Shown: positions 1-64,000 of the stretch, one piece after another
Layout: each line of letters begins with the position of its first letter
Numbering within the stretch: the first letter of the stretch is position 1
Source: Bosea sp. 29B
GTDB lineage: Bacteria > Pseudomonadota > Alphaproteobacteria > Rhizobiales > Beijerinckiaceae
Direction of reading: 5' to 3'
DNA: 64,000 nucleotides
NCBI RefSeq assembly: GCF_902506165.1
Contig: NZ_LR733817.1
Location: 4,486,211 to 4,550,210, forward strand
Program-made: the position numbers and the translations under genes
Notes under the pieces: generated by a model
Database searches by the model: none
What the model saw: only the letters and a program-made list of their open reading frames with translations
Told to the model about the DNA's origin: nothing

Positions 1-44
1 CGCCGGCCGGCCGTCAATCGGCGGCGACGTGAAGGAGCCTTCCC

Positions 45-371
45 GTGATCACCCCCGCTTTTGCCCAGGGCTTTGGAGGCGGCGGCACCAACGACGTCCT
101 GATGTCGCTGGTTCCGTTCGTCCTGATCTTCATCATCATGTGGTTCCTGATCATCAGGCCGCAGCAGAAGCGGGTGAAATCGCATCAGGAGATGATCAAG
201 AACGTGCGCCGCGGCGACACGATCGTCACCTCGGGTGGCATCATCGCCAAGGTCTCGAAGGTGATCGACGACGCCGAGCTCGAGGCCGAGATCGCCGATG
301 GCGTGCGCGTGCGCATCCTCAAGGGCATGGTTTCGGACGTGCGCGCCAAGGGCGAGCCGGTCAAGAGCTGA
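45..371 (+). CDS. yajC: YajC, Sec translocase accessory subunit
   Basis: 108-residue inner-membrane protein, normal length for YajC. A single hydrophobic helix spans about residues 17-38, followed by the family hallmark IIRPQQKR and a cytoplasmic domain with the GDTIVTSGGI segment. YajC associates with SecD and SecF in the holo-translocon. The start is the GTG at 45 because GAAGGAGCC lies just upstream and the family alignment begins at MITPAFAQ. It leads the secD-secF operon, with 53 bp to secD. Confidence 0.97.
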   Translation: MITPAFAQGFGGGGTNDVLMSLVPFVLIFIIMWFLIIRPQQKRVKSHQEMIKNVRRGDTIVTSGGIIAKVSKVIDDAELEAEIADGVRVRILKGMVSDVRAKGEPVKS

Positions 372-424
372 AGGCCGTGAGGCGCGGCTAGACGCCGCGC
401 CCGCCAACAAGGCTGTTCATACAG

Positions 425-2035
425 ATGCTTCGTCTCCAGGCCCGCAAGGTCATTCTCGTTCTGCTCGTGCTGGTCTTCGGCTGCGGGCTCGCCGTGCCGA
501 ACCTGTTCTCGCCCGAGACCCGCAAGGCGATCGAGCAAGGCGCTCCGGCCTGGATTCCGCGCTTCCTGCTGCCGATCCATGCGATGACGCTCGGCCTCGA
601 TCTGCAGGGCGGCTCGCACGTCCTGCTCGAGATCGACCGCGCCGACCTGATCCGCAGCCAGGTCACCCAACTCCGCGACGACGTTCGCCGCATCCTGCGC
701 GAGGAGCGTGTCGGCCTGCAGGGCGGCATCGGCCTGACCCCGCGCGGCGTGCAGCTGCGTGTCCCGGAGGCGGGCGACCGCGCCAAGCTGATGCCGAAGC
801 TGCGCGAGCTCGCCCAGCCGATCGGTACCTTCGGCGCCTTCGGACCCTCCGGCAACCAGTCGATCGAGCTCACCGAAAATCCCGACGGCCTGATCCAGCT
901 CAGCGTCACCGAAGCCGGTGCGAACGAGCGTATCCGCCGCGCCGTCGAGCAGGCGATGGAAGTGCTGCGCCGCCGCGTCGACGCGCTCGGCACCACCGAG
1001 CCGAACATCCAGCGCCAGGGCCTCGACCGCATCCTGGTCCAGGTGCCGGGCCTGCAGGATCCGCAGCGCCTGAAGCAGATCCTCGGCGAGACCGCCAAGC
1101 TGCAGTTCCGCATGGTCGCGGATGCGAATGCCAGCGATGTCGACATGCTGCCCTCGCAGGATCAGGGCGGCCAGCCGATCCCGATCAGCCGCCAGGTCAT
1201 CGTCGAGGGCGAGGACCTGATCGACGCTCAGCCGGCGTTCGACCAGCGCTCGAGCCAGCCGATCGTCAATTTCCGCTTCAACATTCGCGGCGCCCAGCGC
1301 TTCGGCCAGGCGACCACCGAGAATCTCGGCCGCCAACTCGCCATCGTGCTCGACAACAAGGTGATCTCGGCCCCGGTGATCCAGTCGCCGATCACCGGCG
1401 GCTCCGGCCAGATTTCCGGCAACTTCACGGTCGAGGCGGTCAACAACCTCGCCATCCTGCTGCGCGCCGGCGCGCTGCCGGCGAAGATGACGATCGTCGA
1501 GGAACGCACCGTCGGCCCCGGCCTCGGCCAGGATTCGATCCAGGCCGGCAAGATGGCGACGATCATCGCGACCGTGCTGGTCATCCTCTACATGATCGGC
1601 AATTACGGGCTGTTCGGCATCATCGCCAGCATCGCGCTGCTGGTGCACGTCTGCCTGATCCTCGGGCTGATGTCGCTGCTCGGCGCCACGATGACCCTGC
1701 CGGGCATCGCCGGCATCGTGCTCACCATCGGCACGGCGGTCGATTCGAACGTGCTGATCTACGAACGCATGCGCGAGGAATCGCATCTCGGCAGATCATT
1801 GGTTTCTGCCCTCGAGGCGGGCTTCACACGCGCCTTCGCCACGATCATCGATTCCAACGTCACCATGCTGATCGCGGCGGTCGCGCTGTTCGCGCTCGGC
1901 TCCGGCCCGGTACGCGGCTTCGCCGTCGTCTTCATCCTGGGCATCCTGACCACGGTCATCACCGCGGTGACGCTGACGCGCATGTTGATTGCGCTCTGGT
2001 ATCGCTGGGCGCGGCCGAAGGCCCTTCCGTTCTGA
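425..2035 (+). CDS. secD: Protein translocase subunit SecD
   Basis: 536 residues, typical of alphaproteobacterial SecD. There is one N-terminal membrane helix (about residues 9-26), the conserved LDLQGGSHVLLEID motif near residue 60, a long periplasmic P1 region, and a C-terminal block of five helices from about residue 375, including the TIGTAVDSNVLIYERMREE segment with its proton-pathway Asp. SecDF uses the proton gradient to pull preproteins out on the periplasmic side. It sits between yajC and secF, with 26 bp to secF, so the genes are probably cotranscribed. Confidence 0.97.
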   Translation: MLRLQARKVILVLLVLVFGCGLAVPNLFSPETRKAIEQGAPAWIPRFLLPIHAMTLGLDLQGGSHVLLEIDRADLIRSQVTQLRDDVRRILREERVGLQGGIGLTPRGVQLRVPEAGDRAKLMPKLRELAQPIGTFGAFGPSGNQSIELTENPDGLIQLSVTEAGANERIRRAVEQAMEVLRRRVDALGTTEPNIQRQGLDRILVQVPGLQDPQRLKQILGETAKLQFRMVADANASDVDMLPSQDQGGQPIPISRQVIVEGEDLIDAQPAFDQRSSQPIVNFRFNIRGAQRFGQATTENLGRQLAIVLDNKVISAPVIQSPITGGSGQISGNFTVEAVNNLAILLRAGALPAKMTIVEERTVGPGLGQDSIQAGKMATIIATVLVILYMIGNYGLFGIIASIALLVHVCLILGLMSLLGATMTLPGIAGIVLTIGTAVDSNVLIYERMREESHLGRSLVSALEAGFTRAFATIIDSNVTMLIAAVALFALGSGPVRGFAVVFILGILTTVITAVTLTRMLIALWYRWARPKALPF

Positions 2036-2061
2036 CGCCGCAGGCCAGGAGATAACAGACC

Positions 2062-3003
2062 ATGCGCCTGCTTCGCATCGTTCCCGACAACACCAAGTTC
2101 CGCATCGTTCACTGGCGCCGTCTCGCCTATCCGTTCTCGGCGGCCTATTCGGTGCTGGTCTTGGCGCTGTTCCTGACGGTCGGGCTCAATTTCGGCATCG
2201 ATTTCCGCGGCGGCACGCTGATGGAAATGCAGGCCAAGAGCGGCAAGCCTGACATCGCCCAGGTCCGCCAGACCGCCAATAGCTTCGGCTTCGGCGAGGT
2301 CGAGGTCCAGGAGTTCGGCAATGCCGGCGACCTCTCCATGCGCTTTGCGCTCCAGCCGGGCGGCGAAGTCGCGCAGCAGGCCGTGGTGACCAAGGCACGG
2401 GCGGCATTCGCCGAAGCCTACGAGTTCCGCCGGGTCGAGACTGTCGGTCCGCGTGTCTCGGGTGAGCTGGTCCAGGCCGGCACGCTCGGCGTCGTGCTCG
2501 CGATCATGGGCGTGCTGGTCTATCTCTGGTTCCGCTTCGAGATGCAGCTCGCGATCGGCGCGATCGTCGGCACCATGCACGATATCGTGCTGACGCTCGG
2601 CTTCTTCCTGATCACGCAGCTCGAATTCAACCTGACCTCGATCGCGGCGATCCTGACCATCGTCGGCTATTCGCTGAACGAGACCGTCGTGGTGTTCGAC
2701 CGGACGCGCGAATTGCTGCGCCGCTACAAGACCATGCCGATCCCGGAGCTGCTCGACCTCTCGGTCAACTCGACCCTGTCGCGCACCGCGATCACCTCGA
2801 CCACCACCATCCTCGCGCTGATCGCGCTGGTCTTCTTCGGTGGCACGGCGATCGAGGGCTTCGCGCTGGTCATGCTGTTTGGCGTCATGGTCTGCACTTA
2901 TTCTGCGATGTTCGTCTCGACGCCGGTGCTGCTCTATCTCGACGTCCGCGCCGGCCGCCTCGACCAGAGCGAGGAACTGGCCGAAGCCAAGGCACGGGTC
3001 TGA
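2062..3003 (+). CDS. secF: Protein translocase subunit SecF
   Basis: 313 residues, usual length. It has the GIDFRGG motif (residues 45-51) after the first membrane helix, and a C-terminal helix block with the YSLNETVVVFDRTRE signature typical of the SecD/SecF/RND fold. It is the partner of SecD in the inner membrane. An ATG start follows CAGGAGATAACAGACC. The next gene starts 5 bp after its stop codon, which suggests tight coupling. Confidence 0.97.
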   Translation: MRLLRIVPDNTKFRIVHWRRLAYPFSAAYSVLVLALFLTVGLNFGIDFRGGTLMEMQAKSGKPDIAQVRQTANSFGFGEVEVQEFGNAGDLSMRFALQPGGEVAQQAVVTKARAAFAEAYEFRRVETVGPRVSGELVQAGTLGVVLAIMGVLVYLWFRFEMQLAIGAIVGTMHDIVLTLGFFLITQLEFNLTSIAAILTIVGYSLNETVVVFDRTRELLRRYKTMPIPELLDLSVNSTLSRTAITSTTTILALIALVFFGGTAIEGFALVMLFGVMVCTYSAMFVSTPVLLYLDVRAGRLDQSEELAEAKARV

Positions 3004-3007
3004 GGGC

Positions 3008-3391
3008 TTGGCAGAGCGTCGCTTCGACGGCTTCGTCCCCGGACGCTTCCAGCTCGACGCCTTCGGCGCGGGCGGCTTCCGCTTCGCGGGGATGAGCCAT
3101 CGCGGCTCGATCCTGGCGACGCCGTCCGGCATCCGGATCTGGCCGGTCACATCCTTCGCGCAGGTGACGCTGGAGAGCCTGCAGCCGGTTCTCGACGAGG
3201 CCGGGACGATCGACTTCCTGATCCTTGGCATCGGCAGCGAGATCGCTTTCCTTCCAGCCTCGCTGCGGGATCCGTTCAAAGCCGTCGGCATCACCGTCGA
3301 GGCGATGGCGACGCCGGCCGCGGCACGCACCTACAACGTCCTCGTTGGCGAGGAGCGGCGCGTTGCCGCAGCGCTGATTGCGGTCGACTAG
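3008..3391 (+). CDS. Mth938-like (DUF498) protein, NDUFAF3 homologue
   Basis: About 127 residues. Family hallmarks are RGSILATPSGIRIWPV, followed by FLILGIGSEIAFLP and a C-terminal TYNVLVGEERRVAAALI. This is the Mth938 fold found in mitochondrial NDUFAF3. The most likely start is TTG at 3008, five bases after the secF stop; no ATG or GTG fits in this frame downstream of secF, so the start is uncertain. In the family, the eukaryotic homologue is a complex I assembly factor; that this bacterial protein does the same is an inference, supported by its place between secF and an NDUFAF6-like gene. Confidence 0.85.
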   Translation: MAERRFDGFVPGRFQLDAFGAGGFRFAGMSHRGSILATPSGIRIWPVTSFAQVTLESLQPVLDEAGTIDFLILGIGSEIAFLPASLRDPFKAVGITVEAMATPAAARTYNVLVGEERRVAAALIAVD

Positions 3392-3500
3392 TCGGCGATC
3401 AAATCCAACCAGCCATGTCGCTCCCGCGTAGCCAAGGCCGTTGCCTGAGCCTAGACTGCCGCTGCTTCGACCCGCGTGACGGCGGGAGCGGGGAGGGCGC

Positions 3501-4382
3501 ATGACCACGAGAACCGAGGACCGTGCCGGCACTGCGCCGGCCCCGCTCTCCCAGGCCTATGGCCATTGCCTGGCGCTGGTGCGCGAGCACGATCCCGACC
3601 GCTATATCGCCTCGCTCTATGCGCCCGAGGCGCTGCGGCCCGGCCTCTTCGCGCTCTATGCCTTCAGCCACGAGATCGCCCGCGTGCGCGAGCAGGTCAG
3701 CGAGCCGTTGCCGGGCGAGGTTCGCCTGCAATGGTGGCGCGATGTGCTCGAGGCCGGCTCGGATGCGCCCGTGTCGGGCCATCCGGTCGCCCAGGCGCTG
3801 CTCGATACCGTCAGGCGCTTCCGCCTGCCGATCGCCCCGCTTTCGGGCTTGGTCGAGGCGCGCGTCTTCGATCTCTATGACGATCCGATGCCCGCGCTCT
3901 CGGACCTCGAAGGCTATGCCGGCGAGACCTCGAGTGCGCTGATCCGACTTGCTTCCCTCGTGCTGGGCCAAGGCCGCGATCCCGGCGGCGCGACGGCTGC
4001 CGGCCATGCCGGGGTCGCCTATGCGCTCTGCGGGCTGATGAGGGCCTTCCCCTGGCATGCGGCGCGCGGACAGGTCTATCTCCCGGCCGATCTGCTTGGA
4101 CGCAACGGCGTCACCCGCGAGGACATAGTGCGCGGCCGCGGCGGACCGGGCCTGACCTATTCGCTGAAGGAGATGCGGGCGCTGGCGCGCATCCATCTGC
4201 GCAAGCTCAACGATCTTGGCGCCACGGTGCCGGCGGCGATCAGGCCGGCGTTCCTGCCCGTCGCATTGGTCGAGCCCTATCTCAAGCGGATGGAGCGGCG
4301 CAGCTACGATCCCTATCGCAGCATCATCGGCCTCTCGCCGCTCAAGCGGCAATGGACGCTGTGGCGCGCGGCGCGGGCTTAG
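3501..4382 (+). CDS. Squalene/phytoene synthase-fold protein, NDUFAF6-like
   Basis: 293 residues of the isoprenyl-synthase-like fold. It has YAPEALRPGLFALYAFSHEIAR near the N-terminus, VRLQWWRD, and LKEMRALARIHLRKL in the C-terminal half. The Asp-rich DXXXD metal motifs expected of active squalene or phytoene synthases are not evident; the segment at the first site reads FSHEIARVRE. This fits the NDUFAF6-type branch rather than a carotenoid or hopanoid enzyme. ATG start with GGGAGG eight bases upstream. Its position after secDF and the NDUFAF3-like gene supports a role in complex I biogenesis (inference). Confidence 0.85.
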   Translation: MTTRTEDRAGTAPAPLSQAYGHCLALVREHDPDRYIASLYAPEALRPGLFALYAFSHEIARVREQVSEPLPGEVRLQWWRDVLEAGSDAPVSGHPVAQALLDTVRRFRLPIAPLSGLVEARVFDLYDDPMPALSDLEGYAGETSSALIRLASLVLGQGRDPGGATAAGHAGVAYALCGLMRAFPWHAARGQVYLPADLLGRNGVTREDIVRGRGGPGLTYSLKEMRALARIHLRKLNDLGATVPAAIRPAFLPVALVEPYLKRMERRSYDPYRSIIGLSPLKRQWTLWRAARA

Positions 4383-4395
4383 GGAGCTGAAGAGC

Positions 4396-4502
4396 GTCTT
4401 GCTCGGGCTTGACCCGAGCATCTCAGGCCGGAAGAGGCTCCTATCGGTGCCTTCTCGTCAGGAGATTCTCGGGTCTGCGCTTCGCTTCGCCCGAGAATGA
4501 CG
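4396..4502. repeat. Intergenic palindromic repeat, copy 1
   Basis: About 107 bp, nearly identical to positions 9413-9519. It has two hairpins: TGCTCGGG-CTTGA-CCCGAGCA (8-bp stem) at the left and ATTCTCGGG...CCCGAGAAT (9-bp stem) at the right. It lies between two convergent genes, ending just before the trmFO stop, as REP-like elements and bidirectional terminators often do. Confidence 0.85.
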
Positions 4503-4506
4503 GCCG

Positions 4507-5919
4507 CTATTCAGCCGCCTGCACGCTGCTCGCGCCAACCCAGCCATCCAGCTCGACCTTCGCCCGCGCCGTCAGCGCCTGCTTGCGGGCGACGCTCTTG
4601 GCGGGGCCCTTCAGGCGCTTGCCGTCCGGACCATGCGTCGCCACGCCCTCGATCGGGGGGAACAGGCCGAAATTGATGTTCATCGGCTGGAAGGAGCGCG
4701 GACCCTCGTCGATGGTGACGATGTGGCCGCCGGTGATGTGGTTGACCAGTGCACCCAGGGCCGTCGTCGCCGGCGGCAGCGCCAGAGGCTGGCCGAGCCG
4801 CTCGGCGGCGGCGAGACGCCCGGTGAGAAGGCCGATGGCGGCGCTCTCGACATAGCCCTCGCAGCCGGTGATCTGCCCGGCAAAACGCAGGCGCGGATCG
4901 GCCTTCAGCCGCAATTGCGGATCGAGCAGTTCCGGCGAGTTGAGATAGGTGTTGCGGTGGATGCCGCCGAGCCGGGCGAACTCGGCATTTTCCAGCCCGG
5001 GGATCATGCGGAAGATCGCGGCCTGCTCGCCGTATTTCAGCTTGGTCTGGAAGCCCGTCATGTTGAACAAGGTGCCGAGCGCATTGTCCTGGCGCAGCTG
5101 CACGACGGCATAGGCCTTCACCGTCGGATTGTGCTTGTTGGTCAGCCCGACCGGCTTCATCGGCCCCCAGCGCAGCGTCTCGCGGCCGCGCTCGGCCATC
5201 ACCTCGATCGGCAGGCAGCCGTCGAAATAGGGCGTGCCCTCCCATTCCTTGAACTCGGTCTTCTCCGCCGCGAGCAGCGCGTCGATGAAGGCCTCGTACT
5301 GGTCGCGGTCGAGCGGGCAGTTGATGTAGTCGGCGCCGGTGCCGCCCGGTCCAGCCTTGTCATAGCGCGACTGGAACCAGGCGACGTCCATGTCGACCGA
5401 ATCGAAATGGACGATCGGTGCGATCGCGTCGAAGAAGGCGAGCTCCCCCGTGCCGGTAAGCGAGCGGATGCCTTCGGCGAGCGCCGGCGAAGTCAGGGGG
5501 CCGGTCGCGACAATGACTTTGTCCCACGCGGTCGGCGGCAGGCCGGCGATCTCGCCGCGCTCGATCGTGACATTGGGATGGGCTTCGAGTGCGGCAGTGA
5601 CGGCCTGCGAGAAGCCGTCGCGGTCGACCGCGAGCGCCCCGCCGGCCGGAACCTGGTGGGCGTCGCCCTTCGCCATGATCAGCGAGCCAAGCCGGCGCAT
5701 CTCCCAATGGAGTTGGCCGACGGCGTTGGAGGACGAATCGTCCGAGCGGAAGGAGTTGGAGCAGACCAGTTCGGCGAGGCCTTCCGTCTTGTGGGCATCG
5801 GTGCCGCGCACTGGACGCATTTCGTGCAGGACGACCGGAACGCCGGCCTCTGCGATCTGCCAGGTGGCTTCCGAACCGGCGAGGCCGCCGCCGACGACGT
5901 GGATGGGTGCGATTGTCAT
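4507..5919 (-). CDS. trmFO: Methylenetetrahydrofolate-tRNA-(uracil-5-)-methyltransferase TrmFO
   Basis: 470 residues. It has an N-terminal FAD-binding Rossmann motif ([13 protein letters not shown]), the SNSFRSDDS segment, [14 protein letters not shown], and [13 protein letters not shown] further on, all characteristic of TrmFO (formerly Gid). It methylates U54 in the tRNA T-loop with folate and FADH2, in the cytoplasm. The ATG at 5919 is chosen because the FAD motif follows immediately; an open-frame extension of 23 residues upstream lacks conservation. Convergent with the NDUFAF6-like gene. Confidence 0.97.
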
Positions 5920-5986
5920 GGTCGCGATGTGTCCGCGGCGGCGCGGAAGGTCAAGGGCGTTGGGCTGCATCCAGGCCCAGAAACGC

Positions 5987-6013
5987 AAAATGCCCGCTCG
6001 GAAGCGGGCATTC
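5987..6013 (-). terminator. Rho-independent terminator after DUF1127 gene
   Basis: AATGCCCGCT-TCCG-AGCGGGCATT on the minus strand: a 10-bp perfect stem with 4-base loop, followed by TTGCGTTT. It lies about 75 bp past the stop of the DUF1127 gene and upstream of trmFO. Confidence 0.75.
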
Positions 6014-6088
6014 GCTCTTCGACCAGACCCCGAGGGGAGGAACGCGGAGTCTAGGAGAAACTACTCGTCTAACCCAGGCGGTCAGAAA

Positions 6089-6241
6089 TCAGGCCGCGTG
6101 GGTGCGGGCGACGTACTGGATGTCCGAGCGCGACAGGCCGAGATCGTCGAGCTCACGGTCGGTGAGGCGGGACAGCTCGCGGACGGTCTCGCGATAGCGA
6201 AGATAGGCGCGGATCTTGGAAGCGATCATGGACAGGAACAT
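6089..6241 (-). CDS. DUF1127 small protein
   Basis: 50 residues, too short for most gene callers. The sequence includes LRYRETVRELSRLTDRELDDLG followed by LSRSDIQYVAR, the standard DUF1127 signature (arginine-rich helix, then L-x-D-I-G-L-x-R-x-D-I). Members are cytosolic, abundant in rhizobia and linked in some species to phosphate, RNA or stress responses; the function here is unknown. AAGG lies upstream of the ATG, and a clean terminator follows. The AT-richer 450 bp before it should hold its promoter. Confidence 0.9.
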   Translation of the reverse strand: MFLSMIASKIRAYLRYRETVRELSRLTDRELDDLGLSRSDIQYVARTHAA

Positions 6242-6698
6242 GGCGATAACCTTTTGGTTTTTCGGGGCTTGGCCCCGACAGCGATGAATTCGTTGTGCAC
6301 TGCATATAGAGCGATCAGGGTGCCTCTCACAGGGGCGTGGTGTCAGCTCTGTTATGCTCTTGACGCATGACTAATTAAGGGATCGTTTGGAAACGGCGCC
6401 AGACCCGCGCAGAGCGCTTAACGATTTTGTCAGAACAATGAAGATTGAGCCTAATTTTTAGGCTGATGAGGATGATCGATCGCACGTGATCGGAATGCAG
6501 CTCAAATTTGCGTAAAATCGATGCAATTCGCTATGCAGTTTGCACTGCAACATTGATTGCTCGGCAGAATGGCGTGTAACGCGCTGTTCACCATGAGCCG
6601 ACTCGACGAGAATTCCGCTCGGTTCTGTGGGTTGGCGTCATGCGGTCGCATGACGTGGGCGGCATGATTCGACGATTCGCATAGGCGCGGAGCAGGGC
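6242..6698. other. Intergenic region between divergent genes
   Basis: About 457 bp without a plausible gene. It is visibly more AT-rich than its surroundings in the first 300 bases and should contain the divergent promoters of the DUF1127 gene and of the ceramidase-family gene. The only distinct structure I see is the inverted repeat at 6636-6655. Confidence 0.6.
6636..6655. promoter_or_regulatory. Perfect inverted repeat upstream of ceramidase-family gene
   Basis: CGTCATGCG-GT-CGCATGACG: 9-bp arms around a 2-base centre, 43 bp before the start codon at 6699. Size and place suit an operator or a transcript hairpin. No regulator is encoded next to it. Confidence 0.5.
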
Positions 6699-7361
6699 AT
6701 GCAGGGCGTGGGCTATTGCGAGCGACTGAGCGGAGCCTTCTGGGCCGAGCCGCTCAACGCAGCCAGTAATGCCGCCTTCATGCTCGCGGCGCTGGCGGCA
6801 TGGCTGCTGCTGCGCCAGCAGGGGCGGCGCGACTGGCCGGCCGAAGCGCTGACGACGCTGGTCGCGATCATCGGCGGCGGCTCCTTCCTGTTCCACACCA
6901 TGCCGCAGCGCTGGACCCTGCTGGCCGATGTCGTGCCGATCCAGCTTTTCGCGCTCTGCTATTTCGGCCTGGCGCTCAACCGGTTCCTTGGCCTGTCGCG
7001 GCTGCTGGCTGCAATCGGCGCGATTCTCTTCCTCGGCGCCTGCTTCGGCCTTGCCTCCGGCGTTACGCTATTGCTGCCGGCGGGCATGCGCGGCTCAGCC
7101 GGCTATGCCGGCTTTCTCATCGGTCTCTTTGGAGTCGCGCTGGCAGCGCGGCTGCGCGGTGATGCGATCACGGGCGGGCGAATCGCCGTCGCCGGCTTCG
7201 TCTTTGCCCTGTCGCTAGGCTTCCGCTCGCTCGATTCGGTGCTTTGCGGCGCGGTACCATTCGGCCTGCACTGGGGCTGGCACCTGCTCAACGGGCTGCT
7301 GCTCTATCTGCTGCTGCGGGCGGCGATCACGCACGACCTGCCGGCCGCGAGCCGCAGCTAG
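6699..7361 (+). CDS. Ceramidase-family (CREST superfamily) membrane protein
   Basis: 220 residues, about seven hydrophobic segments. It begins with YCER then WAEPLNAASNAAFM, contains GGGSFLFHT, TLLADVVPIQLF and, near the C-terminus, HWGWHLLNG. These supply the Ser, His, Asp and HxxxH residues that bind zinc in alkaline ceramidases and related CREST hydrolases. It probably acts on a membrane amide or lipid; the bacterial substrate is unknown. The ATG is preceded by GAGCAGGGC. Stands alone between the DUF1127 gene and a convergent small gene. Confidence 0.85.
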   Translation: MQGVGYCERLSGAFWAEPLNAASNAAFMLAALAAWLLLRQQGRRDWPAEALTTLVAIIGGGSFLFHTMPQRWTLLADVVPIQLFALCYFGLALNRFLGLSRLLAAIGAILFLGACFGLASGVTLLLPAGMRGSAGYAGFLIGLFGVALAARLRGDAITGGRIAVAGFVFALSLGFRSLDSVLCGAVPFGLHWGWHLLNGLLLYLLLRAAITHDLPAASRS

Positions 7362-7388
7362 GCGATAGTCTCGCCGGTCTGGGGCCAC

Positions 7389-7625
7389 TCAGCGCACGAT
7401 CACCGCGCCGCGGCGCGCCGGCACGACGACTGTGCCGCGGGCCGGAGCGACCACGACCGGACGGCGGCGAACCGCGACCGCACCGCGTGGCCCGGCACAG
7501 GCTGCGCCGCGGACGCCGCGCGCGCAGACGACTGCCTCGGCGGGTGTAGAGGTCGCCGGGGCCAGGGTGGCAAAGCCGCCGGCGGACAGGGCAAGCAAGG
7601 CCGCGAACTTGAGAAGACTATGCAT
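7389..7625 (-). CDS. Small secreted Ala/Val/Arg-rich protein
   Basis: 78 residues. A clear Sec signal peptide (MHSLLKFAALLALSAGG...) ends near AEA at about residue 31, leaving a mature part with two Cys (VCARGVRGAACAG) and a low-complexity tail of Arg, Val and Ala-Pro. Looks like one of the short periplasmic or surface proteins common in this order. Function unknown. GGAGGGACGCCGCC precedes the ATG. Confidence 0.7.
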   Translation of the reverse strand: MHSLLKFAALLALSAGGFATLAPATSTPAEAVVCARGVRGAACAGPRGAVAVRRRPVVVAPARGTVVVPARRGAVIVR

Positions 7626-7773
7626 GGCGGCGTCCCTCCGTTTCGGATTGTGGCTTTACCAGAGGTTGCGTCGGGCCTCGGGCGCGACGCTTCATCGTCT
7701 GCCCCGCGGCGGCATTCCGCAAGGTCATACTCCCGCAGGCCTGTCGGTCCAACGGGCTTGACGGCGTGCGGCA

Positions 7774-7799
7774 TTATATTTAACAAGATAGTTATATAA
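7774..7799. promoter_or_regulatory. AT-rich inverted repeat before arsR, candidate operator
   Basis: TTATAT-N14-ATATAA with an inner TAAC...GTTA, in otherwise GC-rich DNA and ending just before the AAGGA ribosome site of the ArsR gene. ArsR-family repressors usually bind such AT-rich dyads over their own promoter, so autoregulation is likely. Confidence 0.45.
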
Positions 7800-7809
7800 G
7801 GATTTGGGT

Positions 7810-8148
7810 ATGAAAGATCTCGACGCAGCCTTTTCCGCTCTCGCCGATCCGACGCGCCGGGCCATCCTGGCGCGGCTGGCTCTCGGCGAAACCACGGTGA
7901 TGGAGCTCGCCGAGCCTTTCGCTATGTCGCAGCCGGCCGTGTCGCGGCACCTCAAGGTGCTGGAGGAGGCGGGGCTGATCGCCAGGCGGATCGAGGGAAC
8001 GAAGCGGCCCTGCCGGCTCGCGCCTGGCGCGCTTGAGGAGATCGACAAATGGCTCGCCATGCTGAGGCGGGCCCTGGAAGCGAATTACGACCGGCTGGAT
8101 CAGCTTCTGGCCGACATGGAACCAGGCAGGGAGAAGGACCCAAAATGA
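7810..8148 (+). CDS. ArsR-family winged-helix repressor
   Basis: 112 residues. It has FSALADPTRRAILARL, then a helix-turn-helix (VMELAEPFAMSQPAVSRHLK) and a wing (GLIARRIEGTKRPCRL). No CxC metal-binding motif is visible, so this is the metal-free, SRPBCC-associated type of ArsR regulator. The ATG at 7810 has AAGGA seven bases upstream; the TTG at 7804 is too close to it. The stop overlaps the start of the next gene (ATGA), so the two are translationally coupled. Confidence 0.93.
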   Translation: MKDLDAAFSALADPTRRAILARLALGETTVMELAEPFAMSQPAVSRHLKVLEEAGLIARRIEGTKRPCRLAPGALEEIDKWLAMLRRALEANYDRLDQLLADMEPGREKDPK

Positions 8149-8636
8149 CCAGGCTGACCCTGAAGACCGAAGGCGACACCCATGTCGTCGTCACCCGCCG
8201 CTTCAAGGCCTCGCCCGAGGCGGTCTACCGCGCCCATGTCGAGCCGGCGCTGATCCAGAAATGGCTGCTCGGACCCGATGGTTGGACCATGCCGGTCTGC
8301 ATCAACGATCCTCGGCCAGGCGGCAGGATCCGCTATGAGTGGAGCGACGGCAGCGGCGGCAGCCTCACGTTGACAGGTGAGTACGTCGCGCTCGAGCCGT
8401 TCGGTCGCATCGTTCATGTCGAACGCTTCCACATGCCCGATCCGGCGCCGGACAACATGCCCAATCCGACACCCGACAATCATATCGAGACCCGCTTCGA
8501 GGCCGACGGGGAGGGCACGCTGATGACCATGCGAATGACTTTGCCAGACGCCGCTACCCGCGAGGCGATGCTCGCCACCGGCATGGAATACGGCATGGAG
8601 GCGAGCTATGCCCGCCTCGACGCGCTGCCGGCCTGA
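8145..8636 (+). CDS. SRPBCC/AHSA1-domain protein
   Basis: 163 residues of the Aha1/START-like fold: VVTRRFKASPEAVYRAHVEP at the N-terminus, WLLGPDGWTMPVC, GGRIRYEW, and a C-terminal helix (MLATGMEYGMEASYARLDAL). Such proteins bind small hydrophobic ligands or assist stress responses. The ATGA overlap with the ArsR gene marks a standard two-gene ArsR-SRPBCC operon in which the repressor controls both genes; the ligand is unknown. Confidence 0.92.
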   Translation: MTRLTLKTEGDTHVVVTRRFKASPEAVYRAHVEPALIQKWLLGPDGWTMPVCINDPRPGGRIRYEWSDGSGGSLTLTGEYVALEPFGRIVHVERFHMPDPAPDNMPNPTPDNHIETRFEADGEGTLMTMRMTLPDAATREAMLATGMEYGMEASYARLDALPA

Positions 8637-8729
8637 GCGCCACGCATCCGCCCCACGCGCCGGCGATGGCTTGACCCGCCGCCGGCGCGCCCGGAAGCTT
8701 CCCCCATAATAAGGAGAGGGGAAGCGCAC

Positions 8730-9404
8730 ATGCCGGATCAGGCCAGGGAACTCGATCTCGCCGCGCTGAAGGGCCGGCTCTATTCGGCCGTGCTCTCCGA
8801 TGTCCTCGACGGGCTCGGCCATCCCGACCAGGCGGTGAAGCCCTTCGTGCGCCCGCTCGACGAAGCCAGCGTGCTCTGCGGCTTTGCCCGCACCGGGCTC
8901 TACATGAAGCGCTACCATTTCCCCGAGGGGCACAACCCCTACGCTCTTGAGATGGACCTGATCGACAGCCTGAAGCCCGGCGAGATCCCAGTGCTCGCCT
9001 GCGACGGACCGACCGACCGGATCGCGCCCTGGGGCGAATTGCTCACCACCGCCTCGAAAGTGAGAGGCGCCGCCGGCTGCCTCACCGACGGGCTGGTGCG
9101 CGATGTCCGCCGCATCCGCGAGCTCGGCTTCCCGGTCTTCCATGGCGGCATCGGCCCGCTCGACACCAAGGGCCGGGCCGAGATGATGGCCGCCGACGAG
9201 CCGGTCGAGGTCGGCGGCGCCCGCGTCGCGCCGGGCGATTTCATCTTCGGCGATGTCGACGGCGTCGTCATCGTGCCCCGCGCGATCGCGCCGGAGGCGA
9301 TCCGGCTGGCGCTGGCCAAGATCGAGGCCGAGGATTCGACCCGCGAGGAGCTGCTCGCCGGGAACAGCCTGCGCTCGGTCTTCGAGCGCCACGGGGTGTT
9401 GTGA
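8730..9404 (+). CDS. RraA-family / 4-hydroxy-4-methyl-2-oxoglutarate aldolase-like protein
   Basis: 224 residues. It has the family core GELLTTASKVRGAAGCLTDG-LVRD and GDFIFGDVDGVVIVPR. Members are either class II pyruvate aldolases (HMG/CHA aldolase) or, in enterobacteria, the RNase E inhibitor RraA. The conserved Arg and Asp of TDGLVRD that hold pyruvate and metal are present, so an aldolase or decarboxylase role is more likely than RNase inhibition. AGGAGAGGGG precedes the ATG. It stands as a single-gene unit, followed by repeat copy 2. Confidence 0.85.
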   Translation: MPDQARELDLAALKGRLYSAVLSDVLDGLGHPDQAVKPFVRPLDEASVLCGFARTGLYMKRYHFPEGHNPYALEMDLIDSLKPGEIPVLACDGPTDRIAPWGELLTTASKVRGAAGCLTDGLVRDVRRIRELGFPVFHGGIGPLDTKGRAEMMAADEPVEVGGARVAPGDFIFGDVDGVVIVPRAIAPEAIRLALAKIEAEDSTREELLAGNSLRSVFERHGVL

Positions 9405-9412
9405 CCAACGCC

Positions 9413-9519
9413 GTCATGCTCGGGCTTGACCCGAGCATCTCAGGCCGGAAGAGGCTCTGGTCTGAGCTTTCTCGTCCAGAGATTCTCAGGTCTGCGCTGC
9501 GCTTCGCCCGAGAATGACG
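9413..9519. repeat. Intergenic palindromic repeat, copy 2
   Basis: Second copy of the element at 4396-4502, same orientation. The left hairpin is identical; the right stem has one A:C mismatch (ATTCTCAGG against CCCGAGAAT). It too lies between convergent genes, immediately after one stop codon and just before another. Confidence 0.85.
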
Positions 9520-9526
9520 CCTTGTG

Positions 9527-10027
9527 TCAGCTGCACCGCTCCAGCAGCCGCGAGGCCGCGGTCACGCCTTCGAGCGAGAAGGTGTAGCTCGTCTCGTTGC
9601 CGCGGGCCGAGCGCGCCGCCAGCACCATCTCGTCGCCGGCCTTCATCGCCGCGAGCAATTCGCCTTCGCGCTCCAGCCGCTGCAGCCAGGCATTGTTGCC
9701 CGAGGTCAGCATGCGGAAGCTGTCGTCGCCGATCGTCACGGTGACCGTCGAATCCTTGGCGAAATCATAGCCGGTCTGGAAGCTCGACTCGGTGCGGGCC
9801 TGCGCGTTCGGCGCGGTCTGAACGAAGAAGAACACGTCACCATGACGCAAGGTCGCAGGTGTCTCGGCATTCGGCGATGAGACGATATAGCAACGCTTGC
9901 CTTTATCGCCGTCATAGGCGGCCGCGTTCCACTGCTTGAACTGGCCGAGTGGCTGGGCCGGGGCGGCGAAAGCCGTAGCTGTTGCCGCGAGAAGGCTGAG
10001 CGCCGCGAGAGGGGCCAGTCTGATCAT
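9527..10027 (-). CDS. Invasion-associated locus B (IalB) family periplasmic protein
   Basis: 166 residues. A Sec signal peptide covers about residues 1-23 (ending ATAFAAPA), followed by the IalB layout: WNAAAYDGDKGKRCYIVSSP, FFFVQTAP, a DSFRML segment and a closing single Cys (LLERCS) that can pair with the earlier Cys. IalB was named in Bartonella, but relatives are widespread in non-pathogenic Hyphomicrobiales; the role is unknown. The ATG at 10027 has AGGAGATG upstream, better than an ATG seven codons earlier. Confidence 0.85.
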   Translation of the reverse strand: MIRLAPLAALSLLAATATAFAAPAQPLGQFKQWNAAAYDGDKGKRCYIVSSPNAETPATLRHGDVFFFVQTAPNAQARTESSFQTGYDFAKDSTVTVTIGDDSFRMLTSGNNAWLQRLEREGELLAAMKAGDEMVLAARSARGNETSYTFSLEGVTAASRLLERCS

Positions 10028-10129
10028 CGGGTCATCTCCTGTTTGCATCGCAGGGATGTCCAGGAGCGGTTTAACAAGGCGTAAACAAGACCCTCACAAT
10101 GCCGTGCGACGGAAGGGCGCAAGCAGCCT

Positions 10130-10152
10130 CCTTCTCCCCTCGGGGGAGAAGG
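10130..10152. repeat. Hairpin CCTTCTCCCC-TCG-GGGGAGAAGG
   Basis: 10-bp perfect stem and 3-base loop, continuing into GTCCCGGCAGGGGGATGAGGG. This matches the type of short intergenic palindrome scattered through rhizobial genomes. On either strand it could act as a terminator-like structure, but no T-run follows. Confidence 0.6.
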
Positions 10153-10259
10153 TCCCGGCAGGGGGATGAGGGCGGTTCGACCGGGTGAGCCGCCTGCCGC
10201 TCGCCCTGCATGGAGGCCCTCATCCGTCAGCGCCCTCTTCACCCACGCGCCAAACCCCG

Positions 10260-10279
10260 CCCGCAGGCCTGCCTGCGGG
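10260..10279. repeat. Hairpin CCCGCAGGC-CT-GCCTGCGGG
   Basis: A perfect 9-bp inverted repeat with a 2-base centre in the gene-free region. A half copy (CCCGCAGGCGCC) recurs near 10705. Confidence 0.5.
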
Positions 10280-10530
10280 CGCTTCAGAATACGGGGCTGG
10301 CGGAGCGCCGCGAGGCGCGTTGAGTAGCATCCGCTTCCGTTGAGCCAGGAAGCGGCGCGGATGGTCCCCATCCGCACGCCCCGTGGCGCTCCGCCTTCGG
10401 CTTCTTAAAGTCTCCGGGCCGCGCTTCTGCGAAGCCGGCTGCTGGCCGTGCCGCGATGCCAATGGGCGCCAGTTCCCTCTTCGGGTCGTCGCTCCCTTCG
10501 GCCATCACGCTGGTCCGAGCCGGGTTCGAC

Positions 10531-10616
10531 CGGATTGGATCAATCCGATCGAGCCCGTCTCTCACTTTGAGTGAGAGACCGCTTTGTCCAATCGGCAAGC
10601 CGATTGGAGCGGGCTC
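10531..10616. other. Nested multi-hairpin element of unknown nature
   Basis: An outer stem GAGCCCG (10551-10557) pairs with CGGGCTC (10610-10616). It encloses two perfect hairpins: GTCTCTCACT-TTG-AGTGAGAGAC (10557-10579) and TCCAATCGGC-AA-GCCGATTGGA (10587-10608). A further hairpin, CGGATTG-GAT-CAATCCG (10531-10547), lies just before. The arrangement resembles a three-way junction. It could be a structured RNA, a mobile-element end or a folded DNA element; strand is unknown. Confidence 0.5.
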
Positions 10617-10917
10617 TGTGCAGCCGCTTCATCTAGCGAGCTCCTCGCACAGGGATCGTAGTGTCCCCAGGGCGGTGCCCCGAAGCCTCCCGGGAGCAGG
10701 GCGTAACCCCCGCCCGCAGGCGCCGACCCTCACCCAGCCTCTGGCATACCTCCGGACGGCCGCCCCGTATGGGTGATGGGCGAGGGGATCATACGGGAGA
10801 TTTTGGCAGCGGGGATAAGTTAGTCTTGAGAAGGCCGTGACACAAAATCGCAGCGATACTCTTCCCCGCGCGGCGGCGCTTTCCCACGCGCTAGCCCTAA
10901 ACGAGGGGCTTCAGTGC

Positions 10918-11964
10918 TTATTTGGAGCGGAACATTTGAAAGCAATTGCCTTGCTCAGCGACTGTCATGGCCTTCGCTGCACATTGTTCGACGTAATGTT
11001 GATCTAGAGCCCATCCAACCAGAGCGCCGTTTGCTAGCTGCACTAAATCAATGGATGGTTTCCCCGAATATTGGTAACGAGCAAATTCAATAAGAGCCCC
11101 ATTTTTCTTCAAAATAAAAAAATCTAGTATCCAATCTGGGTGAATTTCTTCATACTCTGGGATATTAGGAATTTCACCGATCGGCGAGCGTATAACATAA
11201 GTTTTTTCCTCTGTACTGAAGCAGCTTAAATAGAGATCATTTCCATAGTATCGTGAGAAAAAGGATTTTCCAGAATTATGCAGCGCTCCGCCCTCGTCAA
11301 TCATCCACGCTCGAAACATAATATTTCCTACCTTCTGAAATCCTTTTTTGTCCGGGTAGGCGACCTCAAATCCACCGCCCCATGATTCTTTCAATCCGGC
11401 TCCAGTCACCAACTGCAAGACAAGGGATCGAGCCGCGAAACGAAGCATATTTGCTCGCGCCAGAAGCCCATCGGCCTGCTCCTGTTCGGGCAATATGCCG
11501 GGGCTATTCTGCAAAAATTCAAAAAAACTGGGTGCGCCGCTGCCAAGTAAGTAAATTCTTTGACCATCTAATTCGAACCCTTGTGTTCTAACACAAAACG
11601 GTTGAACTCCTGTTTTTGAAATAAATAATACCAGCATTTCAGTTTCTTTACTGCAAGTGCTTACAACCTTAAATAATTTATCAAAATCGTCTGTATCACT
11701 CCATTCCTTGGGTAAAATACGGTCGAGTTCTCGAATAATTGTTTCTGCGCTGGCGCGCTGCCCTGCCCACGCAATCATTAGATATGGCCTAACGATGACT
11801 AGCTTCTGAGCGAGTCCGGCTGCGTGATCCTTGCCCAAGCCAGGATGCACGCCCTGTGACCACTGGGTTGGAAGGTCCACCTGAGACGGGAGGCGCCAAG
11901 ATATCAATAGGTCGCTTACAAATGCGGGCAATCCTCCCACGCTGAGTCCTGCAACTAGAGTCAT
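10918..11964 (-). CDS. Proteasome/HslV-like Ntn-hydrolase, island gene
   Basis: 348 residues, unlike housekeeping HslV in length. After removal of Met1 it would begin with Thr (TLVAGLSVGGLPAFVSDLL). Counting from that Thr, Asp falls at position 17 exactly as in proteasome beta subunits and HslV. LAQKLVIVRPYLMIAWAG then resembles the HslV stretch carrying Lys33 and the following AGFAGG, with a longer loop before it (Lys at 53). The C-terminal half is unfamiliar. A Thr-dependent peptidase or amidase is inferred, not shown. The start overlaps the HEPN gene stop (ATGA), so it is the last gene of a three-gene operon. Low GC marks it as foreign. Confidence 0.7.
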   Translation of the reverse strand: MTLVAGLSVGGLPAFVSDLLISWRLPSQVDLPTQWSQGVHPGLGKDHAAGLAQKLVIVRPYLMIAWAGQRASAETIIRELDRILPKEWSDTDDFDKLFKVVSTCSKETEMLVLFISKTGVQPFCVRTQGFELDGQRIYLLGSGAPSFFEFLQNSPGILPEQEQADGLLARANMLRFAARSLVLQLVTGAGLKESWGGGFEVAYPDKKGFQKVGNIMFRAWMIDEGGALHNSGKSFFSRYYGNDLYLSCFSTEEKTYVIRSPIGEIPNIPEYEEIHPDWILDFFILKKNGALIEFARYQYSGKPSIDLVQLANGALVGWALDQHYVEQCAAKAMTVAEQGNCFQMFRSK

Positions 11965-12674
11965 CGTTCTTTCGTCCTATTCGCAGTCTTAATCTTTGTA
12001 ACGTCGACCCCTTTTGCGGCGAGTCGTGGTATGAGTTTATGTTTATAACTTTGGCTCCGCTTCGAAATTGATTCAACTAGGTCGATTTCGGTTATTTTAA
12101 ATCTATTTGGAACTGAAAACAGAAGTTCGTTTCTAATCAAGCAATCGACTACGTAGTCATAGCCAATCGAAGTATCTTCATGATATTCAATTGCGCAGAT
12201 GCCAAAATGCCTATTGATTAACGGATCAACGTTTTTATACAGAAACTCAAGCGAGAGATATCTTAGGTCTATTTTTTCAGATGGAGAGCAAAAATGTTGT
12301 ATGGCGTTTCTAGCTTTTCGTATTCTATTGAAGCTATCAATATCTGGTAATCTTTCTCCCGTCGAAACCCAAAGCAATTTTGGTAAATGCTCAAAATTAT
12401 ACGTTTTTCCCGTTTCAATTAGGTGTTCAATATTTAGTTCTTGGCTGTCGGGATTATCCAATTGAAATAAGTCTCGAAATATCAGGAGCGGGTGTTCTTT
12501 AGCAATAATTGCCTTCAGAAAAAGCTCTCCCGCCATGGACGCATTTAAAACCGACATGTCTGTCCAGTGATCCATTCCAGGATCGTAATAAACAGCGTGC
12601 TGATTGGCTTGTATCAATGCGCCGACCGCGACATTGAAAATGCGAGCCGGTATGTCCTTTAGGGCTGCGTGCAT
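11961..12674 (-). CDS. HEPN-domain protein (putative RNase), island gene
   Basis: 237 residues. Helical N-terminal half with ASMAGELFLKAIIAKE (residues 45-60), a pattern of HEPN domains, followed by FNRIRKARNAIQHF containing Arg122-Asn-Ala-Ile-Gln-His127. This is the RX4H motif that forms the active site of HEPN ribonucleases. The C-terminal part (about 160-237) is not recognised. The start at 12674 has a weak ribosome site, so it is provisional. AT-rich: 21 of 60 bases in 12181-12240 are G or C. It lies 78 bp after the ParB-like gene and overlaps the Ntn-hydrolase gene. Confidence 0.72.
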   Translation of the reverse strand: MHAALKDIPARIFNVAVGALIQANQHAVYYDPGMDHWTDMSVLNASMAGELFLKAIIAKEHPLLIFRDLFQLDNPDSQELNIEHLIETGKTYNFEHLPKLLWVSTGERLPDIDSFNRIRKARNAIQHFCSPSEKIDLRYLSLEFLYKNVDPLINRHFGICAIEYHEDTSIGYDYVVDCLIRNELLFSVPNRFKITEIDLVESISKRSQSYKHKLIPRLAAKGVDVTKIKTANRTKER

Positions 12675-12752
12675 GTGTTGAAAATCCGGCCGGGCGAAAG
12701 GTTCTGAAGTTGTACGAATGCAGGTACTATAATGGTATTATGGTGACAGGCT

Positions 12753-14054
12753 CTAAGCTTTTAAACAAAGAGCCACAAAAGCGGCTAGTGTGCCCCACAG
12801 CATTTTTAAGTGCTCTGGAGAGACGCTGAAGCTTGGTGAATGAACATAGCGATTTAAAGTGTCAATGGATATTATTGCCTCTGCTTGTTGCAGTTTTTTA
12901 AGTGCCCCGAGGTATTTTTTATCTATTTTATTTTTGATGTACATATCTTCAGCAACTTTTATTGCCTTACGCGCTAGGTTGTCATTGCGTTGAATGCTCG
13001 TTAATGGGGCGGATGTTATGTAGTTCTCGATAGAAAGCTCAATCAAAACGCGAAGTAGGACCGAAATAGCATTCTTATGATGGTCTAGTTCAAGTTTGAA
13101 TTGAAGTTCTTCCCAAATTTCGTGATGGCGTTGGAGATGAGCTGTCCAAGTAATACCATAGTCCACTTCGGGAATTATATGCGGCCAGAATGTAAGCTTA
13201 ACCTGACTCGGTTTCAGCGGCGCAAGGGGGGATGACGGCGCCGGGTTTGATGGAGTCTTTGGCTTTGATGCCGCTGTGGGAAGAACGCCTTCTTGGTCGA
13301 GGCGGTCAATGTATTCAAGTTTTGACTCAGTATCCCAAATATCTTCTAACGTAATATTTCGTGTAGCGAGGTCCGTTGCGACGCGCTGAAGTGCCTGAAG
13401 CGTCTTCTGTTCTTCACGTATAAAATCTAGCTTTCCTTTGCGAACAGAAATTCCTAGTCGATTGCGTAAGCTTTCCGCGGATAGCAAGCGATTCATATTG
13501 GATCGTGGAATCTTGCGGCTTGGCAACATGCTCGCCGCCTTAAGTAATTTCTCGATTTCGTCGGCTATATGAAGGCCATTGCCTTTTCCTGTTCGGATGA
13601 CGAAGTTGTTCTTCATCCGATCATCCCAGTTGCTTTGTCCTATACCGCCTTGCACGCCTGTGTGGCGGCGAAAGAGGATATCGTCGACGCGGTCACGATC
13701 TGTCTCAACGCGGCACTCGATGCTCTCTGGGAATTTACCCTTCCATTGCTCTCGCAACTCGGAAAAGAATATCTGAAGCTCCACCGTAGGTGCTCGGCGC
13801 GGTGTGGAAAGCAATTTAAGGCATGTGGTGCGCCGATTGCCATCTGCAACGATGAATTTTTCTCCCGAGGGAAAAACAAGCGGTGGTTCGAAAATCTCGC
13901 CTTTAGAAACTAAGTCTTTGGCCAGATTGCGCATATGCTGCTCTTGCGATGCGAAGAGTTGCGCTATCGCGCCTGTTTCGTTCTCCAACTCGCCATGGCG
14001 ATCGTTCGCTGGATTCACGACCAGCGAATTCAAGGGCACCTTCCGGTATCCCAT
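12753..14054 (-). CDS. ParB/sulfiredoxin-fold protein with C-terminal helical domain, island gene
   Basis: 433 residues. The N-terminal 90 residues have the ParB-like pattern: VPLNSLVVNPANDRH, then EPPLVFPSGEKFIVADGNRRTTCLKLL with GNRR at residues 72-75. A middle helical region and a Pro/Ser linker (about 260-285) lead to a C-terminal helical domain ending in LNRYVHSPSF (from residue 400), which looks like a second, HEPN-like unit. ParB-fold proteins bind or cut nucleic acid and some use CTP; which applies here is unknown. GGGGGGAG precedes the ATG. First gene of the island operon, downstream of uvrA on the same strand. Confidence 0.7.
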   Translation of the reverse strand: MGYRKVPLNSLVVNPANDRHGELENETGAIAQLFASQEQHMRNLAKDLVSKGEIFEPPLVFPSGEKFIVADGNRRTTCLKLLSTPRRAPTVELQIFFSELREQWKGKFPESIECRVETDRDRVDDILFRRHTGVQGGIGQSNWDDRMKNNFVIRTGKGNGLHIADEIEKLLKAASMLPSRKIPRSNMNRLLSAESLRNRLGISVRKGKLDFIREEQKTLQALQRVATDLATRNITLEDIWDTESKLEYIDRLDQEGVLPTAASKPKTPSNPAPSSPLAPLKPSQVKLTFWPHIIPEVDYGITWTAHLQRHHEIWEELQFKLELDHHKNAISVLLRVLIELSIENYITSAPLTSIQRNDNLARKAIKVAEDMYIKNKIDKKYLGALKKLQQAEAIISIDTLNRYVHSPSFSVSPEHLKMLWGTLAAFVALCLKA

Positions 14055-14258
14055 AACGCTCCCCCCGTAACCAAATACCGTGCCGAATAAAGATGCACAT
14101 CCGGCGGGATTTCGAAACCCCGAAGGGCAGGGGCGTTACTTTTATCGGAACGCGGACGAAGACTACTATCGACACAGACCTAGGTGATTCCGGATACCCC
14201 TAACTGCCATTGCGTTAGCGCTAGTAGAGTGATCGCATCCTTCACGGCATTCCCGTTA

Positions 14259-17222
<2,964 letters not shown>

Positions 17223-17365
17223 GGTGGTGTCCGAATTGAGCTTAAGCCGTACAGATAGGGCAATCGCCGGGCCATGCCAGTGCGGCCGGGCGAGAGGCGG
17301 GCATGAGTAGCACGCAGCCGCCGATGTTGCCGCATTGTTCTTGTGGGGTGTGCTGACAGCGATTG

Positions 17366-18541
17366 TCAGGAGCGTGGCAGGCCGCGGAAGCGCCGCCGCA
17401 GCAGGATCGCCGAGACCAGCATGGCCAGCGCCAGCGTCCCGGACAGGATCAGCGCTGCCGAGGCGCCATAACGCTCGATCAGCAAGGCATAGGCGAGCGG
17501 CGAGGCAGCCGAGAGGAAGAAGCCGGGCGCCAGCAGGCGGCCGACATAGGCGCCATAGCTTTTCGGATCGAACAGCATCAGCGGCAGCGTGCCGCGCGTG
17601 ATCGTCAGCACGCCGTTGCCGGCGCCGTAGCAGAATGCGAAAGCGAGCGCCGCAAAGGCACTCGCGCCGCCGGCGAGGCCGACGACGAAGCAGAGCGGCA
17701 GCACCAGGCAGGCGACGAGGTTGAGGTCGAACGGGCTGGTCTTCGCCCCGAACAGCACCTCGCCGAGCCGCGCCAGCGACTGGCCGATGCCGCGGGTCGA
17801 GCCGATCCAGACCGCGGCCGCGGCCGGCAGGCCGAGTCCCGCGAGGATGCCGATCATATGGGCGGACATGCCGGCATTGAGGATGCCCGCGAAGGTAACG
17901 ATCAGCGCATAGAGCAGGCCGGCGAAGCGGGTATCGGCCGGGCTGAGCGTGACGACCGGCTTCGCGGCTGCGTCGGACAAAGGCCGCGCCGAGACGGTCG
18001 GCAGCGTCAGATGCAGCGGCAAGGTGAGCAGCGCGAAGCCGGCATAGGCGATCAGCGCGCCGCGCCAGCCGAACTGCTCGGCGAGCGCATGACCGAGCGG
18101 CCAGAACACGGTCGAGGCGAGGCCGCCGAGCAGGGTGATCTGGGCGATCGGCCGGCGCGCGGCGCCGCCGCCGATCCGGGCCAGCGCCGCGAAGGCGGCA
18201 TCGTAGAGGCTGAGCCGCATGGCGAGGCCGAGGCAGAGCCAGGCGGCGTAATAGGCGGCGATCGTATGGGCAAAGGCGAGGCCGAGGCAGCCGACGGCGG
18301 TAAGCACCGAGCCCACGCACATCACGGTGCGGCCGCCATGGCGGTCGATCAGGCGGCCGACCGTGCCGGAGGTCAGCCCCATCACCAGCAGGCCGGCCGA
18401 GAGCCCACCATGGATGATCGCCTGCGACCAGCCGAGCTCGCTTGCGATCCGCTCGCCGAAGGCGCCGACCAGATAATAGGACACGCCCCAGGAGATGAGC
18501 TGCGCCAGCCCGAGGCAGAAGACGGTGCTGCGGGAGATCAC
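17366..18541 (-). CDS. MFS transporter
   Basis: 391 residues, about 12 membrane segments. It carries the MFS loop motif [13 protein letters not shown] between helices 2 and 3, and [16 protein letters not shown] in the middle. Substrate unknown; the topology resembles the oxalate/formate or YhjX-like exchanger group. The GTG at 18541 is chosen because it overlaps the stop of the preceding GNAT gene (GTGA), indicating coupling. The pair may form an acetylate-and-export unit for a toxic amine (inference). Confidence 0.85.
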
Positions 18542-19329
18542 CTTGCCGATCCGGCCGCCCAGGACTGCGGTGGGGCGCTGTCGCCGGGGCCGAGGCTGCG
18601 CTGCATCAGCACGGTGTCGACCCAGCGGCCGAACTTGAAGCCGGTCGAGCGCAAGGTGCCGATCGGCTCGAAGCCGAAACGGCGATGCAGGCCGATCGAG
18701 CCGGCATTGCCGCTGTCGCCGATATTGGCGAGCATCTGGCGCCAGGGCCCGGCCTCGCACCGGACGATCAGCGCGCCGAGCAAGCTGGAGCCGATCTTCC
18801 GGCCGCCGAGCCCGTCGGCGACATAGATCGAATCCTCGACGGTGTGGCGATAGGCCGGGCGAGGGCGATAGGACGTCGCATAGCTGTAGCCGACGATCCG
18901 TCCGCCCTGCTCGGCGGCGAGATAGGGCAAGCCGAGGCCGAGCACCGCCTGGCGGCGCCCCAGCATCTCCTCGACGCTCGGCGGCGTCTCCTCGAAGCTC
19001 GCGAGGCCATGCAGGACATGGTGGGTGTAGATCGCCTGGATCGCTGGCATATCCGCCTCTCGCGCATCGCGGACGAGGATGGGCGATGCCGTGTTTCCGG
19101 CGGATTCAGAAGTCGTCATTCCAGTCGTTCCGGCCCGATCGGGCCGCCTTTCCGTCCTGTCGGGGCGCCCGGTCAGCGCTTCCCGTCGCGTCACGCCGAT
19201 ATCGGCAAGCTGGTACTCGTCGAGCTCGCGCAGGGTCCGCAATTGCTGATAGCGCGATTGCTGGCAGGCGCCGACATAGTGTGCCGCCTCGCGCAGCATC
19301 TGTCGTCCCGCCCACCAGATCCCGCTCAT
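18538..19329 (-). CDS. DUF1127-GNAT N-acetyltransferase fusion
   Basis: 263 residues. Residues 1-55 are a DUF1127 module ([26 protein letters not shown]). A linker leads to an acetyltransferase of the phosphinothricin/methionine-sulfoximine type: [41 protein letters not shown] (acetyl-CoA loop) and [15 protein letters not shown]. An AGGA site precedes the ATG at 19329; an internal ATG at 19119 could also give a free GNAT. Divergent from the LysR gene and coupled to the MFS gene by a GTGA overlap. Confidence 0.85.
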
Positions 19330-19416
19330 CGCTCGCGTCCTGCCGCGGCCGGATTCTTCCCCGACCGCCAAGCCACCTTGCGCTTTGCCGTCTCATAAAT
19401 GAAGCTTCTCGAAGTT

Positions 19417-19427
19417 ATGCAGAGCAT
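19417..19427. promoter_or_regulatory. Short dyad ATGC-AGA-GCAT before lysR
   Basis: It sits 15 bp before the lysR start, inside the longer interrupted dyad TTCTC-N17-GAGAA (19406-19432). LysR regulators commonly bind such sites between divergent genes, here between lysR and the DUF1127-GNAT gene. Confidence 0.35.
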
Positions 19428-19442
19428 GAGAAATTCTTTGAG

Positions 19443-20327
19443 ATGCGCGACCTTCGCCTCGATCAGCTCGACAGCTTCCGCCAGGTGATCGCGCTCGGCA
19501 GCTTCTCGGCGGCGGCCGAGCGGTTGGGCCTGAGCCAGCCGGCGGTCAGCCTGCAGATCCGCGAGCTGGAGCGCCGGCTCGGCACGGTGCTGATTGAGCG
19601 CGTCGGACGCCGGGCCCAGCCGACGGCGGCAGGCATGGAACTGCTCGACCATGCCGGGCGGATCGCGGCGGCGGTGGCGGCGGCGCAGGAGGCGATGGCG
19701 CGCCACGCGACCGGGGCGATGGGCCGTGTCCGGATCGGTACCGGCGCCACCGCCTGCATCTTCCTGTTGCCGCCCCTGCTGCGCGAATTGCGCCAGCACC
19801 ACCCGACGCTGGAGATCACGGTCAGCACCGGCAACAGCGCCGATATCGTCAAGGCGATCGAGGACAATCAGATCGATATCGGTCTGGTTTCGCTCCCGGC
19901 TGCCGGCCGCAGCCTGCAGGTCACGCCGCTGCTCGACGATGAGTTCGTCGTGATCGCCCCGCCGGGCATGGACTTGCCGGCGCGATTGACGCCGGAGGCG
20001 CTCGCGCGCCTGCCGGTGCTGCTGTTCGAGCCGGGCGGCATCACCCGGCGCATCGCCGATGAATGGTTCGCCCGCTCCGGCGTGATGCTGAAGCCGGTGA
20101 TGTCGCTCGGCAGCGTCGAGGCGATCAAAAGGCTGGTCGGAGCCGGACTGGGCTGCGCCATCCTGCCGAGCATGGCGGTGCGTGACGAAAACGACGGACT
20201 GATCGTTCGGCCGTTGTCGCCGCGCGTGCATCGCACGCTTGGCCTCGTCCTGCGCAAGGACAAGCCATTGCATCGCGGCCTGCGCGAAACGCTGAAGGCG
20301 TTGCGGGCGCTGGGCACGCTCGGCTGA
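19443..20327 (+). CDS. LysR-family transcriptional regulator
   Basis: 294 residues. N-terminal winged HTH: LDSFRQVIALGSFSAAAERL-GLSQPAVSLQIRELE, followed by an effector domain with GTGATACIFLLPPLL and a closing VGAGLGCAILPSMAV. The ATG at 19443 matches the usual LysR N-terminus. It is divergent from the GNAT-MFS pair and 193 bp upstream of the betaine-type ABC genes, so it could control either. Confidence 0.95.
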   Translation: MRDLRLDQLDSFRQVIALGSFSAAAERLGLSQPAVSLQIRELERRLGTVLIERVGRRAQPTAAGMELLDHAGRIAAAVAAAQEAMARHATGAMGRVRIGTGATACIFLLPPLLRELRQHHPTLEITVSTGNSADIVKAIEDNQIDIGLVSLPAAGRSLQVTPLLDDEFVVIAPPGMDLPARLTPEALARLPVLLFEPGGITRRIADEWFARSGVMLKPVMSLGSVEAIKRLVGAGLGCAILPSMAVRDENDGLIVRPLSPRVHRTLGLVLRKDKPLHRGLRETLKALRALGTLG

Positions 20328-20519
20328 GCGCTTTGCCTCCTGACAAGACCGGTCAGGCAAGCGGTCCATCTCATCCGCCGTTTGCGCACTGCCCATGATC
20401 CGAAAGCGGCGCTAAGGTTTTCGCCTGCCGGGCGGAACATTTCGCCCGCTTTCGCGCTTCGTGGACAGGCCGGAAAGTCAGGTGCCCTGATCGGGCACGG
20501 CAGCCAGCGGGGGATCGTC

Positions 20520-21515
20520 ATGATGAAAGCCGTTCTGCGAGGGGCAGCATTGCTGCTCGGCCTCGGTCTCACCGCTCCCGGTTTCGCCTGCGAGCTCGAC
20601 CGGCCGCTGAAGATGGCGGGGCTCGATTATGACTCCGCCGCCTTCCACACTGCCGTCGCCAGCGCCATTGCCGAGAAGGGCTTCGGCTGCAAGGTCGAGC
20701 GCGTGCCGGGCGTGATCGCGCCGCTGGTCAACGGTCTCGGCCGCGGCGATGTCGACATCGTCATGGAGATCTGGCTGGCGAACCCGGTCGAAGCCTGGGT
20801 CAAGGAAGCGGCCGCCGGCAAGGTTGAGCCGCTGGGCACGACCTTCCCCGATGCGACCGAAGGCTGGTTCGTGCCGCGCTATCTTGTCTCCGGTCCCGAC
20901 GCCAAGGCGCCCGAGCTGAAATCGGTGCAGGACCTCAAGCGCTACAAGGAGCTGTTCACCGACCCGGACGAGCCGGGCAAGGGCCGCTTCTATAATTGCG
21001 TCGCGGGCTGGGTCTGCGAAGGCATCAACAGCAAGAAGCTCGTCGCCTACGGGCTCTCCGGCGACTTCACCAATCTCCGCGGCGGCTCGGGCGAGGCGAT
21101 CGTCGCCGCCATCGAATCCGCCCTGAAGCGCAAGCGGCCGGTCGTGTTCTATTATTGGGGGCCGAGCTGGCTGCTCGGCGCCTATGATCTGGTCAAGCTC
21201 GAGGAGCCCGCCTTCGATCAGGCGATCTGGGATGAGCTCAAGTCGAGCGATGCGCCCAAGCGCGCCAGCGCCTACCCGGTGAGCCGCGTCGTCATCGGCG
21301 CGAATGTCGAGCTGGCGAAGAAGGCGCCGCAGCTCGCCGGCTTCTTCAGGAAGTACACCACCACCAGCGAACTGACCTCGAAAATGTTGGCCGAAGCTCG
21401 CGAGAAGGGCCAGTCGCCGGAGCAGCAGGCGCTCGTTTTCCTCAAGACCCAACCGGATGTCTGGAAGGCCTGGCTGCCGGCAGATATCGCCAGCAAGGTC
21501 GCGTCCGGCCTGTGA
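20520..21515 (+). CDS. Glycine betaine/choline-type ABC substrate-binding protein (OpuAC/ProX family)
   Basis: 331 residues. Signal peptide about residues 1-23 (LLLGLGLTAPGFA). The mature part begins CELDRPLKMAGLDYDSAAFH and contains VDIVMEIWLANPVEAWVKEA, GWFVPRYL and FYYWGPSWLLGAYDLVKLEE, the pattern of OpuAC proteins with Trp-lined pockets for quaternary amines. ATG at 20520 (or 20523), preceded by GCGGGGGAT. The stop overlaps the permease start. No ATPase gene follows, so the ATP-binding subunit must come from elsewhere. Confidence 0.9.
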   Translation: MMKAVLRGAALLLGLGLTAPGFACELDRPLKMAGLDYDSAAFHTAVASAIAEKGFGCKVERVPGVIAPLVNGLGRGDVDIVMEIWLANPVEAWVKEAAAGKVEPLGTTFPDATEGWFVPRYLVSGPDAKAPELKSVQDLKRYKELFTDPDEPGKGRFYNCVAGWVCEGINSKKLVAYGLSGDFTNLRGGSGEAIVAAIESALKRKRPVVFYYWGPSWLLGAYDLVKLEEPAFDQAIWDELKSSDAPKRASAYPVSRVVIGANVELAKKAPQLAGFFRKYTTTSELTSKMLAEAREKGQSPEQQALVFLKTQPDVWKAWLPADIASKVASGL

Positions 21516-22369
21516 CGCTCGACGGGCTGCCGGATCTCGGCAAGGCGCTGCAGAAGCTGGTCAACAAGGGCGTCGATGCCGTCGTCACCGGCTATGGCAG
21601 CGACCTCGACGGTTTCAGCAGGCTGCTGACCGCGCCGGTGCGCGGCGTCGAGGCGGCCCTGCTACTCGTCCCCGTGCCGGCCTTCGTCCTCGCCGTCGCT
21701 GCAGGCGCCTGGCTGGCGCGGCGCAGCCTCGGCTTCACGCTCGCCATGGCGAGCCTGCCGCTGGTGCTCGCCGGCCTCGGCGTCTGGACCGAGGCGATGC
21801 AGACCCTCGCGCTCGTCATCGTCGCGGTGGGGCTGGTCGTCATTCTCGGCCTGCCGCTCGGTGTCGCCGCGGCACGCCTGCCGCGTCTGGGGCGGGCGCT
21901 CGCACCAGTCTACGACCTGATGCAGACCATTCCGAACTTCGTCTATCTGATCCCGGTGGCGATGCTGCTCGGGCTGGGGCGGGCGCCGGCGCTGCTCGCG
22001 ACCCTGATCTACGCCCTGCCGCCTTTCGCGCGGCTGACCGAGCTCGGCCTGCGCGGCATCGATATCGGCATGATCCACGCCGCCCGCGCGCTTGGGCTCG
22101 GGCCGTGGCAGACGCTCTGGCTCGTCGAATTGCCCTTGGCGCGGCCGGTTATCCTGCAGGGCCTCAACCAGGCGATCATGCTCTCGCTCGCCATGGTCGT
22201 GGTCGCCTCGATGATCGGCGCCAAAGGCCTCGGTGAAGTCGTGCTCCTCGGCCTGCAGCGCGCCGATCCGGGCCTCGGCTTCGTCGGAGGGCTCGCGGTG
22301 GTGGCGCTGGCGATCCTGCTCGACCGCATGGCGCAGGCGATCCTGCGGGAGCGGCGGCCGCCTGTGTGA
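21512..22369 (+). CDS. Betaine-type ABC transporter permease (ProW family)
   Basis: 285 residues, five to six membrane segments. It has the binding-protein-dependent permease loop (IHAARALGLGPWQTLWLVELPLA) that docks the ATPase, and MQTIPNFVYLIPVAMLLGLG. GTG start overlapping the upstream TGA. It pairs with the OpuAC-like protein. The usual ProV-like ATPase is absent; the next gene is a monooxygenase. Confidence 0.9.
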   Translation: MTLDGLPDLGKALQKLVNKGVDAVVTGYGSDLDGFSRLLTAPVRGVEAALLLVPVPAFVLAVAAGAWLARRSLGFTLAMASLPLVLAGLGVWTEAMQTLALVIVAVGLVVILGLPLGVAAARLPRLGRALAPVYDLMQTIPNFVYLIPVAMLLGLGRAPALLATLIYALPPFARLTELGLRGIDIGMIHAARALGLGPWQTLWLVELPLARPVILQGLNQAIMLSLAMVVVASMIGAKGLGEVVLLGLQRADPGLGFVGGLAVVALAILLDRMAQAILRERRPPV

Positions 22370-22454
22370 GCTGCTGACGGATTCGGTCAGGACGATCGGT
22401 TGCGCCGCGTCCGTCGCTTGGGCAGGGTGCCGCCCGAAACGGGAGAGGGCCGCC

Positions 22455-22754
22455 ATGTACGGGTTGATCGGGAAGATGCGGGCCAAGCCCGGCGAGCGCG
22501 AGGCGCTGATCGGTTACATCCTCGAGAGCAGCGGCGAGATGCCGGGCTGCCTGAGCTACATCGTTGCCCGCGATCCCGACGATGCCGATGCGATCTGGGT
22601 GACCGAGGTCTGGGACAGGGAAGAGAGCCACAAGGCTTCGCTCGCTCTGCCGGCCGTACAGGCGGCGATCGCCAAGGCCAGGCCGATCATCGCCGGCTTC
22701 GACAGCCATGTGATCACCGAGCCGGTCGGCGGGTTTGGTTTGACGAAGGGCTGA
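22455..22754 (+). CDS. Antibiotic biosynthesis monooxygenase (ABM/YgiN-like) domain protein
   Basis: 99 residues, ferredoxin-like fold: MYGLIGKMRAKPGEREALIG, MPGCLSYIVARDP, AIWVTEVWDREESHKASLAL. Members are small cofactor-free oxygenases of quinols or haem-type substrates. Length is typical. The ATG at 22455 is preceded by GGGAGAGGGC. It lies between the permease and aroA on the same strand and may be its own unit. Confidence 0.88.
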   Translation: MYGLIGKMRAKPGEREALIGYILESSGEMPGCLSYIVARDPDDADAIWVTEVWDREESHKASLALPAVQAAIAKARPIIAGFDSHVITEPVGGFGLTKG

Positions 22755-22825
22755 GGGCCGCGGACGCGGCTTCCGCTCGCGGGCCGCACGGTCTAAGACC
22801 CTCGCGACCGAGCCGCGAGCCTGCT

Positions 22826-24109
22826 ATGACCCAATCCGCCCTGAGCAAACTCACCATCCTGCCGACGACGGCGGCGCTGACCGGCCGTGTCATGCCGCCC
22901 GGCTCGAAATCGATCACCAACCGGGCGCTGCTGGTCGCGGCTCTGGCCAGGGGCGCGAGCCGGCTGAGCGGCGCGCTGAAGAGCGACGACACCCGCTATA
23001 TGGCGCAGGCGCTGCGCGACATGGGCGTCACGATCGACGAGCCCGACGCAACCAGCTTCATCGTCACCAGCGATGGGAAGCTACGGGCTCCGGCCAAGCC
23101 GCTCTTCCTCGGCAATGCCGGCACCGCGACCCGCTTCCTGACCGCCGCGGCAGCGCTGGTCGACGGCACGGTCGTGGTCGACGGCGACGAGCACATGCGC
23201 AAGCGGCCGATCCTGCCGCTGGTCGAGGCGCTCACGAGGCTCGGCGTCGCGATCACCGCGCCGAGCGGCTGCCCGCCGGTCACCATCCGGGGGCAGGGCG
23301 GATTCGAGGGCGGGCTGGTCGAGGTCGATGGCGGGCTCTCCAGCCAGTATGTCTCGGCGCTGCTGATGGCCGGCGCCTGCGCCCGCAATCCCGTCGATGT
23401 CGTGCTGACCGGCCAAGGAAACGATAGTCAGATCGGCGCGCGCGGCTATGTCGACCTGACGCTGGCGACGATGCGTGCCTTCGGCGCCGAGGTCTCCGAG
23501 CCGGCGAGCGGCGGCTGGCGGATCGCGCCGACCGGCTATGTCGCGACCGACTACCTGATCGAGCCGGACGCCTCGGCCGCGACCTATCTCTGGGCGGCGG
23601 AGGTGCTGACCGGCGGCGCGATCGATCTCGGCGTGCCGGCTTCCGCCTTCACCCAGCCCGATGCCAAGGCGCATGAGCTGATCGCCGCTTTCCCGAACCT
23701 GCCGGCCGAGATCGACGGCTCGCAGATGCAGGATGCGGTGCCGACGCTCGCCGTGCTCGCCGCCTTCAACCGCACGCCGGTGCGCTTCACCGGCATCGCC
23801 AATCTGCGCGTCAAGGAATGCGACCGCGTCGCGGCGCTGGCGCAGGGCCTGTCGCGAATCCGTGCCGGGCTCGGTGTGGAAGATGGCGACGATCTCCTCG
23901 TCGCCTCCGATCCGGCGCTGGCCGGCCAGACGCTGCCGGCCGAGATCGACACCTTCGCCGACCACCGCATCGCCATGAGCTTCGCGCTGGCGGGCCTTAA
24001 GATCGGCGGCGTCACCATCCTCGACCCTGCTTGCGTCGCCAAGACCTATCCGGACTACTGGCGCGCGCTCGGCTCGCTCGGCGCGCGCTTCGAAGGCGAA
24101 GTTCCGTAG
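22826..24109 (+). CDS. aroA: 3-phosphoshikimate 1-carboxyvinyltransferase (EPSP synthase)
   Basis: 427 residues. N-terminal PPGSKSITNRALLVAALA, then LGNAGTATRFLTAAAA, RPILPLVEALTRLG, DGGLSSQYVSALLMA, and the C-terminal RVKECDRVAALAQGL and DHRIAMSFALAGL. It makes EPSP in the shikimate pathway. The loop that reads NAGTAMRP in E. coli reads NAGTATRF here, a difference next to the glyphosate-contact residues; the effect is not known from sequence. Convergent with the giant oxidoreductase gene, 17 bp apart. Confidence 0.96.
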   Translation: MTQSALSKLTILPTTAALTGRVMPPGSKSITNRALLVAALARGASRLSGALKSDDTRYMAQALRDMGVTIDEPDATSFIVTSDGKLRAPAKPLFLGNAGTATRFLTAAAALVDGTVVVDGDEHMRKRPILPLVEALTRLGVAITAPSGCPPVTIRGQGGFEGGLVEVDGGLSSQYVSALLMAGACARNPVDVVLTGQGNDSQIGARGYVDLTLATMRAFGAEVSEPASGGWRIAPTGYVATDYLIEPDASAATYLWAAEVLTGGAIDLGVPASAFTQPDAKAHELIAAFPNLPAEIDGSQMQDAVPTLAVLAAFNRTPVRFTGIANLRVKECDRVAALAQGLSRIRAGLGVEDGDDLLVASDPALAGQTLPAEIDTFADHRIAMSFALAGLKIGGVTILDPACVAKTYPDYWRALGSLGARFEGEVP

Positions 24110-24126
24110 GGCTTGCCGCGCGAGGC

Positions 24127-27100
24127 TCAGGCGGCTTCCTTCGCCGCTGCCGTCGACACTTCCCTGAGCTGTTGCTCCGCCGCGGCCTTGACCCGTTCCA
24201 CGGCGGCGTCCTTGACCGGGCCATAGCCGCGAATGTCCATGGGCAGGGCGGCGATCAGCGCCAGCGCGTCCGGCCCGCGCGAGAGCAGCTGCGCCAGCAA
24301 TTCGTCGAGCAACCCTTCGTACCAGCCGATCAGCGCGCGCTCCATCTTGCGCTCCGCCGTGTAGCCGAATGGGTCGAAGGCGGTGCCGCGCAGGCCCTTG
24401 AGGCGTGCCAGAAACCGCAGCGGCGTCTGGATCCACTGGCCGAAGCGACGCTTCAGCGGTCGCCCGCGCGCATCCTTTTCGCCGCCGAGGAAGGGCGGGG
24501 CGAAATGATAGTTCACGCTGAAGTCGCCCTCGAAACGTTGCTTCAGCTCGTCGAGGAAGCCGGTCTGCATGTGCAGGCGGGCCACCTCGTATTCGTCCTT
24601 GTAGGACATCAGCTTGAACAGCGAGCGGGCTACGGTCAGCGTGAGCGCTTCGCTGCCGAGCGGCCGCTCGGCGGCACGGACCTTGTCGACTCCAGCCCGG
24701 TAGCGCCGAGCCCAGGCCTCGTTCTGGTAGTCGGCGAGGAAGCGCTCGCGGCGGGCGATCACCTCGTCGAGGCTTTCCGTCTCGAAGGCGGGAGCAGCTG
24801 GCGCAAAGGCGGCCGGGTCCGCGGCTGCAAGACGCCCGGCGGCAAAGGCCTGCTGGTTGCGTTCGACCGCGACGCCGTTGAGGTCGATGGCGCGCTGCAG
24901 GGCGTCGAGCCCGACCGGGATCAGGCCTTGCTGCCAGGCATGGCCGAGCATGATGATGTTGGCGAAGACGGCATCGCCGAACAGTGTCTCGGCCAGCGCA
25001 TTGGCATCGATGGCGCGGACGTTCCCGGCGCCCATCACCGTCTCGATCGCCTTCAGCCGGCGGCGCGTCGCAAGGTCGGCGTCGCGCTGGCGCACGATGT
25101 CGCCGGTCGGCATCTCCGCCAGATTGATGACTGCGCGCATGCCGGCGCGATAGGTCGCCGAGGCCTTGGGCGAGGACGACACGACGATATCGCAGCCGAT
25201 CAGCGCGTCGGCCGCGCCGGTGTCGATGCGGACCTGATTGATCGCTTCGGGCGTTGCGGCGATCCGCATGAAGGAGAGCACCGGCCCGAATTTCTGGGCG
25301 AAGCCGGTGAAGTCGAGGACCGAGCTGCCCTTGCCCTCGAGATGGGCCGCCATGGCGATCAGCGCGCCGACCGTGACGACGCCGGTGCCGCCGACGCCGG
25401 TGACGAGCAGATCATAGGGCCTATCGAGCGCTGGGACGGTCGGCTGCGAGAGCAATTCGGCGCGTCCGGCGAAGTCGTCCGCGCTGGCTTGCCGCTTCCG
25501 GCGGGAGGCGCCCTCGACGGTGACGAAGCTCGGGCAGAAGCCGTCGAGGCAGGAAAAATCCTTGTTGCAGTTGGAGAGGTTGATCTGCCGCTTGCGGCCG
25601 AACGGCGTCTCCTTCGGCTCGACGCTGAGGCAGTTCGAGGCAACCGAGCAATCGCCGCAGCCCTCGCAGACGAGGTCGTTGATGACGGCAAAGCGCTGCG
25701 GGTCCTCCATCGTGCCGCGCTTGCGGCGGCGGCGCTTCTCGGTGGCGCAGGCCTGCTCGTAGATCAGCACCGAGACCCCCTTGATCTCACGCAATTCGCG
25801 CTGGACCGCATCGAGCTCGCGGCGGTGATGGATGGTCACGCCATTCGGCAGGCTGGCGGGTGCGAATTTCTCGGGCTGGTCCGAGACCAGCGCGATGCGC
25901 AGGACGCCTTCGGCCCGCACCTCCTGGGCGATCGCGTGGACGCTGATCGGCCCGTCCACCGGCTGGCCGCCGGTCATGGCAACGGCGTCGTTGAACAGGA
26001 TCTTGTAGGTGATGTTCGCCTTGGCGGCGATCGCCTGGCGGATCGCCATCGAGCCGGAATGGTAATAAGTGCCTTCGCCGAGGTTCTGGAAGATGTGGCC
26101 CTTGCCGGTGAACAGCGAGGACGCCGCCCAGTTCACGCCTTCGCCGCCCATCTGGATCAGCGAGCTGGTCTCGCGGTCCATCCAGCTCGCCATGAAATGG
26201 CAGCCGATGCCAGCCAGCGCCTTCGAGCCCTCCGGCACCTTGGTCGAAGAGTTGTGCGGGCAGCCGGAGCAGAAATAGGGCGTCCGCGTCGCGCCCGGCA
26301 CCTGGATCAGCCGGCTGGCCTCCGGCGCGAGCGCCGCGGCCCGCTCGCTGAGGCGAAGGTCCGGAAACAGCGCGTCGAGCCGTTTCGCCACGATCGGCGC
26401 GAGCAGGCGCGGCGAGAGCTCGCCGATCCAGGAGATCAGGCGATTGCCGTCCTCGTCGCACTTGCCGACCATGGAGTGCGGCTTATGGCCGGGATAGTCG
26501 TAGAAATACTCCTTGAGCTGGCTCTCGATGATGCCGCGCTTTTCCTCGACGACTAGAATTTCCGCCTTGCCGCGCACGAACTCCAGCGCCGCCCGCCGCG
26601 CCAGCGGCCAGACCATGCCGACCTTGTAGATGTCGATGCCATGGCTGCGGCAGGCCTCCTCATCCAGGCCAAGCAGGCGCAGCGCCTCCATCAGGTCGAG
26701 ATGCGCCTTGCCGGTGGTGACGATGCCGAAGGAGGCATCGGGAATGTCGTAGATGCGCCGGTCGATCGGGTTCGCCTCGGCGAAGGCGAAGACGGCCATC
26801 TTCTTGGCCTCCATCCGCTCCTCGATCTGCGGACCCGGGAGGTCCGGCCAGCGATAGTGCAGCCCGCTGGCCGGCGGCGTATAGTCGGGGGTGTTGAACC
26901 GGCGCGGCGCCGGCAATTCGACAGACTGGCCGCTCTCGACCGTCTCCGAGATCGCCTTGAAGCCGACCCACATGCCGGAAAAGCGCGACAGCGCGTAGCC
27001 GTACTCGCCGAAGGCGAGGTATTCGGCGATCGAGGCCGGGTTCAGCGTCGGCATGAACCAGGCCATGAAGGCGACGTCCGATTGGTGCGGCATCGACGAC

Positions 27101-27576
27101 GACACGCAGCCATGGTCGTCGCCGGCGACGACCAGCACCCCGCCATGCGGCGAGGAGCCATAGGCGTTGCCGTGCTTCAACGCATCGCCGGCGCGGTCGA
27201 CGCCCGGGCCCTTGCCGTACCAGAGGCCGAAGACGCCCTGCACTGTCCGGTCCGGATTGGTCTCGACCTGCTGCGAGCCGAGCACGGCGGTGGCGGCGAG
27301 GTCCTCGTTGACGGCCGGCAGGAACTCGATGCCGAGCTGCTTCAGGAGATCCCCGGAGCGCCAGAGCTCGAGGTCGACGCCGCCGAGCGGGGAGCCGCGG
27401 TAACCGGAGATGAAGCCGGCCGTGGAGAGGCCTGCCGCGCGATCGCGCCGGGCTTGGTCGAGCGCGATCCGCACCAGCGCCTGGGTGCCGGTCAGGAAGA
27501 CGCGGCCGGTGCTGCGCGAATAGCGGTCGCTCAGCGCATAGTCGGCGAGCGGGCCGGTTGGCGAGATAGCGTTCAT
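24127..27576 (-). CDS. Indolepyruvate ferredoxin oxidoreductase family protein (fused IorA-IorB type)
   Basis: 1149 residues, the fused form found in aerobic proteobacteria. The N-terminal half has GYRGSPLGGVDLELW, VNEDLAATAVLGSQQ, GVLVVAGDDHGCVSS (pyrimidine and TPP regions) and YFCSGCPHNSSTKVPEGS. An iron-sulphur site CEGCGDCSVASNC lies near residue 640, and the C-terminal gamma part starts LLVTGVGGTGVVTVGALI. It oxidatively decarboxylates aryl 2-oxo acids to acyl-CoA, with an unknown electron acceptor. The ATG at 27576 is preceded by GGGAGG. Divergent from lrp. Confidence 0.93.
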   Translation of the reverse strand: MNAISPTGPLADYALSDRYSRSTGRVFLTGTQALVRIALDQARRDRAAGLSTAGFISGYRGSPLGGVDLELWRSGDLLKQLGIEFLPAVNEDLAATAVLGSQQVETNPDRTVQGVFGLWYGKGPGVDRAGDALKHGNAYGSSPHGGVLVVAGDDHGCVSSSMPHQSDVAFMAWFMPTLNPASIAEYLAFGEYGYALSRFSGMWVGFKAISETVESGQSVELPAPRRFNTPDYTPPASGLHYRWPDLPGPQIEERMEAKKMAVFAFAEANPIDRRIYDIPDASFGIVTTGKAHLDLMEALRLLGLDEEACRSHGIDIYKVGMVWPLARRAALEFVRGKAEILVVEEKRGIIESQLKEYFYDYPGHKPHSMVGKCDEDGNRLISWIGELSPRLLAPIVAKRLDALFPDLRLSERAAALAPEASRLIQVPGATRTPYFCSGCPHNSSTKVPEGSKALAGIGCHFMASWMDRETSSLIQMGGEGVNWAASSLFTGKGHIFQNLGEGTYYHSGSMAIRQAIAAKANITYKILFNDAVAMTGGQPVDGPISVHAIAQEVRAEGVLRIALVSDQPEKFAPASLPNGVTIHHRRELDAVQRELREIKGVSVLIYEQACATEKRRRRKRGTMEDPQRFAVINDLVCEGCGDCSVASNCLSVEPKETPFGRKRQINLSNCNKDFSCLDGFCPSFVTVEGASRRKRQASADDFAGRAELLSQPTVPALDRPYDLLVTGVGGTGVVTVGALIAMAAHLEGKGSSVLDFTGFAQKFGPVLSFMRIAATPEAINQVRIDTGAADALIGCDIVVSSSPKASATYRAGMRAVINLAEMPTGDIVRQRDADLATRRRLKAIETVMGAGNVRAIDANALAETLFGDAVFANIIMLGHAWQQGLIPVGLDALQRAIDLNGVAVERNQQAFAAGRLAAADPAAFAPAAPAFETESLDEVIARRERFLADYQNEAWARRYRAGVDKVRAAERPLGSEALTLTVARSLFKLMSYKDEYEVARLHMQTGFLDELKQRFEGDFSVNYHFAPPFLGGEKDARGRPLKRRFGQWIQTPLRFLARLKGLRGTAFDPFGYTAERKMERALIGWYEGLLDELLAQLLSRGPDALALIAALPMDIRGYGPVKDAAVERVKAAAEQQLREVSTAAAKEAA

Positions 27577-27668
27577 GGCATGGGCCTCCCGGCAATGTCT
27601 TGCGGGAAGTTTACGCCTCACCCTCTGGAAAGGTTTGTCTCGTTTACCGGTTAGTGTTGCCGTTTCGG

Positions 27669-27681
27669 TTGGTTCGACCAA
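27669..27681. promoter_or_regulatory. Dyad TTGGT-TCG-ACCAA, candidate Lrp site
   Basis: A perfect 5-bp inverted repeat midway between the divergent oxidoreductase and lrp starts, followed by AT-rich TAATCATTC. Lrp-family regulators typically bind such dyads and control the adjacent gene. Confidence 0.4.
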
Positions 27682-27722
27682 TAATCATTCAAAGAGTGGA
27701 TAATCCTTCCGGGGGCGAGGCG

Positions 27723-28181
27723 ATGCAGCTTACCGAGCAGGACCGCAAGCTGGTCACCCTTCTGCAGGGCGATGCCCGCATCTCGAACCAGGATCTGGCC
27801 GAGCGCGCCGGCATGTCCGCTTCCGCCTGCTGGCGGCGGGTGCGGGCGCTGGAGGAGGCCGGCGTGATCGCGAGCTATCGCGCCATCGTCGATCCGGCCA
27901 AAGCCGGGCTCGCCTTCAGCGCGATCGTTCATGTCGGGCTGGTGCGGCACGAGGCCGACCACGTCGCGACCTTCATTTCACGCGTGGCCGAGCGGCCGGA
28001 AGTGCTGGAGTGCTTCGCGACCACCGGAGAGGCGGACTATCACCTGCACATCGTCTGCCGCGACAAGGACGCTTACAACGAATTCCTGGATCACTTCCTG
28101 TTCAGGCTGCCGGGCATCGCGCATGTCCGCACCAACCTCGTCCTGAAGGAGATCAAGGTGCACGGCGCGGTGCCGGTGTGA
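27723..28181 (+). CDS. Lrp/AsnC-family regulator
   Basis: 152 residues. HTH: LTEQDRKLVTLLQGDARISN-QDLAERAGMSASACWRRVRAL, then a RAM effector domain ending LPGIAHVRTNLVLKEIK. ATG start with GGGGGCGAGGCG upstream. Divergent from the indolepyruvate oxidoreductase gene, so it probably controls that gene in response to an amino acid or 2-oxo acid. Confidence 0.95.
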   Translation: MQLTEQDRKLVTLLQGDARISNQDLAERAGMSASACWRRVRALEEAGVIASYRAIVDPAKAGLAFSAIVHVGLVRHEADHVATFISRVAERPEVLECFATTGEADYHLHIVCRDKDAYNEFLDHFLFRLPGIAHVRTNLVLKEIKVHGAVPV

Positions 28182-28202
28182 AGATCGACCGCAGCTCGGT
28201 TC

Positions 28203-28937
28203 TCAGGCGGGGGCAGCGGCGCTGAGCTGGAGGTCGCGCGCCTTCTGTGCGACGGCGCGGTTCTCGATCGATAGCCGCTGCTCGAGCTTGCGCAGCAGCC
28301 AGCTCAAAGACGTCGTGATGCAGAAATAGATCGCGCCGGCGGTGAGGAACACTTCATAGGGCGCGAAGGTGTTCGACACCTCCAGCCGGGCCGCGCCGGT
28401 GAGGTCGAGCAGGGTGATCGTGCTCGCCAGCGACGTCGCCTTGACCGTCAGGATGATCTCGTTCTCGTAGGCGGGCAAAGCGAGGCGGACCGCAAGCGGG
28501 ATCGTGATCTTGCACTGCGTCTGGAACCAGGACAGGCCGAGCGCCCGCGCCGCTTCGTTCAGCCCCTTCGGGACGAGTCTGAGCGCGCCCGCGATGATCT
28601 CGGCGGTATAGGCGGCCGAGTTCAGCCCGAGCGCAATGATCACGCACCAGAACGGGTCGCGGAAGATCGGCCAGAGCGCCGAGGTCCGGACGAAGTCGAA
28701 CTGCCCGAGCCCGTAGTAGACCAGAAAGACCTGCAGCAGCGACGGGATGCCGCGAATGACGAAGATGTAGGTGCTCGCTGGTCCGTGCAGCCAGGCCGAG
28801 CGCGCATTGCGCGCATAGGCCAGCGGTATCGCGACCAGCATGCCGAAGATCAGGATGAGGATCGCGAGCTTGCCCGTCAGCCCGACGCCCTTGAGCAGGT
28901 TCGGGAAGGCCTCGGCCATGATTTGGACGTCAAGCAT
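28203..28937 (-). CDS. Polar amino-acid ABC transporter permease (HisM/GlnP type)
   Basis: 244 residues, five membrane segments. It has YIFVIRGIPSLLQVFLVYYG and the ATPase-docking loop GLNEAARALGLSWFQTQCKI, closing near IYFCITTSLSWLLRKLEQR. It is the third permease-side gene of an operon with a second permease (8 bp away), a BacA-like protein and a periplasmic binding protein. No ATPase gene is in the operon. Confidence 0.93.
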   Translation of the reverse strand: MLDVQIMAEAFPNLLKGVGLTGKLAILILIFGMLVAIPLAYARNARSAWLHGPASTYIFVIRGIPSLLQVFLVYYGLGQFDFVRTSALWPIFRDPFWCVIIALGLNSAAYTAEIIAGALRLVPKGLNEAARALGLSWFQTQCKITIPLAVRLALPAYENEIILTVKATSLASTITLLDLTGAARLEVSNTFAPYEVFLTAGAIYFCITTSLSWLLRKLEQRLSIENRAVAQKARDLQLSAAAPA

Positions 28938-28945
28938 GGGATCGC

Positions 28946-29620
28946 TCAGGCAAAGCCGCGATTGGAACGGAGGCGGGCGCGGTGCAGGCCCCAGGATGCC
29001 GTGCTGGTGATGGCGAGATAGAGCAGCGCGGCGACGGCGTAGACGAAGAACGGCTCGCGCGTCGCGCCCGAGACTACGGCGGAGGCCCTGAGCAGTTCTT
29101 CCAGCCCGATCACGGAGATGAGCGAGGTCTGCTTGATCAGGATGATCGAAAGATTGCCGAAGCCCGGCAGCGCGATCCGCCAGGCCTGCGGCAGCACCAC
29201 CCGGAAGAAGGCGACGCTCCTCGGCAGGCCGAGCGCATGCGCCGCCTCCGATTGTCCGCGTGGTACCTGCCTGATCGCGCTGCGGAAGATGTCGCTGGCA
29301 TAGGCCGCGAAGATGAAGGCGAGCGCCGCCACGCCGGCGGCGAAGCCGTTGATGTCGACATACTGCCCGGTCAACCGGGTGAGGGCGACTGTACCACCGA
29401 AATAGATCAGGTAGATGACGATGAGGTCGGGCACACCCCTGACGATCGCGGTGTAGGCCTCCGCGGCATAGCGGAACGGCTTGCTGCCATAGGTCTTGAG
29501 CGCTCCGAGCGACAGGCCGAACGCGGTTCCGAACACCAGCGCCACGGCGGCCACGGACAGCGTCACCCCCGCCCCGTAAAGCAGTTGCAGGCCATAGCCG
29601 GAGAGCCAGACCAGGGTCAT
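28946..29620 (-). CDS. Polar amino-acid ABC transporter permease (HisQ type)
   Basis: 224 residues. Motifs: AYTAIVRGVPDLIVIYLIYF and the docking loop RGQSEAAHALGLPRSVAFFR. It forms the heterodimeric channel with the downstream permease. Its ATG overlaps the TGA of the upstream BacA-like gene (ATGA), so that odd gene is translated as part of the transporter operon. Confidence 0.93.
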   Translation of the reverse strand: MTLVWLSGYGLQLLYGAGVTLSVAAVALVFGTAFGLSLGALKTYGSKPFRYAAEAYTAIVRGVPDLIVIYLIYFGGTVALTRLTGQYVDINGFAAGVAALAFIFAAYASDIFRSAIRQVPRGQSEAAHALGLPRSVAFFRVVLPQAWRIALPGFGNLSIILIKQTSLISVIGLEELLRASAVVSGATREPFFVYAVAALLYLAITSTASWGLHRARLRSNRGFA

Positions 29621-30246
29621 GGCAGCGCGTCTCCCATATCTCCGGCGGCGCGGCTCGCGACTTTCTGGCGGATCAGGTCGCGGACGGGCCCGTCCCGCCA
29701 GGCTTGGAGCTTGCCGCCGGAGGTCCGCTCGTCGGCATAGACGATCCAGACATCGTCGGGCGAACCCAGGATCTCATCGACGCGGACGCGATCGGGGTAT
29801 TGCTCGGCATATTCGAGATAGACCAGCGCCGAGTCGTATTTCCCGGCGAGCAGGTTCTGGAAGATGATCGGCAGCGAGGGGTCAGAGACGCGCGTCTCCC
29901 AGCGGCTGATGTCGATATAGCTCTCGGTCGCCGGCGCCAGCAGGCCGATCGATTTCGGTTGCGCGACCTCCGAGCGCGTCAGCACCGCCAGCTCCTTGCT
30001 GCGGGAGATGAAGCTGTCGACGGCGAACACCTTGTGGAAATGCGTGCCGAGCGTCGGCGGCGTATCCGGGTGGACCGCGCATTGGACGACGAAATCATAG
30101 TCGCCGCGCATCAGCCCGGTCGTGGCGATGGCGAAGTCGGGGACCAGCACGATCTCGCTGTCGGGGATCTCGTGGAACTTGATGTATTCCCTGGTCACGA
30201 GCTCATGGTTGGTGCCACTCGGGCCAAGTGTCGCAAAGGTGATCAT
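29617..30246 (-). CDS. Prephenate dehydratase/BacA-like PBP2-fold protein
   Basis: 209 residues without signal peptide. It opens MITFATLGPSGTNHELVTREY, the entry motif of prephenate dehydratase domains and of the prephenate decarboxylase BacA, and continues DFVVQCAVHPDTP and KVFAVDSFISRSKELAVL. The catalytic Thr-Arg-Phe motif of true prephenate dehydratases is not found. It could be an aromatic-precursor enzyme or a cytosolic ligand-binding protein. It lies in the middle of an amino-acid ABC operon, overlapping the HisQ-like permease gene by ATGA. Confidence 0.65.
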   Translation of the reverse strand: MITFATLGPSGTNHELVTREYIKFHEIPDSEIVLVPDFAIATTGLMRGDYDFVVQCAVHPDTPPTLGTHFHKVFAVDSFISRSKELAVLTRSEVAQPKSIGLLAPATESYIDISRWETRVSDPSLPIIFQNLLAGKYDSALVYLEYAEQYPDRVRVDEILGSPDDVWIVYADERTSGGKLQAWRDGPVRDLIRQKVASRAAGDMGDALP

Positions 30247-30310
30247 GGAGGCGGCCTCGTTCTTCCCGGCCGAAGGCAGGCCGAACCCGCCTTCGGCGTA
30301 GTTCGTCGTT

Positions 30311-31081
30311 TCACATCAGCTTGAAGTCGAAATACTTCCTGGTGATGCTGTCATAGGTGCCGTTGGCGATCAGCGTATCGATCGCAGCGTTGACCTCCTC
30401 GAGCAGCTTGGCGTCGTCCTTGCGCAGGGCGATGGCGTTGCCTTCACCGAGCAGGCCGCCGGTGTATTCGGGGCCGACGAGGGCAAAGCCCGACGCTTCC
30501 GGCCGCTTCAGGAAGCCGAGCATCGAGGTCACCTTGTTGGCGAGCAGCAGGTCGACGCGACCGGCGATGAGGTCGAGCTCGACATCGGTGGTCTTGTCGT
30601 AGCGCACGATCTCCGATTTCGGATAGGTCGCGGTCAGATAGGCGTCCTGGATGCTGCCGCGCTGGACGCCGATCCGCTTGCCCTTGAGCGCGTCCGGGCT
30701 GGTGTCGGCGGGCGCGTCCTTCTTCGCGACGAACTGGCTGGCCGTGTTCTTGTATTTCTTGGTGAAGGCGACCTGCTGCTTGCGCTTCTCGGTGACGCCC
30801 ATGCTGGCGACGATCAGGTCGTATTTCCTGGCGTTGAGGCCGGGGATGATGCCGTCCCATTCCTGCGCCATGATCGTGCACTTGGCCTTCATCACCTCGC
30901 ACAGAGCGTTGGCGATATCGACGTCCCAGCCGGTCAGCTTGCCGCCGGCGTCGACGAAGCTCCACGGCGCATAGGTTCCCTCGGTGGCGATCCGCAGGTC
31001 TTTTGCTTGCGATGCTCCCGCGAAGACGCTCGACAGGGCCGCGCAGAGAAGAATAGTCCTGAATTTTCGATTGTTGATCAT
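30311..31081 (-). CDS. Amino-acid ABC substrate-binding protein (SBP family 3)
   Basis: 256 residues. Signal peptide to about residue 26 (AGASQA). The mature protein starts KDLRIATEGTYAPWSFVDAG, then GWDVDIANALCEVMKAKC, WDGIIPGLNARKYDLIVASM and KRIGVQRGSIQDAY. The pattern matches Lys/Arg/Orn or octopine-type binding proteins. GAGGGGACC precedes the ATG. It is first in the operon with the BacA-like gene and two permeases and faces the XRE-cupin regulator across an operator-like dyad. Confidence 0.94.
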   Translation of the reverse strand: MINNRKFRTILLCAALSSVFAGASQAKDLRIATEGTYAPWSFVDAGGKLTGWDVDIANALCEVMKAKCTIMAQEWDGIIPGLNARKYDLIVASMGVTEKRKQQVAFTKKYKNTASQFVAKKDAPADTSPDALKGKRIGVQRGSIQDAYLTATYPKSEIVRYDKTTDVELDLIAGRVDLLLANKVTSMLGFLKRPEASGFALVGPEYTGGLLGEGNAIALRKDDAKLLEEVNAAIDTLIANGTYDSITRKYFDFKLM

Positions 31082-31160
31082 GGTCCCCTCGCATTGTTTA
31101 TTGTCGGTCGCTGCAAGGATTGTTCTGTCGCGCCAGTGGCTTGTCAACGCGCTGGCAAAT

Positions 31161-31179
31161 ATTTTCATCTCATGAAAAT
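31161..31179. promoter_or_regulatory. Perfect dyad ATTTTCAT-CTC-ATGAAAAT, candidate operator
   Basis: 8-bp arms with a 3-base centre, in the 183-bp gap between the divergent SBP operon (start 31081) and the XRE-cupin gene (start 31265). The best candidate for the site bound by that regulator. Confidence 0.65.
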
Positions 31180-31264
31180 GTACTGACCGGGCAGGCACGG
31201 ACAGTCCGGCGGAGTTGCGCTGTGCAGGCTCGAAACCGATGCGCGAAGGCTGGGAGGGGCTGCT

Positions 31265-31981
31265 GTGGTCGATCGCAAGCGCGACGGCAAACCGCCGGAC
31301 GGAAAGCGCGTCAGACGTGGCGCGCTCTCGATGATGACGCGGCCGGGCCGGACGACCACGGACGAGGGCTCCTCCGCCAACAAAGCTGCTGAGCTCGATG
31401 GAGGGCAAGGCGGCCAGGCTCTCGCCGCGGCTGTCGGCCAGGAGATCAGGAGCCTGCGGCTGAGCCTGAGCATGGCCGCCAACCGGCTCGCCGAGGCGGC
31501 GAAATTGTCGAACGGCATGCTCTCCAAGATCGAGCGCGGCTCGGCCACACCGTCCTTCACGACACTCGTCTCGATCGCGGCTGCGCTCAAGGTGCCGGTC
31601 GCGCGGCTGTTCGCATCCTACAACCAGCAGGCCGACTATTCGCTCGTGCGGGCGGGGCAGGGCATCGCCGTGCAGCGTCGCGGCCAGCGTGCCGGGCTGA
31701 GCTATGAACTCCTCGGTCACCTGCTCTCGGGCGAAAAATACATCGAGCCCTATCTGGTCACCCTGAGCAGCGAGGCGGCGGACCATCCCGGCTTCCAGCA
31801 CACTGGGATCGAGTTCATGCACATGCTCGAAGGCGCGATGGTCTACCGCTACGCCGACGCGGCGATGGAGCTGCGGCCCGGGGACACGCTCGTCTTCGAC
31901 GCCAATTTCGTCCATGGCCACGAGCGACTGCTGACGCCGACCGTCCGCTTCCTGTCGGTCGTGTTCAACCTGCGCACATAG
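31265..31981 (+). CDS. XRE-family regulator with C-terminal cupin domain
   Basis: 238 residues. A variable N-terminal extension of about 55 residues leads to an HTH (IRSLRLSLSMAANRLAEAAK-LSNGMLSKIERG), followed by a cupin: FQHTGIEFMHMLEGAMVYRY and LRPGDTLVFDANFVHGHERL. Such regulators sense small organic or amino acids through the cupin. GTG at 31265 is chosen for its GGGAGGGG site; an ATG at 31331 is possible. Divergent from the amino-acid ABC operon. Confidence 0.9.
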   Translation: MVDRKRDGKPPDGKRVRRGALSMMTRPGRTTTDEGSSANKAAELDGGQGGQALAAAVGQEIRSLRLSLSMAANRLAEAAKLSNGMLSKIERGSATPSFTTLVSIAAALKVPVARLFASYNQQADYSLVRAGQGIAVQRRGQRAGLSYELLGHLLSGEKYIEPYLVTLSSEAADHPGFQHTGIEFMHMLEGAMVYRYADAAMELRPGDTLVFDANFVHGHERLLTPTVRFLSVVFNLRT

Positions 31982-32110
31982 ATCATCATCGCGTATCCGG
32001 TCGGATGCGATGATGATCTATCTCATTGTGATCGCATCGGATCAGGCTTGCGCCTGCCCCGGGAAGGCCCAGGGCAGAACAGGCCGGATCGCCCCGACTG
32101 CCCGCGGGGC

Positions 32111-32653
32111 CTAGAATGGGATGTCGTCGTCGAGATGGCTCGACGAGCGCGAACCGCCGCTGCTGCCACCGCCGCTCGCCATCGCCGGTTGGCGCGAGCC
32201 GCCGCCGACGGGGCTCGACCGGCCGAAGGAGCTACCGCCAGACGAACCCTCGTCGCCATAGCCGCCGCCGCTGCTGCCGCCGAACTCGTCGCCGCCCTGG
32301 CCGCGGCTGTCGAGGATGGTGAGCTCGCCGCGGAAGCGCTGCAGCACGATCTCGGTCGTGTACTTCTCGACGCCCTGCTGGTCCTGCCATTTGCGGGTCT
32401 GCAGCTGGCCCTCGATGTAAATCTTCGAGCCCTTCTTCAGATACTGCTCGGCGACCTTGGCGAGGTTCTCGTTGAAGATCACCACCGAATGCCACTCGGT
32501 GCGCTCCTTGCGCTCGCCCGACTGCTTGTCGCGCCAGGTTTCCGAGGTGGCGATCCGCAGATTGACCACCGGCTCGCCGCTGCCGAGGCGCCGCACCTCG
32601 GGGTCGCGCCCGAGATTGCCGACCAGAATGACCTTGTTGACGCTACCAGCCAT
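32111..32653 (-). CDS. ssb: Single-stranded DNA-binding protein
   Basis: 180 residues. OB fold: [39 protein letters not shown], then [12 protein letters not shown]; a Gly/Ser-rich linker and the acidic tip DDDIPF that recruits partner proteins. Start fixed by [13 protein letters not shown] perfect alphaproteobacterial SOS box lies about 90 bp upstream. Confidence 0.98.
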
Positions 32654-32742
32654 GACAGGCTCCGTTTCCTGCGCACTTCACCACGAACCGGCCGATCGAC
32701 CGGAGCCGGACCCTAGCCGGCCACGCGGGCACTATCAACGAT

Positions 32743-32757
32743 GTTCCTGTTTTGTTC
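32743..32757. promoter_or_regulatory. LexA (SOS) box GTTC-N7-GTTC upstream of ssb
   Basis: GTTC CTGTTTT GTTC matches the direct-repeat LexA consensus known for Alphaproteobacteria without mismatch. It is placed 90 bp before the ssb start codon, where it can overlap the promoter. Confidence 0.75.
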
Positions 32758-32875
32758 AAGACCCTTTGCACGGCTTGTCCCCGATAAAATTCGGGACTGC
32801 GGCAAAGCCCAGGGCGCTTCGCCTGGTACTGGCGCGGCAGGCTTCATCGTGACGGGCAGCCGCCTCCGTGCAGCC

Positions 32876-33649
32876 TCAATAACCGAACTGCTCGCGCAGG
32901 ATGCGCTCGTCCAGGCTGTGGCCGGGATCGTGCATCATGACGAGATCGAGCGAGCGGTCGATCGCGATCTGCACCGAGATGACATTGTCGATCTGGGTGT
33001 GGTCGGCGACGGCACTGACCGGCCGCTTCTCGGCCTCCAGCACGGCGATCGTCACCCTGGCATGGTCGGGCAGCAACGCGCCGCGCCAGCGCCGCGGCCG
33101 GAAGGGCGAGAGTGGGGTCAGCGCCAGGAGTGGCGCGTCGAGCGGCAGGATCGGGCCATTCGCCGATAGGTTGTAGGCGGTCGAGCCGGCTGGGGTCGCA
33201 AGCAGCACGCCGTCGGCGACGAGCTCGGAGAGGCGCACCTGCCCGTCGACCGACAGGCGCAGCTTGGCCGCCTGGTAGGAGCGGCGGAACAGCGAGACCT
33301 CGTTGATCGCGCGCGCCTCGACGCGCTTGCCGTTGCAGTCGACCGCCGTCATCGCCAGCGGATGGACGACGCTGCGCTGCGCCGCCTCGAGCCGCTGGCG
33401 CAGGCCGCGCTCGCGGAACTCATTCATCAGGAAGCCGACCGAGCCGCGGTTCATGCCGTAGATCGGCTTGGCCGTGCCCATGAAGCGATGCAGCGTCTGC
33501 AGCATCAGGCCGTCACCGCCGAGCGCGACGATCACCTCGGCCTCGGCCGGATCCGCATCGCCATAGCGCTCGACCAGCTTGGCCCGTGCGGCCTCGGCCT
33601 CGGGCGTCTCGCTGGCGACGAAGGAGATGGCGGTGAAACGCTCGGTCAT
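32876..33649 (-). CDS. nadK: NAD kinase
   Basis: 257 residues, the short alphaproteobacterial form. The active-site motif GGDG occurs in [18 protein letters not shown], followed by [21 protein letters not shown] and [20 protein letters not shown]. It phosphorylates NAD to NADP in the cytoplasm. ATG start. A rhizobial palindrome lies just upstream at 33671-33728. Confidence 0.97.
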
Positions 33650-33670
33650 CGCTGGTATCCGGCAGGCATG

Positions 33671-33728
33671 GCTCTGGAGCAGGATGCGAAAAAGTGGGAA
33701 CCGGTTTTTCGCTGTGATCCGGCTCTAG
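33671..33728. repeat. Rhizobial-type palindromic intergenic element
   Basis: Inner stem GCGAAAAA...TTTTTCGC separated by GTGGGAACCGG, with outer arms GCTCTGGAGCAGGAT and ATCCGGCTCTAGC that pair imperfectly. The whole could fold as one long hairpin. Similar elements with a GAAAAGTG...CGGTTTTC core are widespread in Hyphomicrobiales intergenic DNA. Confidence 0.7.
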
Positions 33729-33786
33729 CGGTCTAGCACGGCAGCCGACGGGATCGCGAGCCGTCCGGGGAACACGCCGCCAAAAG

Positions 33787-33814
33787 AAAGGCCGGGGCGC
33801 ATGCCCCGGCCTTT
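33787..33814 (-). terminator. Terminator of the metallo-hydrolase gene
   Basis: AAAGGCCGGGGC-ATGC-GCCCCGGCCTTT, a perfect 12-bp stem, followed on the minus strand by CTTTTGG. It lies 22 bp after the stop of the MBL-fold gene. Confidence 0.8.
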
Positions 33815-33836
33815 CCCAGCGGACGCGCGACGGGTC

Positions 33837-34823
33837 TCAGATCGCGCTGCTCCACTGCACCGGTACGAGCTCGAAGCCGTTGCCCGCCTTGGCGATATGG
33901 CCGGTGGCGGGGAAGGGGGCGTGGTAGAAGCAGACCTGCATCTTGTCGGCGACCGCCATGTCGAGCAGCTTGCGGCGGGTGGCGGCGGCCTGCGGCCCGT
34001 CCATGTCGAATACCGCCGACCAGTCGGGATTGCGCACGAACAGGGCGGGGTGGTTGGTGGTATCGGACAGCACCAGCAGCTTGCCGCTCCCGGAGGAGAC
34101 GGCGAAGACGGTGTGGCCGGGCGTATGGCCGGGCGCCGCGATCGCGGTCACGCCTGGCAGGATCTCCTTGCCGGCCTCGTACTGCTTCACATCCTTGGCA
34201 ACCGGGCCGAAGACGCGACGCACGCCGGCAAAGGCACCCTTCATCGCCTCCGGAGCGGCATTCATCCTGGCGTCGTCCATCCAGAAGGCCCATTCGGCCG
34301 CCGGCACCATCACCTCGGCGTTCGGGAACACGGCGGTGCCGTCCTTGAGCCGGAAGCCGTTGATATGGTCGCCATGGAAATGGCTGAAGACCACGCTCGA
34401 GACGTTCTTCGGGTCGAGCCCGGCGGCCTGGAAGTTCTTCATCCAGGCGCCGGAGGTCGGCGCACCGGAATCGCCGTTGCCGGTGTCGATCAAGGTGATC
34501 TTGTCGCCGATCTGCAGCGCCAGCGTGGTGAAGGTGATCGAGAGCGCGTCGCTCGGCAGATAGGCCTGCTCCATCGCCTTCTTGACGTCGGCGAGCTCGG
34601 CATTGCGCACGAAGCCTTCGAGCGGGCGCTTGGCGAAGCCGTCGTTCAGGGCGGTGACGGTGATGTCGCCGATCTTGTAGCGGTAGAATCCCGGGTTCTG
34701 GTTCACGGACGCTCCTTGCGCGCGGGCCGGCGCGATGCCGGCGGGCAGATCGAGCGCGGCAGCTGCAGCGAGCGCGCCGGCGCCTGCCATCACAGTGCGG
34801 CGCGAGGGTTCGAAACGGGCCAT
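33837..34823 (-). CDS. Tat-exported MBL-fold metallo-hydrolase
   Basis: 328 residues. Twin-arginine leader SRRTVMAGAGALAAAAAL, with cleavage expected near ARAQG (residue 36). MBL motifs: FSHFHGDHINGF (metal-binding His/Asp), IAAPGHTPGHTV and LSDTTNHPALF. This group includes lactonases of the AHL/MLR family and other exported hydrolases; the exact substrate cannot be read. Followed by a strong terminator, so monocistronic. Confidence 0.92.
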   Translation of the reverse strand: MARFEPSRRTVMAGAGALAAAAALDLPAGIAPARAQGASVNQNPGFYRYKIGDITVTALNDGFAKRPLEGFVRNAELADVKKAMEQAYLPSDALSITFTTLALQIGDKITLIDTGNGDSGAPTSGAWMKNFQAAGLDPKNVSSVVFSHFHGDHINGFRLKDGTAVFPNAEVMVPAAEWAFWMDDARMNAAPEAMKGAFAGVRRVFGPVAKDVKQYEAGKEILPGVTAIAAPGHTPGHTVFAVSSGSGKLLVLSDTTNHPALFVRNPDWSAVFDMDGPQAAATRRKLLDMAVADKMQVCFYHAPFPATGHIAKAGNGFELVPVQWSSAI

Positions 34824-35065
34824 CGATCAGGCTCCAACAACGAGAGGGGCACGACTTCTCCCGAATGGCGCCCCGCCAACCGGAATCGTGCCCTGGGCAT
34901 TGCTCAGCCCGAGCGCAAAGCTAGCTGCACGGACAACGCCTTCAACCGCCGTATTGTTGCCTTGGGTCAATTATCCGTGAAGTTGCCCAGTGCAGCGGAG
35001 CTTGAGCCGGCGGCTTGAATCGATTTCTGCGGCGAAACGGCCTCGCCCTTGAAATCGGGATCGTT

Positions 35066-35491
35066 TCAGCGCTCGGCCTGGGTCGAGCTCGGATCGGAGC
35101 GGCCCCGCGCGAAAGCCTTGAGCAGGGCGGCGCAGAGCGCGAGCGAGGCGAGCGCGCCATGGCCGGAACAGCCGGCGACCAGCGCCTCATAGGTCTGCTC
35201 CTCGGTCGCGACCGATTGCAGGCTCCAGTTCCAGTCCGGCGCCTTCTCGCGGATGACGCCGACCGCGACGTCGATCTCGGCGCTGATCCGCCCGATCGCC
35301 TTCCAGAGCGAGCCCTGCTGGTAGATACCGCCGGGCGGCGTGCGCGGGGCGAGCAGGGTGGTCGGCTTGCGCCGGACGGTGAAGCCGAGCGCCTCGTAGA
35401 TGTCGGCGTCGAGATTGCGGTCGGGGCGACCGGTGCTCTCGCAGCGCGAGGCGAGAGCGAGCAATTGGTCGCGCTGGTCGGCAGAGGTCAT
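35066..35491 (-). CDS. Phage-ABA-sandwich-like hypothetical protein
   Basis: 141 residues from ATG 35491. The layout resembles small phage-derived ABA-sandwich proteins: LLALASRCESTGRPDRNLDADIYEALGF, then SAEIDVAVGVIREKAPDWNW and a final helix ASLALCAALLKAFA. The DxxIxxALG and W-x-W patterns are the main support. Function unknown. It lies next to the tRNA-Thr gene, a place where phage genes often end up. Confidence 0.6.
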   Translation of the reverse strand: MTSADQRDQLLALASRCESTGRPDRNLDADIYEALGFTVRRKPTTLLAPRTPPGGIYQQGSLWKAIGRISAEIDVAVGVIREKAPDWNWSLQSVATEEQTYEALVAGCSGHGALASLALCAALLKAFARGRSDPSSTQAER

Positions 35492-35563
35492 CGCTCGGCA
35501 GGCTCCGGTCGTCCTCATCGTCGCGGTGGCATGGCAAGCAAGCGACAGGCCACCGAAGTCGGA

Positions 35564-35638
35564 TGGTGCCGGCGGAGAGGATCGAACTCCCGACCTTCGG
35601 TTTACAAAACCGCTGCACTACCGCTGTGCTACGCCGGC
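35564..35638 (-). tRNA. tRNA-Thr (anticodon TGT)
   Basis: On the minus strand: acceptor GCCGGCG pairs with CGCCGGC, discriminator A and encoded CCA. D-arm GCAC/GTGC. Anticodon loop TTTGTAA with anticodon TGT. Variable AGGTC, T-arm GGGAG-TTCGATC-CTCTC. 75 nt including CCA. The first anticodon-stem pair is G-A, a small irregularity. Confidence 0.95.
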
Positions 35639-35924
35639 CCTTGCGCTGCGGTATCAGGCCGGGGAGGCGAGGGCAAGGGCGGCGGGTGCCGGCCGGCTCA
35701 GCCACGGTCTCCGGTGCCTGCGTGGCGGCGATGTTCGTTGCGGCTTTTCAGGCATGGGCATCCGACGCGACCTGCGATCGGTGATCTCGCTGAACGTGCC
35801 GGCTTGTGTCGCGGGCAGCGGCAAATCCGCCACACCAGATCGATTTGGCAGGATGTGAACGGCTGTTCATTGCCTCGCGCACGACGCTGGCTAAGCCTAT
35901 CGCTCGGTTGGGCTGAGCCTTGAT

Positions 35925-38168
35925 ATGACGTCCGTGATCGTTCCTGCAGTTGCGGCGGCGCCGCGCAAGCGGCTTGCGCTGCGCCTTCTCGCTGGCACGG
36001 CTCTCGTTCTGCTGGCGACGCCGTTTGCAGCACCAGCGCTCGCCGATGGCGGACGCGGTGGCGATGGCTATGCCGGAGCTGCCGGCGGCGGCGGTCTCGA
36101 CAATCCAATCGGCGCCGGAGGGGCCGGCCTCAATGGCACAGGTCAATTTCCCGGTGGCGGTGGCGGTGGCGGTGGCGCCGGCGCCGTTACCGGCGGTGCA
36201 GGTGGATTTGACACACTAGGAGACTCGACCATCGGTCGAGGCGGCACGGGTGGCGTTCACGGCTTCGTCGGCTCCGGCTTGCCGCTTGCCGGCAGTGTCG
36301 GCAGCAATGGCGGCGGCGGTGGCGGCAGCGGCTGGTACGAAACCGGCGGCGGCGGCGGCGGTGGCGGTGGCTATGGCGCCGTGATCACAGGCGCCGGCGC
36401 ATTGGGAATCCTGTCCGGCAGCATTACCGGTGGCAATGGTGGTAGCGGTGCGGGCAGCCAAAATAATTGGGGCGGTTCGGGCGGCTCCGGCGGCATCGGC
36501 CTCTTCTTCACCGCTGGCAGCGTGGCAAGGACGCTCACGGTCACAGGCACGGTCCAGGGCGGCAATGGCGGCCACGGCGGCGGCAGCGGTTACAACCTTG
36601 CCGGCTCCGGTGGAGCCGGCGGCGTCGGCATCATGTTCGCGAACGGAAGCGCGACGACGACGCTGACTGTTACGGGCACGGTCCAGGGCGGCAACGGCGG
36701 CAGTGCGGGGCCGGGCTACCCCGCCGGCGAACTCGGTGCGGGCGGCGCCGGCATCGTCGGTTCGAACCTGTCGATCACGACCAGCGGCACGATTTCGGGC
36801 GGGACCGACATCGGTGGCGGGAACCGCGCCGCGGCGATTCGCTTCACCGGCGGCGCCAACAGCCTCACCTTCGGCAATGCCACCTCCGGCCTGATCGGCG
36901 ATATCGTCATCGAGGCGGGCACGCTGACCTTCGCCCAGCCGGCCGATGTCACAGTCGACAATATCGTGAGCGGCGCCGGCGCGGTGATCAAGACCGGCAC
37001 GGGCACGCTGACGCTGACGCAGGAGAACACCTATTCGGGCGGCACCACGATTGCGGGCGGCGCGATCAGCATCTCGAAGGAGAGCAACCTCGGCAACACC
37101 TCGGGGACGCTGACGCTGGATGGCGGCGTGCTACAGATCACCGGGACGACGCTGAACGGGCTGGCCCGCACCATCATCCTCGGCAGCAATGGCGGCGGCT
37201 TCGACATCGTCGAGGCCGGCAACAGCTTCATCGTGAACCAGTCCCTCTCTGGGACGGGCTCGCTCGCGAAGACCGGCGCCGGCACATTGGTGCTCAAGGG
37301 CGCCAGCAGCTATTCCGGCGCCACCACGGTGTCCGAGGGAACGCTGCGGGCGGGCGCGGCCAACGCATTCTCCGCCAATTCGACCTTTACGGTGGCATCA
37401 GGCACGACGCTCGATCTCGCCGGCTTCAGCCAGACGATCGCTTCGCTCGCGGGGGCCGGCACGGTCACGCTGGGCAGCGGCACGCTGACGGCCGGTTCGG
37501 ACAACACGTCGACCACCTTCTCCGGTACGATCACCGGCACGGGCGGGGTCACCAAGACCGGCACGGGCACGCTGACGCTGACGGGGACAAACACCTATAC
37601 CGGCTCGACCAAGGTCTCGTCCGGCAAGCTGGTGGTGAATGGCTCGCTGGCGAGCACTGTCACGCTGGATGGCGGCACGCTCGGCGGCTCGGGCACGATC
37701 GCCGGCGTGAGCGTCGGCAGCGGCGCGACGGCACCGCCGCCTCCACCGCCGCCGCCTCCGCCCTTCCGGCCATTGCGTGACGCGACCAGGCGCTCACTGC
37801 CATCGTCTCCCTTTTCTCCAGGAGCACCAGCGCCGCCTGGCGCGGCAGAAAATCCGCTGGGAGGAGATACCGAACCGTCGAACGCCGGCACGCCGGGCAT
37901 GCCGCCAATGCCGACCCTTCCATCGCGCCATCCGCCGCGGCCCCTTCCGCCGCCCTCGCCACCGCCGCCGCCCGTTCCGGTCGATGCGTCGGAGGGTGCG
38001 CCGAGGCTGCGGTCACCGGAGCCGCCTTTTGCTCCGCCATCGCCGCCGCGACCTTCGCCCGCCTTCGCTGCAGAAATCGCAAGCGCACAGGACAGCAGTG
38101 CGGGCGCAGTAAGCGCCCGCACATGCATCGTCATCTCAAAGAGCCGATTGCAGCGCGAGGGACCCTGA
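35925..38168 (+). pseudogene. Autotransporter passenger, C-terminal barrel missing
   Basis: 747-residue open frame. Signal peptide about residues 1-40 (RKRLALRLLAGTALVLLATP...ALADG), a long Gly-rich region, then autotransporter-associated beta-strand repeats: GTGTLTLTQENTYSGGTTIA, GAGTLVLKGASSYSGATTV, GTGTLTLTGTNTYTGSTKVS. After about residue 605 the frame turns into a run of Pro and a Pro/Ser-rich tail with poor codon use. No beta-barrel follows in this frame; barrel-like strands appear later at 39403-39651. The tail from about 37735 is antisense to a Gly-rich ORF. Probably a broken gene. Confidence 0.75.
37595..38134 (-). CDS. Glycine-rich ORF with signal-peptide-like start (inverted segment)
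   Basis: 179 residues from ATG 38134. The first 25 residues resemble a Sec signal (LTAPALLSCALAISAAKA), then GEGRGGDGG, GGGGGEGGGRGRGG, collagen-like GAPGEKGDDG and a Gly run. After about residue 130 the frame runs antisense through autotransporter repeats and is unlikely to be meaningful. No good ribosome site. Its first part resembles the N-terminus of another Gly-rich autotransporter, suggesting an inverted fragment rather than an intact gene. Confidence 0.4.
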   Translation of the reverse strand: MTMHVRALTAPALLSCALAISAAKAGEGRGGDGGAKGGSGDRSLGAPSDASTGTGGGGGEGGGRGRGGWRDGRVGIGGMPGVPAFDGSVSPPSGFSAAPGGAGAPGEKGDDGSERLVASRNGRKGGGGGGGGGGAVAPLPTLTPAIVPEPPSVPPSSVTVLASEPFTTSLPDETLVEPV

Positions 38169-38225
38169 TCTGAAGCCATTGCAGGAGCGGTCGCGAAGCC
38201 CCTCGGCCGCACCACCAGAACTCCG

Positions 38226-39065
38226 TCAGTAGGTCGTGAACTTCCAGTTCAGGCCGGCACGGGCGATGCTGCCGGTCTCCTTGTGCCGGGCCGTTCCGCC
38301 GAGGAAACCTTCGGTCGGGTCGCTGGAGCCACCGCTGATCGCATAGCTCGTGCGGCCGAGGTCGTAATAGAGATACTCCGCCTTCAACGTGATGTTCTGG
38401 GTCAGCGCATATTCGGCGCCGGCGCCGATGGTCCAACCCACGCGCGTATCGCTCTTGCCGCCGCGCCATGCGCCCGCATAGGCGACATTGTCCACCACGC
38501 CTGCCGCGGTGATGCTGGTCTGGTTGGTCAGGCGGCCATAGGCGAGACCACCAGTCGCGTAGATCAGAGCGCGGTCGAAGGCGACGCCGGCGCGCGCCCG
38601 CACCGTGCCGAGCCAATCGACGCCGGCTTCCGCCGCAGTGACGATCGTCGTCGAATCGGCGCCATCCCTGAAGCTCGTCGCCTGGTTGGAGCGGCGCTTG
38701 ACGTTGAGAGACTGGAAGTCGGCCTCGACGCCAAGCACCAGCGCGCCAATCTGATAATTGTAGCCAACCTGCCCACCGCCGATGAAGCCGCCGCGGTTGC
38801 CCCTAAAGCCCTGCGGCACCAGGCCCGCCGCGTTGAATTCCGCGATGTCGTCCGGGCCAGGATTGTCGCCGAGGCGGTAACTGTAACGCGTGTCGTTCTG
38901 CGTCCAGGCGTAGCCGGCATTCACGCCGACATAAAAGCCATTCCAGCTGTAGGCCACCATGGTCGGTGCAACAGGCGCCGGCCTGCGACCGGACAGATCC
39001 GCCGCGTCGGCCGTCGCGCTCGCGCCGGCGATCAGGACCCCGGCCAGCAGCATTCTCGTCTTCAT
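38226..39065 (-). CDS. Outer-membrane beta-barrel protein (Omp25/Omp31 family)
   Basis: 279 residues. Signal peptide about 1-21 (GVLIAGASATADAA), then the family entry WNGFYVGVNAGYAW. Alternating strands include GFIGGGQVGYNYQIG, GVEADFQSLN, LGTVRARAGVAFDRALIYATG-GLAYGRL and a closing AGLNWKFTTY with aromatic C-terminus. Outer-membrane structural porin-like protein common in Hyphomicrobiales. It lies inside the oppositely oriented segment that splits the autotransporter locus. Confidence 0.93.
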   Translation of the reverse strand: MKTRMLLAGVLIAGASATADAADLSGRRPAPVAPTMVAYSWNGFYVGVNAGYAWTQNDTRYSYRLGDNPGPDDIAEFNAAGLVPQGFRGNRGGFIGGGQVGYNYQIGALVLGVEADFQSLNVKRRSNQATSFRDGADSTTIVTAAEAGVDWLGTVRARAGVAFDRALIYATGGLAYGRLTNQTSITAAGVVDNVAYAGAWRGGKSDTRVGWTIGAGAEYALTQNITLKAEYLYYDLGRTSYAISGGSSDPTEGFLGGTARHKETGSIARAGLNWKFTTY

Positions 39066-39402
39066 GGCTCTACCTTGCTCTCAACGAATGTCGATTGGCG
39101 CAGCCATCGTTCGCGGGGCACGGAACTGGCGCGCCTGGCGATGTCACCGACCGACCGGTCGGCAGCCCCAACGTCGAAAGGATATCCCGGCGGGCGACCA
39201 GCGCGTTAGGCTGCTCGTCTCAGCGCCGATTGTCGCGCCGTCTCACGTCAACTCCGGCCTTTTCGCTGAAAGCGTCTCTCGTTCGGCTGCATTTCCATTG
39301 GCTGGACGCGCCTGACGGGGCTGCGAAAACTGACGCCGATTCGTCCAAATGTGGCCGGATTGCCGACGACCATGGACATCAGGACGCGCGATCTGCCCCC
39401 AA

Positions 39403-39651
39403 GCCCGCGCCGTGCTCGGCTGGCGCCACTGCTTTGGCGAGCTCACCCCGCAGGCCAGAAAGGCCTTCGTCGCCGGCCCCACCGCAGCCCGCGTCTTCGC
39501 CGCACCGATCGGCCGCGAGGCTGTTGTCGTCGAGGCTGGCCTCGGGTGGCGCATCTCCGAGGCCACCTCGCTTGGCCTGACCTACACCGTCGCCATCGGC
39601 GAGCGCTCCAGAGATCGCGCCCTCAAGGGACGTGTCGAGATGTGCTTCTGA
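39403..39651 (+). pseudogene. Autotransporter beta-barrel remnant (last strands)
   Basis: About 82 residues: ARAVLGWRHCFGELTPQARK, FVAGPTAARVFAAPIGREA, VVVEAGLGWRISEATSLGLT, YTVAIGERSRDRALKGRVE and final MCF. This is the usual closing stretch of an autotransporter translocator, including the AVLGWRHAFG-like strand and the terminal Phe. There is no signal, passenger or start in front of it. It is in the same orientation as the passenger at 35925 and probably once belonged to it or a sister gene. Confidence 0.7.
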
Positions 39652-39847
39652 AGGGGAAGGCGAGATCGACGTCAGCTTTCTGCATGCGCCTGCCGATCCG
39701 TCTTAATCGAATGAAGAGCTCGCACGTGCGCCAGGAATGGACATTGAACGGTTGCCAGGAAGCGGACGTTCGAACGAGAGCGCCGGAGCCGCCAATACCG
39801 CCTTCTCTGAGGCGTGACCTGTTCATCAGCTCAAGGCGATGGTCGGC

Positions 39848-40537
39848 TTACTTTGCCGCTGTCGTTTCTATTCTCCCCTCGCTCTGCGCGCTCGGAATCT
39901 GCTCCAGCAGGTAGGCGACCGCGCAGGGGATCGGCGCGATCACGGAGGTTGAGAACCGTGCTTCCAGAGCCCCCGCCGCCTCGCCGAGCGGCCCGCCTCC
40001 GATGATGACAGCCTCGGCCTCGTCCGCGATGCAGGCCTCAACCATCTCGCCGAGGGCTTCCGTCAACGCCGCCTTGTCATCGGTCAAGGCAGCGGGATCT
40101 CCTGTGGTGCAGCGGATCCCGGTCAACAATTCCGCGAGGCCGAGCGCGCTCGCGCGTGCCGCGATCGCATCGACCAACCGCGGCGTGGTGGTGGCGACGC
40201 CGAATCGTCGCCCTCCCCGCGAGGCTACCCGCATCGACGCCTCGCAGATGCCGGCGACCGGGATGCCCACCTGCTGCCGCAAGATCTCCAGCCCGGGATC
40301 GCCGAAGGCGCCGACGATGATGCCAGCGCAATCGGGGGCATGCCGCAGGCCGATTTCGACGACCTCCTCGGCCGAGGCAAGTAAATCCTCTCCGGTCACG
40401 ATCATGGCCGGGCTGCGCTCGGCCGTGGCGACTGCCACGGCCAGTTCATCCCCAGCTGCCCGCTGCGCGATGGCTTGCATCATCGCGCTGGTCGCCTGCG
40501 AGCTGTTCGGATTGATCAGCAGGATATGCCGGGTCAC
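39848..40537 (-). CDS. Asp/Glu/hydantoin racemase family protein
   Basis: 229 residues. It starts ILLINPNSSQATSAMM, contains GIIVGAFGDPGLEILRQ, GICEASMRVASR, TGIRCTTGDPAAL and AVIIGGGPLGEAAGALE. Hydantoin racemases normally use two Cys; the first site (after GAF/ACF in relatives) reads GAFGDPG here, so one catalytic Cys seems replaced by Gly. The role may be racemase, decarboxylase or isomerase. The gene overlaps the upstream MFS stop (ATGA), so transporter and enzyme act on the same compound. Confidence 0.85.
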   Translation of the reverse strand: MTRHILLINPNSSQATSAMMQAIAQRAAGDELAVAVATAERSPAMIVTGEDLLASAEEVVEIGLRHAPDCAGIIVGAFGDPGLEILRQQVGIPVAGICEASMRVASRGGRRFGVATTTPRLVDAIAARASALGLAELLTGIRCTTGDPAALTDDKAALTEALGEMVEACIADEAEAVIIGGGPLGEAAGALEARFSTSVIAPIPCAVAYLLEQIPSAQSEGRIETTAAK

Positions 40538-41994
40538 GCCCTCATCGCCTTTGCTGGTTCGGACAGGGGCTCGGCCGGCACGACCTCGATCTCAGCCGGC
40601 TGGGTGATGTCTTCCATCGAGCGGCCAAAGGTCTCCGGCCCCAGCTGGATGCAGATCACGAAGACTGCATACATCGCTGCGGCGAGCGCGAAGACACCGA
40701 CCATGCCGTACTTGTCGAACAGCATGCCCGAGATCGTCGGCACGAATGAGCCTGCCGCCGAGCCGGTCGCCAGGATCAAAGCAACACCGAAGGCGCGGAT
40801 ACGGGTCGGGAACAGCTCGGGTGCATAGATCCAGATCGAGGTGTTGAGCAGCAGTACGAAGAACTGGAAGATCGCACCGAACAGCAGCACCATGTAGATG
40901 TTGCTGCCGAGATAGGCGATCGACACGGCTGCGACGCAGGCCAGGGCCGCGCCGACGGTGAGCACGAGCTTGCGCGGCAGGTAATAGCCGAAGGTCGAGG
41001 CCGCGATGGCGCCGAGCACGCTGCCGCTCTGGATGATCATGCTGTAGAGCAGGCTGCCCTGCAGCGTGTAGCCCATCGAGACGAAGATCAGCGGCATCAG
41101 CGTCAGCACGGAGAGCTGGGCACCGTAGCTCATCAGGATGGCAATCGCGACGGGAATGGTCCGGCCGATGAAGGGCTGGCGGAACAACTCGCGCCAATCG
41201 GCCTTGGTCGGGACGGGCATCTGCGCCAGATCGACGGCCAGGAAGGGCTGCACGACGAGATTGCGCGGCCGCAGGCTGCCCGAAGCCAGGATCGACAGGA
41301 CCTTGTTGGCCTCGTCGAAGCGGTTGCGGGAGGCCAGGAAGCGTGGCGTCTCGGGCACGTAGCGCCGGTAGAACACCGCCAGCAGCGCCGGTACCGCGAG
41401 GGCGGCGAAAAGCCAGCGCCAGCTGTTCTCGCCAGGAAACAGGGTGAAGATGAGCAGGCCGAAGGCCGGGGCCAGGAAATTGCCGAAGCCGCCGGCGCCA
41501 ACATTGACGAGGCCCGCCGCGGTGCCCCGGAACTTGGAGGAGCAGAATTCCGACAGCATCGTCACGGCGGTAGAAATTTCACCGCCGACGCCGAAGCCGA
41601 CGATGGCGCGCGCAATGCAGAGCGTGAAGAAGTCCGGGGCCAGGGCGCAGGCGCCAGAGCCGATCGAGAACAGCAGCAGGTTCGTGGTCAGCATCACACG
41701 ACGGCCGTAGCGATCGCCGAGGATGCCCGACATCAGCCGGCCGATGGCGGCGCTGGCGAAGGTGATGGTGTTGAGGAAGCCGATATCGGCACCCGTCAGG
41801 CCCCAATGCTGCCGCAGCAGCGGGCCGGCGACGCCGATGGTGTTCTGCTCGAAGCTGTCGAACAGGCAGCCGATCAGCACGAGCGCCAGGATCTGCTTGT
41901 GAGCCCCCGTCACACCGATCTTGTTGAGGGCGGAATCCAATTGTCTGCTCATCGGCGTCGATGCGCCCGATGGCTGCGAGATCTCCATTGCCAT
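40534..41994 (-). CDS. MFS transporter (sugar/aromatic-acid symporter type)
   Basis: 486 residues, 12 membrane segments. GDRYGRRVMLTTN between helices 2 and 3, the middle signature RRYVPETPRFLASRNR, and ELFPTRIRAFGVAL after helix 10. The long central loop is typical of the SP/AAHS groups. The ATG at 41994 follows AGGGGAACGATC. Cotranscribed with the racemase-like gene and controlled, by position, by the RpiR-type regulator upstream. Confidence 0.92.
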   Translation of the reverse strand: MAMEISQPSGASTPMSRQLDSALNKIGVTGAHKQILALVLIGCLFDSFEQNTIGVAGPLLRQHWGLTGADIGFLNTITFASAAIGRLMSGILGDRYGRRVMLTTNLLLFSIGSGACALAPDFFTLCIARAIVGFGVGGEISTAVTMLSEFCSSKFRGTAAGLVNVGAGGFGNFLAPAFGLLIFTLFPGENSWRWLFAALAVPALLAVFYRRYVPETPRFLASRNRFDEANKVLSILASGSLRPRNLVVQPFLAVDLAQMPVPTKADWRELFRQPFIGRTIPVAIAILMSYGAQLSVLTLMPLIFVSMGYTLQGSLLYSMIIQSGSVLGAIAASTFGYYLPRKLVLTVGAALACVAAVSIAYLGSNIYMVLLFGAIFQFFVLLLNTSIWIYAPELFPTRIRAFGVALILATGSAAGSFVPTISGMLFDKYGMVGVFALAAAMYAVFVICIQLGPETFGRSMEDITQPAEIEVVPAEPLSEPAKAMRA

Positions 41995-42171
41995 GATCGT
42001 TCCCCTGATTGTTCGTGGTTGTCCGCGCAATGCCTCCTGCTGCTCTTTGGCTGGTGCGAGGCTGCGCCGTCTGCTGGTGCCCTGGAAGCGGCCTTCTCCT
42101 TCCACCTCGTTCCAAGAGGGGCTCATCTCCTTCGAGCCGTCTTTGGAACAATTCAATCATATGACTATGCA

Positions 42172-42187
42172 TGAAACTACAGTTTCA
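42172..42187. promoter_or_regulatory. Dyad TGAAACT-AC-AGTTTCA, candidate RpiR operator
   Basis: Perfect 7-bp inverted repeat with 2-base centre, 178 bp before the MFS start and 102 bp after the rpiR stop. TGAAA/TTTCA half-sites are usual for MurR/RpiR regulators. Confidence 0.6.
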
Positions 42188-42288
42188 GAAAAGGCCATAA
42201 ATGCGCCATCGCCGCCGCTTCTTGCGGCAGGGCCGCCAAGCTGTTCACGATGGCCGAAAACGATCCGGCCGCGGCGGCCTGGAGGATG

Positions 42289-43128
42289 TCAGAGTTCGTC
42301 GAGCGCGTCGTTCAGCGTCTCGATGTGGCGCAGGCGCGTGCGGCCCTTGGCCCCGGCGATCTCGATGCAGCGCATGATCAGCAGATGGCAGAGCGCCATC
42401 ACCGCCGTGTGGTTGAACAACGGGCCGGGTGCCAGGGTCTGGCAACGGAAATGCCACTGGCTGCGCGTCTCGTAGTCGGCGTTCTCGTCGGTGACGAAGA
42501 GGAGCCGAGCGCCTGATCTGGCGATCTGGTCAAGCAGCATGTCAGTCTGGGAGACGCGCCGGCGCAATCCAAAGAAGATCACGACGTCGTCCGCGGAGAG
42601 ACTGACCAGATGCTCGCCGAAGGTCTGGCCGCCGCCAGGAATGGCGACGATGTTCTCGATGACCTGGGTCAGCTGCCATTGCAGATACGTCGAGAAGGCG
42701 ACGCTAGCCCGGAAGCCGATCACCCAGACCTTCCGCGCCGCGAGAATCGCCTCGGCAGCGGCGCCGATCTGGGTCTCGCCGATCGTACGGAAGGTTTCCT
42801 CGATATTGGCGATGCCCTGGGCAAGATTGGCGGCGATCGATTGCTCGCCGGTCGTATCGGCCGTGGTGAGGAACAGGCGAGAGCCGCTCTGCCGGTCGAG
42901 CCTGGCGTGCCGGCGAGCCTCCTCGTAACTCTCATAGCCCAGCCGCTGGATGAAGCGGGAGACCGTCGCTTTCGAGACATGGGCCAGCGCCGCCAATTCT
43001 TGCGCCGAATAGGTCGCGACCTCGCCGGGAAAGTCGCAAATGAAATCGCCGAGACGCCGCTCGGCCGGAGAGAGATCGGGCAGGATGCTGCGGACGCGGC
43101 TCAGAAAAGACGTTTCCTTGGAGTGCAT
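42289..43128 (-). CDS. MurR/RpiR-family transcriptional regulator
   Basis: 279 residues. N-terminal HTH_6: LSPAERRLGDFICDFPGEVA, SAQELAALAHVSKATVSRFI-QRLGYESYEE; C-terminal SIS domain: KVWVIGFRASVAFSTYLQWQ and DVVIFFGLRRR. SIS domains sense phosphosugars or related acids. ATG 43128 gives the normal length. It lies upstream of the MFS-racemase operon on the same strand and likely represses it. Confidence 0.94.
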   Translation of the reverse strand: MHSKETSFLSRVRSILPDLSPAERRLGDFICDFPGEVATYSAQELAALAHVSKATVSRFIQRLGYESYEEARRHARLDRQSGSRLFLTTADTTGEQSIAANLAQGIANIEETFRTIGETQIGAAAEAILAARKVWVIGFRASVAFSTYLQWQLTQVIENIVAIPGGGQTFGEHLVSLSADDVVIFFGLRRRVSQTDMLLDQIARSGARLLFVTDENADYETRSQWHFRCQTLAPGPLFNHTAVMALCHLLIMRCIEIAGAKGRTRLRHIETLNDALDEL

Positions 43129-43251
43129 TACCGGGACCGCGGGATTGGAGGTAACGCAACCTCTTCCGTCATGGCCCGCTTTGCAAGCTGCTTCCCGGCA
43201 TCGGTTCACGCGGACACCGTGCATCCGCACGAGCTTGCGAACGAAAAGGAT

Positions 43252-43920
43252 TCATTTGGTAGACTTGACGCTGTCAGCGTCTGAACACCCTTCCGGTCCA
43301 AGGTCGTTCGCCCCGATGCCGTTGACGAAGAGCCCGATCGTCTCGCGGGCGATATGATCGACCGAGAGTGGCCCGGCTGGATCGTGCCAGCGCGCGATCC
43401 AGCTCAATGCGCCGGCCGCCGCGAAGGCGAGCAGCTTGGGGTCGCAGGCGCGGATCGAGCCATCGGCGATGCCGGCCTCGATCAGGCCGCGGAAGCGCTT
43501 GTCGATCTTGCCCTTGAGCGCGCGCAATTCCTTGCGCGTCTCGGCCGGCAAGGGATCCTCGCCGACCAGGATGAGGCAGCGCCCGAAATCCTCGGTGACG
43601 ATATGAGCGTATTCGGTCCAGAGGACGATCAGCCGATCGAGACCGCTGCCGCCGCTGCGCCTGGCCTCGGCCGAGGCGGCAGCGGCATCGAGCCGTTCCA
43701 GTCCGATGCGCACGCACTCGAACAGGATCTCGTCCTTGCTGCGGACATAGTGGTAGATCGTCGGCTTGGTGACGTTCAGCCGCTCGGCGACATCGTCGAG
43801 CGAGGTGCGGTGGAAACCCTGCTCGGCGAAGGCCTGTGCCGCGACCCGCAGCACGGCCTCGCGCTTGAGGGCACGCTCGCGCTCGCGCTCAGCCGGCGTC
43901 TTCCAGAGGGCTGTCGCCAT
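43252..43920 (-). CDS. TetR-family regulator of the liv/acyl-CoA operon
   Basis: 222 residues. HTH: REAVLRVAAQAFAEQGFHRT-SLDDVAERLNVTKPTIYHYV, followed by a ligand-binding domain (SGGSGLDRLIVLWTEYAHIV...). It is the last gene of a nine-gene operon, 7 bp after the thiolase, so the operon probably encodes its own repressor. The dyad at 52626 in front of the operon is the likely target. Confidence 0.93.
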   Translation of the reverse strand: MATALWKTPAERERERALKREAVLRVAAQAFAEQGFHRTSLDDVAERLNVTKPTIYHYVRSKDEILFECVRIGLERLDAAAASAEARRSGGSGLDRLIVLWTEYAHIVTEDFGRCLILVGEDPLPAETRKELRALKGKIDKRFRGLIEAGIADGSIRACDPKLLAFAAAGALSWIARWHDPAGPLSVDHIARETIGLFVNGIGANDLGPEGCSDADSVKSTK

Positions 43921-43927
43921 AACCGGT

Positions 43928-45109
43928 TCAGGCCCGCTCGATCGCGAGCGCGATGCCCTGGCCTCCGCCGATGCACATCGTCACCAGCCCGTAGCGGCCA
44001 TTGGTACGCTTCAGCTCATAGGCTGCCTTCAAGGTGATGATCGCACCGGTCGCGCCGACAGGATGGCCGAGCGCGATGGCGCCGCCATTGGGGTTGACCT
44101 TGGCCGGATCGAAGCCGAGCTCCTTGGCGACCGCGCAGGCCTGCGCCGCGAAGGCCTCGTTCGACTCGATCACGTCGAAGTCCTTCAAGGAGAGCCCGGT
44201 GCGCTTGAGCAGCGCCTGCACCGCCGGCACCGGGCCGATGCCCATCACGCCCGGCTCGACGCCGGCATGGGCATAGCCGACGATGCGCGCCAGAATTGGC
44301 TTGCCCTCGCGACCGGCGCGGCCCTCCTCCATCAGCACCATCGCGGCGGCGCCATCATTGATGCCCGACGCATTGCCCGGCGTGACCGTGCCGTCCTTCT
44401 TGAAGGTCGGGCGCAGGCCCTTCAGCGTCTCCGCCGTCGTGCCGGGCTTGGGATGCTCGTCGGTGTCGAAGCTGATCGTGTCGCGGCCCTTGCGAACCTC
44501 GACCGGCAGGATCTGGTCCTTGAAACGGCCGGCGGCGATCGCCTCGGCGGCGCGGCGCTGGCTCTCGGCGGCGAATTCGTCCTGCGCCTCGCGATCGACG
44601 CCGTAGCGCTCGGCGACGTTCTCGGCGGTGATGCCCATGATGCCGTTGCCGAACGGATCTGTCAGGATGCCGGTGAGGTGGTCGGAGGCGACCGTGTCGC
44701 CCATGCGCTGGCCGAAGCGGGCGGTCGACAACAGATGCGGCGCGCGGCTCATCGTCTCGGCACCGCCGGCGACCGCGGTATCGCAATCGCCGAGCATGAT
44801 CGACTGGGCGGCCGAGACGATCGCCTGCACACCGGAGCCGCAGAGCCGGTTGAGCGTCAGTGCCGGAACCTCGACCGGGATGCCGGCGTCGACCGCCGCG
44901 ATGCGGGCGAGATAGGCATCCTTGGATTCGGTCAGGATGACGTTGCCGAACACGACATGGCCGACCTCTGAGGCCGGCAGGTCGGCTCGGCGCAGCGCCT
45001 CGGCGACGCAAGCTGCGCCGAGCGCGGTCGGCGCATGGCCGGAGAGCGCTCCGCCGAAGGTTCCGATCGCGGTGCGCACGCCCGCAGTGATGACGACATG
45101 ACGGCTCAT
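43928..45109 (-). CDS. Acetyl-CoA C-acyltransferase (thiolase)
   Basis: 393 residues, full length. Nucleophilic Cys in TLNRLCGSGVQAIVSAAQS, then ESNEAFAAQACAVAKELG, GGAIALGHPVGATGA and the C-terminal MCIGGGQGIALAIER with the second catalytic Cys. Cleaves 3-oxoacyl-CoA to acetyl-CoA and a shorter acyl-CoA, or runs in reverse. Part of the echA-liv-fadD operon, 11 bp after fadD. Confidence 0.96.
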   Translation of the reverse strand: MSRHVVITAGVRTAIGTFGGALSGHAPTALGAACVAEALRRADLPASEVGHVVFGNVILTESKDAYLARIAAVDAGIPVEVPALTLNRLCGSGVQAIVSAAQSIMLGDCDTAVAGGAETMSRAPHLLSTARFGQRMGDTVASDHLTGILTDPFGNGIMGITAENVAERYGVDREAQDEFAAESQRRAAEAIAAGRFKDQILPVEVRKGRDTISFDTDEHPKPGTTAETLKGLRPTFKKDGTVTPGNASGINDGAAAMVLMEEGRAGREGKPILARIVGYAHAGVEPGVMGIGPVPAVQALLKRTGLSLKDFDVIESNEAFAAQACAVAKELGFDPAKVNPNGGAIALGHPVGATGAIITLKAAYELKRTNGRYGLVTMCIGGGQGIALAIERA

Positions 45110-45120
45110 GATAACTCTCC

Positions 45121-46959
45121 TCAGACGGGTTCGGCCTGCCGCTCGGGCTTGTACAAGGCTTCGATCTCGGCGGCGTATTTCTTCGCGATGCTCGCTCGCC
45201 GCACCTTCATCGTCGCGGTGACCTCGTCATCGTCATGGTCGAGTTCCTTGACGAGCATGTGGAAGCGCTTGAGCTGCGCCACCGGCGCGAGCTGGCTGTT
45301 CGCCTGCTCGATCTCGGCGGCGACCAGATCGCGCACCCGCTCATGCTCGGCGAGGCTGCGGAAATGGGTGAACGCGATACGGTTCTCCTCGGCCCATTTG
45401 CCGACGGTCTCGGCGTCGATCTGGATCAGGGCGGAGGGGTAGCGTCGGCCATCGGCGACGACGATGCACTCCTTGATGAAGGCGCTGCCCTTCACCGTGT
45501 TCTCGATCTCCGAGGGGCTCAGATTCTTGCCGCCGGCGGTGATCATGATGTCTTTGAGACGATCGACGATCTTGACCTGTCCGGCCTCGATCACGGCGAC
45601 GTCGCCGGTGTGGAGCCAGCCGTCGCGTAGCACACCTGCCGTCGCCTCGGGACTGCGGAAATAGCCCTCGAAGACGATGTCGCCGCGCACCAGCAATTCG
45701 CCCTGGTCGCCGAGCTTGGCCTCAGTGCCCGCCACCGCTTCGCCGACAGAGCCGGGCAGCAGATGGTCGAGGCGCTGGCCGGTCGCCATGCCGGAGGTCT
45801 CGGTCAGCCCATAGACCTCGACCAGCGGCACGCCGAGCGTGCGGAAGAACTGCACGATCCGCGGCGGGATCGGCGCCGCGCCGGTGAGCGCGACCTTCGC
45901 CTTGCGCAGGCCGATGAAGTTCTGCAGCGCCCGGAAGATGACGAGGTGATAGAACAACGCAAGTGCCCGCTCGCGCAGGCTGCACGCGGCTCTTGGCTTG
46001 GTTGCAAAGGGCTCGCAAGCGGCAAGGCCGGCCTCGAACAGGCGCCGGCGCCAGCCGCCGGCCTCCATCAGCTTGATGTGGATCGAAGCGTGCAGCTTCT
46101 CCCAGATGCGGGGGACGCCGAGGAAGAGCGTCGGCGCGACCTCGCGCAAATCCTCCTGCACGGTCCGGATCGACTCGCCGAAGGAGACGCAGGAGCCGAC
46201 ATAGATCGGCGCCATCGTACTCAGCATCTGCTCGGCGACATGGCAGAGCGGGAGGTAGGACAGGTTCGTCGTCGCGGCATCGTAGCCGAGCCGCTCGACG
46301 ACGCCGGCCGCCTGGGCGCGCATGTTGCGATAGCTCAGCATCGCGCCCTTGGGCTTGCCGGTCGAGCCGGAGGTGTAGACCATCAGGCCGATATCGGCCT
46401 GCGTCTGAGCGGCCAGACAGGCCTCGACCAGCCCGGGTTGCTTCACCTCGTGATCAGCACCCGAGCGCAGTACGTCGGCAAAGGATATGACCAGCTCCGA
46501 GGCGTAGCCCCGCAGCCCCTTGGGATCGATCACCACGATCCGCTTCAACCGCGGCAACTCTTCCAGCCGCTCCAGCACCTTGTCGGTCTGCTCCTGGTCC
46601 TCGCAGACGACGATCTCGACCTCGGCATGCCCCAGCACATAGGCGACCTCGTTGGCCGGGCTGGTCGCATAGACGCCGATCGCGACGGCATTGACCATGC
46701 CGGCTCCGAGCTGGGCGACGACCCATTCGGCCCGGTTCTCCGAAAGGATCCCGACATGGCCGCCTTCGCCCAGGCCGAGCGCGCGCAATCCGAGCCCGAA
46801 ATGGCGGGCACGGCGGTCGTACTGCGCCCAGCTGATCGGCAGCCAGATGCCGAAATCCTTTTGCCGCAGCGCCAGCCGCTCCGGCATGGTCCGCGCGTTC
46901 TCGCGCAGCATCTGCGGCAAGGTGAGATTGGGGAGCTCGCGCATCGTCACCGCCCTCAC
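45121..46959 (-). CDS. AMP-forming acyl-CoA ligase (long-chain FadD/FadD15 type)
   Basis: 612 residues. P-loop YTSGSTGKPKGAMLSYRN, VEVYGLTETSG, GWLHTGDVAVIEAGQVKIVD-RLKDIMITAGGKNLSPSEIEN. Activates a carboxylic acid to its CoA ester at the cost of ATP. GTG at 46959 overlaps the livF stop (GTGA); an ATG at 46944 is an alternative. Next to a Liv-type importer this suggests that the imported acid is activated on entry. Confidence 0.94.
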   Translation of the reverse strand: MRAVTMRELPNLTLPQMLRENARTMPERLALRQKDFGIWLPISWAQYDRRARHFGLGLRALGLGEGGHVGILSENRAEWVVAQLGAGMVNAVAIGVYATSPANEVAYVLGHAEVEIVVCEDQEQTDKVLERLEELPRLKRIVVIDPKGLRGYASELVISFADVLRSGADHEVKQPGLVEACLAAQTQADIGLMVYTSGSTGKPKGAMLSYRNMRAQAAGVVERLGYDAATTNLSYLPLCHVAEQMLSTMAPIYVGSCVSFGESIRTVQEDLREVAPTLFLGVPRIWEKLHASIHIKLMEAGGWRRRLFEAGLAACEPFATKPRAACSLRERALALFYHLVIFRALQNFIGLRKAKVALTGAAPIPPRIVQFFRTLGVPLVEVYGLTETSGMATGQRLDHLLPGSVGEAVAGTEAKLGDQGELLVRGDIVFEGYFRSPEATAGVLRDGWLHTGDVAVIEAGQVKIVDRLKDIMITAGGKNLSPSEIENTVKGSAFIKECIVVADGRRYPSALIQIDAETVGKWAEENRIAFTHFRSLAEHERVRDLVAAEIEQANSQLAPVAQLKRFHMLVKELDHDDDEVTATMKVRRASIAKKYAAEIEALYKPERQAEPV

Positions 46960-47765
46960 GACAGCCAGCGCTTGCGGCGCTTGTAGTGCTTGATGTCGCG
47001 ATAGCTGCGCTCGCCCCCGGCGCCGCCGAGGCCGAGATAGAACTCGCGCACGTCCTGGTCGCGCATCAGCTTCTCGACCGGCCCGTCGATCACGACCCTG
47101 CCCATTTCGAGGATGTAGCCGTAGCTCGCCACCGCGAAGGCGACGGCGGCGTTCTGCTCGACCAGCAGCATCGAGACCTTCTGCTCGGCATTGATGCGGG
47201 CGATGATCGCGAAAATCTCCTCGACCAGCTTGGGCGCAAGGCCGAGCGAGGGCTCGTCGAGCAGGATCAGCGAAGGCCGCGCGATCAGCGCCCGCCCGAT
47301 CGCGAGCATCTGCTGCTCGCCACCGGAGAGATAGCCGGCGAGCCCTTTCCGGCGCTCGTGCAGCCTTGGGAAGTAGTTGTAGACCAGGTCGAAATCGGCG
47401 GCGGGCAGTTTGCGCCCGGTCAGCGCGAAGGTCGCGGCGGTGAGGTTCTCCTCGATGGTCAGGTCCTCGAAGATCCGCCGCCCTTCCATCACATGGAAGA
47501 GACCGCGCCGGACGAGCCCGTGCGGGGTCAGGCTGGCGATATCGTCGCCGCGGAAGCGGATGGCGCCGGCGGTGACGTCGCCATCCTCGAGCGAGAGCAG
47601 GTTCGACACCGCCTTCAGCAGTGTCGACTTGCCGGCGCCGTTCGAGCCGAGAAGAGCGACGATCTCGCCCTCCGGCACTTGCAGCGACAGCCCGCGCAGC
47701 ACCTGCACGGTCCGGTTATAGACCACCTCGACATTGTTGACGTCGAGCACCGCGGAACCGGCCAT
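46956..47765 (-). CDS. Branched-chain-type ABC transporter ATPase (LivF)
   Basis: 269 residues. Walker A GSNGAGKST, signature LSGGEQQMLAIGRAL, Walker B LILLDEPSLGL, and the LivF-specific HVMEGRRIFEDLTIEENL. It has an unusual basic C-terminal tail (YRDIKHYKRRKRW). Second ATPase of the Liv transporter, separated from livG by livH, livM and livK. Confidence 0.94.
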   Translation of the reverse strand: MAGSAVLDVNNVEVVYNRTVQVLRGLSLQVPEGEIVALLGSNGAGKSTLLKAVSNLLSLEDGDVTAGAIRFRGDDIASLTPHGLVRRGLFHVMEGRRIFEDLTIEENLTAATFALTGRKLPAADFDLVYNYFPRLHERRKGLAGYLSGGEQQMLAIGRALIARPSLILLDEPSLGLAPKLVEEIFAIIARINAEQKVSMLLVEQNAAVAFAVASYGYILEMGRVVIDGPVEKLMRDQDVREFYLGLGGAGGERSYRDIKHYKRRKRWLS

Positions 47766-47792
47766 GACCTCTAGCCCTTCATCCGGCGGCGG

Positions 47793-48974
47793 TTACAGCT
47801 TGATCCAGTCGGAAGCAGGCTGCATCTGCTTGGCCTTGGCGTCGAAGCGGTAGATGCGCCCGACCGGCACGGAGTTGCCGGGGATCGAGATCGGCACGCC
47901 GAACAGGCCGCCGGTGTCGAAATCCTTGATGCTGTTGAGCCCGGCCTTGAGGTTGACGCCGGTCAGCTCCTTGCCGGCATCGAGCGTGCGCTTCACCGCC
48001 TCCGCCATCAGCATGGCGGTGACGAAGCCCTGCATGTAGCCGGTCGACTGGTACTCCGGCCGCATCTGCCGGATCTTCTCCAGCATCGGCGCGGTGCCTT
48101 CCTTGTCGTAATAGTAGCGGTAGGGCATCACGCCCATGAAGCCCTCGGCGGCGTCGCCCATGCGCTGCACGGTCGAGTTGTCCATGGTCCAGAACGTGCC
48201 CATGAACTGGCTCTTCATGCCCATCTGCTTCGCCTGCGCCACGAATTCCGGGATCGGCGCCAGCACATAGCCGTGGAAGATCGTGAAGTCGGGATTGGCG
48301 CGGCGCAGCTTCAGCACCTCGGTCGAGACGTCGACGCTGCCGGGCGGCGTCACGATCTTCTCGACGACGCTGAGCTTCAGCTCCTTGGCGACGGCTTCGC
48401 TCGGCGCGATCGGATCGCGCCCGAACTCGCTGTCGGAATAGACGAAGGCGACGCGCGCGCCCGGCTTCTCCTTGGCGATGTAGCGCAGGAGGATGCCGAA
48501 CATCTCGGTGTAGTCCGGCCCGGCCATGAACTGCAGCGGGAACTTCTTGGGATCGTTGAGCTCGGTCGCGAAGGAGGCGCCGGCCATGATCATGCTGCCG
48601 CGCCGGTCGAGCTCGGGATTGATCGTCTTCGAGAAGCCGGTCGAGTCGCCATAGTAGAGCGAGACCTTCTCCTGGCTGGTGATCTTGTTGAAGGCGGCGA
48701 CCGAGGCGTCGACCTTGTAGGCGGTGTCCTCGGCGACATACTTGATCTTGCGGCCCTTGATGCCGCCGCCATCGTTCAGGATCTTGAGATAGTCCTGGAT
48801 GCCGGCATGGATGCCGACGCCGGCGAAGGCGAAGACACCGGTCAGCGGGATCGAGCCGCCGAGCACGATCTCGCCACCGTCCTGCGCCGCGAGCGGCCTG
48901 ACGCCGAGCGCCAGTCCGGCGAGTGCCGCGGTGCCGGCTAGAAGCTGGCGCCTGTCGAGAGTCGTATTCGTCAT
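47793..48974 (-). CDS. Branched-chain-type ABC substrate-binding protein (LivK)
   Basis: 393 residues. Tat-like leader DRRQLLAGTAALAGLALGV ending near RPLAAQ. The mature part has EIVLGGSIPLTGVFAFAGVG, KKFPLQFMAGPDYTEMFGIL and GARVAFVYSDSEFGRD, typical for the type I periplasmic fold. GGGAGGATGAG precedes the ATG. Adjacent acyl-CoA genes suggest the ligand is an aromatic or aliphatic acid rather than an amino acid. Confidence 0.94.
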   Translation of the reverse strand: MTNTTLDRRQLLAGTAALAGLALGVRPLAAQDGGEIVLGGSIPLTGVFAFAGVGIHAGIQDYLKILNDGGGIKGRKIKYVAEDTAYKVDASVAAFNKITSQEKVSLYYGDSTGFSKTINPELDRRGSMIMAGASFATELNDPKKFPLQFMAGPDYTEMFGILLRYIAKEKPGARVAFVYSDSEFGRDPIAPSEAVAKELKLSVVEKIVTPPGSVDVSTEVLKLRRANPDFTIFHGYVLAPIPEFVAQAKQMGMKSQFMGTFWTMDNSTVQRMGDAAEGFMGVMPYRYYYDKEGTAPMLEKIRQMRPEYQSTGYMQGFVTAMLMAEAVKRTLDAGKELTGVNLKAGLNSIKDFDTGGLFGVPISIPGNSVPVGRIYRFDAKAKQMQPASDWIKL

Positions 48975-49027
48975 CTCATCCTCCCTAGGGTTGGCTGCTC
49001 TTGACGGCAGCCGTTTCAGCGAAGTTC

Positions 49028-50068
49028 TCAAGTCCTGAACGGCCAGAGATGGAAGAAACGCCGCAGCCGCCGCCAGATCTCGGCGAGGCCGCGCGGCTCG
49101 AAGATCAGGAAGCCGACGATCAGCCCGCCGAAGACGATGGTGCGCACCGGCGCCAGCGCCGCGAGCGCGTCCGGGTAGATCGGCGTTGCCCAGTTCGCGA
49201 CGAACTTCAGGAGCTCCGGCACCAGCGTCATGAAGACGGCGCCGAGGATGCCGCCGAGGATCGTGCCCATGCCGCCGACGATGATCGCGGCGAGGTAGAA
49301 GATCGAATTGACCAGCGGGAAGCTCTCCGGCGTGACGACACGGAAGAAATAGGCCCAGAGCCCGCCGGCGAGGCCGGCATAGAAGGACGAGATCGCAAAG
49401 CTGGTCAGCTTGTAGCGCAGCAGCGGAATGCCGAGCACCTCAGCCGAGATGTCGCGGTCGCGGATCGCGATGAAGGCGCGCCCGATCCTGGTGCGCAGCA
49501 GGTTGGCGGCGCCGAGCACCATCAGGCAAGTCACCGGCATGATCAGCCAGTAGAGCGAGAAGGGCTGGTCGAGGGTGCGGCCGAACAGGCGCGCCGGCGG
49601 CATCGACAGGCCGCGCGACTCGCCGGTCAACGACCAGTGCGCGAACAGGAAATGCAGGATGACCGAGGCCGCGATCGTCGCGATGGCGAGATAGAGGCCC
49701 TTCACCTTCAGGCTGGGTATGCCGACGAGGATGCCGATCATCGCGGCGAGGCCGGCACCGACCAAAAGGTTGATGAAGAAAGGCGTGCCGAGCCTGATCT
49801 CCAGCACCGCGACGGTATAGGCGCCGACGCTCATGAAGGCGGCCTGGCCGAGGCTGACGAGGCCGGTATAGCCGGTGAGCAGGTTGAGGCCCGTCGCGCT
49901 GGCGACGTTGATCGCGCAGAGGCAGGCGAGGAAGAGCCAATAGGGGCTGGCGACGAAGGGGAAGGCGATCGCGCCGAGCGCGAGCAGCACCAGGAGCCCG
50001 CGCTGCATCGAGGTGTCGAACAGCGCCTCGTCGGCGGCGTAGCTGGTCTTGAGCGTGCCGATCCGCAT
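49028..50068 (-). CDS. Branched-chain-type ABC permease (LivM)
   Basis: 346 residues, about nine membrane segments. TGLNLLTGYTGLVSLGQAAF, GIPSLKVKGLYLAIATIAA, FAISSFYAGLAGGLWAYFF and VGGMGTILGGILGA are LivM hallmarks. Four bases after livH. Pairs with LivH in the inner membrane. Confidence 0.95.
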   Translation of the reverse strand: MRIGTLKTSYAADEALFDTSMQRGLLVLLALGAIAFPFVASPYWLFLACLCAINVASATGLNLLTGYTGLVSLGQAAFMSVGAYTVAVLEIRLGTPFFINLLVGAGLAAMIGILVGIPSLKVKGLYLAIATIAASVILHFLFAHWSLTGESRGLSMPPARLFGRTLDQPFSLYWLIMPVTCLMVLGAANLLRTRIGRAFIAIRDRDISAEVLGIPLLRYKLTSFAISSFYAGLAGGLWAYFFRVVTPESFPLVNSIFYLAAIIVGGMGTILGGILGAVFMTLVPELLKFVANWATPIYPDALAALAPVRTIVFGGLIVGFLIFEPRGLAEIWRRLRRFFHLWPFRT

Positions 50069-50072
50069 GGCG

Positions 50073-50951
50073 CTAGAGCCTCTCGATCTCGTGGGTGCCG
50101 AACAGCCCGTAAGGGCGGACCATCAGCAGCACGAGCAGCAACGCGAAGGTGACGACGAGCTTGAACTCGCCGCCCAGGAAGGCGCCAGCCAGCGCCTCGA
50201 CCAGTCCGATCAAAAGGCCACCGACCAGCGCGCCGGCAATCGAGTCGAGCCCGCCGATGATCACCACGACGAGGACGGAGAGGCCGAACACGCCCATGGT
50301 CGGCGATATCCCGCCGATCGCTCCGATCAGCACGCCGGCGCCGGCGGCGGTCGCGCAGGCGAGGATCCAGGCCACTGAGAAGACGCGGGGAACGTCGATG
50401 CCGACCGAATAGGCCGCGCCCTGATCGGCCGCCGTCGCCTTCAGCGCGACGCCGCCACGCGAGAAGCGGAACAAAGCGAGGAAGAGCCCGATCACCACCG
50501 CCGCAGCGACGAAGCCGATCGCGACCTTGGGCGCGAGATAGGCCTCGCCGATGAAGACCGGCGTCGACGGCATGAACTCGGGCAGGCGCAGCGGGTCGGC
50601 ACCCCAGCCGAGTTGCACCACGCCGGCCAAGATCGAGCCGAGGCCGATCGTGACCATGAACACCGAGATCGGGCTCTCGCCCAGCATCGGCCGGATCAGG
50701 GCGCGCTCGACCAGCCAGCCGAGCGCGCCGCCGGCCGCGATCGCAAGCGGCAGCGCGAGCCAGGGCGAGAGGCCAAGCCCGGCCGCGAAGCCGAGGAAGG
50801 CATAGCCGCCGAGCATCAGGATCTCGCCGATCGCGAGGTTCACGACGCGCGTGGCCTTGTAGATCAGCACGAAGGCGACGCCTGTCAGCGCATAGAGCGC
50901 GCCGGCACCGAGGCCGGCCAACGTCACTTCGGCGAGGAAGAGGGTATCCAT
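50073..50951 (-). CDS. Branched-chain-type ABC permease (LivH)
   Basis: 292 residues. GAGALYALTGVAFVLIYKAT-RVVNLAIGEILMLGGY at the N-terminus, VERALIRPMLGESPISVFMV, and VVVIIGGLDSIAGALVGGLL near the end. Its ATG overlaps the livG stop by one base (TAATG), which fixes the start at 50951. Confidence 0.95.
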   Translation of the reverse strand: MDTLFLAEVTLAGLGAGALYALTGVAFVLIYKATRVVNLAIGEILMLGGYAFLGFAAGLGLSPWLALPLAIAAGGALGWLVERALIRPMLGESPISVFMVTIGLGSILAGVVQLGWGADPLRLPEFMPSTPVFIGEAYLAPKVAIGFVAAAVVIGLFLALFRFSRGGVALKATAADQGAAYSVGIDVPRVFSVAWILACATAAGAGVLIGAIGGISPTMGVFGLSVLVVVIIGGLDSIAGALVGGLLIGLVEALAGAFLGGEFKLVVTFALLLVLLMVRPYGLFGTHEIERL

Positions 50952-51766
50952 TACGCCGCCTCCGCCTTGATCCGGCGCGCGATCGCGCCGACATCGCCCG
51001 CGCCGAGATAGGCGGCGATCACGGCGTCGTTGCCCTGCACCTCGCGCGGCATGCCGCTGGCGATGACCTGGCCGAAATTGAGCACGACGACATGGTCGGA
51101 GATATCCATCACCATGCCCATGTCGTGCTCGACCATCAGGATGGTGACGCCCCACTCCTCCTTCACGTCGAGGATGAAGCGGGCCATGTCCTCGGTCTCC
51201 TCGCGGTTCATGCCCGCGACCGGCTCGTCGAGCATCAGGATGCGCGGGCGCATGGCGAGCGCGCGCGCCAGCTCGACGCGCTTCTGCAAGCCGTAGGAGA
51301 GCGTGCCGACCGAAGCGTTGCGGATGTGCTGGATCTCGAGGAAATCGATGATGCGCTCCTCGATCTCGGCGCGCAGCGCGAGCTCCTCCTTCTGCGCCCG
51401 GCCCCAGTAGAACAGCGCGTCGAGCACGCCGGTACGCATATGGGCGTGGCGACCGAGCTTGATGTTGTCGAGCACGGTCATGCCGCGGAACAGCGCGATG
51501 TTCTGGAAGGTGCGGGCGAGGCCCCGCGCCGCGCGTTGCGGTGCGCGCAAGCCACTCAGGTTCTCGCCCGCGAAGCTGATGCTGCCTGCCTGCGGCCGGT
51601 AGAAGCCGGAGATGGTGTTGAACAGCGAGGTCTTGCCGGCACCGTTCGGGCCGATCACCGCAGTGATCGCGCCCTCGGGCACCGAGAACGAGACATCGCT
51701 GAGCGCACGCACCCCGCCGAAGGCGAGCGAGACGCCCGAGACCTCCAGAATGGGCGAAGCCACCAT
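50951..51766 (-). CDS. Branched-chain-type ABC transporter ATPase (LivG)
   Basis: 271 residues. Walker A GPNGAGKTS, LARTFQNIALFRGMTVLDNI, signature LSYGLQKRVELARAL (LSYG rather than LSGG, common in LivG), Walker B ILMLDEPVAGM, and ILMVEHDMGMVMDISDHVVV. The C-terminus has GNDAVIAAYLGAGD. One base after echA's stop region; second gene of the operon. Confidence 0.94.
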   Translation of the reverse strand: MVASPILEVSGVSLAFGGVRALSDVSFSVPEGAITAVIGPNGAGKTSLFNTISGFYRPQAGSISFAGENLSGLRAPQRAARGLARTFQNIALFRGMTVLDNIKLGRHAHMRTGVLDALFYWGRAQKEELALRAEIEERIIDFLEIQHIRNASVGTLSYGLQKRVELARALAMRPRILMLDEPVAGMNREETEDMARFILDVKEEWGVTILMVEHDMGMVMDISDHVVVLNFGQVIASGMPREVQGNDAVIAAYLGAGDVGAIARRIKAEAA

Positions 51767-51767
51767 C

Positions 51768-52556
51768 TCAGCGCCCCTCGAACTGCGGCGGTCGCTTGGC
51801 CAGGAAGGCCTGCGTGCCCTCCTTGAAATCTGCCGTACGCGCGCCGGCGAGGAAAGCCTCGCGTTCGAGATCGAGCTGAGCGGAGAGGTCGTTGCCGAGC
51901 GAATGGCCGATGAGATGCTTGATCCGGGCATAGGCCGCCGTCGGCCCCTGCGCGAGCCGGCGTGCCAGCGCCATCGCTTCGCTGGCCAGCTCGGCGGCCG
52001 GCACGACCCGGTTCACCAGCCCGAGCGCCAGCGCCTCGGGCGCATGCACGGGCTCTGCCAGCATCGCCAATTCCAGCGCCTTGCGTGTCCCGACAAGGCG
52101 CGGCAGCCGATAGGTCGAGGAGCTGTCGGGGCTGATGCCGATCCGCGCGAAGGCCAGGTTGAACACGGCATCGTCGGCGGCGATGCAGAGATCGCAGGCC
52201 ATGGACAGGCTGAAGCCTGCGCCGGCGGCCGCTCCCTGCACGACTGCGACGGTCGGCAGCTTCAGGGCGTCGAGCGCACGCAGCGCCTCGTGAACCGGGT
52301 CGATGATCGCCTCGATCGCAGCAGTCGGATCGCCTTCGAGGAAGCGAGCGACATCGCCGCCGGCACAGAAGGCCCGGCCCTCGCCGCGCAGCAGCAGAGC
52401 CCGTGCCGTGCCGTCCTGCGCGACGCGTGCGATCGCATCCCGAAGGCTGCGCGCCATCTGCGGGTCGATCGCGTTGAGCACGCGCGGACGATTGAGCGTG
52501 ATGACGGCAACGGACTGCTCGATCGTGAGCAGCACCGGGCTTCCGGCCTGGTCCAT
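51768..52556 (-). CDS. Enoyl-CoA hydratase/isomerase family protein
   Basis: 262 residues. Crotonase fold: VITLNRPRVLNAIDPQM, GEGRAFCAGGDVARFL (oxyanion hole), VQGAAAGAGFSLSMACDLCI and FARIGISPDSSSTYRLPRLV. The second-site residue is Asp in SPDSSST, as in PaaG-like isomerases, rather than the Glu pair of classical hydratases. First gene of the nine-gene operon. With the ligase and thiolase it completes a short beta-oxidation module. Confidence 0.93.
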   Translation of the reverse strand: MDQAGSPVLLTIEQSVAVITLNRPRVLNAIDPQMARSLRDAIARVAQDGTARALLLRGEGRAFCAGGDVARFLEGDPTAAIEAIIDPVHEALRALDALKLPTVAVVQGAAAGAGFSLSMACDLCIAADDAVFNLAFARIGISPDSSSTYRLPRLVGTRKALELAMLAEPVHAPEALALGLVNRVVPAAELASEAMALARRLAQGPTAAYARIKHLIGHSLGNDLSAQLDLEREAFLAGARTADFKEGTQAFLAKRPPQFEGR

Positions 52557-52625
52557 GACGTTCCCCTTGAGTCCGCAGTCGTTTGCCGCCGCGGTATCTC
52601 TGTCGCTCTACTCGATATTCCTGAG

Positions 52626-52641
52626 CTTACTCGTGAGTAAG
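52626..52641. promoter_or_regulatory. Dyad CTTACTC-GT-GAGTAAG, candidate TetR operator
   Basis: Perfect 7-bp inverted repeat with 2-base centre, 70 bp before the first gene of the echA-liv-fadD-thiolase-tetR operon. Half-site and spacing suit a TetR dimer. The rest of the 288-bp gap to the glycosidase gene shows no gene. Confidence 0.65.
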
Positions 52642-52844
52642 GCGAAAGCGGGCGGCGTGCGCTATGCGCAATTGCGCACGGCCGGGATTGTCGAAACGGA
52701 ACGGCCTGATCGCACCGGATGATTGCGAAGACCCGCAGAGTGAAAAAGGCCGATCATCGCCATGATGGTGTGAGCCCGGCGTGACCATCATTCCCCGGAA
52801 GCCTGCACTCCTCCTGCATCAAGGCGTCTCGATCCTGGCGTCCT

Positions 52845-54137
52845 TCACATTTTCTCACGCGCAGGACCCGCGGCAGCCGTCTGATCGAGCATCAGGCTGA
52901 TCGCTGCGGTCCAGGAGAAGTGGCTGCCGCCCAGCCCTTCGCCGGAGGTCGGGTCGAAATATTCGGCGATGCCACCATCCCGCATCAGGGTCTGCGTCGC
53001 CAGGTGGATCCGGCTGGCGAGCGCCGCATGCTCGTAGCGCTCGAAACCCTCGGCGATCATGAAGTTCACCACCGCCCAGATCGGGCCGCGCCAGTACCGC
53101 TTTGGCTCGAAGCGGGGATCGAGCGGCGAGGTACTCGGCACCGGATAGGGCGCCTTCGCGAGCCAGCTTTCGAGCTCGGCAGAGAGCTCGGCGGCCTGCC
53201 CGGCCGAGGGGATGCCGGCGAACAATGGCAGCAGGCCGGCCGAGGTCGAGGCGTCGACCGTGGTGCCCGTGCAGAGATCGCGCGCCTGGTAGATGCGCCT
53301 GCTCTCGCTCCAGAGCCGGGCGAAGGCCGCGGCCCGGCGCGCCATCCGCGCCTCGATCCGGCTGCGCTCTGCCGAGGTGCCGAACTGTTCGGCCAGCGCC
53401 AGCAGATCCTCTTCCGCCTTGTGCAGGATCGCATTCGTCGCGACGTCGACGAGCTTGAAGGGCGAGGCCTGCCACATCGCTGCGGGCTCCCAGCCGAGCC
53501 CGGCATAGAGGTCGACCAACGCGATGAAGCGGCGATAGTCCTCGTCGCGCGGGCGCATCTCGGCGCCGATATGGGAGGTGTCGCGGCGCCGGATCGGCGT
53601 CGTAGGGGTAATCGTCAGGCGCGCCATCGCCTCGTCCCATGCCGGGCTGTTGTCCATGCCCGATTCCCAGGGATGCAGGATGGCGACGAGGCCGGTCCCT
53701 TCCGGATCGCGGGCCTTCTCCCACCAGTCATGCGAGGCGAGCGCGCAGCGATAGAGCCGGGTGGCTCGTGCCTGCGCATCAGGGCCCCGCGCGATCTCGA
53801 AGACGCGACGCAGCGCCGTGGCGAAGACCGGCGGCTGCGTGATGCCCGAGGTCGGGATGGCATGGCGGGTGCGCCAGACGTCCGGCCCCGGGAAATAGTC
53901 GTCGCTCGGCGCATGGAAGACGATATGTGGCACCATGCCGTCATCCCATTGGCCCTCGACCAGCCGCTCCAGCTCGCGCCAGGCGCGCTCCTTGTCGAAG
54001 GTTGCCCAGCCCATCGCGACGAAGGCCGAATCCCAATTCCATTGGAACGGATAGAGCCGGTCGGTCGGAACCGTGTAGCCGCCGCGGTCATTGGCGCGCA
54101 GGATGGCGCGGGCCGCCTCGATGTCGATCGTCGTCAT
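52845..54137 (-). CDS. MGH1/GH63-like glycoside hydrolase
   Basis: 430 residues, no signal peptide, so cytosolic. Alpha/alpha-barrel hallmarks: FQWNWDSAFVAMGWATFDKE near the N-terminus, DGMVPHIVF, ILHPWESGMDNSPAWDEAM (acid Asp/Glu) and RYWRGPIWAVVNFMIAEG with GSHFSWTAA at the end. This fits the mannosylglycerate/glucosylglycerate hydrolase branch of GH63. Last gene of the LacI-controlled ABC operon, 11 bp after the ATPase gene, so it likely splits the imported glycoside. Confidence 0.85.
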   Translation of the reverse strand: MTTIDIEAARAILRANDRGGYTVPTDRLYPFQWNWDSAFVAMGWATFDKERAWRELERLVEGQWDDGMVPHIVFHAPSDDYFPGPDVWRTRHAIPTSGITQPPVFATALRRVFEIARGPDAQARATRLYRCALASHDWWEKARDPEGTGLVAILHPWESGMDNSPAWDEAMARLTITPTTPIRRRDTSHIGAEMRPRDEDYRRFIALVDLYAGLGWEPAAMWQASPFKLVDVATNAILHKAEEDLLALAEQFGTSAERSRIEARMARRAAAFARLWSESRRIYQARDLCTGTTVDASTSAGLLPLFAGIPSAGQAAELSAELESWLAKAPYPVPSTSPLDPRFEPKRYWRGPIWAVVNFMIAEGFERYEHAALASRIHLATQTLMRDGGIAEYFDPTSGEGLGGSHFSWTAAISLMLDQTAAAGPAREKM

Positions 54138-54148
54138 GTCCTAGTCCA

Positions 54149-55198
54149 TCATTGCGTCGGAAGCGCCCGGCCGGAGGCCGGGTCCATCCAGACCAGTCGT
54201 TTCGGGTCGGGCTTGAGGCCGATCCGCGTTCCAGGTTTGTGGCCGCTGCCGGCGGGGGCGGCGACGCGCAGCAACGTCGTGCCGCTGCGGCCGGTGACGA
54301 GGTCGTGCGCGCCGAGGGGTTCGACCACCGCGATGTCGAAGGGCAGGCCCTCGCCTGCGGCGACCGGCATCAGGTCCTCGGCCCGGACGCCCATCAGCAG
54401 CTCGCCGGAGGTCTTCGGCGCCGGCAGGTTCGCGCCCGCCAGCTCCAGCCGTGAATTCTCGACGGAGACCGGCAGGAAGTTCATCGGCGGGCTGCCGACG
54501 AAGCCGCCGACGAAGGTTGTCGCCGGATGTTCATAGACCTCGGTCGGCCGGTCGATCTGCTCGATCCGCCCGCCATGCATCACGGCGATCCGGTCGGCGA
54601 GGCCCATCGCCTCGGTCTGGTCGTGGGTGACGTAGATTGTCGTGGTCCTGGCCTCGCGCAGCACCGCCTTGAGCTCGGCGCGCATTTCGAGCCGCAGCAG
54701 CGCGTCGAGATTGGAGAGCGGCTCGTCCATCAGCAGCACCGGCGGCTCGACCGCGAGCGCGCGGGCGACGGCGACGCGCTGGCGCTGCCCGCCCGAGAGC
54801 TTGGCCGGATAGCGATCGAGATAGGGCGTGATGTGAAGCAGCTCGGCCGCCTTGCCGACCTGCGCCTTGACACGCACTTCGTCGGCGCCCTGCATGCGCA
54901 GCCCAAAGCCGACATTCTCGTAGACGCTCATATGGGGAAACACGGCGTAGTTCTGGAACACCATGGCGAGCCCGCGCCGGCGTGTCGGCACCTCCGTCAA
55001 GTCACGCCCGCCGATGACGATGCGCCCGCTCGTCGCGCTCTCCAGCCCGGCGATGATCCGCAGCAGCGTGGTCTTGCCGCAGCCGGACGGGCCGAGCAGG
55101 GCGACGAACTCGCCGTCAGCGACGGAAAGATCGATCTGCTCCAGCGCCCGCGTCGCGCCGAACGATTTGGCGATACCGTCGATGGTGATCTCGGCCAT
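54149..55198 (-). CDS. Carbohydrate/polyol-type ABC transporter ATPase (MalK/PotA family)
   Basis: 349 residues. Walker A GPSGCGKTT, signature LSGGQRQRVAVARALAVEPP, Walker B VLLMDEPLSNLD, H-loop VTHDQTEAMGLADRI, and a C-terminal TOBE/OB domain (FVGGFVGSPPMNFLPV, GVRAEDLMPV). ATG 55198 gives the normal N-terminus. It energises the two permeases upstream. Confidence 0.95.
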   Translation of the reverse strand: MAEITIDGIAKSFGATRALEQIDLSVADGEFVALLGPSGCGKTTLLRIIAGLESATSGRIVIGGRDLTEVPTRRRGLAMVFQNYAVFPHMSVYENVGFGLRMQGADEVRVKAQVGKAAELLHITPYLDRYPAKLSGGQRQRVAVARALAVEPPVLLMDEPLSNLDALLRLEMRAELKAVLREARTTTIYVTHDQTEAMGLADRIAVMHGGRIEQIDRPTEVYEHPATTFVGGFVGSPPMNFLPVSVENSRLELAGANLPAPKTSGELLMGVRAEDLMPVAAGEGLPFDIAVVEPLGAHDLVTGRSGTTLLRVAAPAGSGHKPGTRIGLKPDPKRLVWMDPASGRALPTQ

Positions 55199-55208
55199 GT
55201 CGTTCCCG

Positions 55209-56015
55209 TCAGCGGTTGGCGATGCCCCACATCGCGAACAGGTATTTCCGGACCGCGAAGATGAAAGCAAGCGAGGGCAGGATCAGCAGGAAACCGCCGG
55301 CGAAGCGGAAATGCAGCGGCGATTCCGCCAGCACCGTCAGCAGGTAGGCGGTGAGGGTGCGGTTCTTCACCGAGAGCACCGAGGCGGCGAAGACCTCGTT
55401 CCAGGAGATGACGAAGGCGAAGATCGCCGCTGCCGCTATGCCGGGCAGCGCCAATGGCAGCACCACCTTGCGGAAGGCCTGCCAGCGGCTGCAGCCGAAG
55501 ACCCAGGCCGCCTCTTCCAGCTCGCGCGGGATCGCCTGGAACAGGCTCGCCGAGACCAGCGCCGCGAAGGGCAAAGCCAGTGCCGTATGCACGAGGCCGA
55601 CGCCGAAGGCGGTGTCGTAGAGCCCGATGCGGATGAAGGCGACCGTCAGCGGCAGCGCCAGAATGGCGAGCGGGAAGGCGCGCGTGAGCAGGATCAGCAG
55701 GCGATAGGCGTTCTGGCCGCAGAAGGAGAAGCGCGCCAGCGCATAGCCGGCCGGAGCGCCGAGGCCGATCGAGAGCGCCATGCAGGTCAGAGCCGCGATG
55801 ATGCTGTTGACCATCGCCGGCCAGACGCCCTCGACCGCGAGGAAGGTCTGCAGGGCGGCGAACGAGGCATCGCCCGGCCACAGCGATTTTGGCCAGCGGA
55901 AGACGCCAGTGCGACCGCCGAAGGCGCCGAGCGCGATCAGCCAGATCGGCACCAGCACCCAGGCGCAGAGCGCGGCGACGCCGGTCCAGAAGACCGTGCG
56001 CTTCAGCCCGCTCAT
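55209..56015 (-). CDS. Sugar-type ABC transporter permease (MalG type)
   Basis: 268 residues, six membrane segments. Docking loop ELEEAAWVFGCSRWQAFRKV and FVISWNEVFAASVLSVKNRT are typical of MalG-like subunits. ATG 56015 overlaps the upstream permease stop (ATGA), fixing the start. Confidence 0.94.
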   Translation of the reverse strand: MSGLKRTVFWTGVAALCAWVLVPIWLIALGAFGGRTGVFRWPKSLWPGDASFAALQTFLAVEGVWPAMVNSIIAALTCMALSIGLGAPAGYALARFSFCGQNAYRLLILLTRAFPLAILALPLTVAFIRIGLYDTAFGVGLVHTALALPFAALVSASLFQAIPRELEEAAWVFGCSRWQAFRKVVLPLALPGIAAAAIFAFVISWNEVFAASVLSVKNRTLTAYLLTVLAESPLHFRFAGGFLLILPSLAFIFAVRKYLFAMWGIANR

Positions 56016-56866
56016 GGCTGCTGCTCCGCCGGCACGCGCAAGACACGCAGATAGATTGCGGTCGCGGCGAGCGAGATCACCACGATCAGCATCGCATAAG
56101 CGGCGGCAACGCCAGTGTTCTGATTGGCGTTCTGCCAGGTGTAGGCCTCGCCGACGAGCACCGGGAAATTGGTGCCGCCGATGGCGTAGACCACCGCGAA
56201 GACCTCGAAGGCGAGCACGGTGCGCAGGATCAGCGCGGTCTGGATGCTGGGCTTGAGCAGCGGCAGCGTGATGCGGCGGAAGATCGTCCACGGCCTGGCG
56301 CCGAAGACCTCGGCCGCCTCGCGATATTCTTTCGGGATAAGCTGCAGGCCGGCGACCAGGATGACCAGCACGATCGCGGTGGCGCGCCAGATCTCGGCCA
56401 GGACGACGCCGAGGAAGAGCGTGCCTGGCGTCTCATAGGTCAGCCAGGCGGTCGGTCCGTCGATCAGTCCGAGACCATAGAGCGCGCTGTTGAGATAGCC
56501 GCGATCCTGCAGGATCGCGAGCCAGACCAGGCCGGCGGCGAGGTCGGAGACGCCGAGCGGGATCGTCCAGACCCAGAGGACGAGATCGCGCCCGCGGCCG
56601 ATCTTCTCGATCATCACGCTTAGGCCGAGGGCGAGCGCGAGCTGGATCGGCACGACCACAAGGACGAGGAGGAAGGTGTTGCGCAGGGCCGGACCGAAGT
56701 TCAGGTCGGAGACCATGCGCCGGTAGTTTCCGAGCGAGGCCACTCCGCCTTCGCTGAAGGACAGCGCGATCGTCTGCACCAAAGGCAGCAGGAAGATCGC
56801 CGCCAGGAAGACCAGGGACGGCGCCAGCAGCAGATAAGGGAGGGCTCGCGACTGCGCTCGCTTCAT
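56012..56866 (-). CDS. Sugar-type ABC transporter permease (MalF/UgpA type)
   Basis: 284 residues, six membrane segments. RALPYLLLAPSLVFLAAIFL at the N-terminus, docking loop EYREAAEVFGARPWTIFRRI and GEAYTWQNANQNTGVAAAYA near the end. Overlaps the MalG-like gene. Follows the binding protein by 75 bp. Confidence 0.94.
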   Translation of the reverse strand: MKRAQSRALPYLLLAPSLVFLAAIFLLPLVQTIALSFSEGGVASLGNYRRMVSDLNFGPALRNTFLLVLVVVPIQLALALGLSVMIEKIGRGRDLVLWVWTIPLGVSDLAAGLVWLAILQDRGYLNSALYGLGLIDGPTAWLTYETPGTLFLGVVLAEIWRATAIVLVILVAGLQLIPKEYREAAEVFGARPWTIFRRITLPLLKPSIQTALILRTVLAFEVFAVVYAIGGTNFPVLVGEAYTWQNANQNTGVAAAYAMLIVVISLAATAIYLRVLRVPAEQQP

Positions 56867-56941
56867 GGCGGTCCCGGCGGCGGGTGGTGGAATGGGAAAA
56901 GCGGGCGGCCCGAAGGCCGCCCAGTGGGAGGAGGCGTTGGG

Positions 56942-58219
56942 TCAGTTGACCGGGCAGGCGCCTTCGCTCGGCTTGTCGGGCGCCCAGCACGGTGCCTTCG
57001 TCGTCTCCATCAGGCCCTTGAGCACGACAGCCTGCGCATCGAGCACCGTGCGCGGGTTCTCGCCGCGCAGCACGATGCGCTGGAAGCTGTCGGAGAAGAC
57101 CTTGTTGAACTCGCCACCCTTGTCGCCGAGCCCGATCGGCAGCAGCGCCGGCAGCGCGTCCTTCGCCCCTTGCGTCTTGGCGACGCCCTCGGCGATCAGC
57201 TTGATGCCCGGCGAGAGATCGGCGGGCAGATCGGCCTTCACCACTGGGAAGAAGCCGACCTCGGCCGCGGTCTTCACCTGCACCTCCGGCTTGGTCAGAT
57301 GCTCGATCACCGCGGCGGCGCCGGCGCGATCGGGCGCGCCCTTCGGGATGGCGAGGCCGGCGACGACCGGCATGTAGCCGCGCCCCTTCGGGCCAGCCGG
57401 CGCCGGGAAGCTCACATATTTGTCGGGCTCCTGCACGAGCGCGTCCTTCAAGCGCGCGACGTGGTCGAACGCGACCCAGACCTCGCCGGCCATCAGCGGC
57501 TCCTGCATGAAGTCGTAGCTGGTCGAGTTCGGATTGACGTATTGCCAGAGGCTCTTGAACTTGCCCCACATCGCTTCGGCCTCGGCCGAGCGGAACGGCG
57601 TCACCACCCCGCCGGTGAAGGAGGGGTAGAGATAGCCCTGATAGAAGCGCGGCATCAGCCCTTTCGGTCCGGCCGGGAAACCGATCAGGCGCTTGCCGGT
57701 CTTCTCGGTCAGCGCCTTGCCCCAGGCTTCGAGCTGGTCATAGGTCAGCGCGTTGACGTCGGCCCCGGCCGGCAGCGAGGCGAGCGCCTCCTTGCGCGCG
57801 ACCATGATGTAGGTCGCCTGCATCCACGGAATATAGATCTGCTTGCCGGTGCCGAGCTTGCCCAGCTCCATCAGCCCCTGCGGGATGCCGCGATCGGCGA
57901 GTTTGGCGGCGAGGTCGTCGATCGGCTCGATATCGCCTGAGGTTACGAGCGGCTGCAATTCGCCGTGCAGCGCTCCGGCGAGGCTGATCGTGCGCTTGCC
58001 GGCCTTGCCCTCGGCCTTCATGCGCACGTCGAATTGCGGCGGCTCCTCGACCAGATAGGAGACCTTGCCCGGCACACCCTTGAGTAGCACCTGGCGGACC
58101 TTTTGCGCTTCCTCGACCGGTCGCAATTGCGTCGACAGGAAATTGACGTCCTGTGCGGCGGCGAGGCTCGCCGTAAGCACGAGCGCGATCGCGCCCGCGC
58201 TCGCAAGAATGGCTTTCAT
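56942..58219 (-). CDS. Sugar-type ABC substrate-binding protein (SBP family 1)
   Basis: 425 residues. Signal peptide 1-22 (AIALVLTASLAAAQ). The mature part begins DVNFLSTQLRPVEEAQKVRQ and contains KQIYIPWMQATYIMVARKEA, YDQLEAWGKAL, GEVWVAFDHVARLKDAL and FPAPAGPKGRGYMPVVAGLA, matching extracellular solute-binding family 1. ATG at 58219 with GGAGGG upstream. First transporter gene after lacI. Confidence 0.93.
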   Translation of the reverse strand: MKAILASAGAIALVLTASLAAAQDVNFLSTQLRPVEEAQKVRQVLLKGVPGKVSYLVEEPPQFDVRMKAEGKAGKRTISLAGALHGELQPLVTSGDIEPIDDLAAKLADRGIPQGLMELGKLGTGKQIYIPWMQATYIMVARKEALASLPAGADVNALTYDQLEAWGKALTEKTGKRLIGFPAGPKGLMPRFYQGYLYPSFTGGVVTPFRSAEAEAMWGKFKSLWQYVNPNSTSYDFMQEPLMAGEVWVAFDHVARLKDALVQEPDKYVSFPAPAGPKGRGYMPVVAGLAIPKGAPDRAGAAAVIEHLTKPEVQVKTAAEVGFFPVVKADLPADLSPGIKLIAEGVAKTQGAKDALPALLPIGLGDKGGEFNKVFSDSFQRIVLRGENPRTVLDAQAVVLKGLMETTKAPCWAPDKPSEGACPVN

Positions 58220-58284
58220 CACACCCTCCCTCTGTGCTTGTTTTCGTGCGGCCTTGCCGGCCGCTTCAGTCCGGCTTTGGAATC

Positions 58285-59298
58285 TCAGGCTTCACTGCTC
58301 GAGCCTCGCGGTATCTGCCGCAGATCAAGTACGGCCGAGAGCTCGCGCGGGTCTCTCCCGCCCATGCGGGCAAGAACCATCGCGGCAAGCCGCGCGCCGA
58401 CCTCGGCCGGCGGCAGTTCCAAGGTCGTGAGCCCGGGCCGCGCATAGGAAGCAGCGGGAATGTTGTCATGGCCGGTGACCGCGATATCCGGGCCGATGGC
58501 GAGGCCGGCCTCGACCACGGCCTGCATCGCTCCGAGCGCCATCCGGTCGGTGGCACAGACGAGAGCCGTTGGCGGCTGGCTTCCGGCCAGCAGTTCGGTG
58601 GCGAGGCGGTGCCCGTCCGCTTCGGTCGGCTCGCCTTCGATGAAGAGCCGCTGCACGTCCTCCTCGAAGCCGGCTTCGATCATCGCCTGCCGCCAGCCGG
58701 CGGCGCGCAGCGTCGCGAAGGTGAGGTAGGACGGCGCCGACAGATGCGCGATCCGGCGATGCCCCAGGCCGATCAGGCGCGTCGTCAGCGTCCTGAAGCC
58801 GGTCTGCCCATCGCCGTCGACGAAGGCGTAAGGCCGCTTGGCCTCGGTCCGGCCATGACAGATGAAGGGAACGCCCTTCGCCTCGAGATAGGCGACGCGC
58901 TCGTCCTTGCGGCGGGTGCGGGCGAGGATGAAAGCGTCGGCGCGGCCACTCTCCACCAGCCGTCGATAGGTCGCCATCTCCTCGAGACCGGGACGGGCCG
59001 CGAGCAGGATGAGGTCGTGGTGCTCGGCCGCGAGCTTCTCCCCGATCGCCGCCAACAATTCCGCGAAGACCGGTTCGTGAAAGTGCCCGGGCTGTGCCGG
59101 CATGACGAAGGCGACCGTCTCGCCGGTGCCCTTGCGCAGGCGGCGGGCGGCACTGTGCGGACGATAATTGGCTTCGCGCGCTGCATGCCGGACGCGCTCG
59201 CGCGTCGACTCGGCAACGTCCGGATAGTCGTCGAGAGCCCGCGACACCGTGGTGATCGAGAGCCCCAGATTCCGAGCGAGGTCCTTCAGAGAGCTCAA
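58285..59298 (-). CDS. LacI-family transcriptional regulator
   Basis: 337 residues. HTH with hinge: LKDLARNLGLSITTVSRALD-DYPDVAESTRERV, NYRPHSAARRLRKG; effector domain with VAFVMPAQPGHFHEPVFAEL, GLGHRRIAHLSAPSYLTFAT and DIAVTGHDNIPAASYARPGL. First gene of its operon; a perfect operator lies 9 bp before its start codon, so it represses itself and the downstream ABC-glycosidase genes. Confidence 0.96.
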   Translation of the reverse strand: MSSLKDLARNLGLSITTVSRALDDYPDVAESTRERVRHAAREANYRPHSAARRLRKGTGETVAFVMPAQPGHFHEPVFAELLAAIGEKLAAEHHDLILLAARPGLEEMATYRRLVESGRADAFILARTRRKDERVAYLEAKGVPFICHGRTEAKRPYAFVDGDGQTGFRTLTTRLIGLGHRRIAHLSAPSYLTFATLRAAGWRQAMIEAGFEEDVQRLFIEGEPTEADGHRLATELLAGSQPPTALVCATDRMALGAMQAVVEAGLAIGPDIAVTGHDNIPAASYARPGLTTLELPPAEVGARLAAMVLARMGGRDPRELSAVLDLRQIPRGSSSEA

Positions 59299-59306
59299 AA
59301 CGGGCC

Positions 59307-59322
59307 TCCAAAACGTTTTGGA
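59307..59322. promoter_or_regulatory. LacI-type operator TCCAAAACGTTTTGGA
   Basis: A 16-bp perfect palindrome centred on CG, the standard form for LacI/GalR regulators. It ends 9 bp before the lacI start codon. Confidence 0.85.
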
Positions 59323-59397
59323 AGATTACCGTCTCGATAGCTCAAGTCAACCGGCCGGTGTTGACCGGAGGCCCTGGTCTTCGTCCTGGACGGCCAG

Positions 59398-59718
59398 GTG
59401 ACCGCCCGGGCGCGGCACGCCTTCGCGCAGATGACCGAGATTTCGCAGAGCTGGGCGCGCCATGCGGTGGTGCCGGGCTCGGTCGCACAGCTGTCGACCA
59501 GCTATCTCCTCCCTGCCGCGCCGACCGGAGGCATTATGACGGCAATGGGCTGGATCGGGACCGGTGCGCTCGCCACTTTCCTCGCCGTCACCTATAAGCT
59601 CGGTGGCGTCTTCTCCTCGCTGCAAGGCATCGGCCAGACACTCGCGACAACGCTGCGCCAACTCCGGACATTGGCGATCAGCCAGAACCAGGCATTCCCG
59701 GATAGCCGCCGCCTCTGA
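59398..59718 (+). CDS. Orphan ORF of unknown function (doubtful)
   Basis: 106 residues if the GTG at 59398 is used; the frame is open from about 59362. It contains one convincing hydrophobic helix (MGWIGTGALATFLAVTYKLG) and VFSSLQGIGQTLATTLRQL. There is no ribosome site and no family that I recognise. It could be a fragment of a membrane protein. It lies between the divergent lacI gene and the convergent binding-protein gene, in a 396-bp gap that otherwise holds nothing visible. Confidence 0.3.
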   Translation: MTARARHAFAQMTEISQSWARHAVVPGSVAQLSTSYLLPAAPTGGIMTAMGWIGTGALATFLAVTYKLGGVFSSLQGIGQTLATTLRQLRTLAISQNQAFPDSRRL

Positions 59719-61317
59719 CTATGGAATGCGTCGAACATTCCACATGCTCGGTATTGTCGACTCGAGGAAGCCGGTCAGATCGGTCCGATAGGCTGTCGGA
59801 ATGAAGAACTGGCCGAGCGGGATGATCGGAGCCTGTCTGAATGCGTCGACCTGGATGGCTTCCGCGATCGCCTTCTGTTCGACCGGATCCTTCGCGATCA
59901 GCCATTTCGAGGCGAGCTCCTCCACCGTCGCGTTCTCATACCAGCCAAACCAGCCCTTGCCGCCCTGCCCGCGCAGCGTCTGGTTGATCGCGGGATTGTC
60001 GACCGCGAGTGAGGGCCACCAGGTATGGAAGATGCTCCAGCCGCCCTTCTCGACCGGCTCGCGCGAGGCCCGCCGCTGAACGACCGATCCCCAATCGGTT
60101 TCCACCAGCTCGACATTGATCCCGAGCTTGCGAAAGAGATCGTCGGTGATCTGCCCGAGCGGACCGATGCTGGCGATGTCGGTCGGACTGATGATGACCA
60201 CCCGCTCGCCCTTGTAGCCAGCCTCGCGCAACATGGCCTTGGCCTTGTCGAGGTCGCGTGGTCCCTTGAGCGGCTCGGCACCGGCCTCGCCGGCATAGCT
60301 CGTGCCGCATGGCCACATCGAGACGCAGCTGCGGAAATTCTCATCGATGCCGCCAGTAACTGAGCGCATGTAGTCGGTTTGCTCGACGGCGAACATGATC
60401 GCCCGGCGGATGGCCGGATTGTCGAATGGCGGGTGCAGCGTGTTGAAGCGCATCATGCCGATGAAGCCGGCCCGGTCGTGAATGGCGACCTTGACGCCCT
60501 TGCTGGTCTGCAGGGCCGGGATCAGATCCGGCAGTGCCTGGTCCCACCAGTCGATCTCACCCGTCTGCAGGGCTGCCGCGGCGGTCGCGGCATCCGGCAT
60601 GACGATCCATTCGATCCGCTCGAAATGGGCGACCTTGCCGCCGGCCGTGCGCTCTGCCGGCTCGGAACGCGGGACGTAGGCGTCGAACCTGGCATAAACC
60701 GCCTTGCTGCCGGAGACGTATTCGTCCTTCAGGAAGCGGAATGGCCCCGACCCGATGATCTCGGTGATCTGCTTGAAGGGATCGGTCTTCGCCACACGCT
60801 CCGGCATCATGAAGGGCGTGACGCCCAAAGGCTTGGCGAGCGCCTCGATGAAGAGCGGAAAGGCGGACCGGAACGTCACGCGGAAGCGCTTGTCGTCCAG
60901 GGCCTCCCATGTGTCCGCCATAGCGTCGAGCAACTGGCCGAAGGCGTCACGCTTGGCCCAGCGCTGCAGGCTCGCGATGCAGTCACGGGCGAGTACGGGT
61001 TGGCCGTCATGCCATGTCAGGCCTGCGCGCAGCTCGACCGTCCAGACGCGACCATCAGCCGACACGGAATGGCCCCTGGCCATCTGTGGCTGCGGCCTCA
61101 GCGCATTGTCGAGGCCGTAGAGCGTGTCGAAGACGGCGAAGCCATGGTTCGTCGTAACCTGGGCCGTCGTCCAGATCGGATCAAGCGAGGTCAGGTTCGC
61201 CTGCGGTACAAATTTGAGGACTTTCGGATCGCGCCGCTGAGCACCCGCTCGGCCTGAAGCCGCGATCGCCACAAGCCCTGCCGACGCCGCTAGGAAATCT
61301 CGCCGTCTCATAGCCAT
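59719..61317 (-). CDS. Peptide/nickel-type ABC substrate-binding protein (SBP family 5)
   Basis: 532 residues. Tat leader RRRDFLAASAGLVAIAASG. Family 5 motifs: LKFVPQANLTSLDPIWTTAQ, GLTWHDGQPVLARDCIASL, GSGPFRFLKDEYVSGSKAVY, DNPAIRRAIMFAVEQTDYM and DLDKAKAMLREAGYKGERV. GGAGGAAAAGGG precedes the ATG. No permease or ATPase is adjacent in the window. Divergent from the phosphotriesterase-like genes across a shared operator. Confidence 0.94.
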   Translation of the reverse strand: MAMRRRDFLAASAGLVAIAASGRAGAQRRDPKVLKFVPQANLTSLDPIWTTAQVTTNHGFAVFDTLYGLDNALRPQPQMARGHSVSADGRVWTVELRAGLTWHDGQPVLARDCIASLQRWAKRDAFGQLLDAMADTWEALDDKRFRVTFRSAFPLFIEALAKPLGVTPFMMPERVAKTDPFKQITEIIGSGPFRFLKDEYVSGSKAVYARFDAYVPRSEPAERTAGGKVAHFERIEWIVMPDAATAAAALQTGEIDWWDQALPDLIPALQTSKGVKVAIHDRAGFIGMMRFNTLHPPFDNPAIRRAIMFAVEQTDYMRSVTGGIDENFRSCVSMWPCGTSYAGEAGAEPLKGPRDLDKAKAMLREAGYKGERVVIISPTDIASIGPLGQITDDLFRKLGINVELVETDWGSVVQRRASREPVEKGGWSIFHTWWPSLAVDNPAINQTLRGQGGKGWFGWYENATVEELASKWLIAKDPVEQKAIAEAIQVDAFRQAPIIPLGQFFIPTAYRTDLTGFLESTIPSMWNVRRIP

Positions 61318-61362
61318 CCCCTTTTCCTCCCATTTGCCAGTCAGGTTGACACGCAGCGGTTT

Positions 61363-61381
61363 AATTGTCCATTGTACAATT
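61363..61381. promoter_or_regulatory. Operator copy 1: AATTGTCC-ATT-GTACAATT
   Basis: 8-bp arms with one mismatch, 3-base centre. Same sequence family as 63515-63533. It lies in the 87-bp divergent promoter between the binding-protein gene (61317) and the small leader ORF (61405). Confidence 0.75.
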
Positions 61382-61404
61382 AATAGCAGGCAGGGAGAGA
61401 GGCG

Positions 61405-61602
61405 ATGCACGGGAAAACGGGGTTCACCCGTCGGGTCTTGGTCGCGGGAGCGCCGGCTCCCCTGTTCGCAAGTCCGGCCAGGGCGCGGGCTCTTGCCCCG
61501 CTTTCCACCGGGCCGGCGACTGACGTGAGCGAGGCCTATCTCGACCTCTCGGGCCCACGGCAGGTTGCCGCCGTCACCTCCCGGGGGCTCGGCTGGGTAT
61601 GA
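61405..61602 (+). CDS. Small Tat-leader-like ORF coupled to the phosphotriesterase gene
   Basis: 65 residues: MHGKTGFTRRVLVAGAPAPL then FASPARARALAP and a short tail (EAYLDLSGPRQVAAVTSRGL). TRRVLVAG resembles a twin-arginine leader, and the protein ends soon after the expected cleavage point. GGGAGAGAGG stands seven bases before the ATG. The TGA overlaps the next ATG (ATGA). It may be a leader peptide for coupling or the remains of a lost signal sequence from the next gene. Confidence 0.5.
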   Translation: MHGKTGFTRRVLVAGAPAPLFASPARARALAPLSTGPATDVSEAYLDLSGPRQVAAVTSRGLGWV

Positions 61603-62648
61603 CACAGCGTCTCGATCGCACCGCCTTGCGCGGCAACGCCCAGAGCGTGCTCGGGCTCGTCGATCCGGCGAGTCTCGGGGCCACCTTGATGCATGAGCAC
61701 CTGATCTGGGACATTCGCACGAGCGCCATGGCTGCCGACCCCGATCAGGGACCCGAGATCTCGCTCTGCAATTGCTTCCGCATGAACTACGGGCGCTGGA
61801 AGGTGCCGGGCAACCTCGTCCTACGCTGCCGGGATACGGCCGCCAGGGAAGTCCAGGCCATGGTCGATGCCGGCGGGCGGACCATCGTCGAGCTGAGCAA
61901 TGGCGGGCTGAGGCCCGATCCCGATGGGCTCGCCGAGATCGCACGCCGGACCGGCGCGACCATCGTCATGGGCTGCGGCCACTACGTCCACGACTACCAG
62001 GACCGGACCAATGACGACCGCGACATCGACAGCTTCGCGGCGGAGATGATCGACCAGGTCTTCGAGGGCGCCTGGGACACTTCGGTGCGCGCCGGTATCA
62101 TCGGCGAAATCGGCTGCCAGGTACCGTGGACCGATCTGGAGAAGCGTGTGCTGTGTGGCGCCTTGATCGCCCAGAAGGAGACCGGCGCCGCCGTCAACAT
62201 CCATCCCGGACGTGCAGTCGAGCAACCGCAGGAGATCGCCGCTTTCGTCCTGGCGCATGGCGGCGATATCGGCCGCGTCATCTTCAGCCATATCGATCGG
62301 ACGATCTTCGACGAAGCCACGCTGCTGCGGCTCGCCGATACCGGCTGCGTGATCGAGTTCGACCTCTTCGGCCAGGAGCAGGCCTTCTACACCTGGGCCG
62401 ATATCGACATGCCGAACGACGCAGGGCGTCTTCGCTTCATCCGCAGCTTGATCGACCACGGCCATCTCGAGCGCATCGTGATCAGCCACGACATCTGCTA
62501 CAAGACGCGGCTGACCAGCTTCGGCGGGCATGGCTATACCCACATCTTCGAGAACATCGTTCCGCTGATGCGTTCCCGAAACTTTTCGGAGGCCGAGATC
62601 GAGGCGATCCTGGTCGGCACCCCCCGCCGGCTGCTGACCTTCGTCTGA
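61599..62648 (+). CDS. Phosphotriesterase-family metal hydrolase
   Basis: 349 residues. TIM-barrel amidohydrolase: first metal site GATLMHEHLIWD (HxH), bridging position GIIGEIGCQ, AVNIHPGR and IFSHIDRT (two His), and ISHDICYKTRL with the catalytic Asp. The bridging residue is Glu, as in E. coli PHP, not the carboxylated Lys of true phosphotriesterases. Lactonase, esterase or amide hydrolase activity is more likely than phosphotriesterase. Translationally coupled to the small leader ORF. Confidence 0.9.
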   Translation: MTQRLDRTALRGNAQSVLGLVDPASLGATLMHEHLIWDIRTSAMAADPDQGPEISLCNCFRMNYGRWKVPGNLVLRCRDTAAREVQAMVDAGGRTIVELSNGGLRPDPDGLAEIARRTGATIVMGCGHYVHDYQDRTNDDRDIDSFAAEMIDQVFEGAWDTSVRAGIIGEIGCQVPWTDLEKRVLCGALIAQKETGAAVNIHPGRAVEQPQEIAAFVLAHGGDIGRVIFSHIDRTIFDEATLLRLADTGCVIEFDLFGQEQAFYTWADIDMPNDAGRLRFIRSLIDHGHLERIVISHDICYKTRLTSFGGHGYTHIFENIVPLMRSRNFSEAEIEAILVGTPRRLLTFV

Positions 62649-62657
62649 CCGAGCCGC

Positions 62658-63395
62658 TCAGCCAATTTTACGCGAGAGCGCGCGCAATCCGGTGATGATC
62701 GTCTCGACGTAGAAGTCGAAGCTGTGCGTCATCGGCTTCTCGGCGCCGCCTTGCCAGCGGACGATGAAGGCGCGGTTGGCGAGCGCGTCGAGATTGCGTG
62801 CGAGCCGCGGGAAACGGCTGGCATCGACGCCGCGAATCTCGGCCTCGAAGGCGTTCGCCCATTCGCTGGCGTCCTCGGCCGGACCCGGTGCGAGCTCCAG
62901 CGTGACATAGCCGAGCAGGCCCGCGACCACTGTATTGTAGGCATCGACCAGCCGTTCGCCGCCAAAGCCCGCGGATTCCAGCGCCGCAAGAATGCGTTCG
63001 ACCAGCTCCATGTCGACGCCGGTGTTCGAGACGATCTGGGCGCCGAGCAATGGCGCGATATTGGGGTGCTTGCGCAGCGAGTCGCGGTAGCGCGTGAAAA
63101 GCGCGCGGACCCAGCTCTCCCAGTCGTCGACCGCATCCTCGGCGGGCGGAACGACATCCGTGAAAGCCGTGGCCGCGACCGCGCCGAGCACGGCATTGCG
63201 GCCGCCAGGCATGTGCCAGTACAGCGCCGTCGGAAACACGCCCAGCGCCCGCGCGAGCTCGCGCAGGCTGAAGCCCTCCAGTCCCCGCTCATCAATGAGC
63301 CGCAACGCTTCCGCCACGATCTGCGCGCGATCGAGCGCGACCACTTCGTCACGCTTGGGACGGCCCCGACGCTTGCGTTGCTCGGCTTCCCGCAT
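62658..63395 (-). CDS. TetR/AcrR-family regulator of the phosphotriesterase locus
   Basis: 245 residues. Basic N-terminal arm (EQRKRRGRPKRDE), HTH: AQIVAEALRLIDERGLEGFS-LRELARALGVFPTALYWHM, and a TetR_C-like ligand domain. The TetR subtype with ALYWH is frequent in catabolic regulators. The ATG at 63395 is chosen to start MREAEQRKR. Two AATTGTAC dyads at 61363 and 63515 are its likely sites. Convergent with the hydrolase gene. Confidence 0.92.
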   Translation of the reverse strand: MREAEQRKRRGRPKRDEVVALDRAQIVAEALRLIDERGLEGFSLRELARALGVFPTALYWHMPGGRNAVLGAVAATAFTDVVPPAEDAVDDWESWVRALFTRYRDSLRKHPNIAPLLGAQIVSNTGVDMELVERILAALESAGFGGERLVDAYNTVVAGLLGYVTLELAPGPAEDASEWANAFEAEIRGVDASRFPRLARNLDALANRAFIVRWQGGAEKPMTHSFDFYVETIITGLRALSRKIG

Positions 63396-63514
63396 GTCCT
63401 CCCCGGCGTTCGCTTCGATCGGGCCCGTTTCTGCTCGACACGTCGCAATTAGCAGCCGCATCGAGGTCGCGATACCATGCAGCGCAAATCCTCGCCGGCG
63501 GCTCTCGACAAATA

Positions 63515-63533
63515 AATTGTACGATGTACAATT
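63515..63533. promoter_or_regulatory. Operator copy 2: AATTGTAC-GAT-GTACAATT
   Basis: Perfect 8-bp inverted repeat with 3-base centre, between the divergent tetR (63395) and aminotransferase (63598) starts. It is the ideal version of the motif at 61363-61381. Confidence 0.85.
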
Positions 63534-63597
63534 ATTGTCGATGAGGCGATGGCGCTGCAGGAGCAGCGCGTCGAGGCAAATCGATGGACGGCAGATC

Positions 63598-64000
63598 ATG
63601 GATGCGGCGCGGCGGAACAGAGTGATCGACGACGAGCTGGTGGAGGCCCGGTCGCGCTATGCGGAGCGGCGGCCGAAGTCGCTGGCCGTCCACCAACGCG
63701 CCTGCGAGGTGATGCCGGGCGGAAACACTCGCACCGTTCTCTACCATGGCCCGTTTCCGTTGCGGCTGGCTCACGGCCAGGAAGCGGTGGCGACCGACGC
63801 CGACGGCCATCGCTATGTCAACCTGCTCGGCGAATACACCGCCGGCCTGTTCGGCCACTCCCATCCGGTCATCCGAGCCGCGATCGACGCGGCGCTCGAC
63901 GGAGGCGTCAATCTCGGTGGCCACAACCTGTTCGAGGCCGAGCTCGCCCGGCATGTGGTCGCCCGTTTCACGGCGATCGAGCAGGTGCGCTTCACCAATT
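63598..64000 (+). CDS. Class III aminotransferase / glutamate-1-semialdehyde aminomutase-like, N-terminal part
   Basis: Runs off the window; 134 residues visible. CEVMPGGNTRTVLYHGPFPL, RLAHGQEAVATDADGHRYVN, LLGEYTAGLFGHSHPVIRAA and GGHNLFEAELARHVV match the PLP fold type I class III family, HemL-like branch. The catalytic Lys lies beyond the window. ATG 63598 has a weak ribosome site; an in-frame ATG at 63541 is possible. Shares the operator region with tetR. Confidence 0.88.
   Translation, partial: MDAARRNRVIDDELVEARSRYAERRPKSLAVHQRACEVMPGGNTRTVLYHGPFPLRLAHGQEAVATDADGHRYVNLLGEYTAGLFGHSHPVIRAAIDAALDGGVNLGGHNLFEAELARHVVARFTAIEQVRFTN

What the first reader, a model, noticed from the sequence alone, without database searches (positions are those of the whole stretch)
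10918..14054. Three-gene AT-rich island: ParB-like protein, HEPN RNase candidate and proteasome-like Ntn hydrolase
Seen: three minus-strand genes in one operon (78-bp gap, then an ATGA overlap), with far lower GC than both flanks (21 of 60 bases at 12181-12240). Gene 1 has a ParB-type GNRR motif, gene 2 an RNAIQH (RX4H) HEPN motif, gene 3 Thr at position 1 after Met removal, Asp at 17 and a Lys-containing stretch resembling HslV. Known: HEPN RNases and ParB-like proteins recur in phage-defence and toxin modules. Inference: a sensor or nuclease, an RNase effector and a peptidase working together, possibly with the peptidase activating or releasing the effector. I know of no named system with this set.
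Basis: partly seen in the sequence, partly recalled or inferred. Interest (0 to 1): 0.9.

Follow-up and report, generated by a model that had tools for sequence, protein, structure and literature searches.

The report
Protease-RNase pair in defence hotspot
A small foreign gene cassette in a bacterial chromosome, at a spot where a near relative carries a known anti-phage system, pairs a probable RNA-cutting enzyme with a proteasome-like protein-cutting enzyme, which suggests an undescribed kind of immune module that still needs a laboratory test.

The parts
10830..14258 (.). Low-GC cassette; blastn homology to same-genus genome G681 stops at about 10821-10830 and resumes at the uvrA stop codon, 14259
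12753..14054 (-). ParB-like gene, PD-Lambda-5_A type, clade without methyltransferase; GNRR at residues 72-75 (67-70 in the database copy P0224, which starts 5 residues later); conserved C-terminal LNRYVHS
12675..12752 (-). 78-bp gap with a promoter-like match (12765-12737); terminator-like hairpin in the end of the ParB gene (12786-12771); both at background level
11961..12674 (-). HEPN protein, RNxxQH motif at residues 122-127; C-terminal tail of low model confidence
10918..11964 (-). Proteasome-beta-type Ntn hydrolase; Thr2, Asp18, Lys54, Gly68 (= Thr1, Asp17, Lys33, Gly47), beta-rich C-terminal extension from about residue 213; start overlaps the HEPN stop by 4 bp
14259..17200 (-). uvrA (start approximate), conserved flank on one side of the cassette
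9527..10821 (.). Conserved flank on the other side (IalB-family gene 9527-10048 plus DNA up to 10821), about 90% identical in G681 in two blocks

Best explanation
A horizontally acquired anti-phage cassette in an exchangeable slot beside uvrA. Its recurrent core is an overlapping gene pair: a HEPN RNase effector and a dedicated proteasome-beta-type threonine peptidase. Proposed action: infection switches the peptidase or its access to its substrate; it cuts a specific site, most likely in the HEPN protein or in a regulator of it, and this releases HEPN RNase activity, which stops translation and aborts phage growth. The ParB-like protein is a nucleotide-binding, DNA-associated protein of the PD-Lambda-5_A family without the methyltransferase partner; it probably works as a sensor or DNA-side arm with the HEPN protein, or as a second, partly independent defence gene. 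Shown here: sequences, predicted folds, conserved active sites, a hotspot that trades defence genes; indirectly shown: recurrent pairing. Inferred: that it defends, that the HEPN protein cuts RNA, that the peptidase acts on it, and the direction (release rather than restraint).
Confidence: 0.5

Rival explanations
1. Toxin-restraint pair: the peptidase continually degrades or inactivates the HEPN toxin, like an enzymatic antitoxin, and phage shut-off of the host lets the toxin build up.
For: Overlapping two-gene layout and correlated distances fit a toxin-antitoxin pair; the best fold match is a HEPN toxin solved with its enzymatic antitoxin (8xeh, HEPN-MNT).
Against: 19 of 20 fetched HEPN loci have no peptidase, and 10 HEPN-bearing genomes searched whole gave none (98, without a positive control in that set), so the HEPN gene is tolerated without it.
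Confidence: 0.2
2. Two independent defence genes side by side: a solo ParB-like gene and a HEPN-peptidase unit, stacked in a hotspot without working together.
For: ParB stands without HEPN in 13 of 17 loci of its clade and with the peptidase only here; promoter-like match in the gap (104, background level); GC differs between the genes.
Against: The ParB copies directly followed by HEPN in the same direction (window, L002, L091) fall in one supported group of four rows (100/97), the fourth being a broken copy (L093).
Confidence: 0.2
3. Not defence: a stress or housekeeping peptidase with a HEPN adaptor, picked up by chance in a hotspot.
For: Five distant peptidase relatives stand among genes not recognised as defence; HEPN domains can be non-catalytic (recalled).
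Against: Olokun in the same slot; PD-Lambda-5_A gene in the cassette; a distant peptidase relative inside a Type I restriction operon of an Oscillatoria plasmid; HEPN relatives on six plasmids within 5 kb of genes annotated as defence, toxin or ATPase types.
Confidence: 0.1

Closest known systems
PD-Lambda-5 (Vassallo 2022, PMC9519451; section 7 and passages read)
   Same: Gene 1 matches its A component at nearly full length
   Different: The B component, a D12 adenine methyltransferase, is absent from the cassette and, by a profile of 15 such partners with a positive control, from the whole genome; separate clade (128); HEPN and peptidase instead
Proteasome homologs of Fuchs 2021 (PMC8665760; abstract, section 13 and passages read), above all RPC and DPH
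   Same: Thr1/Asp17/Lys33/Gly47 site, no propeptide, C-terminal extension as in RPC
   Different: 20 extra residues between Asp17 and Lys33 (where connectase, PMI-5 and PMI-6 have insertions); a short second helix is modelled though PPH/RPC are said to lack it; that paper found no telling gene context, here there is one
HEPN-MNT toxin-antitoxin and Csm6 HEPN RNases
   Same: HEPN fold and RX4H motif (93, 79)
   Different: Own family without Pfam match; recurrent partner is a peptidase
HEPN with ParB in restriction-type operons (Anantharaman 2013, PMC3710099; passages read)
   Same: HEPN in operon with or fused to ParB is described there (MAE_28990 family, Saro_3948 fusion)
   Different: No proteasome partner (the word does not occur in that text); whether this HEPN is one of those families was not tested

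Membership tests
PD-Lambda-5 | A component (ParB-like) | tested here: met
   PADLOC E=1.2e-74 over residues 1-427
PD-Lambda-5 | B component, D12 adenine methyltransferase | tested here: not met
   none in the cassette; profile of 15 partner methylases: 0 in own genome, 3.9e-138 in control genome G300. Pfam PF02086 also 0, but that model misses some B components (L055)
Canonical ParB partition protein | parA neighbour | tested here: not met
   neighbours are uvrA and the HEPN gene
Canonical ParB partition protein | HTH DNA-binding domain | tested here: inconclusive
   no significant Pfam match of any kind; no model made
Proteasome-like Ntn hydrolases | fold | tested here: met
Proteasome-like Ntn hydrolases | N-terminal Thr after Met, Asp17, Lys33, Gly47 | tested here: met
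   84/85, 86/86, 89/89, 89/89
Proteasome-like Ntn hydrolases | peptidase activity and ring assembly | not testable with these tools
   -
HslV | HslU unfoldase gene beside it | tested here: not met
   neighbours are the HEPN gene and an IalB-family gene
RPC cluster of Fuchs 2021 | second helix lacking | tested here: inconclusive
   model has a short helix 94-101 at that place
RPC cluster of Fuchs 2021 | sequence similarity to its representative | not tested
   sequence not available here
HEPN superfamily | fold | tested here: met
HEPN superfamily | RX4-6H motif | tested here: met
   R122 and H127 in 58 of 58
HEPN superfamily | RNase activity | not testable with these tools
   -
Toxin-antitoxin pair | obligate two-gene unit | tested here: not met
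   HEPN without the peptidase in 19 of 20 fetched loci

The most novel reading that the evidence does not exclude
A proteasome-beta-type threonine peptidase has become a dedicated part of an anti-phage module, switching a HEPN RNase by site-specific cleavage (or, by the connectase-like insertion site, by ligation). To my knowledge this would be the first immune role for a proteasome homolog in bacteria, and the first gene context that hints at the job of one of the unexplained proteasome homolog groups.
Probability: 0.33. Interest if true: 0.87.

Novelty: new variant of a known kind. Interest (0 to 1): 0.7.

Why it matters
Fuchs 2021 describes 22 new proteasome homologs and states that no genomic context suggested a function. 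Here a homolog with an intact active site is tied to a HEPN protein and to a defence hotspot, so a function becomes testable with two point mutants and a plaque assay. It also shows that the ParB-like half of PD-Lambda-5 has a methyltransferase-free branch that meets HEPN and GIY-YIG proteins, so a PADLOC label of PD-Lambda-5_A alone does not mean PD-Lambda-5.

Tried and rejected
Pfam and NCBIfam gave no significant match for any of the three genes, and PHROGs none for HEPN and peptidase; the weak Rng_hyd_C, PspB, IglB and thioredoxin matches look like chance. A profile search of PDB sequences with the peptidase alignment put HslV only at E=0.37, though with the Lys and GSG regions in register; the fold comparison decided. 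The same search with the ParB alignment put a ParB-like chain (6ryk) only at E=0.12. Viral contigs: no relative of peptidase or ParB, one distant HEPN. Phage records: 6 with a ParB relative. Plasmids: peptidase relatives only in Oscillatoria and Candidatus Tenderia (neighbours hypothetical, no conclusion), none for P0034; ParB in 5 records; HEPN in 8, of which 6 were looked at. The family of Hoeflea gave 0 of 131 for the peptidase, and the Mesorhizobium, Rhizobium, Agrobacterium and Methylobacterium loci named could not be read. A longer HEPN tail in peptidase-linked copies (median 27 against 19 residues, p 0.005, 8 against 50) is not used as evidence: relatedness is not corrected, partners of most of the 50 are unknown, one linked copy (P0132) was not in that alignment, and the link of P0147 is one of two readings. 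Repeats at the cassette ends: none of note; tRNA: one in the window, 21 kb away. Literature by search listing: (and 11, 110, 118, 131 on single parts) showed no paper on a HEPN and proteasome-homolog pair; the library holds open-licence PMC papers only, and of the listed papers six were opened, in parts.

Rows dropped before counts: alignment A3 holds 85 of the 103 peptidase hits (short or partial ones left out) plus 4 loci; A4 holds 52 of the 120 listed HEPN hits (491 found) plus 6 loci; A5 holds 27 of the 120 listed ParB hits (1326 found) plus 15 loci. The tree has 35 of 36 ParB loci (L061, split by an insertion element, too short). Contig-length comparisons use only the listed hits. The first own-genome methylase test used a Pfam model that misses some of these methylases; it was repeated with a profile of 15 of them and a control genome.

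Full report
What is there. Searches confirm three minus-strand genes at the stated places: 12753-14054 (433 aa), 11961-12674 (237 aa) and 10918-11964 (348 aa), with a 78-bp gap and then a 4-bp overlap. GC is 0.474, 0.401 and 0.460 by gene against 0.657 for the window, with a change on both sides. Only the last two genes are firmly coupled; the promoter-like and terminator-like matches around the 78-bp gap do not stand out from the shuffles.

Gene 1. Pfam and NCBIfam give nothing significant. PADLOC names it PD-Lambda-5_A, E=1.2e-74 over residues 1-427 (6); PHROGs give phrog_9592 (8.6e-44) and a ParB partition family (2.5e-4). GNRR is invariant in 42 of 42 aligned relatives, and Tyr and His of a C-terminal LNRYVHS motif are in 90% or more. 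PD-Lambda-5 protects E. coli against all but one of ten phages tested, in plating or plaque size, and is read there as a compacted restriction-modification plus abortive-infection system with a predicted methyltransferase (Vassallo 2022, PMC9519451; section 7 and passages). PADLOC's B component is a D12 adenine methyltransferase. Of 36 ParB loci examined, the window included, 17 have such a methylase within 2.5 kb; in the clade of the window it is 0 of 17 (some of these loci lie on short contigs, such as L051, L066 and L092). The clade is supported (16 rows, 97/94; the seventeenth, L061, is split by an insertion element and was not in the tree). A profile of 15 partner methylases finds none in the own genome and finds its known copy in control genome G300. 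So gene 1 belongs to the A family, but the locus is not PD-Lambda-5.

Partners of the methylase-free ParB clade, 17 loci: this HEPN family within 2.5 kb in 4 (window, Hoeflea L002, L091, and convergent in L049); a GIY-YIG protein in 3 (L049, L050, L089; Pfam in 94); the peptidase only in the window. In L048 a Gabija pair follows it (GajA 8.1e-225, GajB 6.9e-205). In L052 it lies in what looks by eye like a Type I restriction operon. Several stand alone. Window, L002, L091 and the broken copy L093 form one group (100/97).

Pairing. Equal longest-contig lengths of at least 3400 bases between the listed hits of gene 3 and gene 2: 9 including the window, against 0.24 on average (maximum 2) when lengths are shifted by 1 to 60. 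In 8 pairs with a clear partner, the window included, protein distances go together (rho 0.83, Mantel p 0.007; 0.84 and 0.83 with a ninth pair in either reading); shared descent of the hosts could add to this. Gene 3 with gene 1: 2 (window and a 4273-base contig), not above the shifted maximum. Gene 2 with gene 1: 3 against 0.33 (maximum 2). This is indirect, as gene order on those contigs was not seen. Against a wide role: apart from the window no close peptidase was found in 385, 347, 131 and 10 genomes (23, 36, 99, 98; samples overlap, and the last two had no positive control), only distant ones in G281, G208, G263, G283 and G708, whose neighbours I did not recognise as defence. One more distant relative (24% identity) sits between genes annotated hsdS and hsdR in a Type I restriction operon.

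The site. In G681, same genus, uvrA is 94% identical in DNA over 1857 bases and the other flank about 90% in two blocks; between window positions 10830 and 14259 blastn finds no match. There G681 carries two genes that PADLOC calls OloA (5.5e-107) and OloB (2e-207), the Olokun system (its anti-phage record is recalled). The other four family members looked at (G283, G554, G618, G189) match at uvrA only. In L003, a Xanthobacteraceae MAG of unknown kinship to the window, uvrA (80% identical protein) is followed after 17 bp by the HEPN gene and then GIY-YIG. None of the 15 other genomes of the family listed has the ParB gene. So the cassette was probably acquired recently and sits in a slot that trades defence genes.

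How it may work. The safest reading is a HEPN effector with a dedicated peptidase. As the HEPN gene stands without the peptidase in 19 of 20 loci, I favour that the peptidase switches HEPN on or widens its trigger, rather than holding it down. The ParB-like protein may supply recognition on the DNA side: relatives of the ParB fold bind CTP, ATP or GTP (Kaljevic 2025, PMC12704722, abstract and passages, 113, 114). None of these steps is shown.

Known or new. HEPN in operon with ParB and methylase was described in 2013 (PMC3710099, passages). A proteasome homolog paired with HEPN did not appear in the searches named under Tried and rejected. I file the cassette as a new variant of a known kind (a HEPN-based defence cassette), with the peptidase as the part that could make it a new kind.

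Noticed in passing
L108 (G681) 8410-12144: Olokun OloA/OloB in the slot that holds the three-gene cassette in the window; part of the flank (window 10712-10830) is present twice in G681, at 7159-7281 and about 8328-8397, which may tell how cassettes swap.
   Followed up: partly
L003 10677-11162; L049 9485-9973; L050 10232-10705; L089 9604-10140: A GIY-YIG (MUG113/T5orf172) protein of about 160-180 residues recurs beside this HEPN family or beside methylase-free ParB, convergent to ParB in three; in L089 an HNH gene overlaps it. Possibly a separate undescribed defence unit; PADLOC has no match for the two tested (L003, L089).
   Followed up: partly
L050 9333-10229: A 298-aa protein between ParB and GIY-YIG weakly matches HEPN_Cthe2314 (E 5.4e-4, below Pfam's cut-off): perhaps a second HEPN type next to the same ParB clade.
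   Followed up: no
L023 5001-6182: Distant relative of the peptidase inside a Type I restriction-modification operon, between hsdS and hsdR, on an Oscillatoria plasmid.
   Followed up: partly
L052 6834-14543: ParB of this family between, by eye, an hsdS-like gene, an ATPase gene and an hsdR-sized gene: PD-Lambda-5_A perhaps inside a Type I restriction operon.
   Followed up: no
L058 7046-11224: HEPN gene directly after a DUF3644 (PDC-S19) gene and before what looks like uvrB, so uvr genes flank this HEPN family more than once.
   Followed up: no
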